DNA of 64,000 nt from positions 2,852,001 to 2,916,000 of the forward strand of contig NZ_CP095045.1 of NCBI RefSeq assembly GCF_022919155.1, given 5' to 3'. The position numbers and the translations under genes were made by a program. Positions 1 to 64,000 of this stretch are shown here, piece after piece (positions within the stretch are counted from its first letter, which is position 1; each line of letters starts with the position of its first letter). This DNA comes from Leucobacter allii. GTDB lineage: Bacteria > Actinomycetota > Actinomycetes > Actinomycetales > Microbacteriaceae. Under the pieces are notes generated by a model, which saw only the letters and a program-made list of their open reading frames with translations, did no database searches and was not told the DNA's origin.

Positions 1-1628
1 CCGACGAGGCCTACGCGCTCAACGGCACCACGAGCGCCGAGACCTACCTCGTCATCGACAAGATCCTCGGCGTCGCCCGCCGTTCGGGCGCGGACGCCGT
101 GCATCCCGGCTACGGCTTCCTCGCCGAGAACGCCGACTTCGCGCGCGCCGTCATCGACGCGGGCCTCATCTGGATCGGCCCGGGCCCCGAGGCCATCGAG
201 CGCCTCGGCGACAAAGTCTCCGCGCGCCATGTGGCGGAGCAGGTGGGCGCTCCGCTCGCCGCCGGCACGAGCGACCCGGTGCGGGACGCCTCCGAGGTGC
301 TCGCCTTCGCCGACGAGGTCGGCCTGCCGATCGCCATCAAGGCGGCGTTCGGCGGCGGCGGGCGCGGGCTGAAGGTCGCCTACCAGCGCGAGGAGGTCGC
401 GGAGCTCTTCGAGTCGGCCACCCGCGAGGCCGTCGCGGCGTTCGGCCGCGGGGAGTGCTTCGTCGAGAAGTACCTCGAGAAGCCCCGCCACGTCGAGACG
501 CAGTGCCTCGCCGACGCCCACGGCAACGTCGTCGTAGTCTCGACGCGGGACTGCTCCCTGCAGCGGCGCCACCAGAAGCTCGTCGAGGAGGCGCCGGCGC
601 CATTCCTCACCGCGGAGCAGAACGAGCGGCTCTACTCGGCGTCGAAGGCGATCCTCAAGGAGGTCGGCTACGTCGGCGCCGGCACCTGCGAGTTCCTCGT
701 CGCGAAGGACGGCACGGTCTCCTTCCTCGAGGTGAACACGCGCCTCCAGGTCGAGCACCCGGTCTCCGAGGAGGTCACGGGGCTCGACCTCGTGCGCGAG
801 CAGTTCCGGATCGCGGAGGGCGGGGTGATCGACTACGCCGATCCTGTGCCGCACGGCCACTCCTTCGAGTTCCGTCTGAACGGCGAGGATCCGGGCAACG
901 GCTTCCTCCCCGCCCCCGGGCCCGTGACCGTCTTCCAGCCGGCCTCGGGTCCCGGCGTGCGCGTCGACTCCGGCGTGGCCGCGGGGGACGTCGTCTCCGG
1001 CGCCTTCGACTCGATGCTCGGCAAGCTCATCGTCACGGGCGCGAGCCGGGAGGAGGCGCTCGAGCGCTCCCGCCGCGCGCTCGAGGAGTTCGAGGTGCAG
1101 GGCCTGCCGACGGTGCTCCCGTTCCACCGCAAGATCGTCCGCGATCCCGCGTTCACCGCGCCCGACGGGCGCTTCGGCGTCTACACGCTGTGGATCGAGA
1201 GCGAGTTCGAGAACGACATCGAGCCCTGGGAGGGCGAGGTGCCGCCCGTCTCGCAGGATCCGAAGCGCCAGACCGTGGTCGTGGAGGTCTCGGGCCGCCG
1301 CGTCGAGGTGACGATGCCGGCGACGCTGCTGCCGCTCGTCGATCAGGAGGTCACCCGGGGGCCGGCGCCGAAGCGCGCCAAGGGCGCCGGCGTGGCCGGG
1401 GCGGCCGGGGACTCGATCGCGGCGCCGATGCAGGCGACCGTGGTGAAGCTCGCGGTCGATGAGGGGCAGGAGGTCGCCGAGGGCGATCTCGTCGCCGTCC
1501 TCGAGGCCATGAAGATGGAGCAGTCGCTCTACGCGCACCGCTCCGGCGTGGTCGCGGGCATCGATGCGCCCATCGGTCAGACGGTGCCGAACGGGCACGT
1601 GCTGCTGAGCATCGTCGATCCCGCCTGA
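1..1628 (+). CDS. acetyl-/propionyl-CoA carboxylase alpha subunit (biotin carboxylase + BCCP), 5' end outside window
   Basis: The frame is open from the first base, so this is the C-terminal 541 residues of a protein that starts upstream. The visible part has the biotin carboxylase ATP-grasp region (glycine-rich GGGGRGLK, then [11 protein letters not shown], the [12 protein letters not shown] active-site strand and the LVREQF helix). It ends in a biotin carboxyl carrier domain with the EAMKM biotinylation motif about 35 residues from the C-terminus. It would carboxylate biotin with ATP and bicarbonate and hand the carboxyl group to a separate beta subunit acting on acetyl-CoA or propionyl-CoA. 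Fused BC-BCCP subunits of this kind are the norm in Actinobacteria (AccA3/AccBC type). Substrate cannot be decided without the beta subunit. Confidence 0.95.
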
Positions 1629-1640
1629 GCGGGCCGCGCC

Positions 1641-2924
1641 TCAGAACACCCAGCTGCCGCCCGCGGCGATCGGCCACGACCAGGCGGTCGCCGCCCGGGC
1701 GAGAGCCGCGTGCGATCCGTCGGCGACGTCGACCAGCCCGGCTTGCGCGAGCGCGGCGAGCGACACCGTGCCGAGGTGCGCCGCGCCGAGCTCACGGATG
1801 TCGAGGCGCAGCTCGGCGGGGTCCTCCGAACGGGCGACCTCGGCCCGTCCCGACGCGTCGACGCGCACGCGCCAGCGGCCGGCGTTGGCCGGGATCAGCG
1901 CGTCCGTCACCTCGAGGACGACGTCGGCGGGCGCCGCGTATCGGCGCCCGGCGAGCGCCCGGGGCAGATCGAGGATGCGGATCCACTGCAGATCCCGCGT
2001 CGTCGGCATCGCCGCGCGCGCATCCACGAGGAGCGAGAGGATCGGATCGTCGACGGGCAGCGGGCCGGCTTCGATCCGCGCCATGAGATCGAGGTCGAGC
2101 AACACGGACCAGAGCCGGTGCGCCGCCGCGGCGTCGAGCGCCACCGCGTCGCGCACCTGCACCGTGCCGTCGGCGACGTCGCGGTTCCAGGCGCTCTTGC
2201 GCCGGAATCGCGCGTAGCCGCGGGGTTCGCCCGCGGCGTTGGTGATGAGGAGCAGGCGCTGCGCCTCGAGCCCCTGGCGCAGCGCGGGCGGATCCTGATC
2301 CTGCGCCCGCCGCAGCTCGGGGGTCTCCCAGCTCGCCCAGCCCGGCCGGCCGATGCCCTCGGGCACCCGCGCGTAGGCGCGGTGCAGCCGGGCGACCACC
2401 GGACCGTGCCGCGCGGCGTCCCACTCGTGCATCTCCACCGCAAGGGCCGCGGACCCCGCGATCGGGCGCAGCGCCGCACCGCGCGGGATGGTGAGCGAGA
2501 CCTGGGGCGCCGCCATGCCGTAGCCGAAGCGCCCGTAGATGGCGGCCTCCGCTGCGGTCAGGCCCGAGATCGCCTCGCCGCGCTCCAGGCAGTCGGCGAA
2601 GTGGTGCGCGATCATCTCCCGCAGCAGTCCGCGGCGGCGGTGCCCGGGGTGCACGCCGACCCAGGTCAGCCACCCGCACGCGGTCTCGGCCCCGGGAACC
2701 GGGTAGGCGGAGAGCGCGTACGCGCCGTACATCGCGGCGAGGCCCGGCGCGGAGCCGCCGTGCTCGACGCCCCACACGCGCCCCCACGGGAGCGGCTGCT
2801 CGAGCCGGAGGAGCTCGTCGAACGCCACCTCCGTCGGGAAGGCCCAGGCGTCGAGCGCGATCACCTCGCGCAGCCGGGAATCGTCGTCGAGCCGGGTGAG
2901 GCGGTAGCCGTCGGGGAGGGTCAT
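1641..2924 (-). CDS. Eis-family GNAT N-acetyltransferase
   Basis: 427 residues, the usual length of Eis proteins (about 400-420). An N-terminal GNAT domain carries the acetyl-CoA loop [11 protein letters not shown] near residue 90, followed by a second GNAT-like fold and a C-terminal SCP2-like domain. It ends in Trp-Val-Phe; in mycobacterial Eis the C-terminal carboxylate is catalytic, and the Phe end matches. Family members acetylate amines, including several positions of aminoglycosides; the native substrate here is unknown. It converges with the carboxylase gene (12 nt apart). GATACT lies 6 nt before the ATG, so the mRNA may be leaderless, though GGAGA could also act as a ribosome site. 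Confidence 0.88.
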
Positions 2925-2986
2925 ATCTCCAGTATCCCGGACGCCGGCGCGGGAATAGGCCGGGACGGGATCGGGTTGGACCCGGT

Positions 2987-3970
2987 ATGTCTCCGACCCC
3001 GCTCTCGATCCTGGACCTCGCCACCGTCGAAGCGGACGGCAGCATCGCCGACGCCTTCCGTCACTCGGTCGACGTCGCGCAGCTCGCGGAGCGGAGCGGC
3101 TACGCGCGGGTCTGGTACGCCGAGCACCACAACATGCCGTCGATCGCCTCGAGCGCGACGTCGGTGCTCATCGCGCACATCGCCGCCCGCACCGAGACGA
3201 TCGGGCTCGGCGCCGGCGGCGTGATGCTGCCGAACCACTCCCCACTGGTGATCGCCGAGCAGTTCGGCACGCTCGCGGAGCTGCATCCCGGCCGCATCCA
3301 CCTCGGTCTCGGCCGGGCACCCGGCAGCGACGGCGCCACCTTCCGCGCGCTCCGCCGCACGATGCAGGCCGCCGACAGCTTCCCGCAGGACGTCGTCGAA
3401 CTGCAGCGCTACCTCTCGGACGAGCTGCCCCGCACCGCGGTGAACGCCTATCCGGGCCGGGGCACCGGCGTCCCCCTCACGATCCTCGGATCGAGCCTCT
3501 TCGGCGCGAATCTCGCGGCGCAGCTCGGCCTGCCGTATTCCTTCGCCTCGCACTTCGCCCCGCAGCTGCTGCGGAACGCGGTGCAGCACTACCGCGACAA
3601 CTACGTGCCGAGCACGGCCCACCCGGAGCCCTATGTGAGCGCGGGGGTGAACGTCGTCGCCGCCGACACCGATGCGGAGGCCGAGGCGATCTTCGCCCGT
3701 GCCGAGCTCGACCGGGTGCGCCGGTTCCTCTCGCGGGGCCGCGAGCAGGAGCTGACCGCCGACGAGGCGGCCGCGCTCTTCGACACGCCCGCCGGCGTGC
3801 AGATCCGCGAGATGCTGCACTACACCGCGATCGGCGGACCCGAGCGCGTGCGCGAGGAGCTCGAGGCGTTCGCCGCGCACGCCGGCGTCGACGAGCTCGT
3901 CACCGTGCACGCCGCGCCGACGCGCGCCGAGCAGCTCGCCTCGGTGCGCATCGCCGCGCCGGGGGCCTGA
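2987..3970 (+). CDS. LLM-class (luciferase-like) flavin-dependent oxidoreductase
   Basis: 327 residues with the bacterial luciferase-like TIM-barrel pattern: N-terminal [24 protein letters not shown] near residue 45, then the [22 protein letters not shown] block, typical of the MsnO8/YhbW branch of the family. These enzymes use reduced FMN and oxygen or F420; the His in AEHHN is characteristic. The substrate cannot be inferred. It is divergent from the Eis-like gene with a 62-nt gap and stands alone. Confidence 0.88.
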
Positions 3971-4003
3971 CGCGGCATCGAGGACGCCGCGCGGTTCTCG
4001 GCG

Positions 4004-4062
4004 GAGCGCGTCGGCGCCCGATGTCTGCGCCGGGAGTCCACAGAGCGCGTCGGCGCCCGATG
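4004..4062. repeat. 20-bp direct repeat pair in intergenic region
   Basis: Two identical 20-bp copies (4004-4023 and 4043-4062, beginning GAGCGCGTCGG) lie 39 bp apart in the 281-bp gap downstream of the LLM gene. The gap also holds GC-rich inverted stretches. I see no gene in 3971-4251. Confidence 0.6.
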
Positions 4063-4251
4063 CCCGGCGCCACCCGCGTGCGTCGGTATCCGTGAGACGC
4101 CCCGCGGGTGCATCCGCCAGCAGTGTTGCGGCAGCGTCGCCGCATCCGCGAGGGTACCCCGCCGCCTCGGGACGTGCCACCCCCTGTGCGCGCGCCCCGG
4201 AGCCGGGGATCCTGGAAGCGGATGCCCGGAAGCGCATCCGTGACGGGAGGA

Positions 4252-4452
4252 ATGATGGACGAGCAGTTGCCCGACGCCGTCGAGCGGGCGGCGAAGCAGG
4301 CCGAGGAGATCCTCGAGGATCCGCGCGAGGAGGATCCCGAACGCGCGCCCTCCGAGCCAGACGACGGCTCGGCCGTCGAGGACGCGCAGAGCGATCCCGA
4401 TGGGACGCAGCCCCGCCGGCGCGGTGAGGAACCCGTCGACAATCTGGAGTGA
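4252..4452 (+). CDS. small acidic hypothetical protein (66 aa)
   Basis: Start chosen at the double ATG 4252/4255, which follows a strong GGGAGG at 4245-4250; a longer frame starting at 4108 has no such signal. The product is strongly acidic (DEQLPDAVERAAKQAEEILEDPREEDPE...), with no signal peptide or membrane segment, and looks helical then disordered. I do not recognise a family. It lies on the same strand as the Ig-repeat surface protein 100 nt downstream, which has its own promoter. Confidence 0.6.
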   Translation: MMDEQLPDAVERAAKQAEEILEDPREEDPERAPSEPDDGSAVEDAQSDPDGTQPRRRGEEPVDNLE

Positions 4453-4518
4453 CGCAGCGCGGCGGAGGGACCATCCGTCGCGGCCGCGGGACGAGGGATC
4501 CGCGCATAAGAAATGCAC

Positions 4519-4544
4519 AGTCCGAGTAAAACTTGGACTATGCT
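4519..4544 (+). promoter_or_regulatory. palindromic operator candidate overlapping a leaderless promoter
   Basis: 4519-4539 is an almost perfect palindrome: AGTCC-N-AGT-AAA-ACT-N-GGACT. It runs straight into a -10 like TATGCT (4539-4544), with the ATG 7 nt further on at 4552 and no ribosome-binding sequence. A repressor bound here would block the -10/-35 region. I cannot assign the regulator. Confidence 0.55.
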
Positions 4545-4551
4545 CACCATT

Positions 4552-6114
4552 ATGCGTCGCCTCATCACCGGCATCGTCGCCGGACTCGCCCTCGTCTTCG
4601 GCGGCATCCTCGCCGCCGCCCCCGCCCAGGCCGCCACGGTCACGTGGGACGGCACCCTCAGCGACGGGGATGCGAGCTGGCAGCGGCCGTCATGCACCGG
4701 AGTCGGCCCGAACATCGAGTGGTTCGACACGCAGGATCTCAGCGTCGACACCGACGGCGTGTACACGTTCCAGATGCTCGCCCAGGCGCCGCTGCCGCCG
4801 AGCGGCACGGGCGCCGACGGGTACTTCCTCCTCTACGCAGCCCCGTTCGATCCCGCCGCCCCGCTCACCAACTGCATCGCGTCGGACGACGACAGCGGCG
4901 GCGGCTGGCTGCCGCGCATCGTCACAGAGCTCGCAGCGGGCGACTACGTGCTCGTGACGACCCAGTGCTGCGACGGCATCACGCCGGATCAGGCCATGAG
5001 CTACACGAATCAGGTCACCGGGCCCGGAGACATCCGACTGACGCACCGCGCCCCCGGTTCCGTGCAGATCTCGCCCGCGGCGGCGGCGATCCCCGCGGGC
5101 GAGGACCTCGCGCAGCTCGTGGTCGCCCTCTCCGAGCAGCCGAGCGCCGATGTGACGATCCCGCTCACGAGCTCCGATCCTGCGCTCCTCGCCGTCCCCG
5201 CCTCGGTGACCATCCCGGCCGCGGAGTGGGAGGACGGCGCGACGTTCGAGGTCGCGCGGCTCGCCGCCGTGACCGTGGATACGACGGTGAGCGTGGAGAC
5301 GGGACTCACCACCAGCGCGGATCCCCGGTTCTCCGGGCTCGAGGTCGCGGATGTCCCGGTCACCCTGGACGCGCGGCTCGCGACGACGACCGCGCTCGAA
5401 GCGGATCCGGCCACCGTCACCATCGGCGAGGCCACGGCGTTCACGGCGACGGTCGACCGGGCGGGCGCCACCGGCGACGTCGAGTTCTTCGACGGGGGCG
5501 ATTCGCTCGGGAGCGCCCCGCTCGTCGACGGCACGGCGACGCTCGATGCGGTCGTCCTCCCCGTCGGTCCGCGCTCCGTCACCGCGACGTACGCCGGCGA
5601 CGCCGCTCACGCGGCCTCGGCCTCGGATCCGGTGATCGTCACGGTCGAGCGCGCCGCGAGCACGACGACGCTCGCGCTCGCGGAATCGTCGATCGTCGTC
5701 GGGGAGGACGCCGCGCTCGACGTCTCGGTGAGCGGCGCGGCGCCGAGCGGCGAGGTCGCGATCCTCCGGGACGGCGACCCCGTCGGCACGGTCGCCGCCG
5801 GCACGGCGACGACGCTCGTCCTCGCGGACCTGCCGGTCGGCGAGCACCGCTTCACCGCCGAGTACGCGGGAGACGCGCAGAACCTCGGTTCCGCTTCCGA
5901 GGCGGTCGTGCTCACGGTCGCGCCCGCCGTCCTGCCGCCGACGCCGGGGAAGCCCGAGACGCCCGCAGCACCGGCGCCCGCTCTGCCGGGAACCCCGACC
6001 GCGCTCGTCGCGACCGGCGCCGGGCCCGGCGGTCCGCTCGCCGCGGCCGGACTCGTGCTCGCGGCGGCCGGCGCGATCCTGCTCGCGCACCGGCGCCGGA
6101 CGCGCCTGCACTGA
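4552..6114 (+). CDS. secreted Ig-repeat surface protein with C-terminal wall-anchor-like tail
   Basis: 520 residues from the ATG at 4552; start chosen because the signal peptide (MRRLITG, hydrophobic core, AAAPAQA^A) begins there and the -10 sits 7 nt upstream. Residues 30-190 form an N-terminal extracellular domain with several Cys (SCTG, NCIA, QCCDG). Two Ig-like beta domains of the big_3_5 type follow at about 278-366 and 368-456 (each starting TTTALxA/TTTLAL and ending VTATYAGD.../FTAEYAGD...). Then come a Pro-rich linker, LVATGAG, a hydrophobic segment and RRRTR. This is the layout of a sortase substrate, although LVATG is not the classical LPxTG or LAxTG. Role is probably adhesion or structural; inference. 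Confidence 0.8.
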   Translation: MRRLITGIVAGLALVFGGILAAAPAQAATVTWDGTLSDGDASWQRPSCTGVGPNIEWFDTQDLSVDTDGVYTFQMLAQAPLPPSGTGADGYFLLYAAPFDPAAPLTNCIASDDDSGGGWLPRIVTELAAGDYVLVTTQCCDGITPDQAMSYTNQVTGPGDIRLTHRAPGSVQISPAAAAIPAGEDLAQLVVALSEQPSADVTIPLTSSDPALLAVPASVTIPAAEWEDGATFEVARLAAVTVDTTVSVETGLTTSADPRFSGLEVADVPVTLDARLATTTALEADPATVTIGEATAFTATVDRAGATGDVEFFDGGDSLGSAPLVDGTATLDAVVLPVGPRSVTATYAGDAAHAASASDPVIVTVERAASTTTLALAESSIVVGEDAALDVSVSGAAPSGEVAILRDGDPVGTVAAGTATTLVLADLPVGEHRFTAEYAGDAQNLGSASEAVVLTVAPAVLPPTPGKPETPAAPAPALPGTPTALVATGAGPGGPLAAAGLVLAAAGAILLAHRRRTRLH

Positions 6115-6133
6115 CGCCGCGGCGGCGCGGACC

Positions 6134-6207
6134 GCGGTGCGCCCCGCGCGCCCCTTTGCCTTCCCGCACCGCCCCCGCGGTGCGCCCCGTGCGCCCCTTT
6201 GCCTTCC
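6134..6207. repeat. 31-bp direct repeat pair
   Basis: 6134-6164 and 6177-6207 are 31-bp copies differing at one base (each ends CCCCTTTGCCTTCC). They open a 433-bp intergenic stretch (6115-6547) that is pyrimidine-rich on the + strand and in which I see no credible gene. Confidence 0.65.
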
Positions 6208-6253
6208 GCCCCCGCTTCGCTCCCCACTCCCTTTCCCGCTTCGCTCCCCCGAT

Positions 6254-6469
6254 CACGATCCGGGTCACTCGGGAAGGGTGTGCAAAGCGCGCACAGTGCC
6301 GCGCCGACCCGGATCCGGGCGCCGCGGTGCCCCGAATGGGCGCACCACCGCTCGCCCCCGGTCACCCCGTTCGCATCCCATTCGCCCCACCCTCGCTATC
6401 CCCCCCCCACGATCCGGGTCACTCGGGAAGGGTGCGCGCTCCGGGAACCCTGCCGAACCGACCCGAATC
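6254..6469. repeat. 27-bp identical direct repeats with diverged flanks
   Basis: 6254-6280 and 6408-6434 are identical over 27 bp (core GGGTCACTCGGGAAGGGTG). Similarity continues for about 35 bp downstream in both copies (TGCCG..CCGACCCG.ATCC), and both are preceded by pyrimidine-rich runs. Together they look like two copies of a roughly 150-bp extragenic unit in tandem. Confidence 0.6.
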
Positions 6470-6547
6470 CTGCTCGGAATCGGCCCGCACCGGACCGGAT
6501 CCAGCACTCGGGCAGGTTCCGCCCCGGCGCCACCGTAGGCTGACGGC

Positions 6548-7276
6548 ATGCACGCTCCGACCTCTCGGCGACCGCTCGCCCTCGCGATCGGCGCCGTGCG
6601 GCTCGCCGTCGGGCTCGCCGTGATGGCCACCCTCGGATACGCCTACGCACTCGGCGTCGCGGCGGGGGAGCCCAATCCCTTCGACTACTTCGGCTACTTC
6701 ACGAATCTGACGAGCCTCCTCACCGGCGGCGTGTGGATCGCGATCGGCGCGCGCGGCATCGCCGGGCTGCCGCTCCCGCAGAGCGCGAACATCGTGCGCG
6801 CCGGCGGCGTCGCCTGCATGCTCGTCGTGGGCGTCGTGTACAACACGCTCGTTCCGGGAACGGGGTCGGCGCCGCCGTGGGTGAGCATCTCGCTCCACGT
6901 CGCCTTCCCAGCGCTCGTTGCGCTCGATTGGCTCCTCGTCGGAGATCGGGCGCCCCTCCCCTGGCGGCTCTGGTGGATCGTGCTGCCCTACCCGCTGCTG
7001 TGGCTCGCGGTCGTGCTCACGCGCGGTGTCACCGACGGCTGGGTGCCGTACGGGTTCCTGCTGCCGGCGCACGGCACGGCGTCGCTCGCGGCGCACGTGG
7101 CCGGGCTCTGCGCCGCGCTCATCGCGCTCGGGCTGCTGGTGTGGTGGGCGAGCCGCTTCCCCGGAGTCCTGGATCGGGCCGCAGAACGCAGTCGTCCCGA
7201 GCGCGGATCGCTCGGAGCGATGCCGCACTCGGGACGAGTGGCGGAGGATGGGGGATTTGAACCCCCGAGGGCGTGA
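6548..7276 (+). CDS. Pr6Pr-type integral membrane protein
   Basis: 242 residues with six hydrophobic segments and the family-like motifs FDYFGYFTNLTSLL after TM1 and ALDWLLVGDR in the middle; resembles the Pr6Pr (six-TM) family of unknown function. TAGGCT (6536-6541) ends 6 nt before the ATG, suggesting a leaderless mRNA. The C-terminus is odd: the last 11 codons (GFEPPRA) are read from the antisense strand of the tRNA-Ser gene, so the natural stop may have been lost or the tail may be dispensable. Confidence 0.75.
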   Translation: MHAPTSRRPLALAIGAVRLAVGLAVMATLGYAYALGVAAGEPNPFDYFGYFTNLTSLLTGGVWIAIGARGIAGLPLPQSANIVRAGGVACMLVVGVVYNTLVPGTGSAPPWVSISLHVAFPALVALDWLLVGDRAPLPWRLWWIVLPYPLLWLAVVLTRGVTDGWVPYGFLLPAHGTASLAAHVAGLCAALIALGLLVWWASRFPGVLDRAAERSRPERGSLGAMPHSGRVAEDGGFEPPRA

Positions 7277-7326
7277 ACCCAACACGCGTTCCAGGCGTGC
7301 GCCATAGGCCGCTAGGCGAATCCTCC
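7242..7326 (-). tRNA. tRNA-Ser (anticodon GGA)
   Basis: On the minus strand, a 7-bp acceptor stem pairs GGAGGAT (7326-7320) with ATCCTCC (7249-7243), discriminator G at 7242, D-arm GCCTAGCGGCC, anticodon loop CTGGAAC with GGA, a long variable arm as expected for Ser, and T-loop GGTTCAAATCC. CCA is not encoded (GCC follows). It reads UCC/UCU codons. Confidence 0.95.
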
Positions 7327-7475
7327 TCACTGGTCGAAACCAGCGTCGCCCAGTCTAGCGGGTTCCGCGCTGCGATCCGAATCGGAGCCTCCCGGCGGTG
7401 CGCCGGAGATCCATCCAGGAGCGCCGGGACGCGCCCGGGACAACTTGCGAGCGGGCTGGGAAAACCGCCGCCGAC

Positions 7476-7557
7476 TTGTAAGTAACAGAACGGTAACGCA
7501 TACTGGTACGAGCGCCCGGGCCCGAGTCCGGCGCTTTTTGTTGGACAAGCCTCGGAG
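7476..7557 (+). promoter_or_regulatory. promoter with tandem GTAAC sites and a terminator-like hairpin leader for the CHAP-like gene
   Basis: TTGTAA (7476-7481), 17-bp spacer, CATACT (7499-7504). The spacer contains GTAAC at 7482-7486 and 7493-7497, exactly 11 bp apart, a pattern like MtrA-type response-regulator direct repeats that control wall hydrolases in Actinobacteria (inference). Just after the expected transcription start, AGCGCC (7511-7516) pairs with GGCGCT (7530-7535) and is followed by TTTTTG, i.e. a terminator-like hairpin. GGAG at 7554-7557 is the ribosome site for the GTG at 7566. Confidence 0.55.
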
Positions 7558-7565
7558 TTTTACAC

Positions 7566-8204
7566 GTGAAAGTACCTGCCAAGACGTTCATCGTCGGCCT
7601 GGTCAGCTCAGTGACATTCGCACTGGGAGCGGCCCCCGCACTGGCAGCGGAACCCGTCGAGGACTTCTCCGCAGCCGCGGTGCAGCCGGCGAGCACCGTC
7701 TCGCAAACGCTCGACACCTCCTCCGAGAACACGGCGCTCGCCGGAGCGTCGATCGACTCGGTCCTCCAGCTCGACGACGTCGGAGACGTGCCCCACGGGT
7801 ACGACGTGGCCGCCGCCATCGAGCTCGCCGAGAGCGAGATCGGCAGCAGCCGCCCCACGGGCTGGAGCCAGCCCGGCGAGTGCATCATGTCGGCCCAGCG
7901 CTGGATCCGCGCCGGAGGCGGCGCGTGGACCGGCGGCGGCGATCCGGTCTCCAACTACGACAACGCGACGCGGATGACCCTCGCGGCCGCGGCCCCCGGC
8001 GACATCATCCAGTACGAGAACGTCGCCTCCCCCACGTCCTGGGTGACCGGCGTGCACACGGTGCTCATCACCGAGGTGAACAAGGACGGCACCTTCACCA
8101 TCATTCAGTCGAACAGCCCCGGCGGCTCCGGTCTCGTGACCAAAGAGGAGAACTGGACCCCCGCTCCCCCGGAGGGCTTCCAGGCCGCCGTGTGGCGCTT
8201 CTGA
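7566..8204 (+). CDS. secreted CHAP/NlpC-P60-like protein, putative cell-wall amidase
   Basis: 212 residues from a GTG start. A Sec signal peptide (MKVPAKTFIVG...APALA^A) is followed by a low-complexity segment to about residue 80. The C-terminal domain has GWSQPGECIMSAQRWI with the candidate catalytic Cys and TGVHTVLITEV with the candidate His, then a Trp-rich end, as in CHAP-type cysteine peptidases/amidases of peptidoglycan. The MtrA-like direct repeat in its promoter would fit wall-remodelling control. Exact bond cleaved is unknown. Confidence 0.7.
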   Translation: MKVPAKTFIVGLVSSVTFALGAAPALAAEPVEDFSAAAVQPASTVSQTLDTSSENTALAGASIDSVLQLDDVGDVPHGYDVAAAIELAESEIGSSRPTGWSQPGECIMSAQRWIRAGGGAWTGGGDPVSNYDNATRMTLAAAAPGDIIQYENVASPTSWVTGVHTVLITEVNKDGTFTIIQSNSPGGSGLVTKEENWTPAPPEGFQAAVWRF

Positions 8205-8225
8205 GCCCCTCCCCGCAGATCTTCC

Positions 8226-8260
8226 CGCCCCTGCCGCTCCCACCGAGCGGCAGGGGCGTT
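8226..8260 (+). terminator. rho-independent-type terminator after the CHAP-like gene
   Basis: A 14-bp perfect stem (8226-8239 with 8245-8258, starting CGCCCCTGCCGC) with a 5-nt loop, followed by TTCTCGT. It begins 21 nt after the stop codon. Confidence 0.7.
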
Positions 8261-8426
8261 CTCGTGCCCGACCCGCGACGCCGCGAGCGCGCGGCGGGGC
8301 GGCGCGCTCGACACGGGTGACGGTGTTGACATTCGCCCAGCGAGTCGGCGAGACTTCGGAGATATGCAGCGCGATCCGTCATCGGGACGAACGGCGCTCC
8401 GAGATCCGGCGAACACGGGGGTCACG

Positions 8427-8741
8427 ATGAGCATCACCGCAGCAGCACGGGCGTCGCGCACGGGCGGCATCGGCCACGCGCATCCCGCGCGACCCGCCGC
8501 GAGCTCGCGGACGAGCCTCACCTTCGGCGTCTTCCTGCTCACGACGCTGCTGAGTGCGCTCCTGCCCGCGCTGCCGCTGCTCATCGCGGGCGCATCGCTC
8601 CTCACGGAACTGCGCTCCCGGAAGGGCATGCAGGCGGTCATCTGGATCCTGGCCGGCCTCCTCACCGCGCTCCAGGCGACGATGCTCCTCCCGCCCACCC
8701 TCATCGTCGAGACCTCGACGTCGGTCGTGCCGCTGCCGTAG
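8427..8741 (+). CDS. small membrane protein of unknown function (104 aa)
   Basis: I place the start at ATG 8427 (GGGGG eight nt upstream); an in-frame ATG at 8364 would add a 21-residue hydrophilic leader. Two to three hydrophobic segments (LTFGVFLLTTLLSALLPALPLLIAGASLL and VIWILAGLLTALQATMLL) follow a basic N-terminus. No family recognised. Its TAG stop lies inside the first unit of an 18-bp tandem repeat. Confidence 0.5.
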   Translation: MSITAAARASRTGGIGHAHPARPAASSRTSLTFGVFLLTTLLSALLPALPLLIAGASLLTELRSRKGMQAVIWILAGLLTALQATMLLPPTLIVETSTSVVPLP

Positions 8742-8875
8742 GCCGCGCCGCTGCCGTAGGCCGCGCCGCTGCCGGGCACCGCCGTCGCAGGCACGGTCGT
8801 TCGGGCCGCGCCCGCGGCATCAGCCCGAACCCGCGGCTTCAGCCCCGAACCCGCGGCTTCAGCCCGAACCCGCGC
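8729..8875. repeat. two short tandem repeat arrays between convergent genes
   Basis: 8729-8774 holds 2.5 copies of an 18-bp unit (GCCGCTGCCGTAGGCCGC). 8811-8875 holds three copies of a 19-20-bp unit (CCCGAACCCGCGGCTTCAG), the first truncated. They fill the 172-bp gap between the small membrane protein and resB. Confidence 0.7.
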
Positions 8876-8913
8876 GACAGCCGCGCTCCCGCGCAACGGC
8901 AGCGCCGGCGCAG

Positions 8914-10575
8914 CTACAGGCGTTCGCGGTGACGCTCGCGCAGCTCCTCCACGGCGCGCTCGAGCGCGGGATCGTCGCCGCGGGCGAGGGCGGCGTACTG
9001 CAGCACGACGCCGTCCGCCGTCGGCACGGCCTTCACCCACATGCGTCGGCGCGGCACGAAGAGCGACCAGATGAGACCGCCGAGCGCCGCGAGCGCAAAG
9101 ACGAGGATCCAGATCTGCGCGGGGTTCTGCATCACGTCGAAGGAGGCGTAGCGCGGCACGGCGTCGAGCGTGATCGTCCCGAGGCCGTTCGGCAAGTCGA
9201 CGGTGTCGCCGATCGCGAGCTCGAGCGACTCCGCGTCGACGGCGCGGCCCGTGAGCTGCTCCATGTCGCTCGTGTCGAGCGAGTACACCGACTGCGGCAC
9301 CCCGCCGTCGATCCCGAGATCGCCCTCGAAGACGTCGAGGGTGAGGAGCGGATTCGTGAGATCCGGGTAGTTGGAGGTGTACGCGCCGGATTCGAGTTCG
9401 ACCTTCGTCGGGTAGAAGAAGCCGCGCAGGCCGATCTGCACCGGGTCCCCCGCCCCGTCGGTGATGCCGTAGGGCACCTTGACCACGCCGAGGGACGTCA
9501 TGTTGAGGTTGTCCTGCGGGATGAAGGGCATCGCCTCGCTGTAGACGACCTCGTCGTCCGCGTTGCGGATGGTGATCTGCGGGGCGTAGCCGTTCGCGAT
9601 GAGGTAGGCCGGCGAACCGTGGATGCGCAGCGGATGGTTCACGCGGATGATGTGCTCGGACTCGCCGCCGTCCTCGATGAGCGTCATGTTCGCGACGTAG
9701 TCCTTCACGTGCCCGATGGCGGACACGTTGCCGTCGTCGGGGGTCATGTAGCTGACGTCGAGGGAGTTGAGTCGCAGGCTGTAGGGCTCGAGGCTCGAGG
9801 TGTCGAAGGAGCGGCCGGAGTTCACCGTGTCGTAGTCGATGAGCTGGTTCACCATGGTCTCCCCCTCGACGAGCACCTTCTGCCCGTTGAAGGTGAAGAC
9901 GCCGCCGATGCCGACGCTCACGAGCACGCCGAGCAGCGAGATGTGGAAGATCAGGTTGCCGGTCTCGCGCAGGTAGCCGCGCTCCGCCGAGACGGAGACC
10001 TCCGTGACGCCGCGGCGGGTGAGGCGCTGCGTCTCGACGCGGTAGCGGAGCCGTCGCAGCACCGCGGCCGCCTCCTCCACCGCACGCACGGCGAATCCCT
10101 CGCGCTCCGCATCGCTCGCCTCGGTGTTGGAGACGCGCACCTCCGTGAAGCCGGCCATGCGCTGCAGCCGGGCCGGGGTCTTCGGCGGGCGGCCGCGCCA
10201 GGCCTTCCAGTGGTGGACGATGCGCGGCAGCACGCAGCCGATGAGCGAGATGAATAGCAGCAGGTAGATCGCGGAGAACCAGACCGACCCGTAGACGTCG
10301 AAGGCCTGGATGGGGAACGCGTCGAGGATCGGGAAGAGCTTCGGATGGTCCTGCTCGTACTGCACGACGCCGTTCGGGTCCGCGCTGCGCTGCGGCAGCA
10401 GCGAGCCGGGGATCGCGGCGACGGCGAGCATGAGCAGCAGGATCAGCGCGACGCGCATGCTCGTGAGCTGCCGCCAGAACCAGCGGAGCCAGCCCTTCAC
10501 GCCGATCTCCGGCGCTTCGATCCGGGGGGCGCCGCCCGCCCCGGTGCCGTCGTCGTAATCAGAGGGCCGGGACAT
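8914..10575 (-). CDS. resB: ResB-type cytochrome c maturation protein
   Basis: 553 residues, the family length in Actinobacteria. Three N-terminal membrane segments (ALILLLMLAVAAIPGSLLPQ, SAIYLLLFISLIGCVLPR, LIFHISLLGVLVSVGIGGVFTFNG) and a C-terminal one (IWILVFALAALGGLIWSLFVPRR) flank a large extracytoplasmic domain. ResB (Ccs1) delivers heme together with CcsA in System II. The ATG overlaps the ccdA stop by 17 nt, so translation is coupled. The usual partner gene ccsA/ccsB does not follow; repeats and an opposing gene do. Confidence 0.93.
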   Translation of the reverse strand: MSRPSDYDDGTGAGGAPRIEAPEIGVKGWLRWFWRQLTSMRVALILLLMLAVAAIPGSLLPQRSADPNGVVQYEQDHPKLFPILDAFPIQAFDVYGSVWFSAIYLLLFISLIGCVLPRIVHHWKAWRGRPPKTPARLQRMAGFTEVRVSNTEASDAEREGFAVRAVEEAAAVLRRLRYRVETQRLTRRGVTEVSVSAERGYLRETGNLIFHISLLGVLVSVGIGGVFTFNGQKVLVEGETMVNQLIDYDTVNSGRSFDTSSLEPYSLRLNSLDVSYMTPDDGNVSAIGHVKDYVANMTLIEDGGESEHIIRVNHPLRIHGSPAYLIANGYAPQITIRNADDEVVYSEAMPFIPQDNLNMTSLGVVKVPYGITDGAGDPVQIGLRGFFYPTKVELESGAYTSNYPDLTNPLLTLDVFEGDLGIDGGVPQSVYSLDTSDMEQLTGRAVDAESLELAIGDTVDLPNGLGTITLDAVPRYASFDVMQNPAQIWILVFALAALGGLIWSLFVPRRRMWVKAVPTADGVVLQYAALARGDDPALERAVEELRERHRERL

Positions 10576-11326
10576 AGCTGCCGATCACCGCCTGCATCGC
10601 GTACATCATCATGCTCCAGAGTCCGGTCACCATGAGGAGACCGATGAGGATCAGCAGCCCGCCGCCGATCAGGTTCACGGCGCGAATATGCCGTTTGAAG
10701 AATGTCATGGTCTGCGTCATCCATCCGAAGCCGAAGGCGGCGAGGACGAACGGCAGACCGAGGCCGATGCAGTACGCGACGGCCAGGACGACGGCGCGGC
10801 CCACGGACGCCGACTGGGTGCTCAGCGCCAGCACGACGCCGAGCGTCGGCCCCATGCACGGCGCCCAGCCGACGGCGAAGACGATGCCGAGCAGGGGCGC
10901 CCCCGCGAGCCCGACGCGGGGCTTCAGGCGCAGTCGGCTCGTGCGCTGGAAGCGGCTGAACGCGCCGAGGAAGACGAGGCCCATGAGGATCACCACGACC
11001 CCCATCACCCGGATGATCTGATCCTGCCACTCCCACAGCCAGCGTCCCACGGAGCCCGCGAGCACGTTGATGAGCAGGAAGACGAGGGTGAAGCCCAGCA
11101 CGAAGAGCAGCGAGCCGAGGAGCATGCGGCGTCGTTCCCTGGCGGCTGCCCGCTTCGGATCGGCTCCGGCGGCGCTGGGCGCGCCGGCGACGCCGGAGAC
11201 GTAGCCGAGGTAGCCGGGGACGAGCGGCAGCACGCAGGGCGAGAGGAAGGAGAGCAGACCGGCTGCGAGAGCGATCAGCGAGGCGACGAGCAGCTGCCCG
11301 TCGGCGACGACGTTGCCGATGTCCAC
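10559..11326 (-). CDS. ccdA: CcdA-type thiol-disulfide electron transporter
   Basis: 255 residues from a GTG start, six membrane segments, with the CcdA hallmarks FLSPCVLPLVPGYLGYVSG near residue 28 and FAVGWAPCMGPTLG near 150; each holds one of the two redox Cys in membrane. It passes electrons from cytosolic thioredoxin to extracytoplasmic TlpA/ResA, keeping apocytochrome c thiols reduced. Sits 2 nt after the tlpA stop. Confidence 0.95.
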   Translation of the reverse strand: MDIGNVVADGQLLVASLIALAAGLLSFLSPCVLPLVPGYLGYVSGVAGAPSAAGADPKRAAARERRRMLLGSLLFVLGFTLVFLLINVLAGSVGRWLWEWQDQIIRVMGVVVILMGLVFLGAFSRFQRTSRLRLKPRVGLAGAPLLGIVFAVGWAPCMGPTLGVVLALSTQSASVGRAVVLAVAYCIGLGLPFVLAAFGFGWMTQTMTFFKRHIRAVNLIGGGLLILIGLLMVTGLWSMMMYAMQAVIGSYVPAL

Positions 11327-11328
11327 CG

Positions 11329-12006
11329 CTACTGCTCGGCGGCGTCCGCTGAGGCGGCGTCGGAATCCGCGGCACCGGCATCGGCGACGGCGGACCCTCC
11401 CTGCGACTCGGCGAGGGTCTCGGTGATCAGCGTGCGCAACTGCGACTCGCCCGCGAGCTGGCCGAGGACGCGGTGCGCGACGCGCCCCTCCCGGTCGAGC
11501 ACGAGCGTGGTCGGCACCGCGTTCAGCGGCACCTGCCCGGCGAAGGCGCGCTGCACGGCGCGACCGCCGGCGTTGTCCATGATCGACGGGTACTCGACCG
11601 CGAACTCCTTCGAGAACTGCGCGGCCTGGGCGACCTGGTCGCGCGTGTTCACGCCGACGAACCGCACCCCGTCATCGGAGAACTCGTCGTAGGCGGCGAC
11701 GAGATCCGGGGCCTCGGCGCGGCACGGCGCACAGCCCGCGTACCAGAAGTTGACGACGGTGACGCTGCCGAGGGTGTCGGCCGAGCCGAAGGTCTCCCCC
11801 GTCTCGGTCTCTCCCGAGTACTCGACGGGTTCCGTCCGCTCGGCGACGGGGACGCTGAGCGACGAGCCGTCCCCCGACACGTAGCCCTTGTCGCTCGACT
11901 CCGCCCACTGCTCCGAGAGGCTCGTGCCCCCGGTGTCGCTGCACGCCGTCAGGGCCAGCAGGGCGGCGAGGGGCGCCGCGAGCGCGATCCCGATCCGTCG
12001 CTTCAT
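11329..12006 (-). CDS. TlpA/ResA-like extracytoplasmic thiol-disulfide oxidoreductase (lipoprotein)
   Basis: 225 residues from ATG 12006. A lipobox (LLALTAC^S) ends the signal peptide. A thioredoxin fold of the AhpC/TSA-Redoxin type follows with active site GCAPCRAEAPD near residue 97 and the cis-Pro region VPTTLVLD. It would reduce the CxxCH thiols of apocytochrome c, taking electrons from CcdA. The ATG overlaps the upstream stop as ATGA. A short Ala/Asp/Ser-rich tail closes the protein. Confidence 0.93.
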   Translation of the reverse strand: MKRRIGIALAAPLAALLALTACSDTGGTSLSEQWAESSDKGYVSGDGSSLSVPVAERTEPVEYSGETETGETFGSADTLGSVTVVNFWYAGCAPCRAEAPDLVAAYDEFSDDGVRFVGVNTRDQVAQAAQFSKEFAVEYPSIMDNAGGRAVQRAFAGQVPLNAVPTTLVLDREGRVAHRVLGQLAGESQLRTLITETLAESQGGSAVADAGAADSDAASADAAEQ

Positions 12007-12647
12007 ACCGCCCCCACATCCACGGCGTCGTCCACGAGCCCCGCGGCCGGCGTGCGGTACTCCACCTCGAACCACCGCTCGCCGCGGCGCTCGAAGCTCG
12101 TGATGCTCGAGAGCTCGCACCGGCGCTTCGCCGGATTGTGCGCGAGCGGCCTCCCCGCGATGTCGAGATGCGCCATCCAGATCGGCGCCTGGTGCGACAC
12201 CATCACGATGTCCCCGTCGCGGGCGGAATCCCAGGCGTCGTCCATCGCCTCGCGCATCCGCGCGGCGATCTGGCGGTACGGCTCGCCCCAGCTCGGCCGG
12301 AGCGGATTCCAGAGGCGGAACCAGTGTCTGGGCTGCCGGAAGGCCGCCTCCGCCCCGGTGTTCTTGAGTCCCTCGAAGGCGTTCGTGGGCTCGATGATCC
12401 GCTCGTCGGTCGCGATCTCGAGATTCAATGCACTCGCGATGGGCCTGGCCGACTGCTGCGCGCGCTCGAGCGGGGAGGCGATGAGCCGCGCGACGATCCG
12501 ATCGCTGCCGGCGAGCTCGAGCGCCGCGGCCTCGGCCATCGCGTGGCCGCGCTCGGACAGCTGGTAGCCGGGCAGGCGTCCGTAGAGGACCCGCTCGGGA
12601 TTGTGCACCTCGCCGTGGCGCACCAGATGCAGCAGTTTGTCGCTCAC
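12003..12647 (-). CDS. histidine phosphatase family protein (phosphoglycerate mutase-like)
   Basis: 214 residues from the GTG at 12647, chosen because TAGAAT (12660-12655) sits 7 nt upstream, a leaderless arrangement; an ATG at 12656 is the alternative. The phospho-His motif LVRHGEVHNP is near residue 8, and the second His lies in MVSHQAPIW. This gene regularly heads the TlpA-CcdA-ResB operon in Actinobacteria (from memory). Substrate unknown. Confidence 0.85.
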   Translation of the reverse strand: MSDKLLHLVRHGEVHNPERVLYGRLPGYQLSERGHAMAEAAALELAGSDRIVARLIASPLERAQQSARPIASALNLEIATDERIIEPTNAFEGLKNTGAEAAFRQPRHWFRLWNPLRPSWGEPYRQIAARMREAMDDAWDSARDGDIVMVSHQAPIWMAHLDIAGRPLAHNPAKRRCELSSITSFERRGERWFEVEYRTPAAGLVDDAVDVGAV

Positions 12648-12706
12648 ACGCCCCATTCTACGTTCGGCGTCTCTGGGAATCCCGCGGGCGGCATTCCTCC
12701 AAATAG

Positions 12707-12735
12707 TTGCCTGAGGCAATCAAGAAGCGTACCGT
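12707..12735 (+). promoter_or_regulatory. MarR-type operator on the -35 of a leaderless promoter
   Basis: TTGCC-TGA-GGCAA (12707-12719) is a perfect 5+5 inverted repeat. Its first six bases TTGCCT serve as a -35, with a 17-bp spacer to TACCGT (12730-12735), then 6 nt to ATG 12742. The operator thus covers the regulator's own -35 and lies between divergent promoters. Confidence 0.7.
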
Positions 12736-12741
12736 CGGAGC

Positions 12742-13425
12742 ATGACCGCCGACGCCCCGGAAACGACGCCGGAGCCGGACGCCGTGCTGCGGCTCCCGAC
12801 CCCGGACGATCCCCGCGCCGACGCACTGCTCGCGCTCACGCGGCTGATGTCGCGCTGGGCCTCGCTCGACTTCCAGCGCAGCGTCGCCGAGGCCTCCGGC
12901 GTCGCGCTCGACTCGACCGCCGTGCGCGCGCTCTACACGCTCGGGATCGAGCCGGAGCCCGCGGGGCCCACGGCGCTCGCCCGGGCTCTCGGTCTCGCGC
13001 GGCCCGCGGCGTCGAAGCTCATCGCCCGACTCGCCCGGGCCGGGCTCGTGTCGCGCACGCCGGACCCCGGGGATCGTCGCGCAGCCCGGCTCGTCCTCAC
13101 GGCCGACGGCCGCGCCGTGTTCGACCGCCTGTTCTCGGCGGGCGTCGACATGCTCGGCGACGCGACCCGCGACTGGGACCCCGCGCTCCTGCGCGAGTTC
13201 ACCCGGCTCCTCGACGGCTTCGTCGGCGGCCTGCTCGCGGTGGATCCGGCATTCGCGGCAGATCCGGCATCCGCGGCGGATCCGGCATCCGCGGCGGATC
13301 CGGCATCCGCGGCGGATCCGGCATCCGCGGCGGATCCGGCATCCGCGGCGGATCCCGCACCCGCGGCGGATCCCGCACCCGCGGCCGACCCGGCGGTTCC
13401 CGCCGTTCCCCCCTCCCCCCGTTGA
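12742..13425 (+). CDS. MarR-family regulator with an (DPAxAA)8 C-terminal tail
   Basis: 227 residues. Residues 25-165 are a MarR domain: RWASLDFQRSV, then LARALGLARPAASKLIARLARAGLVSRTPDPGDRRAARLVLTADG, the winged helix-turn-helix and wing. From about residue 168 the protein is eight repeats of DPAFAA/DPASAA/DPAPAA and a Pro-rich end, an addition not part of the family. It probably represses itself through the palindrome on its -35, and the SDR gene 11 nt downstream in the same transcript. Confidence 0.88.
   Translation: MTADAPETTPEPDAVLRLPTPDDPRADALLALTRLMSRWASLDFQRSVAEASGVALDSTAVRALYTLGIEPEPAGPTALARALGLARPAASKLIARLARAGLVSRTPDPGDRRAARLVLTADGRAVFDRLFSAGVDMLGDATRDWDPALLREFTRLLDGFVGGLLAVDPAFAADPASAADPASAADPASAADPASAADPASAADPAPAADPAPAADPAVPAVPPSPR
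13243..13386 (+). repeat. 18-bp tandem repeat, eight units, in frame within the MarR gene
   Basis: Eight contiguous copies of GATCCGGCATCCGCGGCG-like units. Five central copies are identical; the first and the last two differ by a few bases. Each unit encodes DPAxAA, so unit gain or loss keeps the frame. Confidence 0.95.
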
Positions 13426-13436
13426 AAGGACCCACC

Positions 13437-14276
13437 ATGTCACGCAGCTACGTCATCACCGGAGCCGGCTCCGGGATCGGCAAGACCACCGCCGCAATCC
13501 TCGAGGCCCGCGGCGACACCGTCATCGGCGTCGATCTCCGCGGCGCCGCCGTCGCGGGCGACCTCTCGACGCCCACCGGTCGCGCCGAGGCCGCCGCCGA
13601 GGCGACGCGACTCGCCGGGGGCACGGTCGACGCCGTGATCGCCTGCGCGGGCCTCGCGCTGCCGAAACCCCTCACGGCCGCGGTGAACTACTTCGGCATG
13701 ACCGAGTTCCTCGACGCGATGCGGCCGGCGCTCGCCGGCTCCGCCGCGCCGCGCGTCGCGCTGATTTCCTCCATGGCCTCCATCCAGCCCGTCGCCCCCG
13801 CGCTCGTCGACGCGCTGCTCACCGACGACGAGCCCGCGGCTCTGGCGATCGCCGAGCGCCTCGCCGAGGATCCCGCCACCGGCAATCTCATCTACTCCTC
13901 CTCCAAGCGCGCGATCTCGCGCTGGGTGCGGCGCGAGGCGCCGTCGGCGGCGTGGGCCGGGGCAGGGATCCCGCTCAACGCGGTCGCCCCCGGCACCGTG
14001 GTCACGCCCATGACGGCCGAGCTGCTCGCGACCCCCGACGGGCGCGCGCTCGTCGACGCCTCCGTGCCCATGCCGCTCAACTCGCACCAGGGCCCCGAGA
14101 GCATCGCGAACCTGCTGATCTGGCTGACCTCCGTGGAGAACAGTCACTGCTGCGGGCAGACGATCTACTGCGACGGCGGTGCGGACGCCGTGCTGCGCGG
14201 CGACGACGTCTGGTCGTGGAACGAGGAGGGGATCCAGGCGCGCTTCGCCGAGATCTTCGCCGGGCTGCAGAACTGA
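13437..14276 (+). CDS. short-chain dehydrogenase/reductase
   Basis: 279 residues from ATG 13437, with AAAGGA at 13426-13431. NAD(P)-binding TGAGSGIGK at residues 8-16, then VDLRG (Asp after beta-2 favours NAD), ISSMAS with catalytic Ser, and YSSSKRA with the catalytic Tyr/Lys. The overall pattern (short beta-2 region, long insert before YxxxK) resembles 3-alpha-hydroxysteroid or coniferyl-alcohol dehydrogenase-like SDRs. It is cotranscribed with the MarR gene, so the regulator's ligand may be its substrate. Confidence 0.88.
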   Translation: MSRSYVITGAGSGIGKTTAAILEARGDTVIGVDLRGAAVAGDLSTPTGRAEAAAEATRLAGGTVDAVIACAGLALPKPLTAAVNYFGMTEFLDAMRPALAGSAAPRVALISSMASIQPVAPALVDALLTDDEPAALAIAERLAEDPATGNLIYSSSKRAISRWVRREAPSAAWAGAGIPLNAVAPGTVVTPMTAELLATPDGRALVDASVPMPLNSHQGPESIANLLIWLTSVENSHCCGQTIYCDGGADAVLRGDDVWSWNEEGIQARFAEIFAGLQN

Positions 14277-14351
14277 ACCGGCGGGCCGGCGGGCCCGCAG
14301 CCGCGGGGTCGCCGAGCCCGGCCGCCCCCGTCCCGCAGCGTGCGGCAATCG

Positions 14352-14432
14352 TCCATCCGCGCGACTCCTCGCATTTCCTCGGCCGTCATCCCCGCGAAAT
14401 AGCGTGAGCGGAGACCGGCGGAAATCCGCCGG
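14352..14432 (+). promoter_or_regulatory. PHO-box-like 11-nt repeats and leader hairpin upstream of the metallophosphoesterase
   Basis: Heptamers TCCATCC, GACTCCT, TTTCCTC and GTCATCC start at 14352, 14363, 14374 and 14385, exactly 11 nt apart, as in actinobacterial PhoP direct-repeat units (consensus GTTCACC-N4), though the match is weak. CCGGCGG (14415-14421) pairs with CCGCCGG (14426-14432) just before the GGAGAGGA ribosome site. The 171-bp gap has no gene. Confidence 0.4.
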
Positions 14433-14447
14433 CGGAGAGGAAACCCC

Positions 14448-15311
14448 GTGAAGATCATCCAGATCACCGACACCCACATCAGCCACCTCGGCGGCACGAC
14501 GAACGTGAACGCGGAGCGCGCGATCCGCTTCATCAACGCGCTCGAGCCCGACTTCGTGATCCACACCGGCGACGTGACCATCATGGATCCCGACGAGGAC
14601 CGAGACCGCGCGACCGCGCAGGAGATCCTCGCCGGCATCGCGGCGCCGTGGCGCGCGCTCCCCGGCAATCACGACGTCGGCGAACCGGGCGACAGCCCGT
14701 TCGCGGATCGCGCGGTCACGAGCGAGCGCGTCGCCGCCTACCGCGCGCACTTCGGCGACGACCGCTTCGTCGAGCGGGTCGGCGAGTGGGCCGTCGTCGG
14801 CTTCAACAGCGAGCTCTTCGGCTCGGGCCTCCCCGAGGAGGCGGAGCAGTGGGCCTGGCTCGAGGGGCTGCCGGAGCTCGTCGGCCCGCACCCGGTGCTG
14901 GTCTTCACGCACAAGCCCGTGCGCGCCCCGAGCCCGGAGCTGCAGAACCCGCACGTGGCCGTCGGCGCGGAGTCGCTGCCCCGGCTCGAGGAGCTCCTCG
15001 CACGCCTCGACGTCCGCGGCTACGGCAGCGGGCACCTCCACCACTACGCGCTCACGGCCCGCGACGGCGCGCCCGTCGTCTCCGCGCCCGCGACGGCGTT
15101 CACGGCAGGGTCGAGCGCCGGCGACGAGGTGACCGGTCCCGGCCTCAAGCAGCTCGGCGTCGTCGAGTACGGCATCGCGGACGGCGTCGTCACCCCGCGC
15201 TTCCGCGCCCCGGCCGACCTCGTCGAGGCCGACCTGCTCGAGATCGCCTCGGTGCGGGAGGCGCTCGCGGCCATGGGCTTCGACCTCGCGCAGATCGGCG
15301 TCGAGGCCTGA
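14448..15311 (+). CDS. metallophosphoesterase (CpdA/GpdQ-like phosphodiesterase)
   Basis: 287 residues, GTG start after GGAGAGGA. All five metal-site motifs are present: ITDTHIS (residues 5-11), HTGDV, LPGNHDV, FTHKP and SGHLHHY. This class III cyclic-nucleotide phosphodiesterase/glycerophosphodiesterase fold uses a binuclear metal centre. No signal peptide, so it acts in the cytosol. It converges on the phosphate-related ABC operon, which suggests hydrolysis of imported phosphodiesters; substrate is inference. Confidence 0.88.
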   Translation: MKIIQITDTHISHLGGTTNVNAERAIRFINALEPDFVIHTGDVTIMDPDEDRDRATAQEILAGIAAPWRALPGNHDVGEPGDSPFADRAVTSERVAAYRAHFGDDRFVERVGEWAVVGFNSELFGSGLPEEAEQWAWLEGLPELVGPHPVLVFTHKPVRAPSPELQNPHVAVGAESLPRLEELLARLDVRGYGSGHLHHYALTARDGAPVVSAPATAFTAGSSAGDEVTGPGLKQLGVVEYGIADGVVTPRFRAPADLVEADLLEIASVREALAAMGFDLAQIGVEA

Positions 15312-15345
15312 CGCCGCACCTGGCCGACGGCACAGAGCCGGAGCG

Positions 15346-15395
15346 ACCGGAACGGCCTCCGCCCCGACGATCGTCGGGGCGGAGGCCGTTCCGGT
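15346..15395. terminator. 50-bp perfect palindrome, bidirectional terminator
   Basis: A 25-bp perfect stem with no mismatches (half-site begins ACCGGAACGGCCTCCG) between two convergent genes; no T-run. It can fold equally in both transcripts. Confidence 0.75.
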
Positions 15396-15414
15396 GCCGC
15401 GGCGGCGCCGCCGA

Positions 15415-16317
15415 CTACTTCAGACCGGAGCGCACGAAGGCGTCGACCACGTAGCGCTGCAGGAAGACGTAGATGAGGAAGATGGGCAGGCAGGCGAGCG
15501 CCGAGGCCGCCATGACCGCGCCCCAGTTGTTGCCCTCCGCCCCGAGGAAGCTGCGGACGCCGACCTGGATGATGTCGTTCGACTTCTGCATGATGAGCGA
15601 GGGCCACAGGTACTCGTTCCACGCGTTGATGAAGAGCATGATCGCGAGCGCGGCGAGGGCCGGCTTGAGGTTGGGCACGACGATCTCCCACAGCGAGCGC
15701 CAGGGGCCCCGTCCGTCCATGTCGGCGGCGTCGAGCAGCTCCTTCGGGAAGGAGTCGAGGTGCTGCTTGAGCAGCATCACCGCGAACGCCGCCGCGAGCT
15801 GCGGCACGATGACGCCCGCGACGTTGTTCAGCAGCCCCGCCTGCGAGATCAGCACGTAGTTGGGGATCATCGTGACCTGGAAGGGCACGAGCCAGGAGCC
15901 GATGAAGAGGAGGTACAGGGTCTTCTGCCCCAGGAACCGCCAGCGCGCGAAGCCGTAGGAGGCGAGGATCGCCACGAGCAGCTGCCCCGCCGCGATGGCG
16001 AGCGCCATCCCGAAGGTGTTGAGCAGCATCCGCAGGATCGGGATCGTCTCCCAGACGTACTGGAAGTTCTCGAGGCTGAACGGACCGGGCGCGAGACTCG
16101 TGGAGAGCGACTGATCCGCCGGGCGGAACGCCGTGACGAACATCCAGTAGATCGGGAAGATCGCGATGACCGCGAGCACCGTCAGGATGACGAACGCCGG
16201 GATGAGACCGAGGCGCCCGCGCGTGCGGGAGGCCGCGAGCGCGCGTTGCGCCTGCGCGATCCGCTCCGGGGAGCTCGGGACCGCCTGCTGCTGCGGGGCG
16301 ACGAGGGTGAAAGCCAT
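15415..16317 (-). CDS. carbohydrate-type ABC transporter permease, MalG/UgpE family
   Basis: 300 residues, six membrane segments. The EAA loop that docks the ATPase is KELLDAADMDGRGPWRSLWEIVVP near residue 190. It starts 30 nt after the partner permease. Last gene of the operon UgpC-binding protein-phosphatase-phosphodiesterase-permease-permease; with the partner it would import a sugar phosphate or glycerophosphodiester. Confidence 0.9.
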   Translation of the reverse strand: MAFTLVAPQQQAVPSSPERIAQAQRALAASRTRGRLGLIPAFVILTVLAVIAIFPIYWMFVTAFRPADQSLSTSLAPGPFSLENFQYVWETIPILRMLLNTFGMALAIAAGQLLVAILASYGFARWRFLGQKTLYLLFIGSWLVPFQVTMIPNYVLISQAGLLNNVAGVIVPQLAAAFAVMLLKQHLDSFPKELLDAADMDGRGPWRSLWEIVVPNLKPALAALAIMLFINAWNEYLWPSLIMQKSNDIIQVGVRSFLGAEGNNWGAVMAASALACLPIFLIYVFLQRYVVDAFVRSGLK

Positions 16318-16347
16318 GTGCTGGATCCTTACTGCCGTGCGGCGCGG

Positions 16348-17427
16348 TCAGTTGTCGTGGAAGCTCAGGCGCTCGGTGAGCTCGACGAAGAGGAGCGCCA
16401 CGAGGCCGAATGCGATGAAGAAGAGCACGCCGGCCGCAGCCGAGATGCCGGCGTCGAAGCTGCGGAAGCCGAACTCGTAGAGCAGGTAGTAGATGTTCGT
16501 CGAGGAGCCGCTCGGCCCGCCCTGGGTGATGAGGTCGATGACCGGGAAGGTCCACTGGGCCGAGAGCAGGATCGTCATGAGCGCGAGGAACACGAGCGAG
16601 GGCGAGAGCAGCGGGATGGTGATGCGCCAGAGGATCTGGCGCCGCTTCGCGCCGTCGACGCCGGCCGCGTGCTCGTAATCGGGGTTGATGCCCGCGAGCC
16701 CCGCGGAGACGACGAGCACCCCGAAGCCGAGCAGCTGCCAGCCGACGATGACCATGACCGCGATCATCGATCCTCCCGGCTCCCGGAAGACGTTGCCCAT
16801 CTCGAATCCGAGCGTGCGTGCGATCGCGGGGATCGTGCCGCCCTCTTCCGCGAACATCCAGCGCCAGATCGCGCTCGTCGCGACGGGCGTCACGAGGTAC
16901 GGCACGAAGATGAGCGCCTGGTAGACGGTCTTCGCCCGGCCGGAGACGCGCTTCGAGAGCAGGGCGAAGGCGACCGGGAGCGCGACGGACAGGATGAGGA
17001 AGGCCCCGATGTACAGCAGCGTGTTCCAGAGCGCCTGGTGCAGCTCGGGCAGCGCCAGCACCTCGGCGTAGTTGCCCATGCCGACGGGGGTCTTCGGCTG
17101 GGTCGGGATGAGGTTCCAGTCGTAGAAGGAGAGCTCGAAGGTCTGCGCGAGCGGCAGGTACGTCCAGAGGATCAGCATCGCCGTGGCCGGGAGGATGTAG
17201 AGGTACGGCGCGACGGAGAAGCGGGGCCGCGGCGCGCGGCGGCGCGCGCGCCTGCGATCCCCGGCCGGCCAGGGGGCGGTGGGCCCGGGAGCGGTGGACC
17301 CGGCGTCCGCCGGTGCGGCGTTCGCGGGCGCGGGATCTGCGGGGCCCGCGGGATCGGCGGGGCCCGCGGGATCGGCGTCGGCGGCTGCCCGGGACGGGGC
17401 TTGCTGGGGGAGAACCTCGGTGAACAA
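16348..17427 (-). CDS. carbohydrate-type ABC transporter permease, MalF/UgpA family, with a DPAGPA-repeat N-terminus
   Basis: 359 residues if started at TTG 17427; this is the only reasonable start ahead of TM1 (VAPYLYILPATAMLILWTYLPLAQTF) and lies 59 nt after the preceding stop, but its ribosome site is poor. Residues 15-60 are a Pro/Ala/Asp tract with DPAGPA repeats encoded by 18-bp units, then an Arg cluster. Six membrane segments follow, with the EAA loop EHAAGVDGAKRRQILWRITIP. Partner of the downstream permease. Confidence 0.85.
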   Translation of the reverse strand: MFTEVLPQQAPSRAAADADPAGPADPAGPADPAPANAAPADAGSTAPGPTAPWPAGDRRRARRRAPRPRFSVAPYLYILPATAMLILWTYLPLAQTFELSFYDWNLIPTQPKTPVGMGNYAEVLALPELHQALWNTLLYIGAFLILSVALPVAFALLSKRVSGRAKTVYQALIFVPYLVTPVATSAIWRWMFAEEGGTIPAIARTLGFEMGNVFREPGGSMIAVMVIVGWQLLGFGVLVVSAGLAGINPDYEHAAGVDGAKRRQILWRITIPLLSPSLVFLALMTILLSAQWTFPVIDLITQGGPSGSSTNIYYLLYEFGFRSFDAGISAAAGVLFFIAFGLVALLFVELTERLSFHDN

Positions 17428-17486
17428 GCGTGGGTCCGTTCTGCTCGGGGTCCGGGGCCCGGCGTCCGCCGGGCCCCGGCATCGGG

Positions 17487-18392
17487 TCAGGCGAGGGCGG
17501 GCTCGGCGGTGGCGCTGAGCGCGGCGTTGGCCTCCTCGAGCGAGAGCTGCGCGAAGGCGGCCATCTGCTCGGCGGTGACCTCGTAGACGGTCGAGAACTC
17601 GCCGATCGGGACGACGGTGTGCATGACCCGGTCGTCGTAGACGTGCACGAGGTTGAAGCCCTGCGCGCCGTTCTGCCCGCGCATCCCGCCCGCCTTGACG
17701 TTGAGATCCTGGGTGTAGCAGGTCGCGGAGGCCACCGACACGGGCACGCCGCCGATCTCGCTGAAGGTGTTGAAGTGCAGGTGCCCGCCGAGCACCGCCC
17801 GCACATCGGTGCCGCGGATCGCCTCGGCGAAGCGGGACTGCTCCCGCAGCTCGACGAACTCGATGGGCTCGAGCAGGGACGGCACCGGCGGGTGATGGAG
17901 CGCGATGATGCTGCCGTGCGGCGCCGGGGTCGCGAGTACGTCGGCGAGCCACGCGTACTGCTCGTCCGTGATCTCGCCGTGGTGCGAGCCCGGGACGGTG
18001 GAGTCGAGCGCGATGATGCGCAGACCGTTGATCTCCGTGACGTAGTCCACGCTCTCCTCCCCCGCATCGGAGTCGAGGAGCTGCGAGCGGAAGGGCGTGC
18101 GGGTGTCGTGGTTGCCCATGACCCAGATCACCTCGGCGCCGATCGCGGCGGCCGCCGGTTCGACGAGCGCGCGCAGCCGGTCGTAGGCGTCGGCGTCGCC
18201 CGTGTCGGCGAGGTCGCCCGTGAAGACGATCGCCTCGGGCCGCGCCTGCGTCTCGGCGAAGTCGCGGAAGAGCTTCTTGAGGTTCGCGTCGCTGTCGACG
18301 GAGCCGTGCAGCAGCTCGGTGCCGCCGACGAAATGGGTGTCGCTGAGGTGGAGGATGAAGTGCTCGACGGGCGGGTGCTGCGATGCCGACAT
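17487..18392 (-). CDS. 3',5'-cyclic-nucleotide phosphodiesterase-like metallophosphoesterase
   Basis: 301 residues with LSDTHF, TGDLAD, VMGNHDTR, LHHPP and GGHLHFNTF, the complete binuclear metal set of the CpdA/Rv0805 group. No signal peptide. It sits inside the Ugp-like ABC operon between a phosphatase and the permeases, so cleaving imported phosphodiesters is more plausible than cAMP turnover; inference. Paralogous in function, but only weakly similar, to the metallophosphoesterase at 14448. Confidence 0.88.
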   Translation of the reverse strand: MSASQHPPVEHFILHLSDTHFVGGTELLHGSVDSDANLKKLFRDFAETQARPEAIVFTGDLADTGDADAYDRLRALVEPAAAAIGAEVIWVMGNHDTRTPFRSQLLDSDAGEESVDYVTEINGLRIIALDSTVPGSHHGEITDEQYAWLADVLATPAPHGSIIALHHPPVPSLLEPIEFVELREQSRFAEAIRGTDVRAVLGGHLHFNTFSEIGGVPVSVASATCYTQDLNVKAGGMRGQNGAQGFNLVHVYDDRVMHTVVPIGEFSTVYEVTAEQMAAFAQLSLEEANAALSATAEPALA

Positions 18393-18471
18393 GAGAGGAG
18401 TCCTTTCGGTGTGCGGTGGGGGTCTGGAGTGAGCGGGTGGACGGGTGCGCTGAGGAGGCGGGCGCCGCGGC

Positions 18472-19224
18472 TCAGCCGACGAGGCGATCGCGGAGCCGCG
18501 CGAGCGCGGCCGCGTCGAAGCCGTGGGCGAGGAGCATCCGCTCGGCGCCGCCGTGCAGCTCCTCGATGAGGTCGAGCGCCTCGGCGATGAGCGCGGCGGG
18601 GCTCGACGCGACGAGCTCCCGCACGCTCTCCGGGGCCACGCCGTGCTGAGCGGTGAAGCTCGCGAGCATCGCCTCGGCCCACTCCCCCGCGAGATGCGTC
18701 TCGCTCGCGACGTAGTCGGCGACGATCTGCTCGCGGGGCACTCCCACGACGCTCAGCGTGGTGGCGATGACCATACCGGTGCGGTCCTTGCCCGCGGTGC
18801 AGTTCACGAGCACGCCGCCCTCGGGCGCGTCGGCGATGCGCCGCACGGCTCCCGTGAGCGCGACCACGCGGTCCGTCGCGATGCTGCGGTAGATCTCCGC
18901 GAGCGACGGCGCCGCGCCGATCTGCGGGATCGCGGCGCCCGCGAAGATCGGGTGATGCACCGTTTCCACGAGCGCCGGAGGCACGGCGCTCGGGGCGCGG
19001 CCGAGTTCCGCGTCGTCGCGCAGATCCACGATGCGCACGATCCCCTGCGCGGCGAGCTCGCGTGCGCCGTCGGCGTCGACGCGGTGCAGGGCGTCCGAGC
19101 GGAAGAGGCTCCCGGGGCGGATCGCGCCGGAGACCGCGGGGTAGCCTGCCGCGCTGCGGAGGTTGTAGGTTCCGGCGATCGGGATCCGTGCGCCGGCCCG
19201 AGCGCTCGAGGCGAGCGATTCCAT
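18472..19224 (-). CDS. PtpB/LipA-like tyrosine- or phosphoinositide-phosphatase
   Basis: 250 residues. N-terminal NLRSAAGYP...GSLFRSDAL is the Y_phosphatase3 signature; the P-loop is NCTAGKDRTGM with nucleophile Cys142 and Arg148. The residue before the Cys is Asn where His is usual. Family members (for example mycobacterial PtpB) dephosphorylate phosphotyrosine and phosphoinositides. In this operon, removal of phosphate from an imported phospho-compound is the likely role. Confidence 0.85.
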   Translation of the reverse strand: MESLASSARAGARIPIAGTYNLRSAAGYPAVSGAIRPGSLFRSDALHRVDADGARELAAQGIVRIVDLRDDAELGRAPSAVPPALVETVHHPIFAGAAIPQIGAAPSLAEIYRSIATDRVVALTGAVRRIADAPEGGVLVNCTAGKDRTGMVIATTLSVVGVPREQIVADYVASETHLAGEWAEAMLASFTAQHGVAPESVRELVASSPAALIAEALDLIEELHGGAERMLLAHGFDAAALARLRDRLVG

Positions 19225-19275
19225 GGTGTGTTCCTTACTGTTCGGTGCGGGAGATGGTGCCGAGCGGGCCAGGGC

Positions 19276-20631
19276 TCACTCGATGAGGGCCTGGGCTCGC
19301 TCGGCGGCGTCGCGCATCGTCTCCTCGGCGGGCTCGCCGTAGAAGACCACGTTCTCGATGGCCTCTGCGAGGAGCTCGTCGACCTGGGCGTAGCTGTTGC
19401 CCGGGTAGGAGACCCAGGGCTCCAGCCGGTCGAGCTGGTCGAGGTTCGGCTGGGCGAGGGGGTTGGCCGCGAGCCAGTCCGCGAGCGCGCCGCCCTCCTC
19501 GGTGAGCGAGGGGCGCAGCGGCAGGTAGCCGATCTGGCTGGTGATGAGCTCGTAGGCGCGATCGCTCGTCATGAACTCGATGAACTCCCAGCTCGCCCGC
19601 TGCTCGGCGGGATCCTCGCTGAGCACGAAGAGCGCGGAGCCCGAGTTCGTCGGCACGGCCTCCGCGTCGCCGAATCCGGGCATCGCGGCCGCGTCCAGCG
19701 TCCAGCCGCCGGCCTCGGCGCCCTGCAGCAGCATCCCCTGCACCGCCGAGGTGGTGAGGACCATCGCGACGTCGCCCTTGGCGAGCCCTTCCATCTGGGC
19801 GGCCGCGTCCACGTTGCGCAGCACCCCGTCCTCCGTCATCCGCGCGAAGCGCTCGACCGTGTCGACGGCCTGCTCGGAGCCGAACTCGATGGTGCTGCGG
19901 TCGTCCGAGAGCACCTGGGCGCCGTTCGAGCGGAACAGTCCCTGCATGCACCAGTTGCCGCCGGTGACGACGCAGTTCACGTCGAGGGAGGGCTTGCCCG
20001 TCGCGGCCGTCACCTGCTGCGCGATCGCCTCGACGGAATCCCAGGTGCTGAAGTCGGGATCCTCGATCCCCGCCGCCGCGAGCGCATCGGCGTTGAAGAA
20101 GAGCACGGGCGTGGAGAAGACGTACGGCATGCCGATGGTCTTGCCGTCCCAGTCGGCGAGGACGCGCGCGTTCGGGTGCATCGGATGCTCGCCGCCGAAG
20201 GCCGCCTCGAGCTCCTCGGCGCTCACGATGTCGGACAGGGGCTTCGCGCCGAGCTGGGTGGCCGCGAATTCGAGTGAGTCGAAGGTGAGCTGGGCGACGT
20301 CGGGCGGGTCGCCGGCGAGCAGCTGGGTCTGCACGCTGCTCGTGTAGCTGCTGTTCGCGGCGCTCGTGCCCTGCGGCGCCTGGCCCGTCACCGAGATGTT
20401 CGGGTGCGCCGCCTCGAACTCGGCGATGAGCTGCTGCACCGTGTCGGTCCAGGCTCCGGCCTGGGAGAGGTTGTAGCTCTCGAAGACGATCTCGACCCGC
20501 TGATCGTCGCCGAGTTCGGGCGCGATCGCGGCGGCGGTCTCGCTCGCGGCGGCGCCGGGGGTGCAGGAGGCGAGGGTGAGCGCGGCCAGGGCGGCCAGGG
20601 AAGCGGCGGCGGCGAGGCGTCTCGTGCGCAT
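19276..20631 (-). CDS. extracellular solute-binding lipoprotein, UgpB-type (copy 1)
   Basis: 451 residues from ATG 20631 with AAAGGA upstream. Lipobox LTLASC^T after the signal peptide. Family SBP_bac_1: RVEIVFESYNLSQAGAWTDTVQQLIAEFEAAHPNI, a LLAGDPPDVAQL motif, and a C-terminal GYLPLRPSL block. It is a close paralogue of the protein at 22108-23466; shared blocks run the whole length. It lies after the ATPase and before the phosphatase, 98 and 51 nt apart. Confidence 0.92.
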   Translation of the reverse strand: MRTRRLAAAASLAALAALTLASCTPGAAASETAAAIAPELGDDQRVEIVFESYNLSQAGAWTDTVQQLIAEFEAAHPNISVTGQAPQGTSAANSSYTSSVQTQLLAGDPPDVAQLTFDSLEFAATQLGAKPLSDIVSAEELEAAFGGEHPMHPNARVLADWDGKTIGMPYVFSTPVLFFNADALAAAGIEDPDFSTWDSVEAIAQQVTAATGKPSLDVNCVVTGGNWCMQGLFRSNGAQVLSDDRSTIEFGSEQAVDTVERFARMTEDGVLRNVDAAAQMEGLAKGDVAMVLTTSAVQGMLLQGAEAGGWTLDAAAMPGFGDAEAVPTNSGSALFVLSEDPAEQRASWEFIEFMTSDRAYELITSQIGYLPLRPSLTEEGGALADWLAANPLAQPNLDQLDRLEPWVSYPGNSYAQVDELLAEAIENVVFYGEPAEETMRDAAERAQALIE

Positions 20632-20729
20632 GCGGGTGATCCTTTCGGGATGCGGGCGGGGTTCGGGTGCAGGCGGGGTTCGGGATGCTGGCGGCGGTCG
20701 GGACGACGGCGGGGCGGGTGCGGTCGGGA

Positions 20730-21890
20730 TCAGGCGGGCTGCGGCGCCGCGGCGCGTCCGGGATCGGATTCCGCGGCGGCGAGCGCGTCGTCCTCGACCC
20801 ACTCGAGACGGCGCCCGCTCGCGCGGTCGAAGAGATGCACGCGCTCGGCCGGGGCGGCGAGCACGACGAGCTCGCCGACCGTCCACCGCGTCGCGCGGTC
20901 GCAGGACACCGTGACGCGGTGCTCCCCGATCGTGCAGTGCACCAGCTGCTCGCGGCCGAGGTTCTCGACGAGCGCCACCGCGCCCCGCAGGGCGATGCCG
21001 GCCGTCGGCACCGCCTCGGGAGCCCCGCCGGCGTGGATGCTCAGGTGCTCCGGCCGCACCCCCGCCACGACCTCGCGGTCGGGCGTCGCGCCCGCCCACA
21101 GCACGGCCTCGAGCCCGGGGGCGAAGACCGACACCCGGCCGTCCGTGGTGGTGAGCGTCGCCTCCATGAGGTTCATCGCGGGCGAGCCGAGGAAGCCGGC
21201 GGCGAAGACCGAGCTCGGCGCGTCGTAGAGCTCCTCGGGCGTGCCGTACTGCTCGAGCCTGCCGGCGTTGAGCAGCGCGATCTTCGTCGCCATCGTCATG
21301 GCCTCCACCTGATCGTGGGTGACGTAGACGAAGGTGGCCCCGAGCTTGCGGTGCAGCGCGGCGAGCTCCTGACGGGTGGCGGTGCGCAGCTTCGCGTCGA
21401 GGTTCGAGAGCGGCTCGTCCATGAGGAAGGCCCGCGGCTCGCGCACGAGGGCGCGCGCCACGGCGACGCGCTGGCGCTGGCCGCCGGAGAGCTCCTTCGG
21501 CTTGCGATCGAGCAGGTGCGCGATCTCGACGGACTCGGCAGCCGCTCGGACGCGCTCGGCGATCTCGGCCTTCGGCGTCTTCTGGACCTTCAGCGGGAAG
21601 GCGAGGTTCTTCTCCACGCTCAGGTGCGGGTAGAGCGCGTAGCTCTGGAAGACCATGGCGAGGTCGCGCTTGCGGGCCGGGAGACCCGTGATGTCGGTCT
21701 CGCCGATCCTGATCGAACCGTCCGTCGGCTCGAGCAGGCCGGCGATCATGCGCAGCAGCGTCGTCTTCCCGCACCCGGAGGGCCCGAGCAGCACCAGGAA
21801 ATCGCCGTCCGCGACATCGAGCGAGATGCGATCGACGGCGGTGACGTCGCCGAACGCGCGGGTGATCTGATCGAGTACGAGCCGGGCCAC
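20730..21890 (-). CDS. ABC transporter ATPase, UgpC/MsmK family
   Basis: 386 residues from GTG 21890, chosen for GGGAGGT five nt upstream. Walker A GPSGCGKTT, Q-loop FQSYALYPHLSV, signature LSGGQRQR, Walker B FLMDEPLSNLD, then a C-terminal TOBE domain (VRPEHLSI). These ATPases energise MalFG/UgpAE-type permeases and can serve several importers. First gene of its transcript, behind PHO-like box A. Confidence 0.93.
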   Translation of the reverse strand: MARLVLDQITRAFGDVTAVDRISLDVADGDFLVLLGPSGCGKTTLLRMIAGLLEPTDGSIRIGETDITGLPARKRDLAMVFQSYALYPHLSVEKNLAFPLKVQKTPKAEIAERVRAAAESVEIAHLLDRKPKELSGGQRQRVAVARALVREPRAFLMDEPLSNLDAKLRTATRQELAALHRKLGATFVYVTHDQVEAMTMATKIALLNAGRLEQYGTPEELYDAPSSVFAAGFLGSPAMNLMEATLTTTDGRVSVFAPGLEAVLWAGATPDREVVAGVRPEHLSIHAGGAPEAVPTAGIALRGAVALVENLGREQLVHCTIGEHRVTVSCDRATRWTVGELVVLAAPAERVHLFDRASGRRLEWVEDDALAAAESDPGRAAAPQPA

Positions 21891-21950
21891 CGGATACCTC
21901 CCAGGTAATTGCGTTTCCTCGTCTCCTGCGTTCAAGAAACGATCTGCCTC

Positions 21951-22028
21951 CAGCGTGGGCCGCCGAGATGAACCGCAGGAGACGGCCCGAGGAACGGCGG
22001 GAGCCGGGTGCGCGAACACCTCGTTCAC
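21951..22028 (-). promoter_or_regulatory. PHO-box-like repeat array A (upstream of the UgpC operon)
   Basis: On the coding (minus) strand GTTC cores occur at 22017-22014, 21995-21992 and 21973-21970, exactly 22 nt apart, in contexts GTGTTCGCG, CCGTTCCTC and CGGTTCATC. Intermediate 11-nt positions hold GGCTCC and GTCTCC. This 11-nt periodicity with GTTCAYC cores matches the direct-repeat units bound by PhoP in actinobacteria. The segment is about 75% identical to box B. Confidence 0.6.
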
Positions 22029-22050
22029 CGTCCCGGCCCGGATGACGACG

Positions 22051-22086
22051 GACGGGCGCCGCCGCCCGAGGGCGGCGACGCCCGTC
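22051..22086 (-). terminator. hairpin terminator candidate after solute-binding protein copy 2
   Basis: GACGGGCG-C-CGCCGCCC (22051-22067) pairs with GGGCGGCG-A-CGCCCGTC (22070-22086), a 16-bp stem with one mismatch. No T-run. It starts 22 nt after the stop at 22108 and separates that gene from the UgpC transcript. Confidence 0.6.
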
Positions 22087-22107
22087 GGGGGCATCGCTCG
22101 ACGGCGC

Positions 22108-23466
22108 TCAGGGCACGAGCGCCTGGGCCCGTTCCTGGGCGGCCGGCATCGTCTCGGAGGCCGGCTTGCCGTAGAAGATCGACTCCTCCGCGGCGCCGAC
22201 GTAGAGGTCGGTGATCTGCGCGTAGCTGTTGCCCGGGAAGGAGCGCGCGGGCTCCATCCGGTCGAGCTGATCGAGGTTCGGCTGCACCATGGGGATGGAC
22301 GCGGCCCAGTCGTGCAGCACGCCGCCCTCCTCCGTCAGCGCGGGTCGCAGCGGGAGGTAGCCGATCTGGCTCGTGATGAGCTCGAAGGCGCGGTCGCTCG
22401 TGAGGAAGGAGATGAGCTCCCAGGCGGCGCGCTGCTTCGCCGGGTCCTCGCTGAAGACGTAGAGCGCCGATCCCGAGTTCACGGGGACCGACTCCCCCGC
22501 GCCGTCGAAGGCGGGCAGGCCGACCGCGTCGAGCTCCCAGCCGCCGGCGTCCGAGGCCTGGATCAGCGCGCCCTGCAGCGCCGCGCTCTGGAGCAGGAAG
22601 GCGACGTCGCCCTTGGCGAGCCCCTCGTTGTGCGCCTGGGCGTCGGCGTTGCGCAGCACGCCGGACTCGTACATCTCGGCGAAGCGGTCGACCGCGCCCA
22701 CGGCTGCGTCCGAGCCGTACTCGATCGTCTGCCGATCCTCCGAGATGACGTCTCCGCCGTTGGAGAGGATGAGCGCCTGCAGGCACCACTCGCCGCTCGG
22801 GTAGAAGCAGGCGACGTCGACCGAGGGCTTGCCGGTCATCGCCGAGACCCGGGCCCCGGCCTCCTCGACCGCGTCCCACGTCGACAGGTCGGCGTCGGCC
22901 GGCACCCCGGCCTCCTCGAGCATCGTGCGGTTCACGAACAGCATCGGCGTGGAGAAGACGTAGGGCATCGCGACGGTCTGCCCCTCCCAGTCGCCGAGCA
23001 CCTTGGCCTTCGGGTGGTAGGGGTGCTCGCCCCCGAAGTGCTCCTCGACCGCCTCGTCGCCGACGATCTCGTTGAGCGGCTTGGCGCCGAGCTGGTTCAC
23101 CGCGAAGTCGAGCTGGCCGAAGCCGAGCTGCGCGACGTCGGGCGGGTCGCCCGCGAGCAGCTGGGTCTGCACGCTCGAGACGATGTCGTCGACTGCGCCG
23201 CCCTGGGGCGGCTGCGCGGTGACGGTGATGTTGGGGTGCTCCTCCTCGAACTCGGCGAGCAGCTGCTCGACGGTGTCGGTCCAGGGGCCGGCCTGGGTGA
23301 GGTTGTAGGACTCGAAGACGATCTCGACCTGCTCGTCGTCCGCGAGCTCCGGCACGACCCCCTCGGGGGAGGAGCCGGTCGCGGTGGCGGCCTGCGTGCA
23401 GGCGACCAGGGGCAGGCCGGCGATCGCGGTGATCGCGGCGGTGGCTATCAGGCGGCGCATGCGCAT
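22108..23466 (-). CDS. extracellular solute-binding lipoprotein, UgpB-type (copy 2)
   Basis: 452 residues from ATG 23466 with AAAGGA 11 nt upstream. Lipobox GLPLVAC^T. Same architecture as copy 1 and clearly its tandem paralogue (EQVEIVFESYNLTQAGPWTDTVEQLLAEFEEEHPNI; GDPPDVAQL; GYLPLRPAL; FPGNSYAQI). Its own promoter region carries box B and it is followed by a hairpin, so it looks monocistronic. The two copies may bind different ligands for one permease. Confidence 0.92.
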   Translation of the reverse strand: MRMRRLIATAAITAIAGLPLVACTQAATATGSSPEGVVPELADDEQVEIVFESYNLTQAGPWTDTVEQLLAEFEEEHPNITVTAQPPQGGAVDDIVSSVQTQLLAGDPPDVAQLGFGQLDFAVNQLGAKPLNEIVGDEAVEEHFGGEHPYHPKAKVLGDWEGQTVAMPYVFSTPMLFVNRTMLEEAGVPADADLSTWDAVEEAGARVSAMTGKPSVDVACFYPSGEWCLQALILSNGGDVISEDRQTIEYGSDAAVGAVDRFAEMYESGVLRNADAQAHNEGLAKGDVAFLLQSAALQGALIQASDAGGWELDAVGLPAFDGAGESVPVNSGSALYVFSEDPAKQRAAWELISFLTSDRAFELITSQIGYLPLRPALTEEGGVLHDWAASIPMVQPNLDQLDRMEPARSFPGNSYAQITDLYVGAAEESIFYGKPASETMPAAQERAQALVP

Positions 23467-23522
23467 GTGAGGGATGGTCCTTTCACGGTCGTGAGCGGCG
23501 CGGTGTCGGTCTCCGACTCCGC

Positions 23523-23535
23523 GAAACGGCGTTTC
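23523..23535. promoter_or_regulatory. GAAAC-N3-GTTTC inverted repeat, possible RpiR operator
   Basis: A 5+5 perfect inverted repeat (GAAACGGCGTTTC) 57 bp before the ATG of binding protein copy 2. The minus-strand 9-mer AGGAAACGC within it recurs upstream of the ATPase gene (21919-21911). Adjacent to an RpiR gene; link is inference. Confidence 0.4.
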
Positions 23536-23569
23536 CTGGATCCGGTGATCCGGGGAACCGCTCGTACTC

Positions 23570-23646
23570 AGCGTGGGCGACGCGGGTGAACCGCCGGGGG
23601 CCGCGCGGCGAACGGAGGGGACCGCCTTCGCGAACACCCGGTTCCC
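23570..23646 (-). promoter_or_regulatory. PHO-box-like repeat array B (upstream of binding protein copy 2)
   Basis: Minus-strand GTTC cores at 23635-23632, 23613-23610 and 23591-23588, exactly 22 nt apart, in GTGTTCGCG, CCGTTCGCC and CGGTTCACC; the 11-nt intermediate positions hold GGTCCCC and GGCCCCC. The last core is a full GTTCACC unit. A fourth core in the opposite orientation lies 9 bp from the first, as in box A. Confidence 0.65.
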
Positions 23647-23671
23647 CTGCGCACGGCCGCTCCGCGGCGTC

Positions 23672-24550
23672 TCAGGCGCGGTCGGGCTGCGCGACCATCA
23701 TGCGCACCTCGTCGTAGACCTCTGCCCGCGCGGCGATGGCGGTCGGCAGCGTGCCGAGCGCCGCGGCGTGCAGCGCGGAGAGCAGGAGCATCTGGACGAT
23801 GTTGCCCGTGACCGTGCTGTCGTTCCAGCGGTGGAAATCCGCGCCCGCGACGAGGGGGTAGTCGGAGAGCTCCGCGAGCTCCGACTTGCCGTAGCTCGTG
23901 ATGGCGACGACGACGGCGCCGGCCTCCTTCGCGAGCACCGCGGAGCGCAGCGTGAAGTTGTTCATGCCGCTGTCGCTGACGGCGAGGCAGACGTCGCCGG
24001 GCTTCAGCAGCTTCGCCGAGATGTGCTGCGAAATGATGTCCACGGGGCTCTCGCAGACCTTCCCGCTCGTGAGGAAGTGCAGCCCGACGGACTGCGCGGC
24101 GGCGAGCGAGGCGCCGTTGCCGACCACGAGGAGGCGGCCGCACTCCCTGATCCGGCCCGCCGCGGCGTCGAATGCCGCGAGGTCGAGGGCGCCGAGCGCG
24201 CCGCGGATCCCCTCGATCGCGCGGCTGAAGACGCCCTCGAGCGGGTGCTCGAATGCGGCGGGGACGGGGCCGTCCTGTGGCATCGCCTGGTCGCGGATCA
24301 GCAGTTCGCGCAAGCGCTGGAATCCCCCGAAGCCCATCCGCTGGCAGGCCCGGACGACCGTCGCGGGCGAGACGCCCGCGCGGGCCGCGAGCTCGGCGAC
24401 GGATGCCGCCGCCACGAAGCGGGGATCGTCGATGCAGGCCTGCGCGACGCGGCGCTCGCTGGGCACGAGCGAGGGGACGAGGGACTGCAGCATCGCGCGC
24501 GTGCCGCCGAGCGGCGGGGAGATCGTCGAGGTCATGCCTTCGATGCTCAC
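23672..24550 (-). CDS. MurR/RpiR-family regulator with SIS sugar-phosphate domain
   Basis: 292 residues from GTG 24550 (ATG 24535 is an alternative). N-terminal RpiR helix-turn-helix: ELAARAGVSPATVVRACQRMGFGGFQRLRELL. C-terminal SIS domain: residues 130-265 with LLVVGNGASLAAAQ and LAVSDSGMNNFTL. SIS domains bind phosphosugars, so the gene fits control of the neighbouring phospho-compound importer. Divergent from aspS; same strand as the importer but separated by box B. Confidence 0.9.
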   Translation of the reverse strand: MSIEGMTSTISPPLGGTRAMLQSLVPSLVPSERRVAQACIDDPRFVAAASVAELAARAGVSPATVVRACQRMGFGGFQRLRELLIRDQAMPQDGPVPAAFEHPLEGVFSRAIEGIRGALGALDLAAFDAAAGRIRECGRLLVVGNGASLAAAQSVGLHFLTSGKVCESPVDIISQHISAKLLKPGDVCLAVSDSGMNNFTLRSAVLAKEAGAVVVAITSYGKSELAELSDYPLVAGADFHRWNDSTVTGNIVQMLLLSALHAAALGTLPTAIAARAEVYDEVRMMVAQPDRA

Positions 24551-24638
24551 ACCGTCAGGTGGCCGGGAGGTTACGGCCGCGCGGAGGGTGCGAGCGGCGG
24601 GTGCGGGCGGAGCCCCGCGCGACGGCTAGACTGTGCGG

Positions 24639-25982
<1,344 letters not shown>

Positions 25983-25995
25983 TTTCGGGATCCCG

Positions 25996-26035
25996 ACCAC
26001 GGCGCCCCGTCGCAGCTGCGACGGGGCGCCGTGGT
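25996..26035. terminator. 40-bp perfect palindrome, bidirectional terminator
   Basis: A 20-bp perfect stem (half-site begins ACCACGGCGCCCCG) centred between aspS and the convergent surface-protein operon; no T-run. Confidence 0.75.
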
Positions 26036-26049
26036 GCTCTCAAGGCTGC

Positions 26050-26613
26050 TCAGTTCGGCTTCGGGGTCGTGGTGACCGTACATGTGGCCGTACCGAGCGA
26101 GAGTATCGGCCAGACACCAGTGACCGTTCGGGCATCCGACACCCAGCCGCTCGCATGCACCGTCTGCACGGAGAGCACTCGGGTGGCACCGAGCGCCGCG
26201 TTGAGCAGTGCTCCCGTGAGCGTGGTCGTGTATGTTCCCGAGGACTCCGTCGTCTTCAGATTGGTTCCGAGCAAGGTGTCGACCACTGGGACGAGCCCGT
26301 TGGACCCCGTGTATCCGATCCGGATATTGTCGATCGTGTATCCCGCGGGGAGCTTCCACTTCAGGCTCAACGACGAGCCGAGGAGGTTCAGGAGCGAGCC
26401 GACGATGACACAGCTGCCGCCATCCGCCGGCGCAGGCACGGTGATCGCGGCGAAGCTCCCGGTGCCGGCCTCGGCGTCGGTCCAGGCAGCCTGCGTGGAC
26501 TCCGGGCGCGGCGCGGCGATCGCCGCGCAGATCGCCGCCGCCGCGCAGATCGCGGCGATCCTGCGCCGGCGGCGCGCTCGGCCCGCCCGGGTCCCCGACC
26601 GGTTCGGACTCAC
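26050..26613 (-). CDS. secreted protein with SipW-type alternate signal peptide (third TasA-like member)
   Basis: 187 residues from GTG 26613, which overlaps the signal peptidase stop as GTGA. Arg-rich N-terminus, hydrophobic core IAAICAAAAICAAIAAP and then TQAAWTDAEAGTGSFAA, the hallmark of SipW-dependent signal peptides. The mature part is Thr/Ser/Gly-rich beta-type with two Cys (SCVIVG, TCTVT). Last gene of the operon and probably cleaved by the adjacent peptidase. Confidence 0.8.
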   Translation of the reverse strand: MSPNRSGTRAGRARRRRRIAAICAAAAICAAIAAPRPESTQAAWTDAEAGTGSFAAITVPAPADGGSCVIVGSLLNLLGSSLSLKWKLPAGYTIDNIRIGYTGSNGLVPVVDTLLGTNLKTTESSGTYTTTLTGALLNAALGATRVLSVQTVHASGWVSDARTVTGVWPILSLGTATCTVTTTPKPN

Positions 26614-27926
26614 GGGACCACCGCCTTCCCGCCTCTCGGCAGCGCGCGGGCGGCACGCGCGAGACCGGCGGCAGCGAGCCCTGCGGCGACGGCCCCGATG
26701 CCGAGCCACAGGGCCGGGATGAGATCGGGTCCCCCGGTGATCGGGATCGTGCCGATGGGCCCGCCCGGGCCGACCGCGATGTCGTCGCCCGCTCCGGCCG
26801 CCCGGATCGTGAGCGCGACGGAGCCGGGCGCTCCCGCGGTCGCGGTCGCCGTGACGAGGACCCAGAGCTCCTCGGTGTCGCGGATCGACGCGAGCGGCAC
26901 CGATGCGCCGGTGACGTCGACGAGGCCGGGGGGAGCGAGCGCGGTCTCGATGCCCGGGCACGCATCGGCGACCCAGCGCGCGCTGCACCCGCGGACGTCT
27001 GCCGAGAGCCCGAGCCTGTCGGTTCCGCTCGCCTCGAGGGACACAACGACCGCTCCGGGCTCGGGCGCCTCGGCACGCACCCCGACCTGCCAGCGCACGG
27101 GCTCACCGGGGTCCATCCTCGCCATCGCGGCGGGGTCGCCGATCGAGGTCAGCACGAGCACATCGCCGTGCACGACCTGGATCTCCTCCGCCGCGGCCGG
27201 CTCCCGCATCACGGGCGATGCCTCGGCAGGCGGCGCGGGCGCGACGGCCGGAGCGCCCGTCCCCAGCAGCAGCGCCAGGAGCAGCGTCCGCGCGGCCGAC
27301 CGGCCTCCATGCCGGGGGTCGGACACCGTCGCGTCGGCGCCCGCTCCACCGCCGTCGGCGCTGCGGCGCGCACCGCCGGCCGCGACGCCCGCATCCGGCC
27401 GCGAGCCCCTCGGACCTCGCGAGTCCTTCGGACCCCGCGGCCCACGCGGCCAGAAGGCCCAGGTCACGAGGATCGAGGCACCGATGGTGAGCGCGCCGAG
27501 CACCCAGGGATTCGAGAACCAGACGACGACCCGCGCGAGCTCGGGCACCGTGAAGAGCACGCGGCGCACCTCGGACACGGTGTAGGGCGTCGGATCCTCG
27601 GCCGCGTTCGCGTCGCCCCGCATCGTCACGATGCGGGTCTCCCCCGAGCCGGAGACGGAGGTCACTCGGTGGGTGACCGGCAGCGCACCGGCGCGGTCGA
27701 CGGTGACGACATCGCCCACTTCGATCTCCGTCGCCGGGATCTCGCGGACGATCGCCACGGAGCCCGCGGGGATCGTGGGGGACATCGACCCGGTCTTGAA
27801 CATGATGAGCGAGATGTGGAAGAGGACGGAGAGGATCACGAGCACGATGCAGACGACACCGCCGAGCGCGGCGAGGTTGAGCAGGGCGTTGCCGATCGCC
27901 CTGCCCGTACGCCGTGGCTGCGTCAT
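26610..27926 (-). CDS. SipW-type signal peptidase I fused to a long C-terminal surface domain
   Basis: 438 residues from ATG 27926 (in-frame ATGs at 27944 and 27965 also possible). Membrane segment 17-43, then catalytic Ser47 in TGSMSPTI and His86 in PVTHRV with Asp105 in MRGDAN: the Ser/His dyad of archaeal/ER-type peptidases instead of Ser/Lys. A second membrane segment near 140-160 normally ends the family. Here about 280 further residues follow: basic Gly/Pro linker, a second hydrophobic signal-like stretch (LLLALLLGTGAPAVA), a beta-rich domain and a final membrane helix. Confidence 0.85.
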   Translation of the reverse strand: MTQPRRTGRAIGNALLNLAALGGVVCIVLVILSVLFHISLIMFKTGSMSPTIPAGSVAIVREIPATEIEVGDVVTVDRAGALPVTHRVTSVSGSGETRIVTMRGDANAAEDPTPYTVSEVRRVLFTVPELARVVVWFSNPWVLGALTIGASILVTWAFWPRGPRGPKDSRGPRGSRPDAGVAAGGARRSADGGGAGADATVSDPRHGGRSAARTLLLALLLGTGAPAVAPAPPAEASPVMREPAAAEEIQVVHGDVLVLTSIGDPAAMARMDPGEPVRWQVGVRAEAPEPGAVVVSLEASGTDRLGLSADVRGCSARWVADACPGIETALAPPGLVDVTGASVPLASIRDTEELWVLVTATATAGAPGSVALTIRAAGAGDDIAVGPGGPIGTIPITGGPDLIPALWLGIGAVAAGLAAAGLARAARALPRGGKAVVP

Positions 27927-27975
27927 CTCATCCCCCGTTCGCATCCCGGCGAAGCCCGAGCCCAAGAACCACCGT

Positions 27976-28614
27976 TCAGGAGCTCGAGGTCGCCGTGATC
28001 GTCCAGGTCGCCGTCCCGGTCTGTCCCTGCACCGAGTTCGGGGTGCCCGCGGGAAGCGTCACCTGGAAGCAGTAGGCCACCGCGGCGGCACCGCCCGCCA
28101 CGAGCGGCTGCGATGCCGAGGCTCCCGCGGTGAGCGCACTGCCCGCCGGCACGATCACCGTGCCCTGCGCGAACGTCGCCGCGGTGCAGGCGCTCGCGGC
28201 GGGGATCACGCTCGCTCCGTAGCGGAGCGAGGCGCCGAGCCCCGTCCCTCCCACCGTCGCGCCGCCGAGCATCGCGGTGCCGCTCACCGTCGTCGGGGAG
28301 GTGGTGCGCACGAGGAAGCGCGAGTGCACCGTCGTCCCCGGGGACATCGCGCCGGCGGCGACCGTAAAGTTGAGCGCGGCCGCGCCGGTCGCGGGGTGCT
28401 CCGCGTAGTTCGTGCCGTCCGTTGATCCCTCGATGCCGAAGACGCTTGCGGCGAAGCTCCCTCGTGCGGTCTCGCTGTCCGTCCAGGCCGCGAGCGTCAC
28501 CGTACCGCCCACCCCGAGTACGAGCGCTCCCGCGAGGAGCGCTCGGAGCCTCGTGAAGCGCCCGAGCGCCGCTCGCCGACCGTGGGCGGGCGATCTCGCG
28601 CTGCGGCGTGCCAT
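27976..28614 (-). CDS. TasA/camelysin-like surface protein with SipW-type signal peptide (second member)
   Basis: 212 residues. Basic N-terminus, hydrophobic core LLAGALVLGVGGTVTLAAWTDSE, then GSFAASVFGIEGS, the alternate-type signal peptide pattern seen in Actinobacteria. The mature chain is a beta-rich, Ala/Gly/Thr-rich domain with Cys in SACTAA and AYCFQV, like the fibre-forming TasA/camelysin fold. 10 nt after the first member and 49 nt before the dedicated signal peptidase. Confidence 0.82.
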   Translation of the reverse strand: MARRSARSPAHGRRAALGRFTRLRALLAGALVLGVGGTVTLAAWTDSETARGSFAASVFGIEGSTDGTNYAEHPATGAAALNFTVAAGAMSPGTTVHSRFLVRTTSPTTVSGTAMLGGATVGGTGLGASLRYGASVIPAASACTAATFAQGTVIVPAGSALTAGASASQPLVAGGAAAVAYCFQVTLPAGTPNSVQGQTGTATWTITATSSS

Positions 28615-28624
28615 CGCCCGGCCC

Positions 28625-29209
28625 CTAGATGGAGTCGCCCGAGACCGCGTCGAAGGTCCAGGTGATCGAGCCGTCCGCGCCCTGCGGCAGCGTGTCGTCG
28701 GCCGTCACCCGCAGGCACAGGTACACGGGGGTCGTCGGCGCGGTGAGCGTGAAGTTCGTCACGTTCTCGTCGGTACCCGCGGCATACGCGGCCTCGGAGC
28801 ACGTGGCGGAGGTCGTGTAGACGAAGCTCGCTGAGGTGCCGGCGATCGCATCGGCGGTGTCGGTGGTGACGGTGACGTCGCCCTCGTTGGTCGAGCCCGC
28901 GATGAGCTGCACCCCGAACGACGCGTACACGGCATCATCGGGGGCGAGCTCGTCCGCGCCGACGGCGAAGGAGAGCGTCGCGGCACTCGCCTCGTCCGGG
29001 TGGTCCGTGAACGCACCGCCGTTCGCGGAGCCCTGGATCCCGAAGCTGCCAGAGCTGAACACGCCGGTCGCCCATTCCTGATCCGTCCAGGCCGCCAGCG
29101 TGATGGCGGCGCCCACGCCGAGGACGAGCCCGCCCGCGAGCATCGCCCGTGCCTTCGTCCAGACGCGCCGATTCGCGTCCGTCGAGGCCGTGCTGATTCG
29201 CTGATCCAT
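28625..29209 (-). CDS. TasA/camelysin-like surface protein with SipW-type signal peptide (first member)
   Basis: 194 residues from ATG 29209 (GGGGAA upstream). Hydrophobic core AGGLVLGVGAAITLAAWTDQE and FSSGSFGIQGSANGG match the second member, and the mature domain ends with a paired-Cys pattern (TCSEAA, YLCLRV). Probably the major fibre subunit since it is promoter-proximal. The two proteins share layout but have diverged. Confidence 0.83.
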   Translation of the reverse strand: MDQRISTASTDANRRVWTKARAMLAGGLVLGVGAAITLAAWTDQEWATGVFSSGSFGIQGSANGGAFTDHPDEASAATLSFAVGADELAPDDAVYASFGVQLIAGSTNEGDVTVTTDTADAIAGTSASFVYTTSATCSEAAYAAGTDENVTNFTLTAPTTPVYLCLRVTADDTLPQGADGSITWTFDAVSGDSI

Positions 29210-29254
29210 GGTGGTTCCCCTCACTCCGCGATCCCCCCGACCGCAGTTATCGAC

Positions 29255-29283
29255 ATCGTACGGGACGCCGGGGCAGCAATCAA
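29255..29283 (-). promoter_or_regulatory. promoter of the TasA/SipW operon
   Basis: On the minus strand TTGATT (29283-29278), 17-bp spacer, TACGAT (29260-29255), about 45 nt before the ATG. It sits in one of the few AT-rich patches of the window (29275-29320). Confidence 0.5.
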
Positions 29284-29330
29284 AGATTTTTCATTGCTTT
29301 ATGATTGGATACTCCCAGAGTGATGCCTCT

Positions 29331-31100
29331 TCACTTCCGGCGCGCCACCACCACGGTGTCCTCGAGCGTGGCGGGGGAACCGTCGGGCGCGGCGGCGTCG
29401 CGACGTCGCACCTCGGCGACCTCGACCGCCCACTGAGCCGGATCGAGCGCGAGGGCCGCGAGCTCGGAATCGGGGGACGGGAACGGCCCGGGATGCCCGC
29501 TCGCCCACGACGGGGGCGCCGCATGCGAGATCACCACGATCCGCCCGCCCGGAGCGACCCGGGCCGACGCCGCCCGGAGGATCGTCTCCCGCGGCAGCGC
29601 GACGGGAGATTGGAGGAAGCTCGCCGCGACGAGCTCGTAGGCCTCGTCACCGGGATCCGCCTCCGCCCAGGCGCCGAGATCCGTCGCGCGGAACTCCGCA
29701 CCGTCTGCCCCGCGCGCCGCCGCCGCGGCGCGGGCGCGGGCGACGGCCGTCTCGGAGAGGTCCAGGCCCGTCGCCCGCCAGCCGCGCTCGGCCAGCCAGA
29801 TCGCATCGCCGCCCTCCCCGCAGCCGAGGTCGAGCGCGCGCCCGGCCGCGTCGTCCCAGGCCGCGACGACCTCGGCGAGCGCCGTGTTCACGCGACCGGA
29901 CCACACCGGGCCGGCGTCGCCGTAGCGCCGCTCCCAGAAGTCGCGCGGATCCTCCGCCGGGTCGACCGCCATCGGGTCGGCCCCCGCGGCGCCCCCGTTC
30001 GCCGAGGCCCCGCCGGCGGGTCGCCCGCCGTGCCGGTGGGTCGCTTGAGGCGCCATCGGCGTGTCATCCGGCGACTCCGACGACTCCGACGCTCCCGTCG
30101 CGAGCCGCCGGGCGGCGAGCGCGAGATCCTCGTCGACGAGCGCCGCGTTGACCGCGGCGCCGGCGAAGGTGCCTGCGCCCATCACCATCGGCACGGAGGC
30201 CGCGGGACTCGCGGCATTGCCCGCGACCCAGATCCGCGGGTGGCTCGTGCGCCCCATCGGGTCGAGCTCGGGGAACGCGCCGACGGGGGTCTCGGCTCGG
30301 GCGACGCCGACGCCCTCGAGGAAGCCGTCGCGCGGGGCCATGCGGCCCATCGTGAAGACGGCGTCGACCGGGTGCTCGCGCCCGTCGGCGGTGCGCACGG
30401 CCGTCACGGGCCCCGCCCTCCCCGCGTCGTCCGCGGGCTCGCCGAGGATCTCGACGACGGGCTCGGACACGAGGCGCACGCCGCGCGCGCGGAGGCCGCG
30501 CTCGCTCTCGGCGTCAAGCGCGCTCCCCTCGGGACCGAGCAGACCGGCCGTGAAGACGGTCACCCGGTCGCTCCACTGCCGCAGCAGCTTGGCCTGGTGC
30601 AGCCCGAGCGGCGAGGTGGTCACGACCGCGATCCTCGCGCCGCGCACCTCCCAGCCGTGGCAGTACGGGCAGTGCAGCACCGTCGCGCCCCAGCGCTCGG
30701 CGAGACCCGGGATCTCGGGGAGCACATCCGCCACGCCCGTGGCGACGACGAGCGCGCGCGTCGCGAGCACCTCCCCGCCCTCGAGGACCACCTCGAGGAG
30801 CGCCCCGGGATCGGCGGGCTCCTCGCCGTGCCTGCCGGGTGCGTCGCGCACGGTGCGCACCGTGCCCGATCGGATGGTTGCGCCGTAGCGCTCGGCCTCG
30901 ACGCGACCGCGGGCGAGCAGCTCCTCGGGGGGCGTGCCGTCGAGCCCGAGGGCGTTGTGCATGTGGGAGGCGAACCGGTTGCGGGGCGAGCCCGAATCGA
31001 TGACGAGGGTGCGGCGTAGGGCGCGGCCGAGCGACTGCGCCGCGCTCAGGCCGGCGGCCCCGCCGCCGATGACGATGGCTTCGTATGGGTGCTGGTGCAT
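29331..31100 (-). CDS. thioredoxin-reductase-like FAD/NAD(P) oxidoreductase fused to SAM-dependent methyltransferase
   Basis: 589 residues from ATG 31100. N-terminal half: FAD site VIGGGAAGLSAAQ, redox motif HCPYCHGWE near residue 150 and a second dinucleotide region (VRGARIAVVTTSP), ending in WVAGNAAS. A Gly/Pro linker at about 345-385 leads to a class I methyltransferase with DLGCGEGGDAIWLA. GATCAT lies 6 nt before the ATG and GGGAG abuts it, so the mRNA may be leaderless. Such bifunctional proteins exist in Actinobacteria (from memory). Divergent from the XRE-cupin gene, which probably controls it. Confidence 0.87.
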   Translation of the reverse strand: MHQHPYEAIVIGGGAAGLSAAQSLGRALRRTLVIDSGSPRNRFASHMHNALGLDGTPPEELLARGRVEAERYGATIRSGTVRTVRDAPGRHGEEPADPGALLEVVLEGGEVLATRALVVATGVADVLPEIPGLAERWGATVLHCPYCHGWEVRGARIAVVTTSPLGLHQAKLLRQWSDRVTVFTAGLLGPEGSALDAESERGLRARGVRLVSEPVVEILGEPADDAGRAGPVTAVRTADGREHPVDAVFTMGRMAPRDGFLEGVGVARAETPVGAFPELDPMGRTSHPRIWVAGNAASPAASVPMVMGAGTFAGAAVNAALVDEDLALAARRLATGASESSESPDDTPMAPQATHRHGGRPAGGASANGGAAGADPMAVDPAEDPRDFWERRYGDAGPVWSGRVNTALAEVVAAWDDAAGRALDLGCGEGGDAIWLAERGWRATGLDLSETAVARARAAAAARGADGAEFRATDLGAWAEADPGDEAYELVAASFLQSPVALPRETILRAASARVAPGGRIVVISHAAPPSWASGHPGPFPSPDSELAALALDPAQWAVEVAEVRRRDAAAPDGSPATLEDTVVVARRK

Positions 31101-31130
31101 GCTCCCATGATCGCCAGCGCTATGCGATAA

Positions 31131-31161
31131 TTGCAAGACGGTTTGCAATATTGGCAAGGAG
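31131..31161 (+). promoter_or_regulatory. TTGCAA repeats between divergent genes, operator candidate
   Basis: TTGCAA at 31131-31136 and 31143-31148 and TGGCAA at 31152-31157 lie in the 67-bp divergent region and cover the -35 of the oxidoreductase gene on the minus strand. AAGGAG (31156-31161) is the ribosome site of the regulator. Confidence 0.45.
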
Positions 31162-31167
31162 TGTCCG

Positions 31168-31722
31168 ATGGAAGAACTCGAGCGATTGGGCCCGCGGCTG
31201 CGCACCGCCCGGCAGGAGCGCGGCTGGACGCTCGAGGAGCTCGCCGGTCGCGCCGGCATGTCGGTGAGCACGCTCTCCCGCCTCGAATCGGGCAAGCGGC
31301 AGGCGAGCCTCGAGCTGCTGCTCCCGCTCACCCGGCAGCTCGGGATCCGCGTCGACGATCTGCTCGGGCCGCGGGAGGAGGATCCGCGCGTCCGCCGCCC
31401 GGCCACCTGTCGCGACGGCATGACCGTCGCGCCGCTCACCCGGGAGGCCTCGGAGGTGCGCGCGTACAAGATCACCTACCACCCCGACGCCCCCGAGCGC
31501 GAGCCGCGGACCCATGAGGGGCACGACTGGCTCTACGTCCTCTCGGGCAGGCTCCGGCTCGTGCTCGGGGAGCAGCAGCTGGTGCTCGGCCGCGGCGAGG
31601 CGGCCGAGTTCGACACCACCACGCCGCACAGCATGCGCGCCGAGGGGTCACGGCCCGCCGAGGTGATCAGCATCTTCAACTCCGTCGGCGAACGGCTGCA
31701 CCTGCACTCGCCCGCGGGCTGA
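31168..31722 (+). CDS. XRE-family regulator with C-terminal cupin domain
   Basis: 184 residues. Helix-turn-helix in residues 8-63 (LRTARQERGWTLEELAGRAGMSVSTLSRLESGKRQASLELLLPL). The cupin barrel at 105-180 has THEGHDWLYVLSGRLRLVLGEQ and FDTTTPHSM with metal-binding His candidates. Regulators of this plan usually sense a small molecule. Likely acts on the divergent oxidoreductase/methyltransferase gene. Confidence 0.88.
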   Translation: MEELERLGPRLRTARQERGWTLEELAGRAGMSVSTLSRLESGKRQASLELLLPLTRQLGIRVDDLLGPREEDPRVRRPATCRDGMTVAPLTREASEVRAYKITYHPDAPEREPRTHEGHDWLYVLSGRLRLVLGEQQLVLGRGEAAEFDTTTPHSMRAEGSRPAEVISIFNSVGERLHLHSPAG

Positions 31723-31802
31723 GGAGCGCGGCGCGCCTGCGGGGCCGCGGGGTTCTTTGACGCCGCGGGGCCGCGGCGTCTTGGTGTTTTGGCGCCGCGG
31801 GG

Positions 31803-31905
31803 CTGTGGCGGCAGCGTGCGTCGGGGCTGTGTCGGCAGCGTGCGTCGGGGATGCGGCTTCGGTGAGCCCGGATCCTCGATCCCCGTCTCACCGAAGCCAC
31901 ATCCC
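31803..31905. repeat. 24-bp tandem repeat followed by a long imperfect hairpin
   Basis: 31803-31826 and 31827-31850 are 24-bp copies with one mismatch (CGGCAGCGTGCGTCGGGG core). 31848-31905 folds as GGGATG-GGCTTCGGTGAG...CTCACCGAAGCC-CATCCC, a likely terminator between the XRE-cupin gene and the convergent VOC gene. No gene seen in 31723-31940. Confidence 0.65.
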
Positions 31906-31940
31906 TCACCGAAGCCTCGCGCGCGGAGCCGCGAGCCGCG

Positions 31941-32444
31941 TCACCCTTCGAAGGACTTCGCCCACTCGCGCACGCGCGCGGCGCTCTCCTCCTCGGAGAG
32001 ATCCTCGACGCGGGTCATCACCGACCACCGCACGCCGAAGGGATCGCGGAGGCTCGCGAAGCGATCGCCCGAGACGAAGTCGCTCGGCGCTTCGCGGACG
32101 GTCGCCCCGGCCGCGACGGCCCGCTCGACGACCGCGTCGACGTCGGCGACGTACAGCCCCATCGAGTAGCAGTCGTCGTCGCCCGCCGGGGCGGGGACGA
32201 GATGGTAGTCGGGCATCGGCTCGCCGAGCTGCAGGTGCCCCGTGCCGAAGTCGAGTTCGGCGTGGACGACCGCGCCGCCCATCTCCGTGACGTCGACGAC
32301 GCGGGCGCCGAAGACGTCGCGGTAGAACGCGATCGCCTCGCCCGCGCCCGGGATCGCGAGGAAAGGGGTCAGCGAGGTCGAGCCGTGGGGCATGCCGTTC
32401 GTGGTGTGCGCGCCGTTCGCGGCGCGGGATGCGGAGTCGTTCAT
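31941..32444 (-). CDS. VOC-family (PhnB/glyoxalase-like) protein
   Basis: 167 residues. The VOC pattern is clear: LTPFLAIPGAGEAIAFYRDVFGARVV, HAELDFGTGHLQLGE, and DPFGVRWSVMTRVEDL at the end. A hydrophilic leader of about 22 residues precedes it. TAGGCT (32456-32451) ends exactly 6 nt before the ATG (leaderless). Divergent from a frameshifted AraC gene. Substrate unknown. Confidence 0.87.
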   Translation of the reverse strand: MNDSASRAANGAHTTNGMPHGSTSLTPFLAIPGAGEAIAFYRDVFGARVVDVTEMGGAVVHAELDFGTGHLQLGEPMPDYHLVPAPAGDDDCYSMGLYVADVDAVVERAVAAGATVREAPSDFVSGDRFASLRDPFGVRWSVMTRVEDLSEEESAARVREWAKSFEG

Positions 32445-32536
32445 GCCGCCAGCCTAGGATCTGGCGTGCGGGCGGCGCTTGCGAATTCGCGCCAAGACGC
32501 GCGGAGAAGTGCAGGGAAGCGCGGAGAGGGGCGGCG

Positions 32537-33414
32537 ATGGACGAGGATCGGCGGGGCGTGCTGCACCCGGAGCGCCTCCCGGAGTTCCACCGGATCCCGG
32601 CGGACGCCGCCCTCGCGCACGCGGTCCGCTGGTTCTGGATCCCGGAGTGGGATCTCCCCCGGGCGTCGCGTCCGCGCAGCAGCTGCTGCCGTTCCCGGCC
32701 TGCAATCTGGTCGTCGATCCCGACGGCGCCGCGTTCGCCGGGCCGGCGACCAGGCGCTCGGAACGGGTGCTCGCGGGCCGCGGCTGGGCGGTCGGCGCGC
32801 TCCTGCGACCGGCGGCCGCGCTGCCGATCGCCGAGACCCTGGGGCTGGGCGCGATACCGGCCCTCCGCGATGCCGAGCGCCCCGTCGACGCCCCCGGGCT
32901 GCACGCGGCGGTCGTCGCGGCGATGACGGAGGCGCGTCCGGGCGCGGAGCGGCGCGCGCGGGCCGCGGAGGCCGTCGCGCGATGGATCCTCGCCGTCGTC
33001 CCCGTCCCCTCCCCCGGCGGCGACGCCGCACTCGCGAACGCGCTCGCCGAGGTCCTCGCGGATCCCGCCGTCACCCGGGTCGACCAGCTCGAACGGCGGC
33101 TCCACGTCTCGACGCGCTCGCTGCAGCGCCTCGCCGAGCGCTGGTTCGGGATCCCGCTGCACGCGATGATCCGCAGGCGCCGGCTGCAGGAGGCGGCCGA
33201 ACGGCTCCGCGGGGATCCCGAACTCGGCATCTCCCGGCTCGCGAGCGAGCTCGGCTACGCCGGCCACGCGCACTTCACCACCGATTTCAAGGCCGTCATG
33301 GGGGTCACCCCGAGCGCCTACCGGGCATCCGTCCCGGGGCCGAGCCGGGCCGCACCGACGAGCCGGGCCGAACCGACGGACCGAACCGAACCGCGGAGCC
33401 GCGCGGCCGGCTGA
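32537..33414 (+). pseudogene. AraC-family regulator, apparent frameshift in a C5 tract
   Basis: The N-terminal part (MDEDRRGVLHPERLPEF...WFWIPEWDLP) starts at ATG 32537 after GGAGAGGGG. The rest (PGVASAQQLLPFPACNLVVDPDG... onwards, including the AraC helix-turn-helix with STRSLQRLAERWFG and LASELGYAGHAHFTTDFKAVMG) is in the next frame. The two join at CTCCCCCGGG (C5 at 32656-32660); one more C restores a single frame. Either a real mutation, a slippage site or a sequencing error. It ends in a Pro/Arg/Thr low-complexity tail. Confidence 0.75.
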
Positions 33415-33450
33415 GCCCCGAGGCGATCCTCGGCGAGCGCGCGGCGACCG

Positions 33451-34074
33451 TCAGGTGGCCGCGGCCGCCGCGTCGTTCGCGCGCTGATCGGCGAGCGCCT
33501 CGGCGTCCTCGCCAGCCGGCGCCGCCGGGGCGCCGAGGCTGAGCATCAGCCGGTTCGCCCACGCGAAGAACGCGGTCGCCTGGATGACGTCGGCGATGTC
33601 CGCATCGTCGAGCCCGGCGGCGCGCAGAGCGCGCACGTGATGCGCGCCGAACGCGCTCGGACTGCGCGTGAGCGCCGCGGCGGCGTCGACGATGGCTCGC
33701 GCCCGCCCCTCGAGCTCGGTCTCCGGCCCCTCGTGCAGCAGCCGCGCGACCGTCTCGGCGTCCTTCGAGAAGGTCGCCGTGAAGCGGGCGTGCACGCTCG
33801 CGCACAGTTCGCAGCCGTTGACCCGGGAGGCGACGGTCGCCGCGAGCTCGCGGTCGCCGCGCGGGAGCCCCTGCCGCGAGAGGAAGACGGCCCGGTCCAG
33901 CGAGGTGCGGGCCGACAGCGATGCCGGATGCCACGCGAGCAGCCGGAAGTACGGCGAGTTCGGCCACACGCTCGTCTCGTAGGCCTCGCGCTGCCCGGCG
34001 CTCGCCGTGTCGGGTCCCGCCGGCTCGATCCATGCGTGCCAGGCCCGCTCCTCCATCGTGAAGTGACCGCTCAT
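33451..34074 (-). CDS. carboxymuconolactone-decarboxylase/alkylhydroperoxidase-like protein with CxxC
   Basis: 207 residues with the CMD/AhpD active-site pattern NGCELCASVH near residue 88, followed by the helix of HHVRALRAAGLDDADIADVIQATAFFAWANRL. These helical proteins act as peroxidases or decarboxylases. It overlaps the upstream CMD gene by ATGA and ends the Liv-type operon. I recall the pair as the Avi_7169/Avi_7170-type families that travel with transporters; that naming is from memory. Confidence 0.8.
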   Translation of the reverse strand: MSGHFTMEERAWHAWIEPAGPDTASAGQREAYETSVWPNSPYFRLLAWHPASLSARTSLDRAVFLSRQGLPRGDRELAATVASRVNGCELCASVHARFTATFSKDAETVARLLHEGPETELEGRARAIVDAAAALTRSPSAFGAHHVRALRAAGLDDADIADVIQATAFFAWANRLMLSLGAPAAPAGEDAEALADQRANDAAAAAT

Positions 34075-34598
34075 GCCGAGGCCTCCTGCAGGACGGCCAG
34101 ACCCGCGACGACGCGGGTCTGATAGGTGACGAACGAGACGATCTGGGAGAGCACGACGATCTCGACGACCCCCCAGCCCGCGGCCGCGAGCGCGTCGAGG
34201 TCGTCGGAGGTGGCCGCGGCCGGACGCTGTACGAGGAGGTCGACGTGGCGCAGCAGCGCGCGCTCGGCTCGGCCCGCCGCCCGCCCGGCCTCGCCGTCCG
34301 CGCCCCCGGTCACGAGCTCGGCGAGCCCGGGGGCGTCGACGTCGTCCGCCTCCTCGAGCAGCTGCTCGGCGTAGAAGGCGGCGACCGCGTCGGAGCCGTC
34401 GACGTGTGCAGCGCGGGCCGCCGCGACGAGACGCAGGCGACGGTCGAGACCGGGCGCTTCGTCGTCTTCGGGCACGTCGAACAGCGCGTGCAGGCTCGCC
34501 TCGGCGGCCTCCGTGACCGCGGGCCGGTGGCCCCTGAGGCGCTCCGACGCCTCCCGGTCGAGCCCCGCGAGGGTCCCCAATGTGTCCTGCGTCGTCAT
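34071..34598 (-). CDS. CMD-domain protein lacking the catalytic cysteines
   Basis: 175 residues from ATG 34598, overlapping the LivF stop as ATGA. It keeps the CMD helical pattern (DLDALAAAGWGVVEIVVLSQIVSFVTYQTRVVAGLAVL) but I see no Cys at all, so it cannot use the CxxC chemistry of its neighbour. It probably forms a heteromer with the 33451 product; inference. Confidence 0.75.
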   Translation of the reverse strand: MTTQDTLGTLAGLDREASERLRGHRPAVTEAAEASLHALFDVPEDDEAPGLDRRLRLVAAARAAHVDGSDAVAAFYAEQLLEEADDVDAPGLAELVTGGADGEAGRAAGRAERALLRHVDLLVQRPAAATSDDLDALAAAGWGVVEIVVLSQIVSFVTYQTRVVAGLAVLQEASA

Positions 34599-35332
34599 GC
34601 GGCGCTTCCTTCCTCGTCGAGTCCGCGGCCGAGATAGGCCTCCTGGATGGCCGGGTCGGCGGCGAGTTCGGCCGCCGGTCCCGCGAGCACGACCTCGCCG
34701 GTCCGCAGCACGTATCCGCGCGACGCGATGGAGAGCGCGAGCTCGGCGTTCTGCTCGACCATGAGCACGGACACCCCGAGCTCCCGGTTGAGCTCCGCGA
34801 TGCGCGCGAGCACCTGCTCCACGATGATGGGGGCGAGGCCCATGGTCGGCTCGTCCATGCAGATCAGCCGCGGTCGGCTCATGAGCGCGCGCCCGAACGC
34901 GAGCATCTGCTGCTCTCCGCCCGACATGCTGCCCGCGCGCTGCGTGCGGCGCTCCTGCAGCCGCGGGAAGAAGGCGTAGACCTCGGCGAGAGTCCGCCGC
35001 ACCTCCCCGTCCCTGCGGGTGTGTGCGCCGGTGAGCAGATTGTCCTCGACGGTCATGTCGGGGAAGACGCGCCGCGCTTCCGGCACTGAGGCGATCCCGG
35101 CGCGCACGCGCCTGGCGGTCGACCACTGGGCGATGTCCTCGCCGTCCCAGAGGATGCGCCCCGCATCGGGTCGCTTCAGCCCGAGGATCGTCTTCATCGT
35201 CGTCGACTTCCCCGAGGCGTTGCCGCCCAGCAGCGAGACGATCTCCCCGGATCCGACCTGCAGATCGACCCCGATGAGCGCGGGGCTCGGCCCGTAGGAG
35301 ACGGACACCCCTTCGAGTCGCAGCTCAGTCAT
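34595..35332 (-). CDS. livF: branched-chain amino-acid-type ABC ATPase LivF
   Basis: 245 residues. Walker A GGNASGKST, signature MSGGEQQMLAFGRAL, Walker B LICMDEPTMGLAP and the LivF-specific VEQNAELAL. Overlaps LivG by 8 nt and the CMD gene by 4. Works with LivG on the fused permease. The real cargo need not be an amino acid. Confidence 0.93.
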   Translation of the reverse strand: MTELRLEGVSVSYGPSPALIGVDLQVGSGEIVSLLGGNASGKSTTMKTILGLKRPDAGRILWDGEDIAQWSTARRVRAGIASVPEARRVFPDMTVEDNLLTGAHTRRDGEVRRTLAEVYAFFPRLQERRTQRAGSMSGGEQQMLAFGRALMSRPRLICMDEPTMGLAPIIVEQVLARIAELNRELGVSVLMVEQNAELALSIASRGYVLRTGEVVLAGPAAELAADPAIQEAYLGRGLDEEGSAA

Positions 35333-36167
35333 GCGGATGCTCCTTCGCGAAGGCGGTGCCGAGGTAGGCCTCGATCACCCGGGGGTCGCGGCGCACCTCG
35401 GCCGGCGTGCCTGCGGCGATGATCCGCCCCTCGTCGAGCACGACGACGCGATCGGACAGGGTCATCACGAGATCGAGCTTGTGCTCGACGAGGAGCATCG
35501 TCTGCCCGTGGGCCTTGAGCTCGAGCAGTTGGGCGAGGACCTCCGCGGTCTCCGTCTGGTTCATGCCGGCGGTCGGCTCGTCGAGGACGAGGATCCGCGG
35601 CTCGGCGACGAGCGCGCGGGCGATCTCGGTGCGGCGCCGGTTCGCGTAGGAGAGGGTGAAGGCGTAACGGTCGCGGCGCGGCGCGAGTCGCTCGCCGAAG
35701 CGGGCGAGCTGCCGGTCGACCGCGTCCGCGTCCGCGGCGTCCCGCGCGCCCCGCGGGGCGAAGAGCGCGGCGAGCGTCTCTCCGAGCAGCGGAATCCACC
35801 GCGCGCCAGGGATCTCGCGCAGCCGGGAACGCCGCTGCCCGAGCCCGTCGAGACCGACCCGCACGTTCTCGCGGACGGTGAGGTTGCCGATGACGCGACC
35901 GTTCTGGAAGGTGCGGGTGAGCCCGAGGCGGGCGATCTGATGAGGCTTGCGGCCCGTGAGACGCTCGCCGGCGAGTTCGACCGACCCGGCGTCCGCCGCG
36001 AGCACGCCGCTCACGATGTTCAGCGTGCTCGTCTTGCCCGAGCCGTTCGGCCCGATGATGCTGAGCACCTCGCCCGGGGCGATCGCGAAGCTCACCTCGT
36101 CGACGACGGTGAGCCCGCCGAAGCGCTTCGAGACGCCCCGCACCTGCAGCAGCGGTGCACCCGTCAT
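35325..36167 (-). CDS. livG: branched-chain amino-acid-type ABC ATPase LivG
   Basis: 280 residues from ATG 36167, overlapping the permease stop as ATGA. Walker A GPNGSGKTS, LTRTFQNGRVIGNLTV after the Q-loop, TLSYANRRRTEIARAL in place of the usual LSYGxQRR signature, Walker B ILVLDEPTAGMN, and VEHKLDLVM. The signature sequence is unusual (YANRR rather than YGQQR). Confidence 0.92.
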   Translation of the reverse strand: MTGAPLLQVRGVSKRFGGLTVVDEVSFAIAPGEVLSIIGPNGSGKTSTLNIVSGVLAADAGSVELAGERLTGRKPHQIARLGLTRTFQNGRVIGNLTVRENVRVGLDGLGQRRSRLREIPGARWIPLLGETLAALFAPRGARDAADADAVDRQLARFGERLAPRRDRYAFTLSYANRRRTEIARALVAEPRILVLDEPTAGMNQTETAEVLAQLLELKAHGQTMLLVEHKLDLVMTLSDRVVVLDEGRIIAAGTPAEVRRDPRVIEAYLGTAFAKEHPHD

Positions 36168-38092
36168 CGCTCGCCCCCTGCCACGACGGCGGAGTCGGAG
36201 CCGCCGGCGGCCGCATCCCCGACGTGCACGGGGTCGCGCTCGCTCGGGCGGCCGCGCAGGCGCGCCCAGCGCTCGCGCAGCCACGGGGAATCGGCCCACA
36301 CGCCCTGCGGACGGAGCAGGATGAGCGCGAGCAGCAGCACGCCGTAGAGCAGGAGGCGCCAGTCCGCGAGCGGGCGGAAGAGCTCGGGGACGCCGACCAG
36401 CACGGCGGCTCCGACGATGGCCCCGAGCGGCGTGCGGAGCCCGCCGAGGATCGCGATCGTCACGGCGAGGACCGACAGCGACACGTCGAACTGCTTCGGT
36501 TCGATGAACGTGACCTGCACGGCGTAGAGCGCACCGGCGAAGCCGGCGAGCACGGATCCCAGCCCGAACGCGAGCGACTTGTAGGACGCGGGGTGCAGGC
36601 CGGCGGACGCTGCGGCGACCTCGTCCTCGCGCACCGCGGCCCAGACGCGCCCGAGCCGGGAGGAGCCGAGTCGCAGCACGAGGACGACGCCCACGAGCAG
36701 GAGGCCGAGTGTGAGCCAGTACATGGAGTCGGCGCTGCCGAGCCGCACGCCGAAGAGCTCGGGCCGCGGGATCGCGGAGATCCCGCGGGACCCTGCGGTG
36801 AGCTCGGGAAGATTGAGCGCGAGCGCCGCGACGAAGGCTCCGGCCGCGAGGGTCGCCATCGACACGTAGTGGCCCCGCAGCCGCCACGTCGGCGCCGTGA
36901 GGATCACCTGCAGCACGCCGGCCGCGAGCCCGGCGGCGAGGAAGCTCGGCCAGAACCCCCAGTCGTATCTCGTGACGAGGATCGCCGAGGTGTAGGCGCC
37001 GATCGCGAGCGCCCCGGCCTGGCCGAGCACGATCTGACCGGCGAAGCCGCCGGCGAGCGTGATGGACAGGGCGAACAGCGCGTAGATCCACACCTGACTG
37101 CCGGCCCGGAGGAAGTAGTCGCTCGCGATGAGCGGGAGCAGCGCGAGCACCGCGGCGGCCGCGACCCCGAGCCATGGCGGCAGGCGGAGCGGTTTGCCCG
37201 CCCCGAAGAAGGTGCCCGTCATCGGTTCGCTCGCGATGCTCGGCACGCGGCCGAGCAGCCCGCCCGGCCTGATCCAGAGCACCAGCAGAAGCGATCCGAA
37301 GGTGATGAGCTGCCGCACCGAGTCCCCCCAGAGCGAGACGCCGAGGGCCTCGGCGACCCCGAGGAGGAGGCCTCCGATCACGGCGCCGGCGATGGATCCG
37401 AGGCCGCCGATGGTCGCCGCGGCGAAGCCCTGGAGCCCCGCGAGGAAGCCCATGCCGGGCGACACGTTCGAGGTGTACATGCCCACGAGCAGGCCCGCGA
37501 TCCCGCCGAGTGCTGAGGCGATCACGAAGGAGAGCGCCTGGATCCGTTCGACCGGGATCCCCATCTGCTGCGCGGCCTCCTGGTCCTGCGAGGTCGCGCG
37601 GATCGCGCGACCGGTCTTGGTGCGGCCGAGCAGCCACGCGAGGGCCGCGACGCAGACGAGGCTCACCCCGATGATGACGAGCGAGAGCGTGCCGAAGCGG
37701 AAGCCGAAGAGCTCGAAGTTGTCGCGCGGGAATGCGCTCTCGAGCCGGCGGGTCTGCGCGCCGAAGATCTTGAGCGAGAGGTTGTCGAGGATGACGCCGA
37801 CCGCGAAGGTCGCGAGCAGGACCGCGATCCCAGGGGCGCGCCGCAGCGGGCGGACCGCCAAGAGGTACACGGCCCAGCCGAGGAGGCCCGTGATCGCGAT
37901 CACGGCGGGGGCGACGAGCCAGATGGGCAGTCCCGCGGGGCCCGAGAGCCACCAGGAGAGCATGGCGCCGATCGCGAAGACGGCACCGTGCGCGAAGTTG
38001 ACGATGTTCGACACCCCGAACACGAGGGAGACCCCGACGGCGATGAGCGCGTAGGCGCTCCCTCCGACGAGGCCGGCGAGCAGGATATCCAC
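36164..38092 (-). CDS. fused LivH-LivM permease
   Basis: 642 residues from GTG 38092 (GGAG eight nt upstream). Residues 1-290 are a complete LivH (DILLAGLVGGSAYALIAVGVSLVFGVSNIVNFAHGA...IRPGGLLGR); residues about 305-615 are a complete LivM (VWIYALFALSITLAGGFAGQIVLGQAGALAIGAYTSA...LLRPQGVW). These are normally two genes. No start or stop separates them and the linker is short and hydrophilic (PSIASEPMTGTF). The tail is Arg/Asp-rich. Confidence 0.9.
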   Translation of the reverse strand: MDILLAGLVGGSAYALIAVGVSLVFGVSNIVNFAHGAVFAIGAMLSWWLSGPAGLPIWLVAPAVIAITGLLGWAVYLLAVRPLRRAPGIAVLLATFAVGVILDNLSLKIFGAQTRRLESAFPRDNFELFGFRFGTLSLVIIGVSLVCVAALAWLLGRTKTGRAIRATSQDQEAAQQMGIPVERIQALSFVIASALGGIAGLLVGMYTSNVSPGMGFLAGLQGFAAATIGGLGSIAGAVIGGLLLGVAEALGVSLWGDSVRQLITFGSLLLVLWIRPGGLLGRVPSIASEPMTGTFFGAGKPLRLPPWLGVAAAAVLALLPLIASDYFLRAGSQVWIYALFALSITLAGGFAGQIVLGQAGALAIGAYTSAILVTRYDWGFWPSFLAAGLAAGVLQVILTAPTWRLRGHYVSMATLAAGAFVAALALNLPELTAGSRGISAIPRPELFGVRLGSADSMYWLTLGLLLVGVVLVLRLGSSRLGRVWAAVREDEVAAASAGLHPASYKSLAFGLGSVLAGFAGALYAVQVTFIEPKQFDVSLSVLAVTIAILGGLRTPLGAIVGAAVLVGVPELFRPLADWRLLLYGVLLLALILLRPQGVWADSPWLRERWARLRGRPSERDPVHVGDAAAGGSDSAVVAGGER

Positions 38093-38114
38093 GGTGGTAC
38101 TCCGGGCGGACGGC

Positions 38115-38140
38115 GAGCGGCGCCCGCGAGGGCGCCGCTC
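38115..38140 (-). terminator. intercistronic hairpin between livK and the permease
   Basis: GAGCGGCGCCC (38115-38125) pairs with GGGCGCCGCTC (38130-38140), 11 bp perfect. No T-run. It lies in the 64-nt gap after the binding-protein gene, where such hairpins protect the upstream mRNA or partly stop transcription, giving binding protein in excess. Confidence 0.6.
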
Positions 38141-38156
38141 CGCGGGATGGGCGGGG

Positions 38157-39305
38157 TTACTGGATGGTGAAGGCGCCGTCCGCGATGACGAGCGGGAACT
38201 GCTCGGCATCGCTCACGCGGCGCGTGTCGTCCAGGGTGTACTCCCCGTAGAGGATGGAGGTGAAGGGCTCGCCGTCGTCGAGCGCGTCGCGCAGGCCCTG
38301 ACGCGTGAGCTCGTCCGCGCGCTCGGCGCCCTGCGCCACGGCGTACAGGGCGTCGTAGGCGCGGATCGCGTAGTCGCTCGGGGTCGGCTCGCCGGTGGCC
38401 GCCTCGAAATCGCTGATGAACTGCTGCACGGCCGGATCGTCGTTCTCAGGGGTGAAGTAGCTGAGGGTCCGCACGCCCTCGGCGGCGTCGCCGGCGAGCT
38501 CGATGAACTGCTGGTTGTAGATCGAACTGATCCCGACGATCGGCGTGTCGATGCCGAGCTCGCGCGCCTGGCTCGTGATGAGCGCGCCGTCGGCCGCGTA
38601 GGAGATGAGCACGATGACCTCGGGGTCGGTCTTCTGCGCGGCGAGGAGCAGCGGCCGGAAGTCGGTGCTCTCGGGGTCGTACGCCGTGGCGTAGACCTCG
38701 TTCAGCCCGTACTCCTGCTCGCCCTGCTGGAAGAAGCCGTAGGTCTCCTGCCCCCAATCGGTGTCGTGGTAGAAGACCGCCGCGTCGGTGCCCGTCTCCG
38801 CGGCGAACTCGGCGAGGCGGGGCGCCTCGAACTCCTGGGAGACCCAGGTCGCGAAGACGAAGTCGCCGGGATCGGTGACGTCGGGGCCCGAGGCGGAGAA
38901 GGCGAACTGCACGAGGCCGGCGTCCTGGTACAGCTGGCTCGCGGCGGACGTGGCGGGCGTGCCGAAATCCCCGAGCACCGCCAGGATCGACGCGTCGTCG
39001 ATGAACTTCTGCGCGACCTGGGGCGCCTGCGCGGGATCGGCCTGCGTGTCCTCGTACACGAGCTCGACGTCGCGGCCGTCGATGCCGCCGTCGGCGTTCA
39101 GCTCGCTCGCGGCGAGATCGAGGCCCTGCCGGAAGTACTCGCCGTACTGCGCGGAGTTGCCGGTGTCGGGCAGCGCGACGCCGAAGCGGACCGGCTCGTC
39201 GCTGCCGCCCTCGGCGTCGCTCGACGGGGACGAGCAGGCGGCGAGGCCGAGCGCGAGCGCTGCGGTAGCGCCGGCCGCGAGGGCCCGGCGAAGACGTGAC
39301 GACAT
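38157..39305 (-). CDS. LivK-type substrate-binding lipoprotein
   Basis: 382 residues from ATG 39305 (GAGGAG eight nt upstream). Lipobox LGLAAC^S. Peripla_BP_6 pattern: FGVALPDTGNSAQYGEYFRQGLDLAASELN, VYEDTQADP, SASGPDVT, and a C-terminal DALYAVAQGAE. First gene of the importer operon. Ligand unknown; the CMD partners argue against a simple amino-acid role. Confidence 0.92.
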   Translation of the reverse strand: MSSRLRRALAAGATAALALGLAACSSPSSDAEGGSDEPVRFGVALPDTGNSAQYGEYFRQGLDLAASELNADGGIDGRDVELVYEDTQADPAQAPQVAQKFIDDASILAVLGDFGTPATSAASQLYQDAGLVQFAFSASGPDVTDPGDFVFATWVSQEFEAPRLAEFAAETGTDAAVFYHDTDWGQETYGFFQQGEQEYGLNEVYATAYDPESTDFRPLLLAAQKTDPEVIVLISYAADGALITSQARELGIDTPIVGISSIYNQQFIELAGDAAEGVRTLSYFTPENDDPAVQQFISDFEAATGEPTPSDYAIRAYDALYAVAQGAERADELTRQGLRDALDDGEPFTSILYGEYTLDDTRRVSDAEQFPLVIADGAFTIQ

Positions 39306-39481
39306 GGCGAAACTCCTCTGATCAGGGAACGTCGGCGACGCGCAGCTGCTCGCCGGTGAATGCACAGCATCCCATTCGAACGCCTCATCCTCGGAGAAGA
39401 TGAAGCAATATGACATATAAGCACAGCTGTTCCTCGAGAATCAATTTGGCAAGCGGCCACCCGGCGTGGGATAACCGAGGA

Positions 39482-41350
39482 GTGACCACCCCCGCGATCG
39501 CGCTCATCGGGGCCGGCGTGCGCGGAACCGCGGCGCTCGGCCGCCTCGCCGCGCGCCTGCGGTCCGCCGCCGGCGAGACCGTGCTCGACGTGCACGTCGT
39601 GGATCCGTTCCCCCCGGGCTCGGGCCGGATCTGGCGGGAGGACCAGCCCGCCTCCCTCGTGATGAACACCGTGCCCGCGCAGTCGACCGTCTTCGACGAT
39701 CCATCCCTCGCGTTCGATGCCCCGTTCCCCGGCCCCCACTTCGCCGAGTGGTGCGCGGAGGTCGCCGCCGGGACCATCACGGGCGTGCCGGAGGCGATGC
39801 GCCGGCTGGCCCGCGGCACCGCGCCGTGGGGCTTCCCCTCGCGGGCGCTCTACGGGCACTACCTGCGCTGGGCGTACGGGCGCTTCCGCGACGCGCTGCC
39901 CGCAGGGGTCCGCGTTCACGAGCACCGCGCCCGCGCGACGGGGATCTCGCGCGTCGACGGCCGCTTCCGCGTGGAGCTCGGCGCCGAGGGAGCCTTCCCC
40001 GCCGACGGCGTGCTCCTCGCTCTCGGGTGGCTCCCGCGGGATCCGGGAAACGGCCACGATCTGCCTTCGGAGAACCCGATCGACCAGCCCGTCGCGCGGA
40101 TCGCCCCGGGCGAGCGCGTCGCGGTGCGCGGAGTCGGCATGGGCTTCACCGATCTGCTCGGGCTCGTCACCGAGGAGCGCGGGGGCGTCTACTCCCCCGA
40201 CCCGGAGGCCGGTCGGCGCAGCGCCCTCCGCTACGCCCCGTCGGGCCGCGAACCGCGCCTCATCGCGGGTTCGCGCAGCGGCGCGCCGTTCCTGGCGAAG
40301 CCCGCCTTCGGCCGCGTGCCGCCGCCGGCGCGGCTCGATTTCCTCGGCGCCGCGATCCCCGAGCTCGTCGCCCGTCGTCCGGTCGACTTCGCGCGCGAGG
40401 TGCTGCCGCTCATCGAGCGGGATGCCGCGGCGGAGTACCACCGCGCACTCGCCGGGCTCGAACCGTCGGCCTACGCCGTCGAGCCGACGGCACTGCTCGA
40501 CGCGCTCGATGCGGCGAGCGCGACGGGATGCGCGGCGGACGCGCTTCCCGACTGGCGGGCCCTCGAACGCGCGCTGATCCCCGACCCGGCGAAGCGGTTC
40601 GATCCCGAGCGCGTCGCCGCGCCCTGCGCCGCCTCCGAACCCGACGCACTCGACGCCGAGATCGCGGGACGCATCGCCGCGGACGCCGCGGAGGCCGCCC
40701 TCGGCTCGGGCAGCCCCTGGAAACGGGCGCTGCACGTCTACCAGGCCGCGCGGGCGGCGATCATCCCGGTGACGGATTTCGGCGGATGCACGGAGGAGAG
40801 CCGCCCCGCGCTCCGGCGCTTCCTCGAGATCGCAGGCCTCATCGGGAGCGGTCCGCCGCTCTTCCGCGTCGAGCAGCTGCTCGCGGCGCATCGGGCGGGG
40901 ATCGTCCGTTTCGCCGGAGCGGGCTTCCGCGTCGAGGAGACGCCGCGCGGGCGCGTGGCCACGAGCCGGGCCGCGCCGAGGGGACGCACACCGGTCGACC
41001 GGGTCGTCGACGCCCATCTCGGCCTTCCGGATCCGACACGGATCTCGGATCCGCTCCTCGACGGACTGCTGGCCTCGGGCCTCGCGAGGCTGTGGGACGC
41101 GGGGGGCGACGCCGCCCCCGCCCTCGAGATCACCGCGGACACCAGCGCCCTCGTCGACGCCGCGGGCGCGGCCGTACCGGGACTGCATTCGGTGGGCCCG
41201 CTGCACGAGGAGCTGCGCCGTTTCACGATCATCGCGCCGATCCCGGGCGCACGATCGACGGTGCTGCGGGAGATCGATGCGGCCGTGGCCGCGCTGCTCG
41301 CGGTCGCCGCCGGGTCACCGCATGCGGCCGAGGAGGCGGTGCGTGCCTGA
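39482..41350 (+). CDS. large FAD/NAD(P)-binding protein (PF13454-like)
   Basis: 622 residues from GTG 39482. TTGGCA (39446-39451), 18-bp spacer and GATAAC (39470-39475) place a promoter 6 nt before the GTG, consistent with a leaderless mRNA. N-terminal dinucleotide fold IALIGAGVRGTAALGRLAARL with VVDPFPPGSGRIW; further pieces LVMNTVPAQ, GFPSRALYGHYLRW and RVAVRGVGMGFTD. This family of unknown oxidoreductases often adjoins the CMD/LLM/ABC neighbourhood; here it is divergent from livK. Confidence 0.8.
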   Translation: MTTPAIALIGAGVRGTAALGRLAARLRSAAGETVLDVHVVDPFPPGSGRIWREDQPASLVMNTVPAQSTVFDDPSLAFDAPFPGPHFAEWCAEVAAGTITGVPEAMRRLARGTAPWGFPSRALYGHYLRWAYGRFRDALPAGVRVHEHRARATGISRVDGRFRVELGAEGAFPADGVLLALGWLPRDPGNGHDLPSENPIDQPVARIAPGERVAVRGVGMGFTDLLGLVTEERGGVYSPDPEAGRRSALRYAPSGREPRLIAGSRSGAPFLAKPAFGRVPPPARLDFLGAAIPELVARRPVDFAREVLPLIERDAAAEYHRALAGLEPSAYAVEPTALLDALDAASATGCAADALPDWRALERALIPDPAKRFDPERVAAPCAASEPDALDAEIAGRIAADAAEAALGSGSPWKRALHVYQAARAAIIPVTDFGGCTEESRPALRRFLEIAGLIGSGPPLFRVEQLLAAHRAGIVRFAGAGFRVEETPRGRVATSRAAPRGRTPVDRVVDAHLGLPDPTRISDPLLDGLLASGLARLWDAGGDAAPALEITADTSALVDAAGAAVPGLHSVGPLHEELRRFTIIAPIPGARSTVLREIDAAVAALLAVAAGSPHAAEEAVRA

Positions 41351-41380
41351 GCCCCTGCGCCATCCTCCCGGCTCCGTGCG

Positions 41381-41790
41381 TCAGTGCGCGGCGAGGCCCC
41401 AGAACCCCTCGGGGGTGCTGCGGGCAGCAGGGGCTCGAGCCACTCCTGGACGGCCGCGGCCACCTGCTCGGCGAGTGCGTCGCGCGTCCAGCCGCGCGGC
41501 CGCGCGGGCACCGCCGGTTCCCAGCCGAGCTCGCCCCACTCGACGCCGAAGAGCCGCCGCTCCGCGTCGAAGCGGCGGTCGAGCCTGAAGGCGTCGCGAC
41601 CGAGGAACCTGGCCCACACGTCGAACGGCCCCTCGCCGTCCTGGCCCACGAAGACATCGATCTCGATGCCATCGATGGCGGCGTCATCGGCGAGCGCCGC
41701 CTCCGCGAAGCGCTCGAGCCGCTCCTCCGCCCGCCGCGACTCCGCGGCGAGCGCCGCCCCCACCGCCGCCCGGTATGCCGCTGCGTCCAT
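41381..41790 (-). pseudogene. small DUF6389-like protein, apparent C-terminal frameshift in a C5 tract
   Basis: Starts at ATG 41790; TACGCT (41802-41797) ends 6 nt upstream (leaderless). The protein (MDAAAYRAAV...DVFVGQDGEGPFDVWARFLG...WGELGWEPAVPARPRGW...VQEWLEPLLPAAP) resembles a small DUF6389-like family, from memory. At the C5 tract (41415-41411, minus strand) the frame runs on into antisense of the upstream gene. One extra C would give a short end EGFWGLAAH and a TGA at 41383-41381, clear of the neighbour. Confidence 0.6.
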
Positions 41791-41871
41791 GCGCCCAGCG
41801 TATCCCCGGCAGCACGACCGCGCGCCCCGGACGGCCCGGACCGCCGCACGCAGACAGGAGACCCCCGGATC

Positions 41872-43008
41872 ATGAGCACGCGCACGGAACGCATCGACCA
41901 TCTCGTCGTGGGCGGCGGGGCCATGGGCCTCGCCGCCGCGTGGCAGCTCGCCGGGCGCGGCGCCCGGGTGCTGCTGCTCGAGCGCTTCGCGCCGCACCAC
42001 GCCCGGGGCGCCTCGCACGGGTCCACCCGCAACCTCAACAACGCCTACGACGAGGAGCACTACCTCGATCTCTTCGACGAGGCCGTGGGGCTGTGGCGCG
42101 GACTCGAGTCCGCGACCGGCGCGGAGCTCCTCGGGCTCCACGGGCTCGTGACGCACGGCGACGGCGCGCTCGTGGGCGCCGCGCACGACGCCCTCGCGCG
42201 GCGCGGGGCGAGCATCGCGCTGCTGAGCGCCGACGCCGCGGCGACGCGCTGGCCGGGCATGCGCTTCCAGGGCGAGGTGCTCCTCAGCGAGGACGCGGGG
42301 GTCGTGCGGGCGGCCCGCGCGCTCGACGCCCTCACCGATGCGGCGAGGGCGGCGGGCGCGCGGATCGAGCACGGCGTGCGCGTGCACGGCCTGGAACCGG
42401 GGGCGGACGGGGTGCGGGTCATCGCGACGGGCGCCGACGGCGCCGTCAGGGAGATCCTCGCGGGGCACGCCACGGTCACCGCGGGCGCCTGGAGCGATCC
42501 GCTGCTCGCCGGGCTCGTGGAGCTGCCCGAGCTCACCGTCACCGAGGAGCACCCGGCGCACTTCGCGCCGCGCGACGCCGGCACCGTCTGGCCGTCGTTC
42601 AACCACCTGCTCGAGTCCGACGATCTCGACGCCTTCGACGGCAACGTCTACGGCATGCCGAGCCCCGGGGAGGGGGTGAAGGTGGGGTTCCACAAGGTGG
42701 GCGCCGTGGTCGATCCCGACGATCGCCCCTTCCGCGCGAGCGAGGCGCAGCGGGCCGCGCTGCGCGACTACGTCGCCGACTGGTTCCCCGGTCTCGTTCC
42801 CGAGAGCGCCGAGGAGATCAGCTGCACCTACACCTCGACGGCGACGGGCCGCTTCGTGCTCGACACCGTCGGCCCGATCACCGTCGGCGCCGGCTTCTCC
42901 GGTCACGGTTTCAAGTTCACACCGGCGATCGGCCGAGTGCTCGCGGACGCGGCGACGGGGGCCGCCCGGCCGCCCGAGCCGTTCCGGCTCGCCGCGCATC
43001 AGGGGTGA
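41872..43008 (+). CDS. FAD-dependent amine oxidase, SolA/monomeric sarcosine oxidase-like
   Basis: 378 residues, ACAGGAG 7-10 nt before ATG 41872. FAD motif VVGGGAMGLAAAWQLAGRG, then GASHGSTRNLNNAY, the covalent-flavin Cys pattern ISCTYTSTATGRFVLD and GFSGHGFKFTPAIG, all hallmarks of N-methyl amino-acid oxidases (sarcosine, N-methyltryptophan). The usual RxxY... in STRxxxxAYxE is present. Converges with the amidase operon end. Confidence 0.9.
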   Translation: MSTRTERIDHLVVGGGAMGLAAAWQLAGRGARVLLLERFAPHHARGASHGSTRNLNNAYDEEHYLDLFDEAVGLWRGLESATGAELLGLHGLVTHGDGALVGAAHDALARRGASIALLSADAAATRWPGMRFQGEVLLSEDAGVVRAARALDALTDAARAAGARIEHGVRVHGLEPGADGVRVIATGADGAVREILAGHATVTAGAWSDPLLAGLVELPELTVTEEHPAHFAPRDAGTVWPSFNHLLESDDLDAFDGNVYGMPSPGEGVKVGFHKVGAVVDPDDRPFRASEAQRAALRDYVADWFPGLVPESAEEISCTYTSTATGRFVLDTVGPITVGAGFSGHGFKFTPAIGRVLADAATGAARPPEPFRLAAHQG

Positions 43009-43020
43009 GGACGGGCGGGG

Positions 43021-44346
43021 TCAGCGGAGGATCTCCGCGAGGGCTCCCGCGACCCGCAGCAGGCCGCGATCGGCGTGCCGGGGCCCCTCGAGCGAGACCC
43101 CGACCGGCGCGCGGCCCGGGTCCCGTCCCGCCGCGGGCAGGGTGACGACCGGCTGCCCCGAAACCGAACCCGGGTTCAGATTGCGGGTGCCGACGGCGAA
43201 GACGGACTCGTCGGCCCCGAGCTCGGCGGTGCGCTCGGCACCCAGCCGCGGGGCCGTGATCGGCGTCGTCGGGTAGAGCAGCCCCTGCACCCCGCTCGTC
43301 GCGAACATCGCGTCGTATCGCGCCTGCAGCGCCGAGCGCGCGACGAGCGCCTCGGCGTAGTGCTCCGAGCGGGCCCCCGCCCGTACCGACTCGCGCAGGG
43401 CCTCCCCGACCTCGTCGAGCGCCACGCCCTCCAGAAGCTCGCCGAAGCGCAAGGGTCGCGGCAGACCCGCGAGGTACTCGGTGAGCTCGCGCGCGATCTC
43501 GAAGAACTCGATCTCGTGCCCGCATCTCCGTTCGATCTCGTGCAGCTCCTCGGTCTCGATCCGGATCAGCGTCACGGAACCCGACGCTCGGAGCCGGTCC
43601 AGGCTCTCCTCCCAGGCGCGGCGCACCGGATCGGCGAGACGGCGGGTGAACGTCGCATCTGCGTCGGGGACGCCGATGCGGATCCGGGCTCCGCTCGTGA
43701 GCCGCAGCGCCTCGTCCGAGGGCGGCCGGCGGTCGCCCACCGCGACCGCGTCGACCGCCGCCAGGCGACCGACGGAGTCCGCGATGACCCCCACCGTGTC
43801 GCGGGTGCGGGAGAGCGGGACGACGCCCCCGACCGGCCAGCGGCCGGTCGTCGGACGGAGCCCGAAGACGCCGCACCAGGCTGCGGGAATCGAGATGGAG
43901 CCGCCCGTATCGGTGCCGATCGCGAACGGTACGATCCCGGCGGCGACCGCCGCCCCGGAACCGCCCGAGGAGCCTCCGGGCGAGCGCTCGGGATCGGCCG
44001 GGTTCCGGCATGCCGGAAAGGCGGCCGCGCTCGTCGTGATCCCGAGCGCGAGCTCGTGGGTGCTCGTCTTCCCGATGAGCTCGGCTCCGGCGGCGATCAG
44101 CCGGCTCAGCACCGGGTTGTCGCGCGAGCGATGCGTTCCGAGGAGCGCGGGGGTGTTGCCGGTCGTCGGCAGCGCACGGGTGTCGAGCGTGTCCTTCGCC
44201 GCGAAGGGCGCTCCCCCGAGCGGACCGCCGCTCGGAGGAGCGCCCGAAGCCGGGCGGGCATCGGTCACGGCCACGAAGATGCCCCGCGCGTCGCCGCGCG
44301 CGAGGTCGCGCGCACGACGCGCGCTCCAGGCCTCGCCCTGTTCCAT
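43021..44346 (-). CDS. amidase-signature-family hydrolase
   Basis: 441 residues. Catalytic Lys in PFAAKDT (residue about 52), cis-Ser in PGGSSGGSGAAVAAG and nucleophile Ser in GTDTGGSISIP. The family hydrolyses amides, ureas and indole-acetamides. Last gene of the RidA-headed run, 19 nt after the NCS1 permease. Confidence 0.9.
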   Translation of the reverse strand: MEQGEAWSARRARDLARGDARGIFVAVTDARPASGAPPSGGPLGGAPFAAKDTLDTRALPTTGNTPALLGTHRSRDNPVLSRLIAAGAELIGKTSTHELALGITTSAAAFPACRNPADPERSPGGSSGGSGAAVAAGIVPFAIGTDTGGSISIPAAWCGVFGLRPTTGRWPVGGVVPLSRTRDTVGVIADSVGRLAAVDAVAVGDRRPPSDEALRLTSGARIRIGVPDADATFTRRLADPVRRAWEESLDRLRASGSVTLIRIETEELHEIERRCGHEIEFFEIARELTEYLAGLPRPLRFGELLEGVALDEVGEALRESVRAGARSEHYAEALVARSALQARYDAMFATSGVQGLLYPTTPITAPRLGAERTAELGADESVFAVGTRNLNPGSVSGQPVVTLPAAGRDPGRAPVGVSLEGPRHADRGLLRVAGALAEILR

Positions 44347-44365
44347 GCCGGCGACGCTCGCCGTT

Positions 44366-45775
44366 TCAGACGGCGGCGGGCGTCGCCGAACGCTCGACGG
44401 CCCGCTGGATGACGTAGTAGACCGGGCAGATCACGACGAGGCCGACGATCCAGGAGATGTCGACGCCGCCGAGCGCTTCGCCCACCGGCCCCGTGTAGAG
44501 CGCCGTGACCATGAACGGGACCTGGATCACGGCCCCGAGGATGTAGCAGATGATCGCGACCCAGTTGAAGCGCCCGTACTGGCCGCCGTCCTGCCGGAAG
44601 AAGTCCTCCACCCGGTACTCGCCGTGCTTCACGAGGTAGTAGTCGACGAGGTTGATCGCCGTCCACGGTACGAGCACGTACAGCAGGAGCGCGAGGAAGT
44701 TGGAGTAGTAGACGAGGAAGTCGTCGGCTCCGACGAGCGCCAGGACCAGCGAGAGGGCGAAGATGATGACGGCGGTCACGGCGCGCGTGCCCGCGCGGGG
44801 CTTCCAGCTCGGACGGAACGTCTGCACGACGGTCAGCGTCGAGAGCACCCCGCAGTAGAGGTTCATCGAGTTCGTGGCCGCGACGCCGAGCGAGAAGATC
44901 CCGACGATGATGATCGTGAGCGGCTGCAGCAGGACGCCCATGCCCCCGACCACATCGTCCGGATTCATATTCGCGGCGATCAGCTTCGCGCCGACGAGCG
45001 CGCCGAGGAACATCGGCAGCGAGGCGCCGAGCACGCAGCCCCAGTACGACGACCAGAACGCCTGCTTGGAACCGATGCCCTTGGGGAGATAGCGGGAGTA
45101 GTCCGACACGTAGGGCGCGTAGGCGATCTGCCAGAGCGCCGCGACGGAGATCGTCCCCATGAAGCCGCTCCAGTTGAAGCCGCCGATCGCGGTGGTCGCG
45201 CCGTCGCCCGGCGAGTTGACGATCAGCAGGAAGAATGCGACGACGAGCGCGAGGCCCGAGACGACGCTGAGGATCTTCGTGTACGCGTGGATCAGCCGGT
45301 ATCCGTAGATCGTCGCGATGACGCTCACGATGCCGATGATCACGATGCCCGCGCCCACCGGAAGGCCCGGCACGATGGTGGCGAGCGCCTGACCGCCGAG
45401 GACGAGATTGGCCGCGAAGAAGCCGATGTACATGAGCACCGTGACGATGACCACCAGGAGCGATCCGTACGAGCCGAACTGGCCGCGCGTCTGCACCATC
45501 TGGGGCACGCCGAGCTGAGGGCCCTGGGCGGAGTGCAGAGCCATGAAGACGGCGCCGACGAGCTGGCCGATGGCGATCGCGAGGATGCCGCTCCAGAAGT
45601 CGAGGCCGAACAGCGTCGTGGCGAGCGCGCCCGTCACGATGGTCAGCACCATGATGTTGGACCCGAACCAGATGGTGAACAGGTCGCGGGCCTTGCCATG
45701 GCGCTCGTCGAGCGGGATGGGCTGGATCGTCTTGTCCTCGATGGTGGGGACCTGACCGTGCGTCGTTGCAGTCAT
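44366..45775 (-). CDS. NCS1-family nucleobase/hydantoin-type permease
   Basis: 469 residues with about 12 membrane segments. NCS1 features: IQPIPLDERHGKARDLFTIWFGSNIM at the N-terminus, GLDFWSGILAIAIGQLVG, and LGVPQMVQTRGQFGSYGS. Family members import cytosine, allantoin, hydantoins or thiamine. Next to an amidase and M20 hydrolase, the cargo is probably an N-heterocycle or cyclic amide; inference. Confidence 0.9.
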   Translation of the reverse strand: MTATTHGQVPTIEDKTIQPIPLDERHGKARDLFTIWFGSNIMVLTIVTGALATTLFGLDFWSGILAIAIGQLVGAVFMALHSAQGPQLGVPQMVQTRGQFGSYGSLLVVIVTVLMYIGFFAANLVLGGQALATIVPGLPVGAGIVIIGIVSVIATIYGYRLIHAYTKILSVVSGLALVVAFFLLIVNSPGDGATTAIGGFNWSGFMGTISVAALWQIAYAPYVSDYSRYLPKGIGSKQAFWSSYWGCVLGASLPMFLGALVGAKLIAANMNPDDVVGGMGVLLQPLTIIIVGIFSLGVAATNSMNLYCGVLSTLTVVQTFRPSWKPRAGTRAVTAVIIFALSLVLALVGADDFLVYYSNFLALLLYVLVPWTAINLVDYYLVKHGEYRVEDFFRQDGGQYGRFNWVAIICYILGAVIQVPFMVTALYTGPVGEALGGVDISWIVGLVVICPVYYVIQRAVERSATPAAV

Positions 45776-45808
45776 GAGCGAGATCTTTCGAGCAGCAGCG
45801 GTTCCGAC

Positions 45809-46579
45809 CTACTTGGTCAGGAATCCGCCGTCGATGGGCAGGGAGACACCGGTGATGAAGCCGGCGTCGTCGGAGAGGAGGAAGGCGATGCCTGCGGCGA
45901 TCTCCTCGGGCCGGGCGAGCCGCCCGAACGGGATCGGGGCGGCGAGCTCCGCCTTCGCGGCCTCGAGCTCGGCGCCTTCCACGCCGAGGAGCCCGGCGAT
46001 GAGCGGTGTGTCGCAGTCGGACGGGAGGACCGCGTTGACTCGCACGCGATCGCTCGCGTGCTGCACCGCCATCTGTCGGGTGAGGTTGATCACGGCGCCC
46101 TTGGACGCCGCGTAGCCGCACTCGTCGGGGTTCGCGACCATGCCGAACACCGAGGCGATGTTCACGACCGAGCCGCCGCCCGCCGCGATGATCTGCGGAA
46201 TGGCGTACTTGCCCGTGAGGAAGATGCTCTTCACGTTGACCGCCATGGTGGTGTCCCAGGCCGCCTCGCTGCACTCGACCACGCCGCCCTCGCCGAGCGC
46301 GACGCCGGCGCAATTGACGAGGAAGTGGAGTGCGCCGAAGTCGGCGACCAGCTTCGAGACCCCGGCCTCGACCTGCTCGGCGCTCGTGACGTCGGCGACG
46401 ATCGCGGTCGCCTCGCCTCCCGCCGCCCGGATCTCCTCGACGACGGAGCGCGCCGACTCCTCGCGCAGGTCGACGACGCCGATCCTCGCGCCTTCGCGCG
46501 CCAGGCGGAGCGACACCTGCCGCCCGATCCCGGAGCCTCCGCCGGTGACGAAAGCGACCTTCTCAGTCAGACCGTTCAT
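45809..46579 (-). CDS. short-chain dehydrogenase/reductase (FabG-like)
   Basis: 256 residues. TGGGSGIGRQ (residues 12-21), VVDLRE (NAD preference), NCAGVA, NIASVFG with catalytic Ser, YAASKGAV and the C-terminal PIDGGF. Oxidises or reduces an alcohol/ketone intermediate of the cluster. 33 nt before the permease. Confidence 0.9.
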   Translation of the reverse strand: MNGLTEKVAFVTGGGSGIGRQVSLRLAREGARIGVVDLREESARSVVEEIRAAGGEATAIVADVTSAEQVEAGVSKLVADFGALHFLVNCAGVALGEGGVVECSEAAWDTTMAVNVKSIFLTGKYAIPQIIAAGGGSVVNIASVFGMVANPDECGYAASKGAVINLTRQMAVQHASDRVRVNAVLPSDCDTPLIAGLLGVEGAELEAAKAELAAPIPFGRLARPEEIAAGIAFLLSDDAGFITGVSLPIDGGFLTK

Positions 46580-46708
46580 GTTCGTGTCCTTGTCCTCTCA
46601 GTGCTGCTGCGCACCTGACCGGAAGTCCCGGTCGGTACTGGCCCGCTGATGCGCGGGCGGGGTGTGATGGATGGATCCCGGCGTGCGGGGGTCGTGGCGG
46701 CGGACGCC

Positions 46709-48199
46709 CTACCCCCACTGCATCCAGGTCGTCTTGTAGTCGGTGTAGTTCTCGAGTGCGTGGACCGAGAGATCGCGCCCGAAGCCGGACTGTTTGAAGC
46801 CCCCGAACGGCGTGGTGAATCCGAGCGCATCGACCGTGTTCACCGAGACGGTGCCGGCGACGAGCCGCTGGGACACCCGGTGGGCGCGGGCCAGCGACCC
46901 CGTCCACAGGGACGCGGCGAGACCGTAGGGGGTCTCGTTGGCGCGCGCGACGGCCTCATCCTCGGAATCGAAGGGGGCGACGACCGCAACGGGACCGAAG
47001 ATCTCGCGCGTGTGCACCTCGTGATCCGCCGGGACGTCGGTCACGATGGTCGGCTCGATGAACGCCCGCGACCCGTTGATCTCGGGGCGCGTCCCTCCCG
47101 CCGCGATCGTGCCGTCGCGGCGGGCGCGCTCGATCGTCGCCCACACCGTGTCGGCGTGCGCCTCGGACACGAGTGCGCCGATACCGGTCTCCGGGTCGAG
47201 CGGGTCGCCCGGCGCGTACGCCCGCGCGGCCTCGGCGTACAGCTCCAGGAACTCCGGGTACACCGAGCGTTCGACGAAGATCCGCGAGTTCGCCGAGCAG
47301 ACCTCCCCCTGGTTGTAGAAGCTGCCGAAGGCGGCCTTCTGCGCGGCGAGGCGCAGGTCGTCGCAATCGGCGAAGATCAGATTCGAGCTCTTGCCCCCGG
47401 CCTCGAGTGCCAGGCGCTTCATATTGGATTGCCCGGCGTACTGCTGCAGCTGCTTCGCCACCTCGGTGGAGCCCGTGAACGCGAGCATGTCGACGTCCTC
47501 GTGCAGCGCGAGGGAGCGCCCCACGGCGGAGCCGCGTCCCGTGACGACGTTGAGCACGCCGGCGGGGATCCCGGCCCGGATCGCGAGCTCGGCGAGGAGC
47601 AGCGTCGAGTGCGAGGCCTCCACCGGCGGTTTCACGACGACGGAGTTGCCCGCGGCGAGCGCCGGGGCGAGCTTCCAGGTCGCGATCTCGAGGGGGTAGT
47701 TCCACGCGACGATCACGGCGACGACGCCGAGCGCCTCGCGCGTCACGAGCGCGGTCGACCCCGGAGGGGTCACCGGGATGAGGTCCTCGGCCTTCTCGAT
47801 CGCCTCGCCGTAGAAGCGGTAGAGCGCGGCCGATCCCGGCGCGTCTATGGCGGCCGCCTCGCGCACGGGCTTGCCCATGTCGAGGGAGTCGAAGAGCGCG
47901 AGCTCGTCGGCGTGCTCCTCGATGAGCCCGGCGAAGGCGAGCAGGCGCTCGCGGCGGAAGCCGGCGCCGGCGCGCGACCACTCGCCGGCCTCGTAGGCGG
48001 CCCGGGCCGCGGCGACGGCCGCATCCACGTCCTCCTGCCCGCAGGCGTGGATCTGCGAGACCACCTCCCCGGTCGCAGGATTCGTCTTGGCGATCGTCTC
48101 GCCGGAGCGGGCGGCGACGCGGACACCGCCGATCACCGGGCGACCGTCGAACTCCATCGCCGCCGCTGCGGCCTTCCACTCGTCGTAACTGCGCGTCAT
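46709..48199 (-). CDS. NAD(P)-dependent aldehyde dehydrogenase (PuuC-like)
   Basis: 496 residues from ATG 48199, overlapping the M20 stop (ATGA). Motifs: WNYPLEIATWKLAPALAAGNSVVVKP, FTGSTEVAKQ, catalytic Glu in LEAGGKSSN and the region of nucleophile Cys NQGEVCSANSRIFVE, with PFGGFKQSGFGRD at the end. Closest in style to gamma-glutamyl-aminobutyraldehyde and betaine aldehyde dehydrogenases. A 129-nt gap separates it from the SDR. Confidence 0.92.
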   Translation of the reverse strand: MTRSYDEWKAAAAAMEFDGRPVIGGVRVAARSGETIAKTNPATGEVVSQIHACGQEDVDAAVAAARAAYEAGEWSRAGAGFRRERLLAFAGLIEEHADELALFDSLDMGKPVREAAAIDAPGSAALYRFYGEAIEKAEDLIPVTPPGSTALVTREALGVVAVIVAWNYPLEIATWKLAPALAAGNSVVVKPPVEASHSTLLLAELAIRAGIPAGVLNVVTGRGSAVGRSLALHEDVDMLAFTGSTEVAKQLQQYAGQSNMKRLALEAGGKSSNLIFADCDDLRLAAQKAAFGSFYNQGEVCSANSRIFVERSVYPEFLELYAEAARAYAPGDPLDPETGIGALVSEAHADTVWATIERARRDGTIAAGGTRPEINGSRAFIEPTIVTDVPADHEVHTREIFGPVAVVAPFDSEDEAVARANETPYGLAASLWTGSLARAHRVSQRLVAGTVSVNTVDALGFTTPFGGFKQSGFGRDLSVHALENYTDYKTTWMQWG

Positions 48200-49392
48200 C
48201 GTGTGCTCGCTTTCCTGTCGTCTCGTGCGCCGCGGTCGAGCGCGACATCGAGGGCCGTCCACGCCAGGGCGGTCGCCCCGTCCCGGAGCGTGCGCTCGGC
48301 CGTCTCGCCGACGCAGGCGTCGGCGAATGCCGGCTGGTGGTTGCTGGCGTCGCCGCCGACGCCGATGTAGGGATGGATCGCGTCGACGACGAGCGAGACG
48401 TTCCCCATGTCCGTGGACGCCCGGTTCATCGTCGCGGCGATCGGATCGACGTCGAAGTCGCGGCCCAGCGCACGCGCGTTGGCGCGGTAGCGGGCGAGCG
48501 CCTCCTCGTCGGTGCGCATCTCCGAGTAGCGCTTGCTCTCCGGCGTCACGGTGAGCTCGGCACCGCTCGCGAGTGCGCCCGCCTCGAAGCACTTGAGCAC
48601 CCGGTCCTCGAGCTCGCGGAGCTGCTCAAGACTCTCGGCGCGCACGTACCAGCGCCCCTCGGTACGCTCGGGGATCGCGTTGGGCGCCTCGCCGCCGCGG
48701 GTCTGCACCCCGTGGACGCGGACGCCCGCGGGGAGCTGCTGACGCAGGAGCGCGATGGCGGTCTGCGCGACGACGAAGGCGTCGTTGGCGTTCACGCCGC
48801 GCTCCGGGTAGGCGGCGGCGTGCGCCGCCCGTCCGTCGTAGCGGATGTGCCAGTGCGCGACGGCGAAGGGCCGCGCCTCGGCGACGTCGACGGGGGCGGG
48901 GTGGGCCATCAGCGCGAAGTCGAGCCCGGTGAACGCGCCGCGCTCGAGCAGCTCGATCTTGCCGCCGCCGCCCTCCTCGGCCGGGGTGCCGATGACCTCG
49001 ACCGAGATCCCGAGCTCGGCTGAGACCGCCGCGAGCGCGATCGCGCCGCCGACGGACATGGCCGAGATGAGATTGTGCCCGCAGGCGTGGCCGAGCCCGG
49101 GGAGCGCGTCGTACTCGGCGAGGAAGCCGACGGTGAATCCGGGTGCGGCGGGCGCGGCGAACGTGGCGCGGAACGCCGTCTCGAGCCCGAGATAGGGCTG
49201 CTCGACGACGAAGCCGTGCTCGGCGAGCACCCCCGCGACCGCGGCGGAGGAGCGGTGCTCCTGCCAGCCGGTCTCGGGGTCGGCGTGGAGCGCGTTCGAC
49301 AGCGCGACGAGTTCCGCGTCGACGGTGCCGCGGCGCTCGGCGATGCTCCGCTTCAGCGCATCGCGGTCGACGCCGGGCCGCGCATCACTCAT
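48196..49392 (-). CDS. M20-family amidohydrolase (AbgB/peptidase M20D-like)
   Basis: 398 residues from ATG 49392. Metal site LPGLGHACGHNLISAM, catalytic region GTPAEEGGGGKIELLERG, and a dimerisation domain with GRAAHAAAYPERGVNANDA. Members remove acyl or aminobenzoyl groups from amides. Overlaps its neighbours by 8 nt (DUF1028) and 4 nt (aldehyde dehydrogenase), so strongly coupled. Confidence 0.92.
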   Translation of the reverse strand: MSDARPGVDRDALKRSIAERRGTVDAELVALSNALHADPETGWQEHRSSAAVAGVLAEHGFVVEQPYLGLETAFRATFAAPAAPGFTVGFLAEYDALPGLGHACGHNLISAMSVGGAIALAAVSAELGISVEVIGTPAEEGGGGKIELLERGAFTGLDFALMAHPAPVDVAEARPFAVAHWHIRYDGRAAHAAAYPERGVNANDAFVVAQTAIALLRQQLPAGVRVHGVQTRGGEAPNAIPERTEGRWYVRAESLEQLRELEDRVLKCFEAGALASGAELTVTPESKRYSEMRTDEEALARYRANARALGRDFDVDPIAATMNRASTDMGNVSLVVDAIHPYIGVGGDASNHQPAFADACVGETAERTLRDGATALAWTALDVALDRGARDDRKASTR

Positions 49393-50062
49393 CGCCTGGC
49401 ACCCCGTAGGAGGGGGCCTCCGCCGGCCGCAGGCCGCGACGGGTGTAGTCGTCCCGCTGCGGGAGCCAGGCGTCGAGCGCCCGTCCGAGTTCGCCGATGG
49501 GGTCCTCCGACCAGTCCACGCGGAGATCGGTGACCCGCCAGCCGGCATCGGCGACGACCGCGATGCCCGCGGAGTGCACCGGCCCCTCCTCGCCGCCCGC
49601 CGCGACGGCGGCGCGGAGCGCCGCGAGCAGGCGCTCCTCGATCCGCCCCGAGGCGGAGAGGCCGGTGTCGACGAGGGCGTCGAGCACGGCGGGGCTCGCG
49701 AGCATGTTCCCGCCCGCGACCGCGTTCTCCCGGACTGCGGAGCCGAAGATTCCGAGCGCGCGGCCGCCGGAGAAGACGGCTGCGCGCCCCTCGGCGTCGA
49801 GGACGAGCAGCTGACGATAGTCGATCGTCTCGGGATCGGCTCCGGCGACGACGGCGTCGAGCGCGCCCTCCGCGCTCGCACCGGAGCGCAGCGCGTCGAT
49901 CAGGCGCGGGCCGAGGCGCGGGTCCGTCACGTTCTGCGAGTGCGCCCCGCCGATCCCGTCCGCGAGGTTCACGCAGCGGGCCGCGACGGCGGGCGAGGAC
50001 GAGGAGATCGCCGAGCCGAACTCACCGGTCGCCGGGTCGCGGAGGATGAGGGAGAAGGTCAT
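49385..50062 (-). CDS. DUF1028 family protein (putative Ntn-type hydrolase)
   Basis: 225 residues from ATG 50062, overlapping ridA by ATGA. MTFSLILRDPATGEFGSAISSSSPAVAARCV...GGAHSQN is the DUF1028 N-terminal signature, with NAVAGNM-like ENAVAGGNML in the middle. The family is often next to RidA and M20 genes. An Ntn-hydrolase role is suggested by the fold but unproven. Confidence 0.88.
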   Translation of the reverse strand: MTFSLILRDPATGEFGSAISSSSPAVAARCVNLADGIGGAHSQNVTDPRLGPRLIDALRSGASAEGALDAVVAGADPETIDYRQLLVLDAEGRAAVFSGGRALGIFGSAVRENAVAGGNMLASPAVLDALVDTGLSASGRIEERLLAALRAAVAAGGEEGPVHSAGIAVVADAGWRVTDLRVDWSEDPIGELGRALDAWLPQRDDYTRRGLRPAEAPSYGVPGDE

Positions 50063-50490
50063 GCCTCGGCCCGCTCGCTGATCACGGCGGTGGCGTCGAT
50101 CTCGACGAGCCATTCGGGGCGGGCAAGCGCCTGGACGACGATCCCGGTCGAGACCGGGTGGACGCCGCGCAGGTACGCGCCCATCGTGCGGTACACCTCC
50201 TCGCGGTACCGGGGATCGATGAGGTAGACCGTCACCTTCACGATGTCCTCGAGCCGGCTGCCCGCCTCCTCGAGGAGCATCTTGATGTTCTCCATCGCGC
50301 GGACGGTCTGCGCCGCGACGTCGCCGATGCCCACGGACTCCCGGGTATCGAGATCCTGACCGATCTGGCCCCGGAGATACACGACGCCGTTCGCCACGAC
50401 CGCCTGGCAGAGGTCGTTGTCGAGGTTCTGCTCCGGGTAGGTCTCCCGGGTGTTGAACTTCCTCAGTCGCACGTGGGTCGTCTCGGTCAC
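50059..50490 (-). CDS. RidA-family imine/enamine deaminase-like protein
   Basis: 143 residues from GTG 50490 with GGAGGA upstream. YLRGQIGQD...VAAQTVRAMENIKMLLEEAGSRLEDIVKVTVYLIDPRYRE is the RidA/YjgF pattern; the Arg that in RidA holds the substrate carboxylate is plausibly retained near the C-terminus (VEIDATAVI end). Hydrolyses reactive imines made by the cluster's oxidases; inference. First gene of the operon, facing LysR. Confidence 0.9.
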   Translation of the reverse strand: MTETTHVRLRKFNTRETYPEQNLDNDLCQAVVANGVVYLRGQIGQDLDTRESVGIGDVAAQTVRAMENIKMLLEEAGSRLEDIVKVTVYLIDPRYREEVYRTMGAYLRGVHPVSTGIVVQALARPEWLVEIDATAVISERAEA

Positions 50491-50587
50491 GGGTCCTCCT
50501 CCTCGAGCTGCGCGGATGCGCGGATGGGTCAGCACCATTGTCGAGAGCCTCGTTTCATCTGTAAAATAGTGAAAAGTTACTCATATC

Positions 50588-50602
50588 ATCTAATAAACAG
50601 AT
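50588..50602. promoter_or_regulatory. LysR-type T-N11-A box in the ridA/lysR divergent region
   Basis: ATCTAATAAACAGAT is an ATCT/AGAT dyad with T50589-N11-A50601. It lies in a 50-bp AT-rich island (50555-50605) within an otherwise GC-rich 156-bp gap; an outer ATCTGT/ACAGAT pair (50557 and 50597) frames the island. Confidence 0.6.
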
Positions 50603-50646
50603 TTCCCGTCGATGACGACGGCCGCCGCCGAACGAGGAGCGCGCTC

Positions 50647-51600
50647 ATGGTCCAACGGTTCCCCGTCACGCTGACCCAGCTGGTCTACTTCACGGAGTGC
50701 GCGAAATCGCTGAACATGACCGCGGCGAGCCAGGAGCTGCACGTCGCGCAGTCCGCCGTCTCGACGGCCATCACCCAGCTCGAGCGCTCCCTCGGCGCAT
50801 CGCTCTTCATCCGCCAGCACTCCAAGGGGCTCATCCTGACGTCCGCCGGCGAAACCCTGCTGCGAGACGCCCAGGGCATCTTCGGCGCGCTCACCGACGC
50901 CATCGACACGATCCGCGCCGACCAGCACCACGTGCGCGGCTCCGTGACCGTCGCCTGCTTCAACACGCTCTCCCCCTTCATGCTCCCGCAGCTGCTCGGC
51001 GGCCTGCGCGAGACCCATCCCGAACTCGAGGTCGAGCTCATCGAGGGCGATCACGACGCCTGCCTCTCCGCGCTTCGGGGCGGCAGGGCGGAGATCGCGA
51101 TCACCTACGATCTGCCGGGCGGCGACGGCATCGCCCGCACGGTCATGGCCGAGTTCCGCCCGCACGTCATCGTCCATCCCGGGCACCCCCTCGCCGACGC
51201 GGGCACCGTCGCGCTGCGCCAGCTCGCGGACGACCCCTTCGTGCTCCTCGATCTGCCGAGCAGCAGCGACTACTTCCTCGCGATCCTGCGCGACGCGGGG
51301 ATCGCCCCGAACATCCGGTATCGCAGCGCGAGCTACGAGACGGTGCGCGCCATGGTCTCGACCGGCCTCGGCTACTCGATCCTCAACCAGCGCCCGCGCA
51401 CGACGGAGACCTACACCGGCGACCGCACCGTCGCGCTCGAGATCGCGGACGACGCGCCGAGTCTCAGCGTGGAGATCGCCTCACTCGCGCAGGTGAGGCG
51501 CTCGAGCCGCGCACGGGCCGTCGAGGAGGCCGTGCGCGCCCTGCTCGCCGATCCGGCCCACCCCGCCGCGCCCATCGTGCCGGCGTCCTCCGCCGGGTGA
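50647..51600 (+). CDS. LysR-family transcriptional regulator
   Basis: 317 residues. Helix-turn-helix LTQLVYFTECAKSLNMTAASQELHVAQSAVSTAITQLERSLGASLFIR at residues 9-57, then a type 2 periplasmic-like effector domain (GSVTVACFNTLSPFMLPQLLGGL). Divergent from ridA and just upstream of the flavin monooxygenase; very likely controls both through T-N11-A sites. Confidence 0.9.
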   Translation: MVQRFPVTLTQLVYFTECAKSLNMTAASQELHVAQSAVSTAITQLERSLGASLFIRQHSKGLILTSAGETLLRDAQGIFGALTDAIDTIRADQHHVRGSVTVACFNTLSPFMLPQLLGGLRETHPELEVELIEGDHDACLSALRGGRAEIAITYDLPGGDGIARTVMAEFRPHVIVHPGHPLADAGTVALRQLADDPFVLLDLPSSSDYFLAILRDAGIAPNIRYRSASYETVRAMVSTGLGYSILNQRPRTTETYTGDRTVALEIADDAPSLSVEIASLAQVRRSSRARAVEEAVRALLADPAHPAAPIVPASSAG

Positions 51601-51657
51601 CCCGGGCGGAGGCGCGCGATCAGGCCGTCGGACGGCCGCGAATGGCATGCATTCTCC

Positions 51658-51693
51658 AGATGCACATCTGCCTTGCCATCAGTTGATCTGATG
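51658..51693. promoter_or_regulatory. two dyads incl. a LysR-type T-N11-A box upstream of the monooxygenase
   Basis: CATCAG-TTGAT-CTGATG (51677-51693) is a perfect 6+6 dyad with T51679-N11-A51691. AGATG-CA-CATCT (51658-51669) is a second perfect dyad 8 bp before it. They sit in the 238-bp gap between the LysR gene and the monooxygenase, in which I see no gene. Confidence 0.6.
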
Positions 51694-51838
51694 CAGTTCA
51701 CCGCGAACAACTATTGGCGCCGGGCACGCCGCGTGGGGTTTGCTGGGGGCGTCCGGAGCGGATCAGCCGCTCCGCGGCGCGCGGTCCCGGCCCGATGCCC
51801 GGCCGCGCCAGCTGTCGTCACGAGCGGAGAAGAAACGT

Positions 51839-53164
51839 ATGTCGAGCCCAGAGATCGAGGCCACCGAGGTCCTCGTGGTCGGCGCCGGCCAGGCCGGAAT
51901 CGCGATGAGCGAGCATCTGAGCGCGCGGGGGATCCCCCACGTCGTGCTCGAGCGCAGCCGCATCGCCGAGCGCTGGCGGAGCGAGCGCTGGGACTCCCTC
52001 GTCGCCAACGGCCCCGCCTGGCACGACCGCTTCCCCGGTCTCGAATTCGACGACGTCGATCCCGACGCCTTCGCTCCGAAGGAGCGGGTGGCGCGGTACT
52101 TCGAGGAGTACGTCGCGAGGTACGGCCTCCCGATACGCACCGGCGTCGAGGTGACGAGCGTGCGCCGCGATCCGAGCGTCGGCGGCTTCCGCGCCGAGAC
52201 GAGCGCCGGCGCGTTCTCCGCCCGCTACGTCGTCGCGGCCACCGGCGCATTCCAGGTGCCCGCGTACCCCGCGATCGTGCCCGAGGAGGCCGGAGTCGAC
52301 CAGCTCCACTCGAGCGGCTACCGCAATCCCGAGCAGCTGCGCGAGGGTGCCGTACTCGTGGTGGGCGCGGGCTCCTCGGGCGTGCAGATCGCCGACGAGC
52401 TCCGAGCGAGCGGACGCGAGGTGTACCTCGCGGTCGGCGCGCACGACCGCCCGCCCCAGCGCTACCGCGGCCGGAACTTCGTGTGGTGGCTCGGCACGCT
52501 CGGGCTGTGGGAGAAGGCCACGCCGCCGGCGGGCGCCGAGCACACCACCATCGCGGTGAGCGGCGCCCACGGCGGGCGCACGATCGACTTCCGCGACCTC
52601 GCCCGCGACGGCATCACCCTCGTCGGACGGGCGGAGACCTACGCCGACGGCGTGCTCGCCTTCGGCGGCGACCTCGAGCGCGACATCCGCCGCGGCGACG
52701 CCAACTACCTCTCGGTGCTCGAGCAGGCGGATGCCTTCGTCGCCCGCACGGGCATCCCGCTGCCCGAGGAGCCGAGCGCGTGGGAGCTCGGCCCGCTGCC
52801 CGAATCCGTCACCGACCCGCTCCGCGCGCTCGACCTCGCCGAGGCCGGCGTCACGACCATCGTCTGGGCCACGGGCTTCGGCGTCGACTACGGCTGGCTC
52901 GAGGTCGACGCCTTCGACGATCGCGGTCGGCCCGTGCAGCAGCGCGGCGTCTCAGAGGAGCCGGGCGTCTACTTCGTGGGCGTTCCGTGGCAGTCGCGCC
53001 GCGGCTCCAGTTTCATCTGGGGCTGCTGGCACGACGCAAAGTACATCGCCGACCAGATCGAGATCCAGCGGGGCTACCTCGCCTACACCGGGAACGCGCT
53101 CCCGGCGAGCACCGCGGCGACGACGCAGGACCCCGCGAGGGCCGCGACCTCCGTCACCGCCTAG
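51839..53164 (+). CDS. flavin-containing monooxygenase / CzcO-like NAD(P)-binding oxidoreductase
   Basis: 441 residues, GGAGAAG ten nt before ATG 51839. FAD fold VLVVGAGQAGIAMSEHLSARGI, RSERWDSLVANGPAWHDRFPG after it, NADPH fold VLVVGAGSSGVQIADEL, and ATGFGVDYGWL near the C-terminus. These enzymes oxygenate N, S or ketone groups. Placed behind LysR-type sites, it probably performs the first oxidation of the cluster's substrate; inference. Confidence 0.88.
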   Translation: MSSPEIEATEVLVVGAGQAGIAMSEHLSARGIPHVVLERSRIAERWRSERWDSLVANGPAWHDRFPGLEFDDVDPDAFAPKERVARYFEEYVARYGLPIRTGVEVTSVRRDPSVGGFRAETSAGAFSARYVVAATGAFQVPAYPAIVPEEAGVDQLHSSGYRNPEQLREGAVLVVGAGSSGVQIADELRASGREVYLAVGAHDRPPQRYRGRNFVWWLGTLGLWEKATPPAGAEHTTIAVSGAHGGRTIDFRDLARDGITLVGRAETYADGVLAFGGDLERDIRRGDANYLSVLEQADAFVARTGIPLPEEPSAWELGPLPESVTDPLRALDLAEAGVTTIVWATGFGVDYGWLEVDAFDDRGRPVQQRGVSEEPGVYFVGVPWQSRRGSSFIWGCWHDAKYIADQIEIQRGYLAYTGNALPASTAATTQDPARAATSVTA

Positions 53165-53207
53165 CAGCCGCGCGGCCCGGCGCCGCGCCGCCGGCGCCTC
53201 CCCCGGG

Positions 53208-53510
53208 TCAGACCGTGAAGTCGCTCGCGGCGCGGGCCGCCGTGATGCGCTTCATCAGGTCGATGACCGGGAGATGCGTCGGGTGCCCGGCGTAGACCGC
53301 GAGGCCGTCGGCGTCGTCGAAATCCGCGACGAGGGTGAGGTCGTAGTTCTCGCCGTCGAAGAGCTCGTTGCGGTGCAGCGCGAGCGCGCGCACGGAGGGC
53401 ACCGACTCGGCCAGCGGAGCGATCGCGGCGACGGCCTGCGCGGCCTGCGCGTCGCGCTCCTCCCGGGTCTCGCCGGTGAACTTCCAGCTGACGATGTGTC
53501 GCAGGGTCAT
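53208..53510 (-). CDS. Dabb-family (stress-responsive alpha-beta barrel) protein
   Basis: 100 residues: MTLRHIVSWKF at the start, then VRALALHRNELFDGENYDLTLVADFDDADGLAVYAGHPTHLPVIDLMKR, the dimeric A/B barrel signature. AAGGA is eight nt before the ATG. Exact role unknown. Confidence 0.9.
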   Translation of the reverse strand: MTLRHIVSWKFTGETREERDAQAAQAVAAIAPLAESVPSVRALALHRNELFDGENYDLTLVADFDDADGLAVYAGHPTHLPVIDLMKRITAARAASDFTV

Positions 53511-53574
53511 GGGTGTCCTTCGCTCTCGAGGGTGGTCGCGCCGTGCGCGCGGGGTGCGGGATCTGGGATCGGGA

Positions 53575-53865
53575 TCAGCCCTGGCCGAGGCGCGGCCGCC
53601 GCGCCGCCTTCGCGAGGGCCGAGGCGAAGCGCTCGGGATCCACCCGCCAGATCGCGTGACGGCGCCCGTTCACGAGCACGACGGGGATGTCCTCGGAGTG
53701 CTTCCGAGCGAGCGCCGCGTCGGCGAGGATGTCGAGCTCCTCGAGCGAGGTCTCCACGCCGTCGCGCTCGCGGACCTCCCCGCGCACCCGCTCCACGACC
53801 GCGCGCGCGTCGTCGCAGAGATGGCAGCCTGGCTTGCCGATGAGGGTGATCCGAACGTGCGTCAC
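53575..53865 (-). CDS. glutaredoxin-like small redox protein
   Basis: 96 residues from GTG 53865. ITLIGKPGCHLCDDARAVVERV gives a CxxC at residues 13-16 and DIPVVLVNGRRHAIWRVDP the cis-Pro half of a thioredoxin fold (DUF836/glutaredoxin-like). TAGACT lies 8 nt upstream and GGGGGA in between, so leaderless or normal initiation are both possible. Confidence 0.88.
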   Translation of the reverse strand: MTHVRITLIGKPGCHLCDDARAVVERVRGEVRERDGVETSLEELDILADAALARKHSEDIPVVLVNGRRHAIWRVDPERFASALAKAARRPRLGQG

Positions 53866-53906
53866 GGTCCCCCAGTCTAGGCGAGGCCGGCGGAGCCCTC
53901 GGGCAC

Positions 53907-53938
53907 GCAAAAGGCGCCGGGCTCATGCCCGACGCCTT
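53907..53938 (-). terminator. rho-independent terminator of the bS22 gene
   Basis: On the minus strand a stem AAGGCG-T-CGGGC / GCCCG-G-CGCCTT with a 4-nt loop ends in TTTTG. It lies 38 nt after the bS22 stop. Confidence 0.8.
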
Positions 53939-53976
53939 CCCATCGATCGCGGGCCGCCCGCTGGCGGCCGCGCCGA

Positions 53977-54075
53977 CTACTTCTTGTTGCGACGCTGGTG
54001 ACGCGTCTTCCGAAGCAGCTTACGGTGCTTCTTCTTGGACATGCGCTTGCGGCGCTTCTTGATCACAGAACCCAC
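53977..54075 (-). CDS. bS22-like small ribosomal protein (AURKAIP1/COX24 domain, 32 aa)
   Basis: 32 residues from GTG 54075 (GAGGTG upstream): MGSVIKKRRKRMSKKKHRKLL..., nearly all basic. This is the tiny actinobacterial 30S component called bS22, known from mycobacterial ribosome structures. Its own terminator follows. Confidence 0.93.
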   Translation of the reverse strand: MGSVIKKRRKRMSKKKHRKLLRKTRHQRRNKK

Positions 54076-54188
54076 GGTCACCTCACAACGTCTCTCGGGC
54101 CGTCGGATTCGGGGCCCACAAAACACATATCCTACCCGGGGCGGCGCGCAACGGGAAATCCGGGCGCCGGATCGGGACCGGCGGAACG

Positions 54189-54662
54189 TCAGCCCTTCAG
54201 CCGGAAGCGCGCGACGAGTTCCTTCACGCGGTGCTCGGCGCGCGCCGCAGCGCGACCGATCCGCTCCGCCGCCGCCGCCGCCTCCTCCGGCAGCACCTCC
54301 CCCTCCTCGGCGAAGGGGTCGTCGCCCGCGGGCCCGGGCACCCGCTCGCCCTCCTCGGAGAGGTACTCCACCGTCACCTCGGTGTCGAACCCCGCCGAGA
54401 GGAAGGGGATCACGAAGTCCTCGACCATCTCGAGCGGTTCGGGATCGAGCGAGTAGTAGCGGTGCTGCCCCTCTTCGCGCACGGTCACGAGCTCGGCCTC
54501 GCGCAGCACCTTCAGATGCTTGGAGACCGTCGGCTGGCTGATCTCCAGCTGCCCGACGATCTCGGACACGCTGATCTCGGCATCCTGCTGGAAGCGCTCC
54601 AGCAGCACTCCGAGGATGTCGCGCCGCGTCGCATCGGCGATCACTCCGAAAATATCTGGCAT
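54189..54662 (-). CDS. ArsR-family regulator with acidic C-terminal helix
   Basis: 157 residues. DIFGVIADATRRDILGVLLERFQQDAEISVSEIVGQLEISQPTVSKHLKVLREAELVTVREEGQHRYYSL is a winged helix-turn-helix of ArsR type without obvious metal-binding Cys. A Glu/Ala-rich helix follows. TACCCT (54674-54669) ends 6 nt before the ATG (leaderless). Divergent from trkH, which it may control. Confidence 0.87.
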   Translation of the reverse strand: MPDIFGVIADATRRDILGVLLERFQQDAEISVSEIVGQLEISQPTVSKHLKVLREAELVTVREEGQHRYYSLDPEPLEMVEDFVIPFLSAGFDTEVTVEYLSEEGERVPGPAGDDPFAEEGEVLPEEAAAAAERIGRAAARAEHRVKELVARFRLKG

Positions 54663-54798
54663 GCGACAAGGGTAGCGGGGACCGCCGGGCGGAGCATGCT
54701 TTTCCGCGGCTTCGTCCCGGCGGCGCGATCCGCTGTGTAGCATGAAGCATCGAACCGGGAGCGTCTCCCGGTGCACCGGGCACGGGAAAGAAGGAGCA

Positions 54799-56238
54799 GT
54801 GAGGGCACGGGCCGTGAGCGGGCGGGCATCCGCCGCGCTCTCGCAGAAGTCGTGGGTCAGTGCGATGATCCACTCCTCCCCCGCACGATTCGCGCTGCTG
54901 ATCTTCACGGGGCTGATCCTGCTGTGGACCGTGCTCCTGTCGCTGCCGTTCTCGAGCAGCACCGGCACGATCACGCCGCTCGCCGATGCGCTGTTCACCG
55001 CGGTCTCGGCGATCTGCGTCACCGGGCTCTCGACGGTGGACATGTCCGCGCACTGGTCGCTGTTCGGGGAGCTCGTCATCCTCGCCGGCCTCCAGATCGG
55101 CGGGATCGGCGTGCTCACCCTCGCGAGCATCCTCGGCCTCACGGTCACGCGCAGGCTCGGGCTCAGGCAGCGGCTGCTCGCCGCGGGAGACACGAACCCG
55201 ATGCGCATGGGCCGCGACGTCTCCGAGAGCCAGGCCGTGGGGCTCGGCGACATCGGCGGGCTGCTCGCGGCCGTGGCGACGAGCCTCGTGGTCATCGAGG
55301 TCGCCCTGACCCTGCTCATCGCGCCGCGGCTCATGACCGAGGGGTACGACTTCTGGTCCGCGGTCTGGAACGGCTTCTACCTCGCCGCCTCCGCCTTCAC
55401 GAACACGGGCTTCGTGCCGCTGGCCGGGGGCCTCGCCCCCTTCGAGACCGACGTCTACCTGCTGAGCGTGCTCGCGGTCGGCGTGTTCCTCGGCAGCATC
55501 GGCTTCCCCGTGATCTTCGCCCTCTACCGCTACGTCGTGGGCGGCGGCTGGCGGGCGCACAAGCGGCTCGGGCTGCACGCGAAGCTCACCCTCACCACGA
55601 CGCTCGTCTTCGTGATCTTCGGCTGGCTCGCGATCGGCGTGCTCGAGATGAGCAATCCGGCGACCCTCGGCGGCCACGGCTTCTGGGACACGGTGCTGAG
55701 CTCCGGGTACATGTCGGTGATGACCCGCTCCGGCGGGCTCGGGATCATCGACCCCGCCCAGATGGAGGGGTCGACGCTGCTCGTCATGGACATGCTCATG
55801 TTCGTAGGCGGCGGCTCGGCGTCGACCGCGGGCGGCATCAAGGTGACGACGATCGCGGTGCTGTTCCTGGCCGCCTACGCCGAGGCCCGCGGCTATCAGG
55901 ACGTGCAGGCCTTCGGCCGCCGGATCCCGAACGAGGTGCTGCGGGTGTCCGTGTCGATCCTCATCTGGGGGGCGACCATCGTGCTCGCGGCGACCGTGGC
56001 CCTCATGCACCTCACGGGCGAGTCCCTCGACTTCGTGCTGTTCGAGGTGATCTCGGCGTTCGGCACCTGCGGACTGTCCACGGGGCTCTCCGGGGAGGTC
56101 GGCGACGCCGGGAAGTACATCCTCGCCGCGACCATGTGGGCGGGCCGCGTCGGCACCGTCACGCTCGCCGCCGCCGTCGCGGCGACGAGCCGTTCGCGCA
56201 TGTTCCGTCTCCCTGAAGAAAGGCCGATCGTTGGTTGA
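54799..56238 (+). CDS. TrkH/KtrB-type potassium uptake channel subunit
   Basis: 479 residues from GTG 54799 with AAGGAG three nt upstream. Four pore-loop repeats carry the selectivity glycines: AICVTGLST, SAFTNTGFVP, MTRSGGLGI and SAFGTCGLSTGLS. About eight membrane segments. K+ (or Na+-coupled K+) import with the TrkA subunit whose TTG start overlaps by 8 nt. Confidence 0.94.
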   Translation: MRARAVSGRASAALSQKSWVSAMIHSSPARFALLIFTGLILLWTVLLSLPFSSSTGTITPLADALFTAVSAICVTGLSTVDMSAHWSLFGELVILAGLQIGGIGVLTLASILGLTVTRRLGLRQRLLAAGDTNPMRMGRDVSESQAVGLGDIGGLLAAVATSLVVIEVALTLLIAPRLMTEGYDFWSAVWNGFYLAASAFTNTGFVPLAGGLAPFETDVYLLSVLAVGVFLGSIGFPVIFALYRYVVGGGWRAHKRLGLHAKLTLTTTLVFVIFGWLAIGVLEMSNPATLGGHGFWDTVLSSGYMSVMTRSGGLGIIDPAQMEGSTLLVMDMLMFVGGGSASTAGGIKVTTIAVLFLAAYAEARGYQDVQAFGRRIPNEVLRVSVSILIWGATIVLAATVALMHLTGESLDFVLFEVISAFGTCGLSTGLSGEVGDAGKYILAATMWAGRVGTVTLAAAVAATSRSRMFRLPEERPIVG

Positions 56239-56896
56239 TATTCGCAGTGACGCCCCGGTGATCGTCATCGGGCTCGGCCGCTTCGGCGCGGCCACCGCCG
56301 GGCAGCTGGACCGCCAGGATCGCGAGGTGCTCGTCGTCGACACCGACCCGCAGCTCGTGCAGAAGTGGTCCGACCGCGTGACGCACGCCGTGCAGGCCGA
56401 CGCGCGCTCCATGGAGGCGCTCCGGCAGATCGGCGCCGACGAGTTCCAGATCGCCGTCGTCGCGACGGGCGCGTCGATCGAGTCGAGCGTGCTCATCGCC
56501 GCGAACCTCGTGGACCTCGGGATCCCGCAGATCTGGGCGAAGGCGATCTCGCTGTCGCACGGGAAGATCCTCGAGCGCATCGGGGTGAACCACGTCATCT
56601 ACCCCGAGCGGGAGGCCGGCGAGCGCGTCGCGCACCTGCTCAGCGGCAGCATGCTCGACTTCATCCAGTTCGACAACAACTACGTGATCGCGAAGATGTA
56701 CCCGCCGCGATCGATCCGCGGGCGGTCCCTCGCCGAGAGCGGCGTGCGCACCCGCTACCGCGTGACCGTCGTCGGGGTGAAGACCCCGGGCCAGCCGTTC
56801 ACGCACGCGACCCAGGACACGGTGGTCTCGCCGCACGATCTCATCATCGTGAGCGGCGCGGCCGCCGACGTGGAGCGCTTCGCCGCGATCGGGTAG
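56231..56896 (+). CDS. TrkA/KtrA regulatory subunit (RCK N + C)
   Basis: 221 residues from TTG 56231 (GAAAGG upstream, 8-nt overlap with trkH). RCK N-domain with IGLGRFGAATAGQL and the acidic VVDTD at beta-2; C-domain YRVTVVGVKTPG...DLIIVSG. Binds nucleotides and gates the TrkH channel from the cytosol. Confidence 0.94.
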   Translation: MVDIRSDAPVIVIGLGRFGAATAGQLDRQDREVLVVDTDPQLVQKWSDRVTHAVQADARSMEALRQIGADEFQIAVVATGASIESSVLIAANLVDLGIPQIWAKAISLSHGKILERIGVNHVIYPEREAGERVAHLLSGSMLDFIQFDNNYVIAKMYPPRSIRGRSLAESGVRTRYRVTVVGVKTPGQPFTHATQDTVVSPHDLIIVSGAAADVERFAAIG

Positions 56897-56905
56897 CGCG
56901 CGGCA

Positions 56906-57790
56906 TCATTCCCAGACGTGCTCGCCCCAGGCGATCAGCTCGTCCACGATCCCGCGGATCTCCGCCGCGGCGAAATGGGTGGGTTCCCACGCCGCGTAGA
57001 TCGGCATCCGCACCCGGGCGCCCGCCGTGTCGACGAGCGGCCGGGCGACGAGGCCGAAGCTCGGCCTGCCGAGATCGATGCCGACGCCGTCGCCCGACGC
57101 GGCGCGCGCCATCACGAGTTCCGAGCTTACCGGCTCCGCGACGACCCGCACGCGCTCGCGCACGGGCCACAGCGCCTCATCGATGATCCTCCGCAACCCC
57201 GAGCCCGCGGAGAGCAGCACGAGCGGGTGGGCGACGGCCTCGCCCACGCCGACCGTCTCCCGCCCCGCGAGCGGATGGGTCTCGGGCACGAAGACGGAGA
57301 CGCCGTTCGTGCCGACCAGCTTCGAGCCGAGCCCGAGCGGCGGGGGCAGGGTGTTGACCGCCAGATCGGCCTCGCGCCGGCTCACGTGCCCGTACACCCG
57401 CACCGCGAGGTCGATCGCGGCGTCGACGATGGGGGCGCCCGTCGCCGCGACGAAGGGGGCGATGACGCCGCGGACCGTGGCCTCCGGGCAGGCCACGCGC
57501 AGCCGGGTCGCGCCGCCGGCGGCCATGCGTTCCAGGGCGTCGCCGACGTCGCCGGCGTGGTCGAGGAGCTCCCTGGCGAGCCCGACGAGGTGGGATCCGC
57601 CCGAGGTGAGGATCAGCCGGGTCGGCGTGCGCTCGAAGAGCCGGACCCCGATGCTCCGTTCGAGCTGCTGGATCTGACGCGAGAGCGCGGGCTGCGTGAG
57701 ATTCAGCCGGACGGCGGCGGCCGAGACGGAGCCGGCCTCCACGACGGCGAGGAAGTGGCTCAGCAGGCGCAGATTCAGCGGGTCATGCAT
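56906..57790 (-). CDS. LysR-family transcriptional regulator
   Basis: 294 residues from ATG 57790; TAGTAT (57803-57798) ends 7 nt upstream (leaderless); ATG 57799 is an alternative. N-terminal LLSHFLAVVEAGSVSAAAVRLNLTQPALSRQIQQLERSIGVRLFER, then the effector domain. Divergent from the MHS transporter, its likely target. The 105-bp gap holds ATTGCAAC and GTTGC elements and is relatively AT-rich. Confidence 0.9.
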   Translation of the reverse strand: MHDPLNLRLLSHFLAVVEAGSVSAAAVRLNLTQPALSRQIQQLERSIGVRLFERTPTRLILTSGGSHLVGLARELLDHAGDVGDALERMAAGGATRLRVACPEATVRGVIAPFVAATGAPIVDAAIDLAVRVYGHVSRREADLAVNTLPPPLGLGSKLVGTNGVSVFVPETHPLAGRETVGVGEAVAHPLVLLSAGSGLRRIIDEALWPVRERVRVVAEPVSSELVMARAASGDGVGIDLGRPSFGLVARPLVDTAGARVRMPIYAAWEPTHFAAAEIRGIVDELIAWGEHVWE

Positions 57791-57895
57791 GCTGAGCATA
57801 CTAATTGCAACAAAGCATCATTTGACCGCATGTAACGTCGTTGCTGGAATGAGTGCACTGCCGGCCGCACGGTCGCAGAAGCGCAAAGGACACCG

Positions 57896-59266
57896 ATGTC
57901 AGCCGAACCCCACGTCTCCCGATCCACCGAAGCGAAAACCGCGGTGGCGACCTTCGTCGGCACCGCGATCGAGTGGTACGACTTCTTCATCTTCGGAACC
58001 GCCGCGGCCCTCGCCTTCGGCCCCGTCTTCTTCCCCGAGGCCACGCCCGCCGTCGGCCTGCTCGCCTCGTTCGCGACCTTCTGGGTCGGATTCATCGCCC
58101 GCCCCATCGGAGGGCTCATTTTCGGCCATCTCGGGGACACCCTCGGCCGGCGCGGCACCCTCGTCGCGACGCTGCTCATCATGGGCGTCGCCACGACCGC
58201 CATCGGGCTCCTGCCCGGCTACGCGACGATCGGGATCTGGGCGCCGATCCTGCTGGTCGTGCTCCGCGCCGTCCAGGGGCTCGGCCTCGGCGGCGAGTGG
58301 GGCGGCGCCGTCACCATGGCCACCGAGAACGCCCCCGAGAAGCGACGCGGTCTCGCGGGGAGCTGGGTGCAGCAGGGTTCGCCGATGGGCTCGATCCTCG
58401 CGACGCTGGTGTTCCTGTCCGTCGGCGCGCTGCCGGACGAGCAGTTCCTCTCCTGGGGGTGGCGGATCCCCTTCCTGGCCTCCTCGCTCCTGGTCCTCGT
58501 CGCCCTCATCGCCCGCGTCACGGTCGAGGAGACCCCGTCATTCACCCGGATGCGCGCGGAGCAGACCGTCGCGAAGGCGCCGATCGCCGAGGCGTTCCGG
58601 ATCGCGCCCGTCGCGATCCTCCTGGGGATGGGTGCGAGCGCGATCGGCATCGCCGCGGCGTACTTCAACAACACCTTCAGCCTGGCCTGGGCCACGACGG
58701 AGCTCGGCGTCGACCGCACGACGATGCTGAACATCCTCCTCATCATCGCCGTCGTCCAGTTCGTGGTCCAGCCGCTCGCCGCGCTCATCGCGCACCGCAT
58801 CGGCATGGCGCGCTTCATGAGCATCATGCTCTGCGCCGGTCTCCTCACCACGATCCCCACGTATCTCCTCATCGCGACCGGCGAACCGGTGCTGATCACG
58901 GCGGGCCTCGCGCTGTCGACGATCTCCGGGGCCGCCTACTTCGCGCTCCTGGCCGGCTTCCTCGCCGACGCCTTCCCGCCCCGCGTCCGCTACTCCGGCC
59001 TCTCCATCGCGTACCAGCTCTCCGCCACGATCGTCGGCGGCGCCACGCCGCTCGTCGCCCAGTCCCTGCTCAACGCGTTCGGCGGGGCGGTCTGGGGCGT
59101 CGCCGGCTACCACCTCGTGCTCCTCGCCATCACGCTGCTCTGCGTCGTCGCGCTGGCGCGGCACGTGCGACGCGGCCGGGAGCAGGGTTCGGGCCCCTCC
59201 GGCGCCGTGCTCCCCGATCCGGCTCCGACGGCGGCGCGCGCGGGATCGGAGCGGCCCGATGCATGA
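57896..59266 (+). CDS. MFS transporter, metabolite:H+ symporter (MHS) family
   Basis: 456 residues with AAAGGA before the ATG. FVGTAIEWYDFFIFGTAAAL at TM1, RPIGGLIFGHLGDTLGRR loop 2-3 and the QGLGLGGEWGGAV motif in TM4, typical of shikimate/ketoglutarate/proline-betaine symporters. Twelve membrane segments. Overlaps the amidohydrolase by 8 nt, so it probably imports that enzyme's substrate. Confidence 0.92.
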   Translation: MSAEPHVSRSTEAKTAVATFVGTAIEWYDFFIFGTAAALAFGPVFFPEATPAVGLLASFATFWVGFIARPIGGLIFGHLGDTLGRRGTLVATLLIMGVATTAIGLLPGYATIGIWAPILLVVLRAVQGLGLGGEWGGAVTMATENAPEKRRGLAGSWVQQGSPMGSILATLVFLSVGALPDEQFLSWGWRIPFLASSLLVLVALIARVTVEETPSFTRMRAEQTVAKAPIAEAFRIAPVAILLGMGASAIGIAAAYFNNTFSLAWATTELGVDRTTMLNILLIIAVVQFVVQPLAALIAHRIGMARFMSIMLCAGLLTTIPTYLLIATGEPVLITAGLALSTISGAAYFALLAGFLADAFPPRVRYSGLSIAYQLSATIVGGATPLVAQSLLNAFGGAVWGVAGYHLVLLAITLLCVVALARHVRRGREQGSGPSGAVLPDPAPTAARAGSERPDA

Positions 59267-60851
59267 GCTCCCCGTCACCCGCTTCCGCGCGGGCGCCGTC
59301 TACTCCGCCGGCTCCGCGGATGTCGAGTCATTCGCGGTCGGCGGGGGCCGGATCATCGCGACGGGCACCCACGCGGAACTCGCCGACCGCTTCCCCGGCG
59401 CATCCTGCGTCGACCTCGGCGACCGTCTCGTCGTGCCCGGTTTCAACGACGCGCACGCGCACTTCGCGGACGCGGCGCAGGGCCGGCTCGAGCTCGACGT
59501 GGCGCCGGCGCACGCTCCCGATGCGCCGGCCCTCCTGCGGCGCCTCGCCGGCGCGACCCCCCGCTCCTCCGGATGGGTGATCGCCGCCGGCTACGACGAC
59601 TCGCTCAGCGGGGCGATCAATCGCGAAGCGCTGGACGCGGCGCTGCCGGATCGGCCCGTCCTCGTACGCCACGTATCGGCCCACTGGGCCGTGCTGAACT
59701 CGGCGGCGCTCAGGGAGCTCGGGATCGACGAGACGGTCGTCGACGGCGGCGGGGGCAGCTACGGCCGAGACGGCGCCGGGCGGCTCGACGGGCGCATCTA
59801 CGAGCGCGCGCTCCTCTCGCGCTACGTGTCGCGGAGCGGTGCGGGGCCGGCGCCGATCCCCGCGCCCCGGCCCGCAGAGGTGGTCGACGCGTACCGCGCG
59901 GCCCTCGCGGAGTGGAACGCCTACGGCATCACGTCGAGCTGCGACGCCTTCGTCGGCGGGCAGCAGCTCGGCGTGCACACCGCGGCGCACCGCGCGGGCC
60001 AGCGCTCGCTGCGCGTCGGGATGCTGCTCGCGGCCGAGTGCTACGACGATTACGCGGCGCTCGGCCTCGGCACCGGGATGGGCGACGAGTGGCTGCGCAT
60101 CGCCGGCGTCAAGGCGTTCGTGGACGGGGCGATCGGCGGCCGCACCTGCTTCGTCTCCGAGCCGTTCTGCGGCACGCACGACCACGGATTGCGGATCACC
60201 TCGCCCGAGGAGCTGCACGCCCTCGTGCGCCGCGTGCACGGCGACGGCAACCGGCTCGGGATCCACGCGAACGGCGACGCGGCCATCCGCATGCTCCTCG
60301 ACGCGTACGAGGCGGCGCAGCGTGACGACCCGCGGCCCACGCGCCACCGCATCGAGCACTGCAGCATCGTCGACGACGACATCATTCGCCGGATCGCCGC
60401 CCTCGACCTCATCGTGACGCCGTTCGCGCGCTACGCGAGCTTCTACGGCGGTCGGCTGGAGCGATGGTACGGGAAGGACCGCACCGAGCGCATGTTCGCG
60501 CATCGGGCGCTCCTCGACGCCGGCGTGACCGTCGCGGCGTCCACGGATCACCCGGCGAGCCCGGTCTCCCCCTTCGCCGCGATGCAGTCGCTCGTCACCC
60601 GCACCGGCGACGACGGGAGCCTCGTGGGAGCGGTCCAGCGGATCACCCCGGCGGAGGCGCTCGCCGTGTACACGGCCGGCTCCGCCGCCGCGACCGGCGA
60701 GGAGCGTCGGAAGGGACGCCTGCTCCCCGGCATGCTCGCCGACTTCGCCGTGCTCGACGCGGACCCGAGGGCCGTCGATCCGTTCGCGATCTCGGAGATC
60801 GCCGCCGTGCGCACCTACGTCGACGGCGAGCTCGTCTTCAGTAGGGAGTAG
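59259..60851 (+). CDS. YtcJ-like metal-dependent amidohydrolase
   Basis: 530 residues. Metal site GFNDAHAHFADAA near residue 65, KAFVDGAIGGRTC mid-protein, HANGDAAI, RHRIEHC and STDHPASPVSPFAAM. This amidohydrolase_3 branch (YtcJ) acts on formamides and related amides. Coupled to the MHS transporter and facing the LysR gene: a small uptake-and-hydrolysis unit. Substrate unknown. Confidence 0.88.
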   Translation: MHELPVTRFRAGAVYSAGSADVESFAVGGGRIIATGTHAELADRFPGASCVDLGDRLVVPGFNDAHAHFADAAQGRLELDVAPAHAPDAPALLRRLAGATPRSSGWVIAAGYDDSLSGAINREALDAALPDRPVLVRHVSAHWAVLNSAALRELGIDETVVDGGGGSYGRDGAGRLDGRIYERALLSRYVSRSGAGPAPIPAPRPAEVVDAYRAALAEWNAYGITSSCDAFVGGQQLGVHTAAHRAGQRSLRVGMLLAAECYDDYAALGLGTGMGDEWLRIAGVKAFVDGAIGGRTCFVSEPFCGTHDHGLRITSPEELHALVRRVHGDGNRLGIHANGDAAIRMLLDAYEAAQRDDPRPTRHRIEHCSIVDDDIIRRIAALDLIVTPFARYASFYGGRLERWYGKDRTERMFAHRALLDAGVTVAASTDHPASPVSPFAAMQSLVTRTGDDGSLVGAVQRITPAEALAVYTAGSAAATGEERRKGRLLPGMLADFAVLDADPRAVDPFAISEIAAVRTYVDGELVFSRE

Positions 60852-60878
60852 CCGCCGACTCGCGATCGGGAGGAGCCG

Positions 60879-61742
60879 CTACGCCCCCGCCTCGAGCTCC
60901 TCGGAGCGGCGGACGTTGGCGGCGAGCGCACGGTCGAAGAGCCCGCCCCAGTCCGCATCCTGGAGCACGAGGACCGCCTGCTCCGTCGTGCCCTTCGGGC
61001 TCGTGACCCGGCGTCGGAGCTCGGCGGGCTCCTCGCCGCTCGCCGCCCAGAGCTCCGCGGCCCCGCGGATGGTCTGCTGCACGAGCGTTCTCGCCTGCGC
61101 CGGATCGAAGCCGCGGCGCTCGGCCGCGGCGAGCATCTCCTCCGCGTAGAGGTAGAGGTAGGCGGGCCCCGATCCGGAGACCGCGGCGACGTCGTTGATC
61201 TGCGACTCGCGCACCTCGAGGACCTCCCCGACCGTTTCGAACAGTCGCCGCACGACGGAGATCTCGGCGGATCCCGCCGCCGCCCCGGCCGCGATCCCCG
61301 TGACGCCGAGACCGATCTGCGACGGCGTGTTCGGCATCGCGCGGACGACGGGGGTCCCCTCCGGCAGCTCGGCCTCGATCGCCGCGCAGGGGATCCCCGC
61401 GGCCACGCTCACGACGATCGCTCCCGGCGCGAGCTCCCCGGCGATCTCGCGCACCGCGTCGACGACCATCCAGGGCTTCACGCCGAGCACGACGACCGCC
61501 GCGCCGCGCACGGCGCGGCGGTTCGCCTCGGGGTCGGTCTCGGCGGCGTGCGCAACGACGTCGGGCGACCCGGCGAACGCGGCCGCGCTGGCCGCCGATC
61601 GCGTCGTGACCGCGATGGGCCGCTCGATCCGCACCTCCGGGTCGCGCAGCCCGGCGAGAATCGCCCCGCCCATCGAGCCGACCCCGATCATCGCGGTGCG
61701 GGGAAGGACGTCGTCTGCCTGGACTGCTCGGTTCTCGCTCAC
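60879..61742 (-). CDS. proC: pyrroline-5-carboxylate reductase
   Basis: 287 residues from GTG 61742; TAGACT ends exactly 6 nt upstream (leaderless). Rossmann start MIGVGSMGGAILAGL, GVKPWMV, VRAMPNTPSQIG, SGSGPAYLYLYAEEM and the C-terminal VTSPKGTTEQAVLVL, all diagnostic of ProC. Last step of proline synthesis, NADPH-dependent. Confidence 0.95.
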   Translation of the reverse strand: MSENRAVQADDVLPRTAMIGVGSMGGAILAGLRDPEVRIERPIAVTTRSAASAAAFAGSPDVVAHAAETDPEANRRAVRGAAVVVLGVKPWMVVDAVREIAGELAPGAIVVSVAAGIPCAAIEAELPEGTPVVRAMPNTPSQIGLGVTGIAAGAAAGSAEISVVRRLFETVGEVLEVRESQINDVAAVSGSGPAYLYLYAEEMLAAAERRGFDPAQARTLVQQTIRGAAELWAASGEEPAELRRRVTSPKGTTEQAVLVLQDADWGGLFDRALAANVRRSEELEAGA

Positions 61743-61866
61743 CCGCACAGTCTACGATCGGGCGCGCCTCGACCCGGCGCGCATTCCCCGTTCCGCGAGC
61801 CGCGCCCCGTAGAATGGCGGACAGTACGGATCACCGGCAGATCAGGTCCCCAGGAGGCATCCCGAC

Positions 61867-62829
61867 ATGAGCGCGTCAGGCGGCGGCAAAGCGATCATCG
61901 CGGCGTTTCTCGCCAACTTGGGCATCGCGATCACGAAGTTCATCGCGTGGGCGTTCTCCGGCTCCTCCTCGATGCTCGCCGAGGGCGTGCACTCGCTCGC
62001 CGACTCGGGCAACCAGATCCTGCTGCTCATCGGCGGCAAGCGCGCGCAGCAGCGCGCCGACAAGGAGCACCCCTTCGGCTACGGCCGCGTGCGCTACGTC
62101 TACGCCTTCGTCGTCGCGATCGTGCTCTTCTCCGTCGGCGGGGTGTTCTCCATCTACGAGGGCATCGAGAAGGTGCAGCATCCGCACGCGCTCGAGGTCT
62201 GGTGGCTGCCGCTGCTCGTCCTCGTGATCGCGATCGTCCTCGAGAGCTTCTCGCTCCGCACCGCCGTCAAGGAGAGCCTGCCCCACAAGGGCGACTCCAG
62301 CTGGTTCCAGTTCATCCGCCGCTCCAAGGCGCCCGAGCTGCCGGTCGTGCTGCTCGAGGATCTCGCGGCGCTCACCGGCCTCGTCTTCGCGCTGCTCGGC
62401 GTCGGCCTCACCGTGATCACCGGGAACGGCCTCTTCGACGGCATCGCGACGATCCTCATCGGCGTGCTGCTCGTCGGAGTCGCGCTCATCGTCGGCATCG
62501 AGGTGAAGAGCCTCCTCGTCGGCGAGGGCGCGAGCGACGAGGACATCGCGAAGATCGAGGCCGCGATCCTCGACTCGAAGGACATCGGCCGCATCATCCA
62601 CATGAAAACCCTCTACCTCGGGCCCGATGAGTTCATGGTGGGCGCGAAGATCGACGTGGCCGCGACGGCGACGATGGGCGAGGTCTCGGCGATCGTGAAC
62701 CTGGCCGAGCGCCGCATCCGCGACGCCGTCCCCGCGGCCCGCGTCATCTACCTCGAGCCCGACGTCTACCTCGATCCGAACGCCGACACGCCGTCGACGA
62801 GCTCGATCGTGATGCTCTCGAGCGACTGA
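61867..62829 (+). CDS. cation diffusion facilitator (CDF) family exporter
   Basis: 320 residues. TAGAAT (61810-61815) and AGGAGG (61851-61856) precede the ATG. TM2 site GVHSLADSGNQ, KEHPFGYGRVRYVYAF, TM5 EDLAALTG (Glu-Asp in place of His-Asp), and a cytosolic C-domain. The altered TM5 site suggests a specificity other than Zn; such CDF proteins are often of the ZT-like group. Metal unknown. Confidence 0.9.
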   Translation: MSASGGGKAIIAAFLANLGIAITKFIAWAFSGSSSMLAEGVHSLADSGNQILLLIGGKRAQQRADKEHPFGYGRVRYVYAFVVAIVLFSVGGVFSIYEGIEKVQHPHALEVWWLPLLVLVIAIVLESFSLRTAVKESLPHKGDSSWFQFIRRSKAPELPVVLLEDLAALTGLVFALLGVGLTVITGNGLFDGIATILIGVLLVGVALIVGIEVKSLLVGEGASDEDIAKIEAAILDSKDIGRIIHMKTLYLGPDEFMVGAKIDVAATATMGEVSAIVNLAERRIRDAVPAARVIYLEPDVYLDPNADTPSTSSIVMLSSD

Positions 62830-62859
62830 GCTGCGGCGGGCGCCGCGGGCTCTGACGCG

Positions 62860-63333
62860 CTACCGGCGCTCGGCGAAGAACTCCCTGAGGAGCGCGGCGC
62901 TGTCCGCCGCCCCCACTCCGGCGACGACCTCGGGCACGGGGTGCGGGAGCCTGCCGTCTCGCAGCAGGTCGTAGACGCTGCCCGCCGCCCCCGCCTTCTC
63001 GTCCCAGGCGCCGAACACGACGCGCGGCACGCGCGCGGCGAGGATCGCGCCCGCGCACATGACGCAGGGCTCGAGCGTCACGACGAGCGTGCATCCCGCG
63101 AGGACCCGGTCCCCGAGCTCGCGCGCCGCGGCGCGGATCGCCAGGACCTCGGCGTGCGCGGTCGGATCCCGACCCGCCTCCCGATCGTTCCGCCCCGAGC
63201 CGATCTCCCGCCCCTCGGCGTCGAGCACGATCGCGCCGACCGGGATCTCCCCGGCCTCCCCGGCCTCGCGCGCGAGCGCGAGGGCGCGATCCATAACCGC
63301 GAGATCGGAGCGCGATGGGGGGAAGGGCGGCAC
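62860..63333 (-). CDS. tadA: tRNA-specific adenosine deaminase TadA
   Basis: 157 residues from GTG 63333; TATCCT (63346-63341) ends 7 nt upstream (leaderless). Zn site HAEVLAIR with catalytic Glu and PCVMCAGAI. Converts A34 to inosine in tRNA-Arg(ACG). Convergent with the CDF gene and divergent from upp. Confidence 0.93.
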   Translation of the reverse strand: MPPFPPSRSDLAVMDRALALAREAGEAGEIPVGAIVLDAEGREIGSGRNDREAGRDPTAHAEVLAIRAAARELGDRVLAGCTLVVTLEPCVMCAGAILAARVPRVVFGAWDEKAGAAGSVYDLLRDGRLPHPVPEVVAGVGAADSAALLREFFAERR

Positions 63334-63339
63334 GGCACC

Positions 63340-63346
63340 TAGGATA
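63340..63346. promoter_or_regulatory. overlapping divergent -10 elements (tadA / upp)
   Basis: The heptamer TAGGATA reads TAGGAT on the plus strand (63340-63345, 6 nt before the upp ATG) and TATCCT on the minus strand (63346-63341, 7 nt before the tadA GTG). One symmetric core appears to serve both genes, both leaderless. Confidence 0.65.
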
Positions 63347-63351
63347 GTTGC

Positions 63352-63990
63352 ATGCGAGTCTTCGTTGCGGATCATCCCCTCATCACCCACAAGTTGACGG
63401 TGCTGCGCAACGCGAAGACGCCGCAGCCCACGTTCCGGCTCCTCATCGAGGAGCTCATGACCCTGCTCGCCTACGAGGCGACCCGCGAGGTGCGCGTCGA
63501 GCCGCACGAGATCGAGACCCCCGTGGCGCCCACGACGGGCGTGCGCCTCAGCGAGCCGCTGCCGCTGATCGTGCCGATCCTGCGCGCCGGCCTCGGCATG
63601 CTCGAGGGCATGGTGAAGCTCGTACCGACCGCCGAGGTCGGCTTCCTGGGCATGGCCCGCGACGAGGAGACGCTGCAGCCGACCACCTACGCGGAACGGC
63701 TCCCCGACTCCCTCGCGGGCCGCCAGTGCTTCGTGCTGGATCCGATGCTCGCGACCGGCGGCTCCCTCGCCGCGGCGATCAGATTCCTCTTCGACCGCGG
63801 CGCCGACGACGTGACGGCGATCTGCGTGCTCGGCACCCCCGAGGGCGTCGAGGCGATCCGCGAGGCCGCGGGGGACCGCGAGGTCACGCTCGTGCTCGGC
63901 GCGCTCGACGAGGGGCTCGACGAACAGGCCTACATCGTCCCCGGTCTCGGCGACGCCGGCGATCGGCTCTACGGCACCGTCGACCACTGA
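63352..63990 (+). CDS. upp: uracil phosphoribosyltransferase
   Basis: 212 residues, standard length. [20 protein letters not shown] at the N-terminus, [16 protein letters not shown] loop [16 protein letters not shown] and the C-terminal [16 protein letters not shown] uracil-binding flap. Salvages uracil to UMP. Confidence 0.97.
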
Positions 63991-64000
63991 GCCGCGTGCG

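Follow-up and report, generated by a model that had tools for sequence, protein, structure and literature searches.

The question raised by this locus is which protein reads a run of evenly spaced GTTC cores found in two promoter regions, and what the genes behind those promoters are for. The window analysed here, 64,000 nucleotides long, is part of a 3.56 Mb Leucobacter allii genome held on a single contig. Read along its minus strand, the locus contains an RpiR/SIS regulator, an array, binding protein copy 2 (SBP2), a second array, ugpC, binding protein copy 1 (SBP1), a PF13350 phosphatase, a calcineurin-like phosphodiesterase and two permeases (Table 1). Based on sequence comparison, we propose that the two arrays are very probably PHO-box operators that switch on SBP2 and the ugpC operon under phosphate starvation.

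The first-pass annotation had described three GTTC cores at exact 22-nt spacing in both promoter regions, and this description was confirmed. On the minus strand the pattern GTTC-N18-GTTC-N18-GTTC has its sole two window matches, at 22017-21970 and 23635-23588, and it was absent from all 100 dinucleotide shuffles of the window. Across the genome it gave three matches, as opposed to none for the reversed control pattern, and a chance origin of the arrays was rejected on these counts. The third genome match consists of a tandemly duplicated 22-nt unit. We interpret each array as three pairs of 11-nt units, a weak unit followed by a strong one in each pair (U0 to U5), where the weak units are a matter of interpretation and U0 is the most tentative of them. 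Units U1 to U4 match GTTCACC only in part.

Table 1. Positions of the genes and sequence elements discussed in the text, in window coordinates except where C1 is given.
Feature	Position	Strand	Remark
MurR/RpiR-family regulator, SIS domain	23672..24550	-	
PHO-box-like array before SBP2, U0-U5	23581..23646	-	
SBP2 array units	U0 23646-23636, U1 23635-23625, U3 23613-23603, U5 23591-23581	-	U5 is GTTCACC; U2 and U4 lie between
-10-like hexamer CACGCT before SBP2	23570..23575	-	
Inverted repeat GTTCCC-N16-GGAAAC before SBP2	23531..23558	-	one mismatch from the relatives' form
Binding protein copy 2 (SBP2), UgpB-like extracellular solute-binding protein	22108..23466	-	
PHO-box-like array before ugpC, six 11-nt units U0-U5	21963..22028	-	
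ugpC array, strong GTTC units	U1 22017-22007, U3 21995-21985, U5 21973-21963	-	
ugpC array, weak units	U0 22028-22018	-	U2 and U4 lie between the strong units
-10-like hexamer CACGCT before ugpC	21952..21957	-	
Inverted repeat GTTTCT-N16-GGAAAC before ugpC	21913..21940	-	one mismatch from the relatives' form
Shine-Dalgarno-like GGGAGG for ugpC	21902-21897	-	chosen by eye
ugpC-like ABC transporter ATPase	20730..21890	-	GTG start at 21890
Binding protein copy 1 (SBP1)	19276..20631	-	
PF13350 tyrosine-phosphatase-family protein (PtpB-like)	18472..19224	-	
Calcineurin-like phosphodiesterase, Rv0805-like	17487..18392	-	
Permease (BPD_transp_1)	16348..17427	-	start codon uncertain; TTG at 17427 taken
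UgpE-like permease	15415..16317	-	
PHO-like array before PIN-PhoH gene	C1:2394311-2394355		R2 match
RegX3-type protein	C1:2703474-2704160		
Orphan winged-helix regulator	C1:2522440-2522784		
GTTCACT-N4-GTTCACC before glutaredoxin-like gene	C1:577453-577477		
Third genome match to the GTTC pattern	C1:192712		

The array before ugpC is a conserved feature of the genus. Of 54 same-genus genomes, 12 (our own included) encode a homologue of the binding protein, and the ugp locus was read in 10 of the 11 others, G046 being left out as a partial match at a contig end. All ten relatives carry the array before ugpC, ungapped through five 11-nt units and with GTTCAC at U5. Strict GTTC at U1, U3 and U5 is kept in four of them, while the others present ATTC or GTTT at one core, or at two in the case of G047. 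Averaged over the ten relatives, the match to GTTCACC (of 7 positions) is 6.8, 5.0 and 4.6 at offsets 0, -22 and -44, and 2.9, 2.4 and 3.0 at -11, -33 and -55, the latter values being modestly above a background of 1.80 (sd 0.74) that itself reaches a maximum of 4.2 at the out-of-phase offset -64. The 11-nt sub-period claimed for the arrays is weak when judged by letters: the intermediate units are conserved, but in their own letters, and are only weakly GTTCACC-like. Taking a PHO box to be a set of 11-nt direct repeats with seven conserved and four less conserved positions, and GTTCACC as its actinobacterial form, the arrays display such a repeat, with strong units at 0, -22 and -44 and conserved, weaker intermediates. 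From ugpC through the second permease, all ten relatives have their genes in identical order, save that the G043 contig ends within the phosphodiesterase gene. Two further relatives came from a set of 299 genomes of the family, which includes some members of the same genus. Read by eye, G115 has GTTC and GTTCACC at 22-nt spacing ahead of ugpC, and G226 has no clear array.

These comparisons also bear on the inverted core that had been noted beside the arrays. A GAAC does lie nine bases before the first GTTC, and the two face each other in both copies, as might be expected if GAAC-N5-GTTC were an operator of the LexA (SOS) type and the remaining GTTC cores were coincidental. The Gram-positive LexA box is a conserved palindrome, GAAC-N4-GTTC. 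The spacer at our locus is five rather than four, however, and what the relatives conserve is the 22-nt direct repeat, with GAAC before the first GTTC in none of their ten promoters. GAAC is therefore not a conserved inverted element, and the LexA box was rejected as an explanation whose probability we consider negligible. In the PHO-box reading, the GAAC core falls in phase with the array as a further degenerate unit, U0.

The two promoter regions of the window align over approximately 200 nt, with the blocks GCCCACGCT and AGGAAACG common to both. This modifies the earlier suggestion that spacing is conserved while flanks differ, as the spacing is indeed kept but parts of the flanks are shared as well. 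With homologous promoter regions, and with SBP1 and SBP2 themselves paralogues of 63% identity, the resemblance between the arrays could be the functionless leftover of a promoter duplication. Against this, the array before ugpC is kept in ten relatives, and the spaced units are kept while the letters between them change. Moreover, SBP2 clusters with the single binding proteins of two relatives, G010 and G033 (tree support 100/100), and our genome seems to hold both the SBP1 and the SBP2 type. In none of the ten relatives was a further gene for a binding protein seen between those for RpiR and ugpC. The clustering implies that both types are probably old, which further counts against a mere leftover, and we regard this explanation as highly improbable.

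Sites of the same kind are predicted at core Pho genes. Our genome's pstS is preceded by GTTCACC-N4-GTTCACC without a mismatch, and of the 61 pstS loci listed in the genus, 31 were read, with 28 carrying this box with two mismatches or fewer (19 exactly); the three lacking it all come from genomes with another pstS copy. Two profiles were built, both excluding our own genome: R1, from 23 of the 27 non-own boxed pstS promoters (four near-duplicates dropped), and R2, from the ten relatives' ugpC promoters. Over the genome R2 placed the two window arrays first (51.4 and 43.5 bits, E 3.7e-13 and 1.0e-10), followed by the promoter of a PIN-PhoH protein (21.9 bits, E 5.7e-4), that of phoU (E 0.0078) and then weaker sites. 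Equally good arrays scattered over the genome, which the first-pass annotation had named as grounds for abandoning its reading, were thus sought and not encountered, although the two leading scores also reflect descent from a common ugpC promoter, making the phoH and phoU matches the more telling ones. R1 recovered pstS, then phoU (E 1.4e-4) and then a glutaredoxin-like gene (E 0.0068), and within the window gave no array match up to E 10. This result counts against the PHO-box reading. The layouts differ, the ugp promoters alternating weak and strong units where pstS presents two adjacent strong units. On the profile evidence the phoU promoter, matched by both R1 and R2, links the two layouts.

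Extending the R2 scan to the genus (E 0.02) returned the ten training promoters, four sites in our own genome and 41 other places, all of which were read: 13 lie between phoU and senX3, one lies before phoH, and 27, a point against the PHO-box reading, adjoin none of the six proteins looked for. A shorter pattern, GTTCACC-N9-YANNNT, was matched three times in the genome, in front of phoU, ppk2 and SBP2. By our estimate, approximately three would be expected by chance from composition, so the evidence lies in which genes were matched and not in their number. A looser scan for GTTCACC-N4-GTTCACC with three mismatches yielded 306 matches compared with 61 for the reversed control, and was set aside as too loose; its list also omits the exact pstS site and was not relied on. 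Taken together, sites like those of the window precede pstS and phoU and, with reservations, ppk2, where a single clear GTTCACC unit is present, and the PhoH-type gene.

The arrays also share a register with these promoters. With -10-like hexamers chosen by eye, the distance from the start of the last unit to the hexamer is 16 nt at pstS (TAACGT), at phoU (CAGACT) and at both ugpC and SBP2 (CACGCT). The -10-like TATACT of ppk2 is found at 16 nt as well, but by a pattern that itself holds the register, and hence is not independent. At the PhoH gene, TAGCGT also falls on the 11-nt comb, but the unit assigned to U5 by R2 lies 49 nt ahead of it and is not the unit adjoining the -10. A sigma-70 scan returned no promoters, with shuffles giving 0.1, so that it is of little informative value. 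Separately, the box GTTCACT-N4-GTTCACC before the glutaredoxin-like gene may be a further Pho site; this gene has no -10 in register and was not counted as a Pho member.

A plausible regulator is encoded in the genome. The RegX3-type protein matches the RegX3 structure PDB 2oqr with a phmmer E of 5.9e-91, its gene comes after a histidine kinase gene, and the senX3-regX3 pair is divergent from phoU. The PHO-box reading of the first-pass annotation is supported by the common register of the pstS and phoU units, the phoH and phoU profile matches, this regulator gene and the Ugp-type operon, from which we infer binding and a response to phosphate. In our model, each array would act as a PHO-box operator in place of the promoter -35 element. 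Low phosphate would lead the SenX3-type kinase to phosphorylate a RegX3/PhoP-type response regulator, which would bind in head-to-tail dimers, each occupying 22 nt (two helical turns) and covering a weak and a strong unit. The dimer on the last strong unit, 16 nt before the putative -10, could then hold RNA polymerase, resulting in expression of SBP2 and of the operon encoding ugpC, SBP1, the phosphatase, the phosphodiesterase and the permeases. Phosphodiesters, probably glycerophosphodiesters, would in this way be imported and broken down to phosphate.

It is conceivable that the arrays belong instead to another regulator of the same fold (MtrA-like, GlnR-like, or an orphan near pstS) that reads 11-nt direct repeats, with RegX3 playing a secondary part. 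The genome encodes several OmpR/PhoB-type regulators, among them an orphan winged-helix protein approximately 6 kb from pstS that matches the PhoB model in its DNA-binding half only and could share the sites. In Microlunatus another regulator, PolR, binds GTTCACnnnnnGTTCaC (PMC6754071). A like array nevertheless stands at phoU/senX3, the RegX3 system's own locus, both here and in the 13 genus matches mentioned above, and we consider ownership by another regulator unlikely, with the RegX3-type protein remaining the preferred candidate.

The MurR/RpiR-type regulator encoded next to the SBP2 array is a further candidate owner of the GTTC units, its gene adjoining the array at the locus in nine of the ten relatives. 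The tenth, G047, retains the array with no RpiR match at the locus, however, and these units are also present ahead of pstS and phoU, genes for which, to our knowledge, control by RpiR is not expected. A better candidate for RpiR is the inverted repeat that sits between the -10 and the start codon, within a longer palindrome. At the relatives' ugpC locus its form is GTTTCC-N16-GGAAAC, exact in five of the ten and with one mismatch in four. It is unrecognisable in G047 alone, the only relative to lack both this repeat and an RpiR match at the locus. We therefore regard RpiR as a very unlikely owner of the GTTC array. Exact copies of GTTTCC-N16-GGAAAC occur in 9 of the 54 genomes, at the ugp locus in five of these, and our own genome has no exact copy. 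The inverted repeat may represent an RpiR operator or a 5' RNA hairpin; in a test of the hairpin, covariation contributed -0.14 of -11.45 kcal/mol, and in 5 of 14 pairs both partners had changed in at least one row.

Joining the two elements, we tentatively suggest a two-input promoter, a possibility we rate somewhat below even. In this model the RegX3 array would activate transcription on phosphate starvation, while RpiR, bound to the GTTTCC-N16-GGAAAC repeat, would veto it as long as no phosphorylated sugar or glycerol compound was available, the genes so controlled forming a complete import, phosphodiesterase and phosphatase pathway.

The assignment of the gene set as a UgpB/C/E-like transporter with a phosphodiesterase, as found in the Pho regulon, is made by likeness and not by curated cut-offs. 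The ATPase scores 426.8 of 432 bits against the UgpC model, slightly below the cut-off, and the permease 153.3 of 297 bits against the UgpE model. The binding protein, whose closest named match is from Leucobacter chromiisoli (76% identity), matches PDB 6r1b, a chain named sn-glycerol-3-phosphate-binding lipoprotein UgpB, with E 1.6e-12. The phosphodiesterase matches Rv0805 with E 4e-100, and the phosphatase matches PtpB with E 4.6e-16. The E. coli ugp phosphodiesterase belongs to another family than the Rv0805-like enzyme. The operon looks like a system for phosphodiester import followed by stepwise hydrolysis, from which we infer the nature of its substrate. In all 11 genomes read, our own included, the Ugp-type operon that follows a PHO-like array includes a close homologue of Rv0805.

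The location of an Rv0805-like phosphodiesterase and a PtpB-like phosphatase in a probable phosphate-starvation operon bears on the function of both enzymes, and suggests a phosphate-scavenging role for the Rv0805-like branch. If the two-input model is correct, scavenging of phosphate from diesters, rather than cyclic-nucleotide signalling, would be the native job of that branch. More widely, our analysis offers a concrete and testable Pho gene set, comprising pstS, phoU and ugp and probably ppk2 and phoH, together with a simple rule for finding further members, namely that the last GTTCACC-like unit starts 16 nt ahead of the -10.

Our literature searches found no paper on a PHO box in Microbacteriaceae, none joining Rv0805 with ugp (papers on Rv0805 and glycerophosphodiesters do exist), and nothing usable on RpiR operators. 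The mechanism is already known, and the instance and its layout are new to the extent that these searches can tell. The closest parallel for the units is the PhoP box of Streptomyces coelicolor, which consists of GTTCACC in 11-nt units (PMC4415409). The consensus unit, the 11-nt period, the mixture of better and worse conserved units and the pstS target are all shared with our sites (PMC4415409, PMC7866108). In contrast to the S. coelicolor boxes, weak units take turns with strong ones in the ugp promoters here, so that a 22-nt period becomes visible. The controlled operon also differs, as Streptomyces is said to lack ugp (PMC7866108).

For the transporter, the nearest actinobacterial counterpart is Corynebacterium glutamicum, where phosphorylated PhoR is reported to bind the ugpAEBC promoter at repeats made of an 8-bp repeat and a 3-bp linker (PMC3353115). 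An actinobacterial ugp importer, control by phosphate starvation, an OmpR-type regulator and direct repeats of 11-nt period are thus common to the PhoRS-ugpAEBC system and to our own (PMC3353115). The repeat sequence differs, that of C. glutamicum being CCTGTGAA, and its ugp system has a glpQ-type phosphodiesterase, in contrast to the Rv0805-like and PtpB-like enzymes here. The PhoB-controlled ugpBAECQ operon of E. coli likewise has multiple pho boxes before an ABC importer for glycerophosphodiesters and glycerol-3-phosphate that is accompanied by a phosphodiesterase gene (PMC4415409, PMC10294691). From that operon our locus differs in its unit sequence, its gene order and the RpiR regulator that stands alongside it.
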